Positions 1 to 24,954 of a stretch of 24,954 nt of DNA are shown here, one piece after another; within the stretch, counting starts at the first letter, position 1; each line of letters opens with the position of its first letter. The DNA is taken from the IMG/VR virus record IMGVR_UViG_3300011116_000669, positions 1-24,954 of that record. One strand, written 5' to 3'. Source of the DNA: a virus. The position numbers were made by a program, and so were the translations under genes. The notes below the pieces were generated by a model. It saw only the letters and a program-made list of their open reading frames with translations, was not told where the DNA came from and searched no databases.

Positions 1-606
1 AGGTGATAGGGAATTAGCATTCTTATGCCCCAATACCTTTTTTAACCTATTGTAAAGGTATGGTATATCAAAGAAATCAATATTCCACCCAGTTACAATT
101 GTTGGGTTTATTTCCTGCCACTTTTGAAGAAATGCCCACAACAAATCCCGTTCGTTGTTGTATATGTTTACTTCTGCACCGCCAATAGTTTTGTTCAGTT
201 TAGTATCACCCAAAACATAAACAAAATAATCCCCAGTCGCAGAGTCGTGAGCTGCGATGGAGGTTATACTATTATTGGCTTTTTCAACATTTGGGAGACC
301 TGTATTCATCTCCACCTCAATATCAAATGTCAATACAATATTCCCCGTTGAAACATCATCGGATGTTCCATACTCATCAATCAAAAATCGGGTGTAATCA
401 TTTACATCGGATTCATATAGTTCTAAATTGGTATCCTTTTCCCAATAAGTAAGCTTCTTTAAGCGTTTACCATATATAGAAAAATAAGAACCATTTCCAT
501 CAGGTGTGTAGGCGTATCTACTATACTTTTTAATATAGTATCCTTTAACATCATCCCAACAGTGTATTGTGTTTGTTTCTTTATCATAGTATAGATTCTG
601 ATACAT
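1..606 (-). CDS. Family B DNA polymerase, N-terminal exonuclease part (partial)
   Basis: This is the first 202 codons of a replicative DNA polymerase of the T4 gp43 (family B) type; the gene runs off the left edge. The 3'-5' proofreading exonuclease is recognisable. Exo I is the FDIEVE motif near residues 94-99, with the metal-binding Asp95 and Glu97. Exo II is GWNIDFFDIPYLYNR at 173-187. The polymerase domain itself is outside the window, so a split exonuclease-only gene cannot be excluded. The ATG at 606 is preceded by a good ribosome binding site (AAGGAAGG, about 7 bases upstream) that lies inside the end of the glycosyltransferase gene. The two genes overlap by 23 bases, which suggests translational coupling. 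The start does not appear in a list of complete open frames because the frame is open at the edge. Confidence 0.92.
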   Translation of the reverse strand, partial: MYQNLYYDKETNTIHCWDDVKGYYIKKYSRYAYTPDGNGSYFSIYGKRLKKLTYWEKDTNLELYESDVNDYTRFLIDEYGTSDDVSTGNIVLTFDIEVEMNTGLPNVEKANNSITSIAAHDSATGDYFVYVLGDTKLNKTIGGAEVNIYNNERDLLWAFLQKWQEINPTIVTGWNIDFFDIPYLYNRLKKVLGHKNANSLSP

Positions 607-1711
607 CTAATATCCTTCCTTTAAAATTGTTTTCTATATCCCAGCTTTTTAGTTGGTTTTCCCAACTCAATTTTGAAACCCATTTTGTTAAATCGGGTCT
701 ATTAACTTTTTTATCTAATAAATCATTTATCATTTGTTCAAATTCGCTCTTACTATTATACAAAAAGGGGTATTCATTTCCAACCATTTCTGGATAACAA
801 AAATCATTTGGTAGTAAGTATGGAACTCCTCTGCTTAAACCATCTGTTGTAGACATTGACCATGCGGAATATTTTTGGAAACACCCTACACCAAAATGTG
901 CTTTTGATAGTTGGGTTAAGTAAACTTCCCTATCAGCGTGTCCTATGTATTCTGTATATGGTTTGGGTAAATCTCTTAATGTAGTCAATACTTTAAAGTC
1001 TTTTCTTTTTTCCCATAAATTATCCATAATTTCAAAAAACCAATCAGCCCCAGTGTAAGCATCGTTTCGGTGATTAAACACTATTGTCTTTTCTCTATAC
1101 CCAGCTGATGGTTTGTATTCATCTGCACCCAAATACCATGGTTGAATAATCTTATCTAATTTTTCAATTATATGGGGTTGAAAATCTTCGGATGCCCTTT
1201 TCAGTATTAAATCTTTTACCCATTGTGAATTTACACCACACACCCTCATATTTAGCATACCTCTTATATTTCTCCAAAAAGAATTATCATCTCTGGCGCC
1301 ATTATCAGGTATTTCCCACCAATGCGAATATCCTATAATTGGTTGAGTTTTGTTGTAAATACGAGTAATTTTATATTCATTCGTCCATTCGGGTAAATGC
1401 GACCATATTAAGTTAAATTCACCATTGTATTTACCAATAATTCTATCAAAAAATTTATGTGGATAATCTACCCGCATTTTTGGTGGAAAGCAATCCAGTC
1501 CATCCATTTTCACTAACTTAACATTCGGATACTCAAACTGATTGATAATACCCGGATGATTATTCAAATCGGGATAGGGTAGAATCCATTCCCATTCCTT
1601 ACCAATTTGAGTGTTATCTAAAAAGGATTTGAACACCAATAGGAACGAATCCCTATTGATGTCCTTTGCCATACCAAAGTTTGTGTAATTAGGTATTATT
1701 AATGCTCTCAT
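584..1711 (-). CDS. GT-B fold glycosyltransferase, target unknown
   Basis: A 375-residue protein with the look of a two-domain GT-B glycosyltransferase. The N-terminal half begins MRALIIPNYTNFG and carries successive alpha/beta units. The second domain starts around residue 209 (TIVFNHRNDAYTGADWFF). It contains the donor-site region at about 269-311, where a small-residue loop (AHFGVGCFQKYSAWSMSTTDG) is followed by GVPYLLPNDFCYPEMVG; Asp290 and Glu308 are candidate donor-contact residues. I chose the ATG at 1711 over a TTG at 1723 because GGAG sits 6 bases before it. The GGAG overlaps the stop of the preceding gene. Position between a family B polymerase and early genes suggests DNA glycosylation, as by the T4 alpha- and beta-glucosyltransferases. 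A role in modifying host or virion surface sugars is equally possible. The family call is fairly sure; the substrate is not. Confidence 0.72.
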   Translation of the reverse strand: MRALIIPNYTNFGMAKDINRDSFLLVFKSFLDNTQIGKEWEWILPYPDLNNHPGIINQFEYPNVKLVKMDGLDCFPPKMRVDYPHKFFDRIIGKYNGEFNLIWSHLPEWTNEYKITRIYNKTQPIIGYSHWWEIPDNGARDDNSFWRNIRGMLNMRVCGVNSQWVKDLILKRASEDFQPHIIEKLDKIIQPWYLGADEYKPSAGYREKTIVFNHRNDAYTGADWFFEIMDNLWEKRKDFKVLTTLRDLPKPYTEYIGHADREVYLTQLSKAHFGVGCFQKYSAWSMSTTDGLSRGVPYLLPNDFCYPEMVGNEYPFLYNSKSEFEQMINDLLDKKVNRPDLTKWVSKLSWENQLKSWDIENNFKGRILDVSESIL

Positions 1712-1712
1712 A

Positions 1713-3512
1713 TTATGCTCCAAAATTTAAATCCGCTTTAAGGATTTGGTAAATTGTATTAATTGATGCATCTACAAGAGATTTATCAACATTATCATTC
1801 AAATTATTAGACATCTCCAGATTACGTTCAGCCAACATTTTCCAATACTCATTTGGTCCACAATTCCAGTTCTTTAACTTTTGATTACCATCTAAGTTAT
1901 CATCCGTCATTCCCAAAAACCCGTCTTTAGCATTACCACCAGTACTATGTGGTATTTTGTGTAACCATTGAAGTCCTTCTCCCGTTGAGAAGTTAATTAC
2001 ACATAGAGTATGATTGCTCAATGGAAATAAAATCAATCGAGAATTCATCTTCTCGTTTTCAAGAAATGAAGAAATTCGTTTCAAAGCATTATCACGATAT
2101 TCAGCTTGATTATCTCTATCTTTAGAACGATTGTCAATATCTGATTGAACATTTAGGAAAACATATTTAAAAATATTCTCCCAGCGAGCATCAGAGTTTG
2201 TTGATTTGTAGGTATCTCGTTCAGTTCCAAAGTATTTCCAAACAGGAACTTTTTCATTGTTGTGGTTTACATCACCATTCAACAACCTAGCGTATTCGCT
2301 GGTAACTTTCGTTGTAAGTTTAGAGATTCCCAACTTTAGATTCTTTCGTTTGAAGTAAAGAACCATCGCCATCATTACAATACCAGTGTGGTATTTCTTA
2401 ATGTGAAGGTCCTCCATAGATTGAATTTTAGAACCATTCAGATTATTGATAACCATTTTATTAATAGCAATAGTAATGTTATTCCAATCATCAGATTCAA
2501 ACACAGTTTTGTATTCTTTATCATACCATTCAGTAAGTGTAGAGTATTTAGCCTCACTAATTACTCTCTTAAACATATTTTTCCAATATTCGGTTTCCTT
2601 ACCATCATCCTTTCCATTCTCAAATCCAACAACCATATCATTGAACTTTTTGAATTCATCAATAGTATCACAAAAATGAGAACCAATATAGGCTTGGAGG
2701 ATAGGAATCATTTTAGCCACCTTATGTTTTTCAGCGTAACCTTGATGCCCATACATCAACTTACCTTTAACAAAGATATCAGTACCTGATTTGTTAGTAA
2801 AATATTCCAACAATTCATCACCACAATAGTGTGTTTTGTATTCATCCATTCGTTTTAAAGGAGTCATATAGTAGTTGTAAGCCAACCAAGGGTTAGGTTG
2901 ACGATTACAATTCATCGTATCCTTTTCAAACTGTTTGATTGTTTGTAAACTAACTACAAACCCAATCTGAACATTATCATAAAATTCTTTGAATTCTTCA
3001 GATGATTCTACCACATCTTTAAGTGAGTAATGGCAGGCAAGTTGTTCCTCTTTTTTGGTTTTAAAAAACTTACAAATCAAATCAATTACATACTTATCAT
3101 TTTCATTGGTGATATCGTATGAATCAATAATATCATCACACATTATCAACCAATCGTTTCCAGTCAAAACTTTCTTATCATAATACTTACCAAATAAAAG
3201 AGAAAACATTGTTCCGTTATCACGAATATAACCAACTTTAGATGAACTATCTTTTAGGATTGAAACTAACAATTGTCCTTTTTCGGATATACCACTCATA
3301 TAACGAATAAGGTGGTGAACCTTTCCGTAATACTTAATATTGGTATCCAAATCCTCATCACGATTACATTCATTAGTCATTAATGACTTTTTAATCAAAT
3401 CACGACACATTTTGAATGTTGTTTGACCTATGGTTTTGGCATATATAGGGGATTTTCCCTTGTTATTATTAGCAAATTCAATTGCTTCTTCTAGATTTCT
3501 TATTGGATTCAT
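1713..3512 (-). CDS. Large protein of unknown function (599 aa)
   Basis: I do not recognise this protein. It appears soluble and largely helical, with many Lys, Asn and Asp residues. There is no signal peptide, no clear membrane segment and no Walker or nuclease motif that I can defend. Two conserved-looking stretches stand out: an aromatic, polar region near residues 205-265 (NRQPNPWLAYNYYMTPLKRM, then a HYCG motif), and a C-terminal region near 515-560 with WLHKIPHSTGG and LKNWNCGPNEYW. Both resemble functional loops rather than linkers. The gene has its own strong Bacteroidetes-type promoter immediately upstream and an A-rich leader with no Shine-Dalgarno sequence. It ends 2 bases before the glycosyltransferase start and carries that gene's ribosome binding site in its last codons, so the two are probably co-expressed with the polymerase. 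Confidence 0.85.
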   Translation of the reverse strand: MNPIRNLEEAIEFANNNKGKSPIYAKTIGQTTFKMCRDLIKKSLMTNECNRDEDLDTNIKYYGKVHHLIRYMSGISEKGQLLVSILKDSSSKVGYIRDNGTMFSLLFGKYYDKKVLTGNDWLIMCDDIIDSYDITNENDKYVIDLICKFFKTKKEEQLACHYSLKDVVESSEEFKEFYDNVQIGFVVSLQTIKQFEKDTMNCNRQPNPWLAYNYYMTPLKRMDEYKTHYCGDELLEYFTNKSGTDIFVKGKLMYGHQGYAEKHKVAKMIPILQAYIGSHFCDTIDEFKKFNDMVVGFENGKDDGKETEYWKNMFKRVISEAKYSTLTEWYDKEYKTVFESDDWNNITIAINKMVINNLNGSKIQSMEDLHIKKYHTGIVMMAMVLYFKRKNLKLGISKLTTKVTSEYARLLNGDVNHNNEKVPVWKYFGTERDTYKSTNSDARWENIFKYVFLNVQSDIDNRSKDRDNQAEYRDNALKRISSFLENEKMNSRLILFPLSNHTLCVINFSTGEGLQWLHKIPHSTGGNAKDGFLGMTDDNLDGNQKLKNWNCGPNEYWKMLAERNLEMSNNLNDNVDKSLVDASINTIYQILKADLNFGA

Positions 3513-3533
3513 ATTTTTTAATTTTTATTTATA

Positions 3534-3565
3534 CAAATATACAAAATAATTTTCAGATTTCCAAA
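3534..3565 (-). promoter_or_regulatory. Bacteroidetes-type promoter (class 1) for the 599-aa gene
   Basis: On the minus strand TTTG (3562-3565) and TATATTTG (3534-3541) are separated by exactly 20 bases, matching the primary sigma factor consensus of Bacteroidetes (TTTG, 19-21 bases, TAnnTTTG). The predicted start of transcription, about 6 bases further on, leaves a leader of roughly 16 A/T bases before the ATG at 3512. The 20 bases at 3533-3552 are identical to those at two other promoters in the window. Confidence 0.82.
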
Positions 3566-4042
3566 TTATACCATAGGAAGTCCGGCTGCCGAATTTGTTG
3601 TTGATGGTAGTGGTTCAGAATTTTTAGCTACCAATGCAGCAACCAACGCATCGTGCGCTGCTCCTTTAGGTTGTTTAATGATTACACCATTATAATTGTT
3701 GTATTGTGGTGCGGATGAACTCCAACCTTTTGAGTGATTACTAAAAGCCCTTTGGCCATAGTTAGCAGCAACCATTGGTGATACCTTTCCAATATTATCC
3801 CAGCCACTTTCCCACTTTTTCAGTTGGGTTTTTTCCTTAAAGGTGATACTATCTTCAGTAAACCCAACAATCATTTTAGTTGGTGCTTTACGAAAAATGT
3901 TTTTACGCTCCTCACGATTTATCTCAATAAACAATACTGAGCGGACTTTTACCCTACAAACCTTTAGGTTCATAGTGTAATCCTTACCATTCACTGGGAT
4001 GGTCACTGCGACAACTTTACCTTCCAAACTTTGTAGTTCCAT
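3566..4042 (-). CDS. Unknown early protein (158 aa)
   Basis: A 158-residue protein I do not recognise. The N-terminal half (about residues 5-80) alternates short hydrophobic and charged strands (VVAVTIPVNGKDYTMNLKV, then RSVLFIEINREER) and looks like a small beta-rich fold. It is followed by a Trp-containing stretch (LKKWESGWDNIG). The tail from about residue 105 is Ser, Asn, Gln and Ala rich and is probably flexible. The gene stands alone behind a promoter cassette that is duplicated upstream of the 259-aa gene at 18663, which implies shared regulation with that gene. Its leader carries A7 then C7 homopolymer runs and no Shine-Dalgarno sequence. Strong isolated expression would fit an early host-takeover protein, but that is inference. 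Confidence 0.78.
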   Translation of the reverse strand: MELQSLEGKVVAVTIPVNGKDYTMNLKVCRVKVRSVLFIEINREERKNIFRKAPTKMIVGFTEDSITFKEKTQLKKWESGWDNIGKVSPMVAANYGQRAFSNHSKGWSSSAPQYNNYNGVIIKQPKGAAHDALVAALVAKNSEPLPSTTNSAAGLPMV

Positions 4043-4048
4043 AATATA

Positions 4049-4062
4049 GGGGGGGTTTTTTT
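4049..4062 (-). other. A7C7 homopolymer runs in the leader of the 158-aa gene
   Basis: Between the promoter and the ATG at 4042 the minus strand reads seven A then seven C, followed by TATATT and ATG. Adjacent homopolymers of this length can slip during replication or be miscounted by sequencers. There is no G-rich ribosome binding site; the C-run cannot pair with the 3' end of 16S rRNA. Confidence 0.7.
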
Positions 4063-4073
4063 ATCTTACATAG

Positions 4074-4104
4074 TAAAGATACGAAGAAAAACCCATATTT
4101 CCAA
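4074..4104 (-). promoter_or_regulatory. Bacteroidetes-type promoter (class 3) for the 158-aa gene
   Basis: On the minus strand TATCTTTA (4074-4081) serves as the -7 element, one base off TAnnTTTG. Twenty bases upstream the -33 element reads CTTG here, whereas copy 2 has the consensus TTTG, so this copy may be the weaker promoter. The predicted leader is about 25 bases. Confidence 0.7.
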
Positions 4105-4131
4105 GCCTTTTAGATTAAATTTTCATTAAAG

Positions 4132-4140
4132 TTATCCACA
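4132..4140 (+). promoter_or_regulatory. Consensus DnaA box in cassette copy 1
   Basis: TTATCCACA is a perfect match to the general bacterial DnaA box. It lies about 28 bases upstream of the -33 element. In this copy it also forms the left arm of a small hairpin at 4135-4150 (TCCACA, loop TTCG, TGTGGA). Whether it binds host DnaA is not known. Confidence 0.55.
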
Positions 4141-4155
4141 TTCGTGTGGAAAAGT

Positions 4156-4171
4156 GTCTAATTTATTGGAC
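4156..4171. repeat. Near-palindrome after the stop of the second Mom-like gene
   Basis: GTCTAAT and ATTGGAC flank a 2-base centre, with one mismatch. It starts 2 bases past the stop codon at 4174. A perfect version occupies the same relative place at 18789-18806. It could be a repressor operator or a transcript 3'-end structure; it lacks the U-run of a classical terminator. Confidence 0.6.
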
Positions 4172-4173
4172 GG

Positions 4174-4977
4174 TCACCAAAAATTGACACCACTTTGTTC
4201 GGGCTGATAGGTGGTTTCGTGCCTCTCTATTTGAGGTATAAACTCTTCAGCATTTTTGGGATAATCCCTTATTTCGTGCTTCAGTTTTGAATACAACTCC
4301 CTCTTTTCTTTCTTATTTTGAGCAACGATTTGAACATACCTATGTTTATCAGGCTCTTTCCTCCGCCAAAAAGCAGGATAACCCTCCTTACCAATCTCCT
4401 TTTTCAAATGGTCTAAATTGTTGCTACCCCACTTACTAAATACTGTCCTACTATGTATCCACTTATAAGGGTTTTCTGTCAAAGATATCCCGTAGTTCGG
4501 CATCAATGCGATTTCGGATGATACCCCTTGGTAAATCCAATTGGTCGCCTGATAGATTTTACCTAAATGCTCTTGCCCACTATCCGCATAAGATATCAGT
4601 AGTTTGATTTGTTTATCGTTTTCTCTGAACCATTTGAATGTTTGCCCAATAGCATAACTTTCAATGTTTGAACCATACCCATCATGCACAAATAATCGGG
4701 TCAACTCTAATGCATTATCTTTAGATAACCCCTCACAAATTGAGGTTGCTGCTTTCGCACCAACGGGAAACCCATAAATTGCGCATCCTATCAACTTTTC
4801 AGAATTACCAAATACATCATTTTCATCACCACTATAAAATATCCCAAATGCGTATCGGCACATTGTCCATGCGTGGGTATAGTGATAGGTTACAATCATA
4901 TCCTTTGCTGTTGATTTAGCAATTGGATGTACCCTAACACGATTTACATCACAATATTCTTTACCTTCAATTTTCAT
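4174..4977 (-). CDS. Mom-like GNAT acyltransferase, second paralogue
   Basis: A 267-residue protein of the Mom family, whose founding member in phage Mu converts adenine in DNA to a methylcarbamoyl form using a GNAT-type acyltransferase fold. Family features seen here in order are a YHYTHAWT segment at 31-38, ELTRLFVHDGYGSNIES at 91-107, and the signature LLISYADSGQEHLGKIYQAT at 126-145 followed by NWIYQG. Near the C-terminus are WIHSRTVFSKWG at 173-184 and PAFWRRKEPDKHRY at 201-214. The same blocks occur in the gene upstream at 4967-5728, so the pair arose by duplication. Its ATG lies inside the end of that gene (11-base overlap), pointing to coupled translation. The likely job is modifying phage DNA against restriction. 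The exact chemistry is not predictable from sequence, and another GNAT substrate is possible. Confidence 0.72.
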   Translation of the reverse strand: MKIEGKEYCDVNRVRVHPIAKSTAKDMIVTYHYTHAWTMCRYAFGIFYSGDENDVFGNSEKLIGCAIYGFPVGAKAATSICEGLSKDNALELTRLFVHDGYGSNIESYAIGQTFKWFRENDKQIKLLISYADSGQEHLGKIYQATNWIYQGVSSEIALMPNYGISLTENPYKWIHSRTVFSKWGSNNLDHLKKEIGKEGYPAFWRRKEPDKHRYVQIVAQNKKEKRELYSKLKHEIRDYPKNAEEFIPQIERHETTYQPEQSGVNFW

Positions 4978-5728
4978 TTGATATAGGTTCTAATTTGTGT
5001 ATTTCTTCCGCAATAATTTCGCTTACTTTTGGATATGGTTGTAGGGGATGTTTTATACTATTCAGTATTTTCTTCCTATTCTTCTTATCCAATATGTAAA
5101 AGTATCTATGTTTTTTTGGTTCTCTCCGAATCCAAAATGGTTTTGTTATTACCTTTTGTATTTGCTTTGGGTCATTTGTTCCATACCTAACAAACGATGT
5201 TCTACTATGAAACCAATCACCATCCTCATCCCACCTAAAACTCCAACTATCAGTCCATCGTAAATTATTACCCTGATACAACCAATTGGTAGATTGATAC
5301 ACCGTTCCCAAATGCCCTTCTTTCGGGTCTGAATACGATATAAGTGCCCTAATATGCGGTGCGTTTTTCTTTAACCAATCAAATGTTTGAGAAACAAACC
5401 AACTCTCAATATTACACCCATACCCATCTTCAATCCATAAGCGGGTCAACTCCAGCACCTCCGTCCGTTCTAAAAGTTCGGATATGGAGGTGCCAGAATT
5501 TCTACCCACTGGGTCACCATAACAGGCAACCCCCACCAACTTTTCATTAACCCCACCGAAAAATTGGTGTTCCCCCTCATCTAAATAAAATAAACCAATT
5601 GAGTAACTAACTTTTGTCCATAAGTGGCTGTAGTGATTTTTTATAATCATCTCCTTTGCCACCGATTTACTAATCAATCTTACACAAAATTTGGATACAT
5701 CTGAATAGTTTTTACCCTCTACTTTCAT
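4967..5728 (-). CDS. Mom-like GNAT acyltransferase, first paralogue
   Basis: A 253-residue paralogue of the next gene. Shared blocks are NHYSHLWT (31-38), ELTRLWIEDGYGCNIES (93-109), SYSDPKEGHLGTVYQSTNWL (131-150) followed by YQG, WFHSRTSFVRYG (172-183) and PFWIRREPKKHRY (197-209). The conserved His, Tyr, Asp and Ser positions around the third block are what identifies the Mom-type acyltransferase fold. The two copies differ strongly between the third and fourth blocks: here SWSFRWDEDGDW, in the paralogue a longer segment with NYGISLTENPY. That is where target or donor preference might differ. The ATG overlaps the end of the small helix-turn-helix gene by 17 bases and has no clear Shine-Dalgarno sequence, so translation is probably coupled. 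DNA modification is the most likely role, from family knowledge. Confidence 0.73.
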   Translation of the reverse strand: MKVEGKNYSDVSKFCVRLISKSVAKEMIIKNHYSHLWTKVSYSIGLFYLDEGEHQFFGGVNEKLVGVACYGDPVGRNSGTSISELLERTEVLELTRLWIEDGYGCNIESWFVSQTFDWLKKNAPHIRALISYSDPKEGHLGTVYQSTNWLYQGNNLRWTDSWSFRWDEDGDWFHSRTSFVRYGTNDPKQIQKVITKPFWIRREPKKHRYFYILDKKNRKKILNSIKHPLQPYPKVSEIIAEEIHKLEPISNEN

Positions 5729-5912
5729 AAGGCCATGTTAGTATATGTTTCCAAGTATAACCCTTAATGATTTTACGAATATTAGCAGGTGAAACACCAT
5801 TGTTCCTTGCAAGAACTTTTATGTTTCTATGCCCAACACTCCACAACTCACGAATAGATTTTACCTGCCCCTCCGTAAGTTTATGTTTTGGATGAGATTC
5901 ACCGCACAACAT
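5712..5912 (-). CDS. Small helix-turn-helix protein (66 aa)
   Basis: A 66-residue protein consisting almost entirely of one DNA-binding module of the kind found at the C-terminus of phage HNH homing endonucleases: GESHPKHKLTEGQVKSIREL, then a helix-turn-helix (KVLARNNGVSPANIRKIIKG) and the closing YTWKHI. No HNH catalytic residues are present, so it is either a stand-alone regulator or the remnant of a homing endonuclease. I chose the ATG at 5912 over a TTG at 5987 because GAGGAG lies 7 bases before it and the preceding gene stops at 5914. It overlaps the first Mom-like gene by 17 bases. It may regulate or target the modification genes, but that rests on position alone. Confidence 0.75.
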   Translation of the reverse strand: MLCGESHPKHKLTEGQVKSIRELWSVGHRNIKVLARNNGVSPANIRKIIKGYTWKHILTWPYESRG

Positions 5913-5913
5913 A

Positions 5914-6348
5914 TTAAATCTCCTCATTAAAAGGAATTTCAATTTGTGAATTTTTTTCTTCCCAAAATCTATAAACAATTTTTCCAATATCAGGCTTTCT
6001 ATAGTTCGGACCTTTTAAGATTTTACCATCCTCTCTATAAATTGGATTACCATTTTCATCCAACTTTGACATATTGGAACTATGTACTTCATCAAATACA
6101 TCTTCAATAATATCACCCATCCCATGTTGTAGAATTGTTCCTAATAAGATGTATAATTGGTCGGTGAGAGCATCTGCAATACCAACCGGGTCATCATTCT
6201 GATTTGCCTCTTTGTATTCGTTTAACTCTTCCAAACCAAGCCTATACCTCAAATCGCATATTTCATCCGATTGAACCATTGGGCTTTTGTAATACCTCTG
6301 ACCATATACCTCGTGAAATTGCTTCACCTGCTCTAATTGTTTTTTCAT
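5914..6348 (-). CDS. MazG-like nucleoside triphosphate pyrophosphohydrolase
   Basis: A 144-residue all-alpha NTP pyrophosphohydrolase of the MazG / phosphoribosyl-ATP pyrophosphohydrolase superfamily. The metal-binding pattern is LGLEELNEYKEA at 37-48 (Glu40, Glu41, Glu44) followed by GIADALTDQLYILLG at 56-70 (Asp59, Asp63). The C-terminal block FDEVHSSNMSKLDENGNPIY (85-104), with a following REDGKILKGPNYRKPD, is typical of phage members. Such enzymes hydrolyse (d)NTPs to monophosphates, either to cleanse the pool of non-canonical nucleotides or to influence host alarmones. The ATG at 6348 is preferred to a TTG at 6366, because that TTG lies within the promoter -7 element. The promoter is only 7 bases upstream, so the mRNA would be nearly leaderless. 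It sits between thioredoxin and the modification genes, consistent with nucleotide metabolism. Confidence 0.85.
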   Translation of the reverse strand: MKKQLEQVKQFHEVYGQRYYKSPMVQSDEICDLRYRLGLEELNEYKEANQNDDPVGIADALTDQLYILLGTILQHGMGDIIEDVFDEVHSSNMSKLDENGNPIYREDGKILKGPNYRKPDIGKIVYRFWEEKNSQIEIPFNEEI

Positions 6349-6355
6349 AACTATA

Positions 6356-6387
6356 CAAATATACAAAATAATTTTTAAAGTGTCAAA
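6356..6387 (-). promoter_or_regulatory. Bacteroidetes-type promoter (class 1) for the MazG-like gene
   Basis: Minus-strand TTTG (6384-6387), 20-base spacer and TATATTTG (6356-6363). The 20 bases at 6355-6374 are identical to the promoters at 3533-3552 and 17299-17318. The -33 element lies inside the 3' end of the thioredoxin gene. Only 7 bases separate the -7 element from the ATG at 6348. Confidence 0.82.
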
Positions 6388-6611
6388 TATTCTCCTAAAG
6401 ATTTTACTCCAATAATTCTTTTGAACTCTGAACCATCTTTCATCAATATCACCGTTGGAACACTTCTAATTCCATACGAACTTGCTAATCCAGATTCCGA
6501 ATCCACATCAATCTTTTTTACAGGTATAGTTTTAGATACCTCTTCCATAATAGGAGCTAATTGTTTACAAGGTGCGCACCATTTTGCGCTAAAATACCAA
6601 TATTCTATCAT
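6375..6611 (-). CDS. Mini-thioredoxin
   Basis: A 78-residue thioredoxin, shorter than the usual 105-110 residues and lacking the first strand and helix of the bacterial protein. The redox motif WCAPC is at 11-15, the cis-proline segment RSVPTVIL at 49-56 (Pro52), and the following strand-Gly-helix (IGVKSLGEYL) completes the minimal fold. It lies directly downstream of the ribonucleotide reductase large subunit, so the likely role is to reduce the enzyme's C-terminal cysteines. A ribosome binding site (AAGGA about 6 bases upstream) supports the ATG at 6611. It is probably expressed from the reductase operon. Glutaredoxin is less likely, given the WCAPC motif. Confidence 0.88.
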   Translation of the reverse strand: MIEYWYFSAKWCAPCKQLAPIMEEVSKTIPVKKIDVDSESGLASSYGIRSVPTVILMKDGSEFKRIIGVKSLGEYLTL

Positions 6612-6634
6612 TTTTAATCCTTTTTAATTTATTA

Positions 6635-8428
6635 TTAACCATCACAACTTACACAATCGGGGTCAGTTGCTCTTGCTGCTATATCACCCCTTAATACTGA
6701 TTCAGTTCTCATATAGTATAAAGTTTTGATTCCTTCTTTCCAAGCTTCCAAGTGAACTTGATTTATCCACTTTGGAGATGCTTGTGATGGGAACGCAAGA
6801 TTCAACGATACGGACTGGTCAATGTATTGTTGCCTAATCCCAGCTTGCTTTATTAATTCTAATTGATTGATTTCCTTAAATGTTTTATACACATCTTTTA
6901 CCCAATCAACTTCTTTATTTTGGATTGCGGTTTCGGGAATCTCCTGAATGTTTATTAGTTTGTTTCCCAAAAATCCCCACTTTTCTAACTCATCAATCCC
7001 TTGAACCGAACCGCCATCTTCTAAAATCTTATCCCAAGTTTCTTTGTTATTGATTCCAATTTTACGAAGAACCTTTTCCAACTCAGGATTCTTACGAATG
7101 AATGTTCCTTTTGAGGTTTGCTCCGTAAATACATTCGCTGCCCAAGGTTCAATACCCGGTGAGATATTACCACTTAACTTTGAATTAGACACCGTTGGTG
7201 CTATTGCCCTCAAGTGGGTATTCCGCATTTCAGTTCCAACACACCATAGAGGTTCACCATATTCTTTGGCTAAATCTCTACTTGCTCTTTCGCTTTCAAT
7301 CTTTATTTGTGAGAATATCTTCCTCGTTTCAAATTGAGCGGGCAATCCTTCAAATGAAATACCCCTTTGTTGTAAATAAGTATGCCACCCAAGAACACCC
7401 AATCCCAATGCTCTTCCCTTTTCAGCAGAACGAACTGAGTTTTCAAATCCTCTCATATTCTTTGCTTTCTGAATGAACTCTTCTAATACCCCATCCAAAA
7501 ACCAGATAGCAGTATAAATCAAATCAGTATCTTTCCACTCATCGTATTTTGCAAGATTGAGTGATGATAAACAACATACAAACGAATGTGATTCATCGGT
7601 GTGTAAAGCGATTTCAGAGCAAATATTGGTCATAAACACCTTCAACCCATTTTTCTTATACGCCTCTGGGTTTTGTTTGTTTACATTTCCCTTATACATA
7701 ATATAAGGTTCACCTGTTGCTTTTCTCTTCTGCAATAACTTACCCCACTTTCTTCTTGCTTCTTCATCCCCATCCTCCAACTTACGCATAAACTTATCAC
7801 CCACAACTGCGCATTGATGTAGATTAAGAGATTGACGATTCACATCCCCCTTTGGTTCTCTGATTTCCAACCACTCTTCAAAATCTTTATGCTCAATGTT
7901 TAGATTAACTGATGCTGCTCCTCTACGAACTGCTCCCTGATTTGTTGCAAGGATAGTAGAATCAAATATTTTACAAAATGGAACAATACCATCGGATGTT
8001 CCGTTTCCAGTGATTTTACTTCCCGCAGGTCTTATCATATTGATACCAATACCAACACCACCACCATGCTTCGCAAGTAACATCATTTCTAAATTCTTCT
8101 GTCCAATTTCTTGAATAGAATCACCTACATCAATACCAAAACAGGAAATAGGTAATCCCCTATCTGTCCCCGTGTTTGATAAGACAGGTGTAGCAAGGTT
8201 TAACCAACCACGCCATATATAATCAAAAAACTTTGATGCAAGTTGTGGTTTATCCAATCTCCTTGCTACCGCAGTACATACCCTCCAATACGCATCTTTG
8301 GGTTTCTCTCCTGCTAAAACATAACCTTTTGATATTGTTTTTAGGTAAACTTCAGTATGTCCCCAAGCGGGGTAATCAACTTCTTTTTCCCATCCTAATT
8401 CTTCTGCTATTTTATCTGCTGTATTCAT
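6635..8428 (-). CDS. nrdA: Class I ribonucleotide reductase, large (alpha) subunit
   Basis: A 597-residue catalytic subunit that reduces ribonucleotides to deoxyribonucleotides. Visible active-site features are the redox cysteine in ISCFG (Cys96), the catalytic NICSE block (Asn268, Cys270 as thiyl site, Glu272) and the second redox cysteine at 285 or 286 in SFVCCLSSLNL. The radical-transfer tyrosine pair YYMRTES (571-572) and a C-terminal cysteine pair CVSC (592, 595) for reduction by thioredoxin are also present. It is shorter than the roughly 750-residue E. coli and T4 proteins because the N-terminal ATP-cone is absent: the barrel domain starts almost at once. It would therefore lack the overall dATP off-switch. 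AAGGA lies 4 bases before the ATG at 8428. The gene follows the small subunit by 12 bases. Confidence 0.95.
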   Translation of the reverse strand: MNTADKIAEELGWEKEVDYPAWGHTEVYLKTISKGYVLAGEKPKDAYWRVCTAVARRLDKPQLASKFFDYIWRGWLNLATPVLSNTGTDRGLPISCFGIDVGDSIQEIGQKNLEMMLLAKHGGGVGIGINMIRPAGSKITGNGTSDGIVPFCKIFDSTILATNQGAVRRGAASVNLNIEHKDFEEWLEIREPKGDVNRQSLNLHQCAVVGDKFMRKLEDGDEEARRKWGKLLQKRKATGEPYIMYKGNVNKQNPEAYKKNGLKVFMTNICSEIALHTDESHSFVCCLSSLNLAKYDEWKDTDLIYTAIWFLDGVLEEFIQKAKNMRGFENSVRSAEKGRALGLGVLGWHTYLQQRGISFEGLPAQFETRKIFSQIKIESERASRDLAKEYGEPLWCVGTEMRNTHLRAIAPTVSNSKLSGNISPGIEPWAANVFTEQTSKGTFIRKNPELEKVLRKIGINNKETWDKILEDGGSVQGIDELEKWGFLGNKLINIQEIPETAIQNKEVDWVKDVYKTFKEINQLELIKQAGIRQQYIDQSVSLNLAFPSQASPKWINQVHLEAWKEGIKTLYYMRTESVLRGDIAARATDPDCVSCDG

Positions 8429-8440
8429 CGTATCCTTAAA

Positions 8441-9433
8441 TTAAAATATATCACCCCAATCTTCACCTTCACCTGCTTTACTATAATCGGTTGGCCTCAT
8501 AGCAAAGAAATCAGTATGAGTCAATCCTCCCGTAAGGTGGTAAAACCACTCTAAATTACCTGCACTAACTTTATCATACTCAAATATGGGGTCATAACCT
8601 AATTCAACCAATTTTTCGTTAGCTCTTTGTTTTATAAACTCTTTTAAATCTACCGCTGATAGGTTTTCTAAATCACCCATCTCAAACATCTTATCAATAA
8701 ACTTTAGTTCCATCTCCACCATCAACTTTGCAGCAACCTCTATATCGTTTCTTACCTCACCCAATAGTTCAGGAAATTCTTCACACATATGTCTGAATAA
8801 CCTACATCCCATTTTAGAGTGTAAAGATTCATCCCTAACCGACCATTTCATCTGCTGACCTATTCCTTTGAGGAGGTTTCTCATCTGAAACGAATAAAGG
8901 ACTGCAAACGATGAATACAAAGATACTCCCTCTGCAAACGCTGAAAAGATTGCCAAACTACGGCCTACCTCTGCTCTTGCTTTTGGATTTGTTTGTAACT
9001 CTTCAGGTGTCCAATTTGCTGATACTTGTGTTAGGAATTCAAATTTTTCTTTGATTTCTGGCTCATGCATAAATGCAGCAAAATCTTCTAATCCCAATGT
9101 TTCATTAAGATAGGAATACGCAGTTGCGTGGATTGTTTCTTGCGAACCAAACGCCATAGCCATCTGCCGTATTTCATGTTTTGGAAACCACTTTGTAACC
9201 ATCCCTGTCCAATAATCAGAAACAGCGCATTCGGTTTGAGCGAACCCTAATAAGATATTACCTACTAAATTCTTTTCATGCTTCTTTAAATTTTCTTTCC
9301 AATCCTTCACATCCCCTTGCATCGGAATTTCGGTATGTAACCAAAAGGCCTGCATTTGGGGTAGCCATCCATCAGTATAATATTCTGGATATTCAAATGG
9401 TTTAAACGGTATTCTCTCTTCAAATAATCCCAT
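8441..9433 (-). CDS. nrdB: Class I ribonucleotide reductase, small (beta) subunit
   Basis: A 330-residue radical-generating subunit. The diiron ligands of the ferritin-like fold can be placed: Glu68 (AQTECAV), Glu99 and His102 (SQETIHATAY), Glu168 (SAFAEGVSL), and Glu202 and His205 (RDESLHSKMG). Tyr106 is in the place of the radical tyrosine, so a tyrosyl-radical class Ia-type enzyme is expected. The acidic, aromatic end (GEGEDWGDIF) matches the flexible tail that docks into the large subunit. A strong ribosome binding site (AGGAG, 6 bases from ATG) supports the start at 9433. It forms a two-gene unit with nrdA and probably the thioredoxin gene. Confidence 0.95.
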   Translation of the reverse strand: MGLFEERIPFKPFEYPEYYTDGWLPQMQAFWLHTEIPMQGDVKDWKENLKKHEKNLVGNILLGFAQTECAVSDYWTGMVTKWFPKHEIRQMAMAFGSQETIHATAYSYLNETLGLEDFAAFMHEPEIKEKFEFLTQVSANWTPEELQTNPKARAEVGRSLAIFSAFAEGVSLYSSFAVLYSFQMRNLLKGIGQQMKWSVRDESLHSKMGCRLFRHMCEEFPELLGEVRNDIEVAAKLMVEMELKFIDKMFEMGDLENLSAVDLKEFIKQRANEKLVELGYDPIFEYDKVSAGNLEWFYHLTGGLTHTDFFAMRPTDYSKAGEGEDWGDIF

Positions 9434-9458
9434 AATAATCTCCTAAAAATTTTGTGTG

Positions 9459-9466
9459 TAAATATA
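9459..9466 (-). promoter_or_regulatory. Possible -7 promoter element for nrdB
   Basis: TATATTTA on the minus strand, one base off TAnnTTTG, lies in the 41-base gap upstream of nrdB and would give a leader of about 19 bases containing the AGGAG site. No TTTG is found 19-21 bases upstream (TGAT instead), so this is weak. Confidence 0.4.
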
Positions 9467-9474
9467 AATACATT

Positions 9475-10833
9475 TTAAAACCCAATATCACCTTTCATAT
9501 CTTTGTATTTTTGTAATAAATTTTTTCTTACCAAAGTTCCCCCATCTTTCATCTCTTTTTGGGTGTTTTGACCATCAATAGAATTATCATTGTATATCAA
9601 AATTTGCCCATTTGAAAAATTAGCTTTTGAAGGAAATGTCATTCCATCAGGTCCAAATCGGTTTTTAATAACATGCCATCTCCCCGTCCCTGCTAACTTA
9701 TCATCAATCTTCCTACTCAATGAAACTACGAAATCAGCAGTCATCAATTTGGAAAAAGAACCTGCGATTGATGTTCCCGTAATTACATCCTGCTCAGCAC
9801 CACTACGATTAATCTGCGACGCGGTATATAATGGAACACCATACTCCCCTGCCATACCCCTTAAATCCACTATCAACTCTTCCAAAACCTCATATCTTTT
9901 TTCTTTAGCAGAACCTTTTAACAAATCAGCGTAATCCACCACAATTACATCAGGCTTCTTACCCTGTAGTATCATCCTATCTATATGCGCTTTTAAAGCA
10001 TTCAAACCAGCAGCACCTGAATTAAACCCTTTAATAACCAAATCACCTTTTAATGAACCCACCACCCTTTCAACCTCTTCCATATTGTACTTTAGGTTGG
10101 GTATAGGTATCCCAGTGAAAACGGAATCAAATCGTTGCCCCACCATTGCCTCTGATAATTCCAATGTATAATACACTACGGTCTTACCACCCTTAACAGC
10201 GTTTGCCGCAACATTAACCAATGACCAGGACTTACCAATACCAGGCGGTGCTGCGAATATTATTAACTCACCCATTCCAAATCCACCCTGTGTAATTTCA
10301 TCTATAACATCCCACCCAGTTGGTATTGGATTTCTTGCTAAATCTTCATATCTTTGAGTTATCATTATCTTATACTCATGCCCAACATCCGTTGGTTGAC
10401 CTGCTTTCATAGCAGTATCAATTGTTGATTTTATCTTATCATACTTACCCTGCTCTAAAAGTGGTATTGAATCTAAGATAGCTTGTTTAAGTGATTGATT
10501 TGTGCAAAAGTTTAAAGTTTCTTCTTTTACATAATCTAAATCATCTGATTCTAAATCCCGCCAAACCTGTTTTAAGGTATCTATTACTGATGTTTTTAGA
10601 ATATCCCTCTCAATGGGGCTTATCTTCGTTTTAAGAACATCTAATGTTGGTTTGGATTCGTAGGTATCTATGTACTCTAAAATCGTTTTACACAACCACT
10701 CAGAGGCTTCTGAGTCAAAATACTGCGGTTTTAGTATATCGTATATCTGCCTACTAAAAACCATATCCGATAATAAAGCGGATAAGATTTTAGTTTGAAA
10801 CCCCGTTCCAAATTTACTTCCAAATTTTTCCAT
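9475..10833 (-). CDS. Replicative DNA helicase, DnaB / T4 gp41 type
   Basis: A 452-residue hexameric helicase of the RecA-fold SF4 family. An N-terminal helical domain (about 10-130) with the DnaB-like opening (KILSALLSDMVFSRQIYDIL) is followed by the motor domain from about 170. In the motor domain are Walker A (APPGIGKSW, 195-203), the H1a strand with YYTLELSE (221-228), Walker B (VIVVDYADLL, Asp300), the TASQINRSG sensor (337-345) and the arginine-finger region KNRFGPDG (390-397). It would unwind the fork with the polymerase and SSB nearby. The ATG at 10833 is only 6 bases from a promoter -7 element, so this gene may make a leaderless transcript. It is also reachable from the upstream 5' nuclease gene. 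Confidence 0.93.
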   Translation of the reverse strand: MEKFGSKFGTGFQTKILSALLSDMVFSRQIYDILKPQYFDSEASEWLCKTILEYIDTYESKPTLDVLKTKISPIERDILKTSVIDTLKQVWRDLESDDLDYVKEETLNFCTNQSLKQAILDSIPLLEQGKYDKIKSTIDTAMKAGQPTDVGHEYKIMITQRYEDLARNPIPTGWDVIDEITQGGFGMGELIIFAAPPGIGKSWSLVNVAANAVKGGKTVVYYTLELSEAMVGQRFDSVFTGIPIPNLKYNMEEVERVVGSLKGDLVIKGFNSGAAGLNALKAHIDRMILQGKKPDVIVVDYADLLKGSAKEKRYEVLEELIVDLRGMAGEYGVPLYTASQINRSGAEQDVITGTSIAGSFSKLMTADFVVSLSRKIDDKLAGTGRWHVIKNRFGPDGMTFPSKANFSNGQILIYNDNSIDGQNTQKEMKDGGTLVRKNLLQKYKDMKGDIGF

Positions 10834-10839
10834 ATGATA

Positions 10840-10870
10840 CTAATATACAACCTTATTTGGTTTTTTCAAA
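10840..10870 (-). promoter_or_regulatory. Bacteroidetes-type promoter (class 2) for the helicase gene
   Basis: Minus-strand TTTG (10867-10870), 19-base spacer and TATATTAG (10840-10847). The spacer shares ACCAAAT and GTTG next to the -7 element with the SSB promoter at 13841-13872. The -33 element lies inside the end of the 5' nuclease gene. Six bases separate the -7 element from the ATG. Confidence 0.72.
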
Positions 10871-11905
10871 ATTATTTTTTAAAAGATTATCCAATCTCAT
10901 AAAACTATTCCTTAACCACGAATCTACATTCGCAAAAGCAGTATATAACTTATCATACATAAACATTTTTTTAAACTCCAATAGATTTAACTTTGGATGC
11001 GTATTATCCAATACATCTCTCACATTTGAAATGATTGATGTTGATATTTCGGGTAATTTTAATTGCATCAAATCGTAGTTTAATTCTATGGTTTCTACTG
11101 ATTCCAATAATTTTTTTGATAGTTTATCATCGCATCGTTCTTTAATTCCAGTGATAAACCCATTATAATCCAACTCCCCATCATTTAAGAAATCCATTTT
11201 ACCTAAAATAGTTTTCTTACCAATCCCATTCACACCTTTAATATTATCCGATGAGTCGCCCATAATAACCCTATACCAAATAAGGTTTTGAGGCATTACA
11301 CCCCACTCTTCTTTGACAAGCGATTCATCGTACATTATTTTTTTGATAGGTGAATAAACCTTAATTCTTTCATTCACCAATTGTAAAAAATCTTTATCAG
11401 ATGATAGTAATATCACCTCATTTTTAAAATAGTGGTTAGCCATCCAAGCCATCAAATCATCTGCTTCTACATAATCTACCTGCAAAAGAGTTACGGGTAG
11501 GTTTTGAAGATACTCATACAAACGAATGAATTGCTTACGCATAGATTCCTGCTGGTCTTCTATATCTTCATATCCCTGCAATCTATTCAGGCGTGTAAGG
11601 CCTGTTCTACCACCTTTATAATCGGAGTACATTTTTTTCCTCCGATGCGAACCACCCTTACCATCAAACACAATGATAACACGGGTAGGGTTCAAATTTC
11701 TAATAGTGGCTGCGGTGGATAACAGGAAGCCTGTTATACCACCACAGTGTTCACCATCATCGTTGAGAGCAGGGACTGCTCCGAAAACTCGGATGTACAT
11801 ATTCAACCCATCAATGATAAGGACTTTATCATTTAAGTTTTGATTTAAAACCTGTTGGTTTTCTTGTCCCAACTTACTCAACAAATCTTTGTAGTTCTTA
11901 GTCAT
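10853..11905 (-). CDS. 5' nuclease, T4 RNase H / flap endonuclease family
   Basis: A 350-residue 5'-3' nuclease that would remove RNA primers from Okazaki fragments and process flaps. The acidic metal ligands are all visible: Asp32 (LIIDGLNMYIR), Asp81 (IIVFDGKGGS), Glu147, Asp149 and Asp150 (VEADDLMAW), Asp170 and Asp172 (SSDKDFLQL), and Asp217 and Asp220 (MGDSSDNI). They are followed by the helix-3-turn-helix DNA-binding motif GVNGIGKKT (224-232). Basic residues at 88-98 (HRRKKMYSDYK) form the usual arch region. The ATG at 11905 overlaps the recombinase stop by 8 bases; a TTG at 11908 is less likely. The adjacency of recombinase, nuclease and helicase suggests one replication operon. Confidence 0.92.
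   Translation of the reverse strand: MTKNYKDLLSKLGQENQQVLNQNLNDKVLIIDGLNMYIRVFGAVPALNDDGEHCGGITGFLLSTAATIRNLNPTRVIIVFDGKGGSHRRKKMYSDYKGGRTGLTRLNRLQGYEDIEDQQESMRKQFIRLYEYLQNLPVTLLQVDYVEADDLMAWMANHYFKNEVILLSSDKDFLQLVNERIKVYSPIKKIMYDESLVKEEWGVMPQNLIWYRVIMGDSSDNIKGVNGIGKKTILGKMDFLNDGELDYNGFITGIKERCDDKLSKKLLESVETIELNYDLMQLKLPEISTSIISNVRDVLDNTHPKLNLLEFKKMFMYDKLYTAFANVDSWLRNSFMRLDNLLKNNFEKTK
11714..11743 (-). other. Strong hairpin inside the 5' nuclease coding sequence
   Basis: GGTGG-ATAACAGG, loop AAG, CCTGTTAT-A-CCACC: 13 base pairs with one bulged base and a 3-base loop, in the first fifth of the gene. Seen directly in the sequence; its function is unknown. Confidence 0.6.
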
Positions 11906-13031
11906 CAAAATCGGATAGTTCTATATTATCAACATTTGCTTCATCGGATGCTTCTTTGTACGAAAGAATGTAAGAATTACAAATTTCGTTGTAGATTTTT
12001 TCCCTCACATCAGGACGAGTCTGAAGAATATCAGGAAAATTCTTTGCTTGAAACTTTATTTCTTCACCAGTTTCGTTATCCACCCAAGTATACCACGCAC
12101 CACTTTGATTGGCTAACTTATAGTTTTTCATCATTTCTAACCAAGAACCTAAGTTATCAATACCACTATCAAAGTAAATATCGTAATCAATTGAGCGTAA
12201 TGGTGGGCCCATTCGGTTTTTAATAACCTGTGCTCTGGTTTTAATACCAATCACCTGTTCCACACCACCAACTTTTGCTTTCAACTGACCCATTTGTTTC
12301 AAACGGATTCTACAACTTGAATGGAATGCGATTGCTTTACCACCAGATGTAGTCCACGGGTCGCCAAAGCTTACCCCCATCCTGGTCCTTAATTGATTTG
12401 TAAAGATAAGAGTGATTCTTTCTCTACCAATTAAGTTGGTGATTTTACGCATTGCTTTTGAAATAATAATTGCTTTTTGAGTTGCGTATCCCGCCTGGTC
12501 ATAATCAGCCGAAATCTCAACCTTTGTTGATGCACCTGCTACGGAATCCACTACAATTGTAACCAACTTCTTTTTATCGGATTTTCTTACCGAATCAATA
12601 ATTGAATCAATTGCTTCAAAAATATCTTCCACCGTTTCCAATGGAACATACAACATCTTTTTCAAATCAACACCAATCGCTGCCAAAAACTCCTGATTAA
12701 GTGCGTTTTCAGTATCAATATACACACCCAATCCACCCCTCTTTTGCGTATCCGCAATTGAGTGGGCCGCTACTAACGATTTACCACTACCTTCTAGCCC
12801 TGTAATTTCACAAATTCTTCCAACAGGCAAACCACCATTGGTTCGGTTTGAAATAGCCAAATCTAACATTTCAGAGCCAGTAGACACCCACTCGTCTAAG
12901 TCGGTGGGTGTCTGCTCTGAACCATCTAAATAATAAGCTACTTTGTGTTGGGATTTGAATTTCTTATTAAGATTATCAGCGAGTATGGTAGATAGCTCAT
13001 CACGAACTATATCTACTTTAGGTTTACTCAT
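11898..13031 (-). CDS. uvsX: UvsX/RecA-type recombinase
   Basis: A 377-residue strand-exchange protein. Walker A is GLEGSGKS (78-85) and the catalytic glutamate is in YIDTENALN (Glu108). Walker B is LVTIVVDSVAG (Asp162). The L2 region TNQLRTRMGVSFGDPWTTSG (211-230) is followed by GGKAIAFHSSCRIRL, as in RecA proteins, and the C-terminal KNRMGPP matches the RecA KN-type loop. The protein would coat single-stranded DNA with the adjacent gp32-like protein and drive recombination-dependent replication and repair. The ATG at 13031 lies 5 bases after the SSB stop and has no Shine-Dalgarno sequence, so translation is probably coupled. A strong hairpin covers codons 38-54. Confidence 0.93.
   Translation of the reverse strand: MSKPKVDIVRDELSTILADNLNKKFKSQHKVAYYLDGSEQTPTDLDEWVSTGSEMLDLAISNRTNGGLPVGRICEITGLEGSGKSLVAAHSIADTQKRGGLGVYIDTENALNQEFLAAIGVDLKKMLYVPLETVEDIFEAIDSIIDSVRKSDKKKLVTIVVDSVAGASTKVEISADYDQAGYATQKAIIISKAMRKITNLIGRERITLIFTNQLRTRMGVSFGDPWTTSGGKAIAFHSSCRIRLKQMGQLKAKVGGVEQVIGIKTRAQVIKNRMGPPLRSIDYDIYFDSGIDNLGSWLEMMKNYKLANQSGAWYTWVDNETGEEIKFQAKNFPDILQTRPDVREKIYNEICNSYILSYKEASDEANVDNIELSDFDD
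12871..12920 (-). other. Long hairpin in the recombinase coding sequence
   Basis: In the mRNA sense the arms TCAGAGC-AGACACCCAC and GTGGGTGTCT-actg-GCTCTGA pair over 10 + 7 base pairs with a 4-base bulge and a 12-base loop. It spans codons 38-54 of the recombinase gene. Two of the three strongest inverted repeats I found are in this replication operon. Confidence 0.7.
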
Positions 13032-13036
13032 ACTGA

Positions 13037-13798
13037 TTAATCGTTAAAAAGGTCGTCAAATGCTTCTTTTACCGAACTAGCTTTCGTTGTTGTTGGTGTG
13101 GATTCTACAACTGCAGGTTGTTCTGCTTTTGCTTCTTCTTTTACCTCACCAGTTTCCAACCAAACCTCCAACATAGCCTTCAACTCATCATAGGTATGTC
13201 TTTTGAAAATGGTTGTTAAATCAGCTTGACTTTTTACCAACTGAACGATATTCTTATCTTCAGTCATAGGTGTGGTATTTGGTTTTACCCTAATAAATGT
13301 TTCAGGATAAGATTTACCAACCTCTGCGGCTGATTTGAATTCTACAGTGATATCCCTACCACTCATTGGGTCGGTCAAATCACCATAATCTGGGTCTGCG
13401 AAGAACGCAAGGATTTCTTGGTAAACCTGCTTACCAAAACCCCAAAATTTTACACCCTCGGATTCCTCACCTCTTACCAAAATAGGAACATAAGTTCTCA
13501 TCTTTGGTGTCAGCTTCTTAGAGAGATTGTAATCTTCCCTATCCTTTGTTGCTTTCAATTGCTCTGAAAATTCAACGATAGGGTCTTTCTCACCAAAAGA
13601 AATGGGTGATAGAATCGTCTTACCACCAAAATCAAAGTGGAAATACAACTCAATAAAAGGGTTTTCTTTGTTGTGCACATAAGGCACTAATCGGATTTGC
13701 TGCTTACCTGGATTCGGTTTCCATAAGGTATCAGTCTTTTGTACTTTTGTTTGAAGTGAATTCAAACGGTTTCGGATTGCATTTAAGTCAATTGCCAT
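13037..13798 (-). CDS. gp32-like single-stranded DNA-binding protein
   Basis: A 253-residue protein in the position and style of T4 gp32. It has a short basic N-terminus (DLNAIRNRLNSLQ) for cooperative self-contact, a beta-rich core (residues about 30-185, with IRLVPYVHNKENPFIELYF, then KFWGFGKQVYQEI), and an acidic, flexible tail ending KEAFDDLFND, which recruits partner proteins in this family. It contains no cysteine, so the zinc site of T4 gp32 is absent. I chose the ATG at 13798 over a TTG at 13828 because GGAG lies 5 bases upstream. The recombinase follows 5 bases after its stop. A promoter overlapped by a palindrome precedes it. Confidence 0.85.
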   Translation of the reverse strand: MAIDLNAIRNRLNSLQTKVQKTDTLWKPNPGKQQIRLVPYVHNKENPFIELYFHFDFGGKTILSPISFGEKDPIVEFSEQLKATKDREDYNLSKKLTPKMRTYVPILVRGEESEGVKFWGFGKQVYQEILAFFADPDYGDLTDPMSGRDITVEFKSAAEVGKSYPETFIRVKPNTTPMTEDKNIVQLVKSQADLTTIFKRHTYDELKAMLEVWLETGEVKEEAKAEQPAVVESTPTTTKASSVKEAFDDLFND

Positions 13799-13840
13799 AA
13801 TTACTCCATTTTTTAATAGGTTAAACAAAAATTATAGTCA

Positions 13841-13872
13841 CTAATATACAACATTTGGTTGACAATTCCAAA
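13841..13872 (-). promoter_or_regulatory. Bacteroidetes-type promoter (class 2) for the SSB operon
   Basis: Minus-strand TTTG (13869-13872), 20-base spacer, TATATTAG (13841-13848), predicted leader of about 37 bases with a GGAG site. The region just upstream of the -7 element resembles that of the helicase promoter. Confidence 0.78.
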
Positions 13873-13876
13873 TGTT
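13850..13876. promoter_or_regulatory. Operator-like palindrome across the SSB promoter
   Basis: AACATTTGG and CCAAATGTT are perfect 9-base inverted arms around a 9-base centre. They cover the -33 element and nearly the whole spacer. A dimeric repressor bound here would block the promoter. It is not followed by a T-run on the minus strand, so it is not a standard terminator for the upstream gene. Confidence 0.55.
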
Positions 13877-13903
13877 TTTTCAAAAAAATTATTTTTTATT
13901 TTT

Positions 13904-14293
13904 TTAATCTAAATTCTCTACTCTATAAATAGTGGTTCGCATAAATTTAAAACTATCATCAGAGGTTAATAATACTCCATTTTTATAATCATCCCAATTC
14001 AACATATAGTTCTTATCTAATATACCACCATTTAACGATTGAATAAGCCTGTTAAGGGCGTTTATCGTATATAAGGTGTTTGTTTCTCTTTTTCTATGAA
14101 CCATAATTGTATTTGGTAAAAATTTTGATGACGGTGATGGAATGATATTGTAGCTGATAACCAACTCTTCTGAATTTTCTAAAGTCAATACGAATATCTT
14201 CTTACTGAAAAGAGTAAATCCAGTTTTTATAGTACCTAAATCAGAATCGCATTTGGGTTCGGTTGTAAATGTTATCAGTAATTGTGTTTTCAC
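13904..14293 (-). CDS. Unknown protein (129 aa), GTG start
   Basis: A 129-residue protein of unknown function. It begins with beta-like strands (KTQLLITFTTEP, then KIFVLTLENSEELVISYNII), has a basic segment (VHRKRETNTLYTINALNRLI) and ends with a mixed region containing NWDDYKNGVLL. The pattern of short strands and one helix suggests a small compact domain. The start is GTG at 14293: GGAG lies 6 bases before it. An ATG 5 bases further upstream is in another frame and stops after 18 codons. It sits between the 586-aa gene (21-base gap) and the SSB promoter, so it is probably the last gene of that transcript. Confidence 0.78.
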   Translation of the reverse strand: MKTQLLITFTTEPKCDSDLGTIKTGFTLFSKKIFVLTLENSEELVISYNIIPSPSSKFLPNTIMVHRKRETNTLYTINALNRLIQSLNGGILDKNYMLNWDDYKNGVLLTSDDSFKFMRTTIYRVENLD

Positions 14294-14314
14294 TCATAGC
14301 TCCGTAAGTTATTT

Positions 14315-16075
14315 TTATACCAATGCAAATGGACCAGAAGATGTTATCATAACATTAGAAACTTCAAATCCTAAAAAGTTCATAATCGCATCAAACATTT
14401 TTCCACCAAGACTTTTAATATATGATATTGCTTCTTTTACTCTACTCATTATAGTATTTAATATATTCTCCACTTGTTTTTTTATTTTATCGGTAACATT
14501 TTTAAACCCTTTTACCAAATTATTAAACAATGCAAATTCATCTATTCTTTGTTTAGTAGCTTCCATTAAAATGGTTTTTCCAATTTTAGATTTTGAAAAC
14601 TCTTCATTAACAATATCTTTAAATGTAATATTTTCAATTAGTTTTGATTTTGAAAGTTGTTTTGACCTTAATACCAATGATGCTTGTGGATTAGCACCAG
14701 ATGTTTTGAATGCTACATAAAATGAATTTTTAGATGCTAATGGTTTTGCATCATTTATACTTTGCATTTTTAAATGAGCGGTAACTTTACCCGATGGGTC
14801 AAATTCTATTAACTGATTCGCAACAGCGTTTTTATCTGAAAATTTATTAGTTCCTGTTGCTGCTTCAAAACAAAAACATGTTTTAAAATACACATCTTTA
14901 AAAATTGATTGCATCTCATTTGTTAGTTCTTTTGCATTTAGTTGTAATTTTTCCATTTCAGCTATTGCTTTTTCTTGTGATGGAGTTAAAGTTTCACCAC
15001 TATCGCGCAATTTTTCTAATGCGGTAATTGTACCCTTTTCCGACATTTTTCCCATTTTTTGTTCTAACACATCTAAAAATGATTTTAATGATGCTGGCTG
15101 ATTTTCTCCAACCATTTTAATAGCTGCATTAAATGTAGCAATAGCCTCTTTGGGACCGGCACTCATCAACTGAGAACCACCTACTTTTTTTAAGGAAATT
15201 TTTTCATCAGTATCACCCAATATGTCTGTTTTTGGGGTTTTATCAGTACCACCCCAATCAGAATTAATTGCTGCAGTGCCAGAACCCAATTGAGATAATT
15301 TTTTTGATTTAATAATACCCTTAAACGCATCTGCTATTTTTTTAGCATCTTCACCATAAGTAGACCAAAATACTTTGGCTCTTGCCCATTCTTTAGAACT
15401 TTCATCAATACCATTGTGCGCGCATATTATTAACGCCTCCCAATCCTCTCCCTTTGGTTCTGCACCACCACCTTTTGAGTGTATGAATAATTCTGAATTA
15501 CCACCACCTCTGGTTGAAGATGCAACTCGTACTTTATTTCCATTTGGTAATTGAAGAGTTTTCACAAAATCACCAGAACCATAAGTCTTAATAGAAGAAT
15601 CATCATCTAATATAGTTAGAACATCACCATTTTTTAAATTAGGAGCCCACTTTGGTGGAGTTTCTTTATTAAAAATAATTTGATGACCAGCTTTATATTT
15701 TGAATCCAAAAAACTTGCTTCAGATATAATATCTTCTTCTAAATCCATTGTACCCGATTGTTCCATCTCCCGCTTCTTTTTCAAATATGCTTCTTTTTCA
15801 ATATCGGTCATCATACCAAACTTAATCGCATCCAAATCCTTTTCTAATGGATTTTCCTCTTTAGGTTTTTCTTCCGTTGGAGGTGTTGGGGATTGCTCTA
15901 ATAAACTTTTACGAAATTCATAAGCAATATCACTACCATACAATTCCTCTATTACCTGAGTAATCGCATTAATAGATTTTGTGCTATGTGGGTTTATGAG
16001 TTCACCCCTTATTTCATTCCAAGTAAGTTGGGTTATTTCATTCAGTATATTATCTATAAAACTATTATTCTCCAT
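14315..16075 (-). CDS. 586-aa protein with a possible PD-(D/E)XK nuclease core
   Basis: I do not recognise the whole protein. Residues 1-60 are helical, 61-80 form a Pro/Glu linker, and 205-310 hold the most conserved-looking region. There, EDWEALIICAHNG (helix with Glu213) is followed by DWGGTDKTPKTDILGDTDEK (273-292) and ISLKKVGGSQLMS. An acidic residue after a turn (Asp284) and a strand with S-x-K (Ser294, Lys296) resemble the metal site of PD-(D/E)XK nucleases, such as restriction enzymes and resolvases. The C-terminal 70 residues are helical with amphipathic and hydrophobic stretches (FDAIMNFLGFEVSNVMI). It lies between the family A polymerase homologue and the SSB operon. The alternative is a virion protein, since large T4-like phages have many unassigned proteins of this size. 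The nuclease reading is inference. Confidence 0.7.
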   Translation of the reverse strand: MENNSFIDNILNEITQLTWNEIRGELINPHSTKSINAITQVIEELYGSDIAYEFRKSLLEQSPTPPTEEKPKEENPLEKDLDAIKFGMMTDIEKEAYLKKKREMEQSGTMDLEEDIISEASFLDSKYKAGHQIIFNKETPPKWAPNLKNGDVLTILDDDSSIKTYGSGDFVKTLQLPNGNKVRVASSTRGGGNSELFIHSKGGGAEPKGEDWEALIICAHNGIDESSKEWARAKVFWSTYGEDAKKIADAFKGIIKSKKLSQLGSGTAAINSDWGGTDKTPKTDILGDTDEKISLKKVGGSQLMSAGPKEAIATFNAAIKMVGENQPASLKSFLDVLEQKMGKMSEKGTITALEKLRDSGETLTPSQEKAIAEMEKLQLNAKELTNEMQSIFKDVYFKTCFCFEAATGTNKFSDKNAVANQLIEFDPSGKVTAHLKMQSINDAKPLASKNSFYVAFKTSGANPQASLVLRSKQLSKSKLIENITFKDIVNEEFSKSKIGKTILMEATKQRIDEFALFNNLVKGFKNVTDKIKKQVENILNTIMSRVKEAISYIKSLGGKMFDAIMNFLGFEVSNVMITSSGPFALV

Positions 16076-16092
16076 AAGTATAAATATCTTTA

Positions 16093-17295
16093 TTATATAG
16101 TAAACATATTCTTATAGTCATCTCCAACCTCTACCTTTACAGGATATCCACCCCACTCCATAATCTCTTTTACCTTTTGTGGATATGTATCTATTTCATC
16201 TTCGGATACATCAAATAGGATTGAGTCATAAGTGTAAAGAACAGGTACTGATTTATAACCCTCTAATTGTTTACTTAGTTTATTTATAATAAGTATGTTT
16301 CTTTCCGTTTCTAATGCTTGTAAAATATAGTTAAATAGTTTATTTTTGTTCATTTCCGGCATTTTTCTAATAAACCGTTTAAATATTGGTGTTTCAACCC
16401 CAGCATTAAACAAATACTCATTCCATAACTTATCAATTATGATAGAAACCGATTCGTAGAATGGTATGTGTTTATACTCATCCTGCACCCCACCATAGAG
16501 TTGTCTAAAGGTTATTGGTTTTGCTTGCTCTATAGGTACTCCATACTGTTGACCTAACCAATTGTGAGCGGACATGTCCATTGGTATGGGGTTTCCTATT
16601 AAACCACCAATTAATCGGATGTGATACCCGTCATAATCAAAACTGAATAACTTACCCCCAACAAATCGGGACACAAACCTGCTTCGGGTATCATCCCCCT
16701 TTTTCAATGCAGCGTAATTAATACCATTGAAAGCATTGGAGGGACGGGAGGTGGATGTTAAAAAATTATATTGTGTCATTTCCAACCCATCTTTGGATTG
16801 AAACCCGTTCTTTTCTATATTATAAAGTGAGTGTGGATATAGTGTAGAAAATTTTGTAGGTTCTACATTGGTTGATTTAAATAACTTTTTCCATTCACCA
16901 AAGAGCTCATAGTGTTTTAGTATAGGTATTAAATCTCCTACCTTTGGAATCCCCCTCCGTCTGAAAACATTGTGAATAGGTAACTCATCCACATTATACT
17001 CTAATCCCAAATGAAATAGGTATGCTTGTAAATCATAAAGATTATCAGTTTTGTAGTGATATAAAAACGATTTCAAATCTACCACAAATACCTTCTTAAA
17101 TCTACTCAAGTCTAATTCCCCACCAAATAGTTCTACATCCAAGTTTTTGTAGTTGATACAGCAATCAATCTCCCCATCGGAAATGAATAGGCAAGATAAT
17201 TCCGTTTGAGCAGGGTGTTTGCTCAAAGAACTATATATTGGATACACCAAAACCCTGTCCGTAGACAGGGTGGTTGGGATTTCGTTAAAAATCAT
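16093..17295 (-). CDS. Family A DNA polymerase homologue with altered active site
   Basis: A 400-residue protein colinear with the palm and fingers of E. coli Pol I. The TSTSRPSNAFNGINY segment (180-194) corresponds to the Pol I TGRLSS...QNIP region. Motif A is FSFDYDGYHIRLI (217-229, Asp220). Motif B is AKPITFRQLYGG (258-269, Lys259, Tyr267). FNYILQALETERN matches the Pol I NAPMQGTAAD helix, and motif C is LYTYDSILFDV (353-363, Asp357). The two catalytic aspartates are kept. However, the Pol I motif A glutamate is His225 here and the motif C His-Asp-Glu is Tyr-Asp-Ser. Residues 1-170 may be a decayed exonuclease fold without its acidic residues. It could be a gap-filling or lesion polymerase, or a non-catalytic factor. 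The ATG at 17295 lies 4 bases from a promoter -7 element. Confidence 0.87.
   Translation of the reverse strand: MIFNEIPTTLSTDRVLVYPIYSSLSKHPAQTELSCLFISDGEIDCCINYKNLDVELFGGELDLSRFKKVFVVDLKSFLYHYKTDNLYDLQAYLFHLGLEYNVDELPIHNVFRRRGIPKVGDLIPILKHYELFGEWKKLFKSTNVEPTKFSTLYPHSLYNIEKNGFQSKDGLEMTQYNFLTSTSRPSNAFNGINYAALKKGDDTRSRFVSRFVGGKLFSFDYDGYHIRLIGGLIGNPIPMDMSAHNWLGQQYGVPIEQAKPITFRQLYGGVQDEYKHIPFYESVSIIIDKLWNEYLFNAGVETPIFKRFIRKMPEMNKNKLFNYILQALETERNILIINKLSKQLEGYKSVPVLYTYDSILFDVSEDEIDTYPQKVKEIMEWGGYPVKVEVGDDYKNMFTI
17247..17277 (-). other. Strong hairpin in codons 6-17 of the family A polymerase gene
   Basis: CCAA-a-ACCCTGTC, loop CGTA, GACAGGGT-gg-TTGG: an 8-bp perfect stem extended by 4 bp across a small internal loop. 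It begins about 18 bases after the ATG of a transcript predicted to be leaderless, so it would sit next to an initiating ribosome. Confidence 0.6.
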
Positions 17296-17299
17296 TCAA

Positions 17300-17331
17300 C
17301 AAATATACAAAATAATTTCTATATTTCCAAA
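17300..17331 (-). promoter_or_regulatory. Bacteroidetes-type promoter (class 1) for the family A polymerase gene
   Basis: Minus-strand TTTG (17328-17331), 20-base spacer, TATATTTG (17300-17307). It shares 20 identical bases with two other promoters, and TTTGGAAAT around the -33 element with the promoter at 3534-3565. Only TTGA separates the -7 element from ATG. The rest of the 127-base gap (17332-17422) holds nothing I can identify. Confidence 0.82.
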
Positions 17332-17422
17332 TCTTACTTACACAAATACATCATATTCCTGGTGTATGGATGAAGAAAACCTGGACAAATAAACGAGTTA
17401 TGTTCAAGTTTTTGAAACCGTT

Positions 17423-17629
17423 CTAACTAACTTCTATGATTTCAATTTGAGAAGTTTTATTCAACACCACCCTATTAGAGTATTTAGAAATAATCAAATC
17501 TCTAATATCATCAACTGTTGAGTTTTCATCAATACCATCTTTCTTCCAAAAAGTCATAGTGTAATTTTGATTATTTCTAAATCTATCACCACTTTTGACC
17601 GATACATTTTTTAATTTAACTGATACCAT
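17423..17629 (-). CDS. Small unknown protein (68 aa)
   Basis: A 68-residue protein of unknown function. The sequence suggests two beta strands (MVSVKLKNVSVKSGDRFR), an aromatic YTMTFWKK strand, a helix (STVDDIRDLIISKYSNR) and a last strand (SQIEIIEVS), which would be a small alpha/beta fold. It has no Shine-Dalgarno site; the leader is A/T-rich. It lies between the promoter-bearing gap of the polymerase gene and the 53-aa gene. Coding potential is supported by the clean alternation of polar and hydrophobic residues. It could be one of the small host-interaction proteins common in early phage regions. Confidence 0.62.
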   Translation of the reverse strand: MVSVKLKNVSVKSGDRFRNNQNYTMTFWKKDGIDENSTVDDIRDLIISKYSNRVVLNKTSQIEIIEVS

Positions 17630-17691
17630 ATTTTCAAATTTAATTGTTTCAAAAACCTAAACATAACAACATAATTTTATCTTCTTATGAC

Positions 17692-17718
17692 TATACAAAA
17701 TAATTTTGATATTACAAA
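17692..17718 (-). promoter_or_regulatory. Degenerate class 1 promoter upstream of the 68-aa gene
   Basis: The 16 bases AAAATTATTTTGTATA are shared with the class 1 promoters, and a TTTG at 17715-17718 lies 19 bases upstream. The -7 element reads TATAGTCA instead of TATATTTG, so the promoter is weak, decayed, or needs another factor. Confidence 0.4.
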
Positions 17719-17873
17719 TAGAGAACTTCAATATTGTAGCCCGAAACACGATAAACTGAACTAAACAATCCACCTTCGGTCTTTGTTACTTTGTAACCAA
17801 GCGCTTTCATCCTACGGGCGAAAAGGAGTTGCGAGTAAAATGGGACTTTGAATTTTTTCCAATATTTTTTCAT
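17712..17873 (-). CDS. Very small basic protein (53 aa)
   Basis: An open frame of 53 codons from ATG at 17873 to TAA at 17712, starting MKKYWKKFKVPFYSQLLFAR, then MKALGYKV, and ending GYNIEVLYL. The N-terminus is strongly basic and aromatic. It follows the 259-aa gene by 10 bases, and its leader (TTAACCCCCACACT before ATGAA) is nearly identical to the leader of that gene, which supports it being translated. Function is unknown. The end of the gene overlaps a possible promoter for the 68-aa gene. Confidence 0.65.
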   Translation of the reverse strand: MKKYWKKFKVPFYSQLLFARRMKALGYKVTKTEGGLFSSVYRVSGYNIEVLYL

Positions 17874-17883
17874 AGTGTGGGGG

Positions 17884-18663
17884 TTAATAAATTATTGTAG
17901 GGCCGTATTCCGATGTGAGAGGGTCAATCCAAATTGCTATGTTCCCATTTTCATACACCCTCACGCCTGTTGGTGTAACGGTGATGGTTTTATTTTTGGT
18001 CTTTTGGGCTTTACCATTAACGACTGGCATAATGTATGGGTACATACCGTGTACCTGATGGGCGTCGCTACAATGAACCCTAATATCGCCATCAATGCCA
18101 GCCACCTCAGCCCTAAAGGAAACGCTTACAATGGTGTCGGAATCGTTTTTTTCAAGATTGAAGCCGTTGGATAATCCGTAAATGGTTATGGGCTGACCGA
18201 TAGGTAGAATTGCGTGGATGGCATCAGCTGCCTCCTTCTTCTGTTTGGCTTTGGCCTCCAATTTAGCTTTATGCTCGGCCCATTGTGGTAGGGTTTCAAT
18301 GTGTGAGGCGTGATTACCCATATTCACATCGTGCACCCACAAAACATATTGCCAGTCCATTTTGGCTACATCAGCAACCAGTTGATAAGCATACTTACCC
18401 TTCCCAAAAATATGCTCAGGCAGTTGGTTCTTACCCTCACGGTCAAAACTGAGTGTCTTACCTCGCAGTTCATCATCAATAGTCAAAGTAGGATATAGCT
18501 CCTTAACTTTGTCTAACGACATTGATACATTTTTATGATAGGTGTATCGTTCATCAACACGAGAGAGCCAATGCTTTCCATAAGAATCGGTGATATACAC
18601 CGGAACTTTTTCAACGCTCCAAAGAGTATAATATTTAGTAGCAAATCCGATAAGGTTCTTCAT
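17884..18663 (-). CDS. Unknown protein (259 aa) in a GC-richer segment
   Basis: A 259-residue protein I cannot assign. The N-terminal part (1-120) holds short beta-like segments (VPVYITDSYGKHW, then YTYHKNVSMSLDKVKELYP). A Lys/Ala-rich helix at about 126-150 (WAEHKAKLEAKAKQKKEAAD) looks like a short coiled coil, and a second beta-rich domain (GQPITIYGLSNGF to the end) follows. No catalytic motif is evident. Its DNA is visibly more GC-rich than its surroundings: the 60 bases from 18061 are 53% GC, against 32% for the 60 bases from 20041. That suggests acquisition from another source. It is driven by copy 2 of the 80-bp cassette and is followed by the 53-aa gene with a similar leader. Confidence 0.8.
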   Translation of the reverse strand: MKNLIGFATKYYTLWSVEKVPVYITDSYGKHWLSRVDERYTYHKNVSMSLDKVKELYPTLTIDDELRGKTLSFDREGKNQLPEHIFGKGKYAYQLVADVAKMDWQYVLWVHDVNMGNHASHIETLPQWAEHKAKLEAKAKQKKEAADAIHAILPIGQPITIYGLSNGFNLEKNDSDTIVSVSFRAEVAGIDGDIRVHCSDAHQVHGMYPYIMPVVNGKAQKTKNKTITVTPTGVRVYENGNIAIWIDPLTSEYGPTIIY

Positions 18664-18698
18664 AGTGTGGAGGTTAATATCTCAATCATCTTACATAG

Positions 18699-18730
18699 TA
18701 AAGATACGAAGAAAAACCCATATTTCCAAA
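18699..18730 (-). promoter_or_regulatory. Bacteroidetes-type promoter (class 3) for the 259-aa gene
   Basis: Minus-strand TTTG (18727-18730), 20-base spacer, TATCTTTA (18699-18706). Here the -33 element is consensus, unlike copy 1. The leader is about 30 bases and ends TTAACCTCCACACT before ATG, with no Shine-Dalgarno sequence. Confidence 0.75.
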
Positions 18731-18756
18731 CCTTTTAGATTAAATTTTCATTAAAG

Positions 18757-18765
18757 TTATCCACA
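18757..18765 (+). promoter_or_regulatory. Consensus DnaA box in cassette copy 2
   Basis: TTATCCACA, identical to the bacterial consensus and conserved with copy 1, although the sequence just beyond it diverges between copies. The conserved block therefore ends almost exactly at this site. Confidence 0.55.
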
Positions 18766-18788
18766 TTTTGCTCTAAACCCACGAAAAC

Positions 18789-18806
18789 TGTCCAATTTAT
18801 TGGACA
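18789..18806. repeat. Perfect palindrome between the 185-aa gene and the cassette
   Basis: TGTCCAAT and ATTGGACA are perfect 8-base arms with a 2-base centre, directly adjoining the stop codon at 18807. The equivalent place in copy 1 has the same palindrome with one mismatch (4156-4171). An operator or a transcript-end structure is possible. Confidence 0.65.
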
Positions 18807-19364
18807 CTATTGGGAGAACTGGGTTAGATTGGTTAAAAACCTATCAATTTGTGGTATATCTGATTTTAGGACAGAAATAACCTTTTTATTCATCTCTTTT
18901 ACACGCCCATCACTTACAAATGGTTTTTCAATCTTCCACCTAAATTCTTTCTTAATATACAAAGAATTATCCAATTCTCCAAAATTTTTTTGGGAAACTT
19001 CGTATATGTTCGGGTAATTAAACTGAGAAACAATATACCTTATCATATAACCACGATTATAATCTTCTGCTGTAGGTGTGGGTGTAATTGGTATAGGTGT
19101 TTTGTATCTATCCTTAAACCTATCGTTTGTTAGTTTGTCATATTCAAATATATTTTTATTGTTTGTATCACCCAAATTTTTATAGGGGATGAGTGGCTTT
19201 GATACACCATTTAAATAGGTGGATTCAGTATATACCTCCCCCGTACTTTTATATTGATGATATGGGCCAATATATTCTTTACCATCCTCAAACATCCATT
19301 GTTTTTGTAATGAAATGCCTGATACGGAATCACCTGGTACATAATATAGTTTTTTTCTTGCCAT
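18807..19364 (-). CDS. Probable virion-associated protein (185 aa)
   Basis: A 185-residue protein at the end of the structural gene block. The N-terminal region reads KKLYYVPGDSVSGISLQKQW, then MFEDGKEYIGPYHQYKSTGE and VYTESTYLNGVSKPLIPY. It resembles proteins I associate with tail or baseplate regions of large T4-like marine phages, where a similar EDG-YIGPYH motif is followed by VYT. The middle has a Pro/Thr linker (PIPITPTPTAED), and the C-terminal third is helical. It starts 15 bases after the 607-aa gene stop. No enzymatic motif is seen. The structural role rests on neighbourhood and a remembered motif, not on a search. Confidence 0.65.
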   Translation of the reverse strand: MARKKLYYVPGDSVSGISLQKQWMFEDGKEYIGPYHQYKSTGEVYTESTYLNGVSKPLIPYKNLGDTNNKNIFEYDKLTNDRFKDRYKTPIPITPTPTAEDYNRGYMIRYIVSQFNYPNIYEVSQKNFGELDNSLYIKKEFRWKIEKPFVSDGRVKEMNKKVISVLKSDIPQIDRFLTNLTQFSQ

Positions 19365-19379
19365 ATTATTAAATATTAT

Positions 19380-21203
19380 CTAAAAACTATTTGAAATCCC
19401 ACCGGCAGCAGGAGCAGCCTTTTCACTCTGATTTTCAGTAAGTATGGGTCTTTTACCATCTGTTGGGTCAATTCCCGGTATGGGCTTAGCACCATCACTT
19501 ATATCAAACATCATTTGCCCTTCCAAATCCATTGTCCAGTCACCATTTGAAAATTTATGCCCTTGTTTTAAAACAATAAAATAAACATTTGGGTTAGTTA
19601 GTATTGATGGTAATCCTTTAACTCTAAATGTTTGTCCAAAAAGATATTCACTATACCCATCAACAGTAAGAGTAATAGTTACTCCATATTTATACCCAAT
19701 TTGTTGGGGTATTTTAAAATTGCATATTTTTTTCAAAGTCTGAATACAATCACTTAATATAGTTTCATCTAATTCTGCAAATGATGCATACATATTTGCT
19801 AATTCTTGCTGATCTTTACTAATATCTAGTAAAGCTGGCTTACACCCAAAAACACCTTGAACCATTCCGAGTCCTTTACCACTTTGAGCGGATGATAGGG
19901 CGATAGCTGCTATTTCAGAATCAATTGTTGATTGGACATTTATATTTCTTATTGTAGTAGTCTTATCTAATGGATTAACAACAGTAGGATTAATTTTTTG
20001 TATGAGAGTTTTTCTATCAACTATTTCATATCCATGTTTAGTAGATTCACCAGATTGACCATATGGTATCATTACTAATTTAATAGATTCACCCAAACAT
20101 GAGTTTATTTCATCCAAAACACGTTTAATAAATTGAATAAGTGTATTTTTGGTAGGATGCGGATTATCGGATTTATCATCTATTAATTCTTTTTCTATTT
20201 TTTCTAATGTATCAAATGATATAAAATACATCACACCACCGCCGTCCCAACCAAATTTTGCACCTTCAGCATAGTTAGCAGATTCACCACGACTACCTTG
20301 ATTTAAAACGGAAATTGGGTTTGCTGATTTTATTTTTGTTGTAATTGTCGTTGCTAATGCAATAGATTTAGTATTTTTAAATATACCCTCAAAACCACCA
20401 ATTGTTTTTACTAAATTAGCATCAATTGTTTCAATTAATTTTGATAAAGAAACATAATAAACTAGTTTTTGTTTTTGCCAAAATAACCAACTTGTATCGT
20501 TTGTATTAAAATTTGCAACACCAAATGAACCATTTCCTTTTGCAGTTCCTGCTTCAGGTTCTCCATCCTTAAAGTTTAGAATAGATTGTGCCTTTAAAAA
20601 ACCTACTATAGATTGTGGATATACCGGACCTTTGGTACTAGTTATACTGTATTCGTTATTTGGCGTTTTTAAATTTAAATCAAATGCTGCGGCCGCTTCT
20701 ATTGCAGCACCAGCAAATGTAACCGAACAATCATAATGTAATTTTTCATTTACACTAAATTGAAAATCCACAATTTTACCACGAATTGTTATTGGTTTTT
20801 CACCATTTATCCAACCCAATTCTAATTCAACATCATTCATGTGTTGAAAAAATCCTCTATCAAAACTATTAAATTGTTCAGGACTGTAGCAAGTAAAACT
20901 AACAGTAGCTTTCCATAAAAAAGCATCGTAAATATCGTTTGCACCATCGGATGACCAATCAACTGATGTTAAGGATGGTGGTGGAACTAATCTTGGTCCA
21001 GATAAAATAGATTCATAGGGTTGTGTTCTTACATCACCCGATTCAATTACTGCTTTTGTTGCATTACATTGCCCTTCTCCAGTAGAACGAAATATGGCGT
21101 ATGCCCGTCTTTCTGCAACAATTTTAGATGCGGATTCACCCAACCCACTACTATAAAATACATCACGATTTACAGGCTTAGTTCCAAATTGTAATTTACT
21201 CAT
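19380..21203 (-). CDS. Baseplate structural protein (607 aa)
   Basis: A 607-residue probable baseplate or hub protein. The N-terminal third contains a beta-rich domain with a segment (WKATVSFTCYSPEQFNSFD, then VELELGWINGEKPITIRGKI and VDFQFSVNEKLHYDCSVTFAG) of the type seen in phage tail hub and spike-base proteins that build tube-like beta structures. The middle includes helical stretches and an Ala/Gly-rich insert. The C-terminal domain returns to strands (YGVTITLTVDGYSEYLFGQT, then KFSNGDWTMDLEGQMMFDIS) and ends in a Gly/Ala tail. It lies 2 bases after the gp53-like gene with no ribosome binding site, indicating coupled translation. A gp27-like hub function is a reasonable guess from position; gp48/54-like tube proteins are alternatives. 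Confidence 0.72.
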   Translation of the reverse strand: MSKLQFGTKPVNRDVFYSSGLGESASKIVAERRAYAIFRSTGEGQCNATKAVIESGDVRTQPYESILSGPRLVPPPSLTSVDWSSDGANDIYDAFLWKATVSFTCYSPEQFNSFDRGFFQHMNDVELELGWINGEKPITIRGKIVDFQFSVNEKLHYDCSVTFAGAAIEAAAAFDLNLKTPNNEYSITSTKGPVYPQSIVGFLKAQSILNFKDGEPEAGTAKGNGSFGVANFNTNDTSWLFWQKQKLVYYVSLSKLIETIDANLVKTIGGFEGIFKNTKSIALATTITTKIKSANPISVLNQGSRGESANYAEGAKFGWDGGGVMYFISFDTLEKIEKELIDDKSDNPHPTKNTLIQFIKRVLDEINSCLGESIKLVMIPYGQSGESTKHGYEIVDRKTLIQKINPTVVNPLDKTTTIRNINVQSTIDSEIAAIALSSAQSGKGLGMVQGVFGCKPALLDISKDQQELANMYASFAELDETILSDCIQTLKKICNFKIPQQIGYKYGVTITLTVDGYSEYLFGQTFRVKGLPSILTNPNVYFIVLKQGHKFSNGDWTMDLEGQMMFDISDGAKPIPGIDPTDGKRPILTENQSEKAAPAAGGISNSF

Positions 21204-21205
21204 AA

Positions 21206-21505
21206 CTATAAATTATTTAATGCACTATATTCTTCTATGATAGATGTTATTTCAGTTGGTATTCTTATTTGTTTCCCCACAGGCACTAACAGGTCTCCTT
21301 TTCCGATATTGTTTGCCTCTGCGATTATCCACCATAAGGTTGGGTCTTTATAATATGCGTATGCCAAATTATCTAATCTATCTGAAAAAGAACCTATGAT
21401 ATATACATCGGTTGTTTTTTCTACTATCGTTGGATATCTAAAAGTTGGATAGTATTTTTTCCCACTATCGGTTGATAATCTATTTGGTGTGTTGTATCTG
21501 TTCAT
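21206..21505 (-). CDS. LysM-type baseplate wedge protein, gp53-like
   Basis: A 99-residue protein. Residues 31-83 form a LysM-like module: the strand TTDVYIIGSFSDRLDNLAYA, then YYKDPTLWWIIAEANN and LLVPVGKQIRIP. This arrangement, with the WW pair and the closing VPxGxxIRIP strand, is typical of T4 gp53 and of the small LysM proteins that clamp tail tube and baseplate parts in contractile systems. The N-terminal 30 residues (NRYNTPNRLSTDSGKKYYPT) are likely an arm embedded in the neighbouring wedge. It starts 9 bases after the 901-aa gene. A peptidoglycan-binding role is less likely, because there is no secretion signal or lytic domain. Confidence 0.8.
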   Translation of the reverse strand: MNRYNTPNRLSTDSGKKYYPTFRYPTIVEKTTDVYIIGSFSDRLDNLAYAYYKDPTLWWIIAEANNIGKGDLLVPVGKQIRIPTEITSIIEEYSALNNL

Positions 21506-21514
21506 AGTGTTGGT

Positions 21515-24220
21515 TTATTGTATGTAATCGTATATTGGTGTATTTTCTGTTGAGTGTAGCTTTTTACCTAATAACTTTAATCCAATTGTAACATCTACGC
21601 CCATTGGGAGTTCATTACCTTTTGAACCTTCGTTTAATCCAATTTCCCAAGTAAATTCATCAGGAACTGCGTATTGTAAGGATGAAATTAAAGCGGGGAA
21701 GTTTTTATACATAGTTCCCAATGTGAACTTTGTTATATTTCCACGATAACCAGAACTTACATAGGTGGGCATTGTCATTTTTGCCAAGTTTTCCAATCTT
21801 TGCCACATTGGTTTGAGTTCACTCACAGAATATGCGTAAACCCTAAATCCAAAGTTTAATTCTCTAGTAAATGTATCATACAAATAAGCGTTTTCTGCTC
21901 TCCCACTGTATTTTATTTCTGTCCAATTAGGTGTAAATGTTTCGTTTATTGAATTAACAGTTCCTCTGAATTGAACTCTGGTATCAATTGTTTGAAAAAT
22001 AAGTGGTATTAAATCAGGTTCATCCTTAAATTCATTATTTTCTTTTATATTTTCGTTTTTTGTTCCGATTTTTGTATCGGAGTTGCCAAGTCCTACTCGT
22101 GTTTCTATGTTATTTGATTTGTAGTAATCTTGCCCATCATCACCAAAATATGTTTTATGAATACCACTTTTTAATTTTGTTATTTTAGTTCCGTTTTGAT
22201 TGTATTTAGACCTAAAATCTCTATAAGAGCTAAAATCATTTGATAAATCTGTTATATTTTTGTAATTTAAAGCTTCTTCACCCTCAATAGTTTTTAAGGT
22301 AGTTTTGTTTTTATCATCAAATAGATTAGAGTCATTATATTTACCATCAAAAATTTTTGTGGCCAATCCAAAGTTTTCCCAATTACTATCATCGTTGATT
22401 GGAACTGATTTCCCATATGTATCTTCAAATGGTTTATCAGTATTTCTCGGTGTTTTAGTTTGGTTTTCAAAAATTGGATTGTATTTTTGAACGAAATTGG
22501 CTTTAGTATCTCCATATGTTTTTTCTGGATTACTGAATGTATTGGTTGATGTCCTAATAGTTGATGTACCAATACCATACACACTTTCAGGTCCACCCAA
22601 TTGTGATTCTAATTGTGTGTTATTACTATTACCCAATTGATTCAAAATAACACTATTTTTTCTAAAACCTTCTAATTTAGTTTTATAATCATTTGTAGTT
22701 AAATTTTGATAATTGCTATTATCCGGCCCAAATGGCAATAATCCATGCCTTTTAGGTTTTAATCCAATGTGTTGTCCACCAACGGCAATAAGTAAGTTTG
22801 CGGGTGTCCATACTTTATTATATGTGTTGGTTCTTTGCATACCAACCTGCATTACAGACCAAACTAATCCTTTTGGTGATAGTATAAATTGCCCTATTCT
22901 TGCGACATCCACCAATGCTCTTTCGGTTGATGTAACTACGCCACCTCTGATTAAATCAACCCCCATTATACTATCAATACTTAAACCAAATCCCCACTTT
23001 TGTGGTTCTTTTTTGTTTTTTCTTTGTATTCCCCTTAAAATAAAAGGTTGTCTGAAAAATAAAGGGTATGGGTTAAAAGAATCATCTCTTAAATTAAATT
23101 GTCCATATACTTTTGTTAAGTATGATGGTGAGTTTTCTCTTATTAATAAATCACCAATACTCACATAGTTATCTTCATATCGTTTACCACCAGGTTGCCA
23201 CTTTTGATTACCTGTACCATAATACTTTGCAGCAGAGCCTTCTAATTTTATTTTATTTCCTGGCAAAAATGAAAGTCCAAAATCGCCACCAAAAGTTACT
23301 TTGGGAGATGTAAATGTTTCTCCACTAATACCTGTAAATTGTGAGTTTGTTTTATCAACAAAGTTTTTTGTAAATCCACTCGCGTCATCATTTGGAAAAA
23401 AGTTTACGACACTTAATCTTGAATTAGATACTCTTTCCGTAAAAATACTTTGATCACGATTAATATCAACAAACTGAGATGGAACTTGTTTCATTTTGGA
23501 AGTAAACCCCTTCGCATCTATATTTGGTATAAAATCTACATTACTTAAATTTGGTGTTGTAAATTGTGGTGTAAATGTAAAATTGGTTGGAGTTGTAGCT
23601 GTAAATTGTGGTGTAAATGTAAAGTTGGTTGGGGTTGTCTGCCCTTTAAACTTTTCAGTATCATCTACCTCATTTGGCGTTGTCTGCCCTTTAAACTTTT
23701 CAGTATCATCTACCTCATTTGGTGTTGTCTGCCCTTTAAACTTTTCAGTATTATCTATTGGAGTTGGCGTTGTTTGACCTAAAAATTTAGATTCTAAACT
23801 TAATCTATTTGGGTCAGTCTCTCCCAAAAACTTTCCTTCCAATGTCATTGGAGTTGGTGAACTCAACGATGAAAAATTAAAACGAGATTCTCTCATTCGG
23901 GCCGTAAACCCATCTGCATTGGTGTTTGGAAAGAAATCAACATTACTTAATTTTGGGGTTGTAAATTCAGGAGAAAACTCAAAGTTATTTGGAGTTGTTT
24001 GACCTTTAAACTTTTCAGTAGTATCAAATGGTTTTGGTGTTACTACACTTTTTGTCGGCGTTTCTTTCAAAGGAGCTGGAGATGTTATTCCAGCTGATAA
24101 GTTAGAAATGGGTGTAAAATTACTCTTACGATTTATTTCAACCGATTGGTTCTCTATTATAGGTCTTTCAATAGTCCTTCTAAACTTTGATAAATCTGAT
24201 TTTAATTCAGTTAATGCCAT
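21515..24220 (-). CDS. Repeat-bearing tail/baseplate protein (901 aa)
   Basis: A 901-residue structural protein. After a basic N-terminus, residues about 65-290 are low-complexity repeats. One type is a 15-residue unit (DDTEKFKGQTTPNEV) present as three near-identical copies flanked by diverged ones. A second is a 14-residue unit (TTPTNFTFTPQFTA). A third is a longer module of the form LSNVDFFPNxxAxGFTxxM, seen three times. A globular region follows at about 310-510, then a polar Asn/Lys/Thr linker. A C-terminal domain of about 150 residues (beginning near TIDTRVQFRGTVNSINETFT, with RELNFGFRVYAYSVSELKPM) resembles tail-tube or baseplate tube-initiator proteins of large phages. It lies between the tape measure and gp53-like genes. 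GGGGA 6 bases upstream supports the ATG. The exact T4 counterpart is uncertain. Confidence 0.75.
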   Translation of the reverse strand: MALTELKSDLSKFRRTIERPIIENQSVEINRKSNFTPISNLSAGITSPAPLKETPTKSVVTPKPFDTTEKFKGQTTPNNFEFSPEFTTPKLSNVDFFPNTNADGFTARMRESRFNFSSLSSPTPMTLEGKFLGETDPNRLSLESKFLGQTTPTPIDNTEKFKGQTTPNEVDDTEKFKGQTTPNEVDDTEKFKGQTTPTNFTFTPQFTATTPTNFTFTPQFTTPNLSNVDFIPNIDAKGFTSKMKQVPSQFVDINRDQSIFTERVSNSRLSVVNFFPNDDASGFTKNFVDKTNSQFTGISGETFTSPKVTFGGDFGLSFLPGNKIKLEGSAAKYYGTGNQKWQPGGKRYEDNYVSIGDLLIRENSPSYLTKVYGQFNLRDDSFNPYPLFFRQPFILRGIQRKNKKEPQKWGFGLSIDSIMGVDLIRGGVVTSTERALVDVARIGQFILSPKGLVWSVMQVGMQRTNTYNKVWTPANLLIAVGGQHIGLKPKRHGLLPFGPDNSNYQNLTTNDYKTKLEGFRKNSVILNQLGNSNNTQLESQLGGPESVYGIGTSTIRTSTNTFSNPEKTYGDTKANFVQKYNPIFENQTKTPRNTDKPFEDTYGKSVPINDDSNWENFGLATKIFDGKYNDSNLFDDKNKTTLKTIEGEEALNYKNITDLSNDFSSYRDFRSKYNQNGTKITKLKSGIHKTYFGDDGQDYYKSNNIETRVGLGNSDTKIGTKNENIKENNEFKDEPDLIPLIFQTIDTRVQFRGTVNSINETFTPNWTEIKYSGRAENAYLYDTFTRELNFGFRVYAYSVSELKPMWQRLENLAKMTMPTYVSSGYRGNITKFTLGTMYKNFPALISSLQYAVPDEFTWEIGLNEGSKGNELPMGVDVTIGLKLLGKKLHSTENTPIYDYIQ
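23559..23642 (-). repeat. 42-bp tandem repeat, two copies
   Basis: Two adjacent in-frame copies begin at 23559 and 23601 and encode TTPTNFTFTPQFTA-type units. They differ by only a few bases, which implies recent duplication. Confidence 0.8.
23634..23768 (-). repeat. 45-bp tandem repeat, three copies
   Basis: Units 23634-23678, 23679-23723 and 23724-23768 are nearly identical and encode the 15-residue EKFKGQTTPNEVDDT unit in frame. Diverged units lie on both sides (23769-23813 and around 24000), so copy number has probably changed repeatedly. Confidence 0.9.
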
Positions 24221-24233
24221 TATTCATCCCCAA

Positions 24234-24954
24234 TTACTTGTTTACATAACTATTAATTGCACGAGAACCTTTATTTATTTCACCAACAATTTTACCATTT
24301 AAGACAACATTAATTGGTTGTGCCTTAATATCTGCTCTTAACCCTCTAATTTCCTCTAATAACGGGTCGGATTGTGTTGTGTTGGATGTTGTAGTTTCGG
24401 ATGAACCACCGCCATTTAATGCGTTTGCTATTAGGGCAATACCAGCACCTAATGCAACCAAAGCTAATAATTCCGGTAAAACCGGCGATAAAATTGCTAA
24501 TCCAGCTGCCAATTCAATTAATCCCAATGAAAATGGTATCATTGCTAGTCCAAATAATGCAAGTCCACCAGCCAACGATACCAATGGTGTAAATATAGTC
24601 GTTAATTGTGCTAACATTCCAATACCAACAGCAATTTCTTGAATAGCTTTACCAAACACAAATAATGCGGCTGCCATAACTAACATCGCTGCAGCGCCTA
24701 TTAGTATTTCTCCGCCTATCTTACCTAATAGCACTAATCCACCCGCCATAATCAATATAGATGCAATCGCCATACCCAATTCATTAACCCCAACATTTTT
24801 CATTTCTTGCATTGCTTTTGCAAATACAAATAATGCGGCTGCCATAACTAACATCGCTGCAGCACCTTTTAGTAAACTTGTTGCGTTAATACCACCCATA
24901 GCCTTAGTCGGCCCGTCACCTGATGGTGTTGGTGTAGATCTCGGTGGTCGCGGT
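24234..24954 (-). CDS. Tail tape measure protein, C-terminal part (partial)
   Basis: The frame is open to the right edge, so this is the last roughly 239 codons of a longer gene. The ATG at 24899 is internal, because the codons before it (reading PRPPRSTPTPSGDGPTKA) have no stop. The sequence is dominated by long hydrophobic, Ala/Leu/Gly-rich helices, with two near-identical segments (GAAAMLVMAAALFVFAKAMQ and GAAAMLVMAAALFVFGKAIQ) and a short polar C-terminus (LLEEIRGLRADIKAQPINVV). Such hydrophobic helical blocks next to a Pro/Gly linker are characteristic of tape measure proteins, which set tail length and pass through the host membrane during DNA delivery. It precedes the baseplate genes as expected. 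A holin-like protein is unlikely given the context and open upstream frame. Confidence 0.8.
   Translation of the reverse strand, partial: PRPPRSTPTPSGDGPTKAMGGINATSLLKGAAAMLVMAAALFVFAKAMQEMKNVGVNELGMAIASILIMAGGLVLLGKIGGEILIGAAAMLVMAAALFVFGKAIQEIAVGIGMLAQLTTIFTPLVSLAGGLALFGLAMIPFSLGLIELAAGLAILSPVLPELLALVALGAGIALIANALNGGGSSETTTSNTTQSDPLLEEIRGLRADIKAQPINVVLNGKIVGEINKGSRAINSYVNK
24658..24863 (-). repeat. Direct 38-bp repeat inside the tape measure gene
   Basis: Positions 24658-24695 and 24826-24863 are identical over 38 bases, 168 bases apart, encoding the repeated hydrophobic helix. In-frame loss or gain of one 168-base unit would change the protein by 56 residues. Confidence 0.85.

Follow-up and report, generated by a model that had tools for sequence, protein, structure and literature searches.

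A repeated Bacteroidota-type promoter core, predicted from sequence, and a promoter-bearing insertion ahead of the polymerase gene of an uncultured phage

The systems closest to the locus described here are the PeSL cassettes of T4-type phages and the clusters of attC sites carried by phages. PeSLs, or mobile regulatory cassettes, were reportedly described in T4-type phages by Arbiol in 2010 and by Comeau in 2014. As far as the available extracts of a paper on these cassettes go (PMC4503421), our locus resembles them in possessing a promoter-bearing repeated block that is located between genes, occurs beside different genes in other phages and brackets an accessory gene. It differs from what is given there in that its promoter is of the Bacteroidota type, its stem-loop lacks covariation support and the unit is linked to cassette-specific complementary gene ends. 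Integron-type attC clusters (CALINs) have also been reported in phages (Qi 2023, PMC9892861). Compared with integron cassettes and CALINs as they appear in the extracts of that report, the sequences analysed here likewise comprise single small genes with complementary GTTA...TAAC ends as well as arrays in which small genes stand mostly on one strand and no integrase was hit, with hairpin linkers in one phage record (G023). In contrast to the cassettes outlined in those extracts, the complementarity is longer (up to 13 of 14 bases, and 22 bases in our sequence) and cassette-specific, and linkers of the type found in our sequence contain a promoter and no right half. In the literature on phage and flavobacterial promoters, regulatory cassettes and phage attC sites, surveyed mostly at the level of titles, no such unit was found to be described.

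The DNA in question is a stretch of 24,954 nucleotides (hereafter, the window) of the IMG/VR virus record IMGVR_UViG_3300011116_000669. It probably derives from a large phage with Bacteroidota bacteria as hosts. Family hits, obtained for a set of 10 scanned proteins out of ~25, were to Mom-like, HNH/HTH-like, MazG-like, thioredoxin and DNA polymerase A-like proteins, and the hits to other records point to the presence of RecA-like and RNR genes. The nearest named match at the DNA level was to Flavobacterium immuto phages and was confined to one 367-base stretch of the RNR gene (polymerase protein, 31%), whereas for the RecA-like protein the nearest named match was Microcystis phage Mel-JY01 (57%). 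Two adjacent genes, 4174-4977 and 4967-5728, read as encoding paralogous Mom-like DNA modification proteins; the former yielded PF25680 and PHROG Mom hits, and the latter was judged to be Mom-like from its sequence. At the end of the contig, positions 24900-24954 match what we take to be the Illumina P5 adapter (GCGACCACCGAGATCTACAC, minus strand). These last ~55 bases, and perhaps also the start of ORF 24234-24899, are an artefact.

The first-pass annotation of the window had drawn attention to a 20-base sequence, AAATTATTTTGTATATTTGT, shared by three sites, and the sequence is indeed present, without a single mismatch, at 3533-3552, 6355-6374 and 17299-17318. A further, 16-base match had been listed at 17692-17707; it is exact when compared with 3538-3553, but only 15 bases match the copy at 17299. 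All four copies are on the minus strand, which is the strand of the main genes. With up to three mismatches allowed, the window contains five matches to AAATTATTTTGTATATTTGT against 0.04 expected, and none of 100 shuffled sequences reached this number. The five include 17687-17706, with three mismatches, and 13886-13905 on the plus strand, also with three mismatches and located inside a low-complexity stretch. The 14-mer AATTATTTTGTATA occurs exactly four times. In each of the four copies TTTG is found upstream of the -7 box, the spacer being 20, 20, 20 and, in copy 17692, 19 bases. A complete TAnnTTTG is present at -7 in three of the four, in each case as TATATTTG, and the corresponding box of copy 17692 is incomplete. 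The upper spacers of copies 3533 and 6355 are not the same (TTTGGAAATCTGAA versus TTTGACACTTTAAA). The first promoter listed in Table 1 precedes a gene (1713-3512) for a 599-aa product without a family hit; the second precedes the MazG-like gene, the ATG of which (6348) lies 7 nt past the -7 box; and the third, which is at the same time the 3' end of the mobile unit discussed below, precedes the DNA polymerase A-like gene, with the ATG (17295) 4 nt past the box.

Table 1. Positions of the predicted promoters, repeats and insertion-related features in the window.
Feature	Position	Strand	Details
Class-A promoter 1	3534..3565	-	-33 TTTG 3562-3565, N20, -7 TATATTTG 3534-3541; matrix score 41.0
80-bp promoter-like repeat (TTGG...TTCGTATCTTTA), copy 1	4063..4142	-	ahead of gene 3566-4042
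Class-A promoter 2	6356..6387	-	-33 TTTG 6384-6387, N20, -7 TATATTTG 6356-6363; score 30.0
Class-A promoter, gene 9475-10833 downstream	10840..10870	-	TTTG-N19-TATATTAG; score 32.3
Class-A promoter, gene 13037-13828 downstream	13841..13872	-	TTTG-N20-TATATTAG; score 37.3
Class-A promoter 3	17300..17331	-	-33 TTTG 17328-17331, -7 TATATTTG 17300-17307; score 37.8
Mobile promoter unit	17301..17400	-	TAACTCGTTTATTTGTCCAG ... ATACACCAGGAATATGATGTATTTGTG ... TTTGGA ... TATATTT; beside different genes in other phage records
Insertion, ~388 bp between two AAATTATTTTGTATA copies	17304..17706	-	absent from 7/7 relatives holding the junction
Cassette 3' end	17397..17418	-	GTTTCAAAAACTTGAACATAAC
68-aa orphan gene, carried by the insertion	17423..17629	-	
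Cassette 5' end	17646..17667	-	GTTATGTTTAGGTTTTTGAAAC
Class-A promoter-like copy 4	17688..17718	-	TTTG 17715-17718, N19, TATAgtca 17688-17695; score 18.2
80-bp promoter-like repeat, copy 2	18688..18767	-	98.75% identical to copy 1; ahead of gene 17884-18663

Bacteroidota primary-sigma promoters possess a TTTG box at -33. Since TTTG located 19-20 bases upstream of TATATTTG reproduces the layout of these promoters, the four sites look like promoters of the Bacteroidota primary-sigma type, with activity and timing that we infer from the sequence. The -7 box fits the TAnnTTTG of the sigma-A motifs SM1-3 of Flavobacterium psychrophilum, for which, in the extracts of the report, the transcription start is placed 5 bases after the box (PMC9723704). 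As in such promoters, the sites are located just ahead of genes; in contrast to them, the window sites share a longer stretch, in which TTTG is followed by GGA and the -7 box is immediately preceded by an A/T-rich AATTATTTTG, and these extra bases are unusually uniform among the window copies.

The same pattern emerged when TATATTN[GA] sites were collected from four related records (three of ~170 kb and one of 68 kb). Upstream of ORFs, these sites displayed TTTGG at -33 (TTaGG in one of the four records) and TT.G before -7, neither of which had been imposed; TATATTN[GA] sites elsewhere in the same four records did not. When a TTTG-type box, YG and TATATT were imposed, 71 distinct sites in 12 records yielded the consensus ATTTGGAtattTcAAAatAATTTtGTATATTaGT. 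The motif is not scattered at random, an outcome that would have spoken against the first-pass annotation: an ORF start lies within 150 bases of 59 of the 71 family sites, and an ATG opening at least 50 codons is found within 150 bases downstream of 60 of them. A weight matrix gave 128 sense versus 5 antisense matches over 494 kb in 31 contigs, the contigs overlapping and the training sites coming partly from the same records. The wider pattern, TTTGGAtattTcAAAatAATTTtGTATATTaGT, is common to the relatives and mostly stands directly ahead of genes. Because an A/T-rich stretch ending in YG before the -7 box recurs across the phage family, AATTATTTTG is best read as an extension of the promoter and not as a separate operator. 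A family-wide pattern of this kind helps to call transcription units of such uncultured phages from sequence.

The distance between the -7 box and the start codon is also distinctive. In 25 of the 60 sites with a downstream ATG, the latter is 4-7 bases after the box, and in none of the 60 is it at 0-3 or 8-13 bases. Leaderless or nearly leaderless mRNAs are predicted at class-A promoters. With a start 5 bases past the box, transcripts of the polymerase gene (offset 4) would begin at its own ATG and those of the MazG-like gene (offset 7) 3 bases before the ATG. A second promoter-like class, ATATTTATA, was observed ahead of many genes of the family, on the gene strand; in the window it is found at ~9463-9470 and 16079-16086 (minus strand). 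TATTTATW sites were intergenic and upstream of genes in 22 of 43 cases in G013, 20 of 52 in G011, 19 of 59 in G012, 9 of 38 in G018 and 2 of 7 in the window. This class may correspond to late promoters.

The region ahead of the polymerase gene was compared among 11 loci related by the polymerase protein, seven of which hold the junction, the other four being cut short or too distant. In all seven relatives, several of which are close to each other, the junction consists of the sequence of a 53-aa gene, a single promoter and the polymerase gene, without the 68-aa gene of the window. The promoter reads ATTTCTTTTG-TATATTTG in six of them and TATTTTTTTG-TATATTTG in the most diverged one. What the window has in addition is the 68-aa gene, paired 22-base ends and a ~100-base block ending in promoter 17304, with the incomplete copy 17692 marking the left joint. 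Since a simple deletion would leave AATTATTTTG, which none of the seven relatives has at the junction, an insertion in the window lineage appears to be a simpler reading than a deletion in the relatives. Copies 17304 and 17692 would then represent the two ends of an inserted module. This module consists, in order, of a promoter core, the small gene with its R''-like end, the ~100-nt promoter unit and again a promoter core, and it may have reached its place before the polymerase gene through an exchange at the shared 15-base promoter core.

The product of the 68-aa gene has a counterpart in G023, with 96% identity across residues 1-68 and, in a local search, 94.5% across residues 14-68, and no other copy of the gene besides the one in G023, which was among 29 candidate stretches, was found in the viral collection. 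The alignment of the two sequences ends directly after TAAC / AACATAAC. G023 is otherwise distant from the window, the large subunit of RNR being 27% identical. The two cassette ends, GTTATGTTTAGGTTTTTGAAAC on the 5' side and GTTTCAAAAACTTGAACATAAC on the 3' side, pair exactly at 20 of 22 positions and through G.T wobbles at the other two, and an inverted repeat of this kind was present in none of 60 shuffled sequences. In the G023 copy only the 3' arm is found, the matching 5' end being missing. The pattern of inverted-repeat arms was not detected in any of 438 loci searched, and the 402-bp module had no match in named phages or plasmids.

The promoter-bearing block recurs at several junctions between genes, and the genes that adjoin it are not the same from case to case. 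A block of 97-98 bases, 92-94% identical to that of the window, occurs between other genes in three records (L016, L008 and G004). An exact 24-base core was retrieved from eight viral-contig stretches, amounting, together with the window, to nine copies in six gene contexts, and the edges of these copies are sharp at TAAC and at TATATTT. G023 is 219,475 bases long; six of its ten large ORFs scanned have PHROG hits, which include topoisomerase II large subunit, helicase, polymerase and exonuclease, with no structural protein among the ten. The left 20-mer of the unit occurs in G023 in 15 copies on one strand, distributed over two regions, with one two-mismatch match on the other strand; the control gave one. 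All 15 left ends start near an ORF end, at most 3 bases ahead of it and at most 26 bases beyond it. Class-A promoters in G023 number eight on the strand of the units and none on the other, and five of the eight are positioned 93-94 nt from the unit start, compared with 93 in the window. Five of the 15 left-end copies carry the full promoter, and the others are truncated or continue differently. The left 20-mer was absent from five of the 12 records searched, including the three 170-kb relatives. It had been suggested in the first-pass annotation that a promoter unit is spreading, and this suggestion finds direct support in the pair 17304/17692; the copies at 3533 and 6355, however, have no unit upstream and are not explained by spreading of the whole unit.

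A 2,801-base stretch of G023 matched a single uncultured phage record, over 56 bases only. Host genomes were also considered as a source of the unit and rejected, only isolated matches being found in the bacterial genomes searched: TAACTCGYWYATTYGYC is present in one of 199 genomes of the family of Flavobacterium saccharophilum and in three of 395 genomes of its phylum, and those three loci are without the unit context. In G004 (13825-17015, gene-forward), the place of the 599-aa gene (1713-3512) of the window is taken by a 657-aa gene together with the promoter unit and four small ORFs, and one joint is at promoter copy 3533.

Complementary gene ends are found in other records as well. For 26 sites in six records, not all of them independent as some records share sequence, each 14-base stretch terminating in TAAC was set against the GTTA/GTTG starts that lie upstream of it within the same interval. 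Matched pairs scored 6.65 of 10 versus 4.66 for mismatched ones, and none of 10,000 permutations reached the matched value, albeit several of the 26 ends are without a matching start. Complementarity amounted to 13 of 14 bases in five G023 cassettes and to 12 of 14 in the window. Several of the starts in G023 are preceded by TAAC-...-GTTA hairpins resembling integron attC sites, and the five such linkers tested fold as single-stranded DNA (z of -4.7, -4.3, -3.6, -3.2 and -1.8). One G023 linker of another type folds no better than its shuffles (z -0.47). The window unit likewise has no single-stranded DNA fold (z 0.08) and so is not an intact attC. An integrase of the PF00589 family was found in none of the ten records searched, which may be fragments. 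Given that two defining features were looked for and not found, the attC hairpin fold in the window unit and an integrase in the record, the module is not classed as an integron. Some of the G023 linkers run into ATG-AAACCAACCCCTCAATCTTGCCAAACCCGTGTTA or a similar sequence (L440, i.e. G023:20001-40000, and G023 at 68.5-71 kb). In G023 the following gene may thus draw its start codon and first residues from the linker.

How the module came to be ahead of the polymerase gene can be accounted for in several ways. It is possible, if short of probable, that we are dealing with ordinary shuffling of the T4 PeSL type, in which a promoter and a stem-loop at gene junctions serve as homology for recombination, and that the likeness to integrons is coincidental. 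The unit is located where one gene ends and ahead of the one that follows, as would be expected in this case, and RNA folding returned the same stem-loop, overlapping the -33 box, in all three unit copies tested (z -2.0 to -2.2). However, none of the pairs in the stem-loop is changed on both sides, the covariation values are no higher than those of shuffles and there is no U-tract. By its predicted fold the stem-loop would be a candidate terminator, a role for which covariation gave no support. Furthermore, we know of no PeSL with cassette-specific end complementarity or with attC-like hairpins, both of which are encountered here, the hairpins in G023. A more far-reaching reading, which we put forward tentatively and regard as rather doubtful, is that large phages of Bacteroidota-type hosts carry arrays of small-gene cassettes, in which linkers derived from attC sites hold a complete host-type promoter and, in some cases, a start codon, and that phages lacking an integrase could exchange these cassettes by homologous recombination via the promoter cores, the window representing a recent transfer of this kind.

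The exact identity of the promoter copies has to be considered separately. Pairs of promoters from the same genome are identical over 20 bases in three of 10 cases in the window, a count derived from five sites with copy 17692 below the score limit, versus four of 970 in six related records (0/171, 3/325, 0/300, 0/136, 1/28 and 0/10). Similarity between distant promoter regions is also displayed by the 80-bp repeat (Table 1). The two copies of this repeat in G001 resemble each other, and copy 1 of the window matches them at 86-87%; closer relatives match the window copy at 92.5-99%. Such values hint at concerted evolution of the promoter blocks, in this case over 14.6 kb, without amounting to proof of it. 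It is unlikely that the copies are alike solely because strong promoters must conform to one strict consensus. The existence of a strong family-wide promoter pattern and the difference between the upper spacers of copies 3533 and 6355 are in line with such convergence, but 20-base identity is rare in the related records, copy 17692 has kept its flank although its -7 box is incomplete, and the unit shares ~60 further bases upstream of the promoter. For the pair 17304/17692 convergence is already contradicted. Identity beyond the family pattern would instead result, at least in part, from recombination that copies promoter blocks. Promoters as general hotspots of breakpoints were also considered and rejected: a class-A promoter is present at 31 of 159 ORF starts with a breakpoint (19.5%) as compared with 22.0% of 459. 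When ORF starts are divided by the type of breakpoint, the promoter is found in 24 of 71 block ends and 13 of 109 block starts, with the same places in several contigs counted more than once.

It had further been proposed in the first-pass annotation that the bases conserved upstream of the -7 box are recognized by an additional phage factor. This proposal found no support, as these bases belong to the family-wide promoter pattern; with a promoter of the Bacteroidota type and the wider pattern present in relatives, an extra phage factor is not needed, and the four promoters are presumably read by the host RNA polymerase. An 18-mer of the motif was found exactly in 119 cellular loci; among the 80 listed, 65 were classed as Bacteroidota by title, including two Ignavibacteriota, in a search without a scrambled control. 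For the loci classed as Bacteroidota, 64 selected sites of the 18-mer were evaluated, and only 22 proved to be in promoter position, with 10 in coding sequence. The genome of Capnocytophaga gingivalis contains 21 near-matches to the extended motif versus none for the reversed pattern, and in five other genomes, likewise chosen for an exact match, the corresponding numbers are 9 versus 2, 10 versus 7, 4 versus 3, 2 versus 0 and 1 versus 5. Sixty Flavobacteriales together gave 284 near-matches versus 214 for the control, with 33 genomes above the control, 21 below and six equal. The extension is thus used by some hosts, and there is little of it in most of the host genomes tested. A logo of host promoters (54 upstream sites from 65 loci, which had been selected for the 18-mer, the selected sites themselves being left out) displayed A/T-richness and a mild G at -1, and the full AATTATTTTG was not seen in it.

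Activators and sigma appropriators, such as MotA/AsiA of T4, are often encoded by large phages, and we consider it quite improbable that a phage-encoded factor of this kind binds AATTATTTTG. Conservation of the element beyond the -33 and -7 boxes and the weak enrichment of the extended motif in most host genomes tested would be compatible with such a factor, as would the frequency of these proteins in large phages. Similar extended motifs are, however, strongly enriched in one Bacteroidota genome, that of C. gingivalis, and the -33 box, the counterpart of which is replaced in T4 middle promoters, is complete in each of the four copies; nor was a candidate factor recognized among the 10 window proteins scanned out of ~25. 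Finally, misjoining of the 388-bp module at the repeated promoter core during assembly is very unlikely: the records are public virus contigs, mostly metagenomic, in which a chimeric join is possible in principle, the adapter-like end of the window indicates that the contig was not fully cleaned and the module is flanked by 15-bp repeats, but 15 bases are shorter than the usual assembly words, the unit is present in several other records and the two ends of the module match each other.

Taken together, these considerations make it quite probable that the window contains host-type promoters with a family-wide extension, that the identity of their copies is due in part to recombination of promoter blocks and that a module has been inserted ahead of the polymerase gene. 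Homologous recombination is the most likely means by which such blocks spread, in some cases together with a gene. In at least one other phage record the modules form arrays, with gene ends complementary cassette by cassette and some linkers folding in an attC-like manner. As far as the extracts of the cited papers go, promoter-based shuffling of modules, as in T4-like phages, and integron-type cassettes of phages are treated separately, and the locus joins the two mechanisms. If the small-gene cassettes are indeed exchanged together with complete promoters, any such cassette would arrive ready for expression. One cassette gene was found in two distant phage records, and blocks that are both regulatory signal and recombination joint may represent a testable route by which large phages gain small accessory genes that are already expressed.
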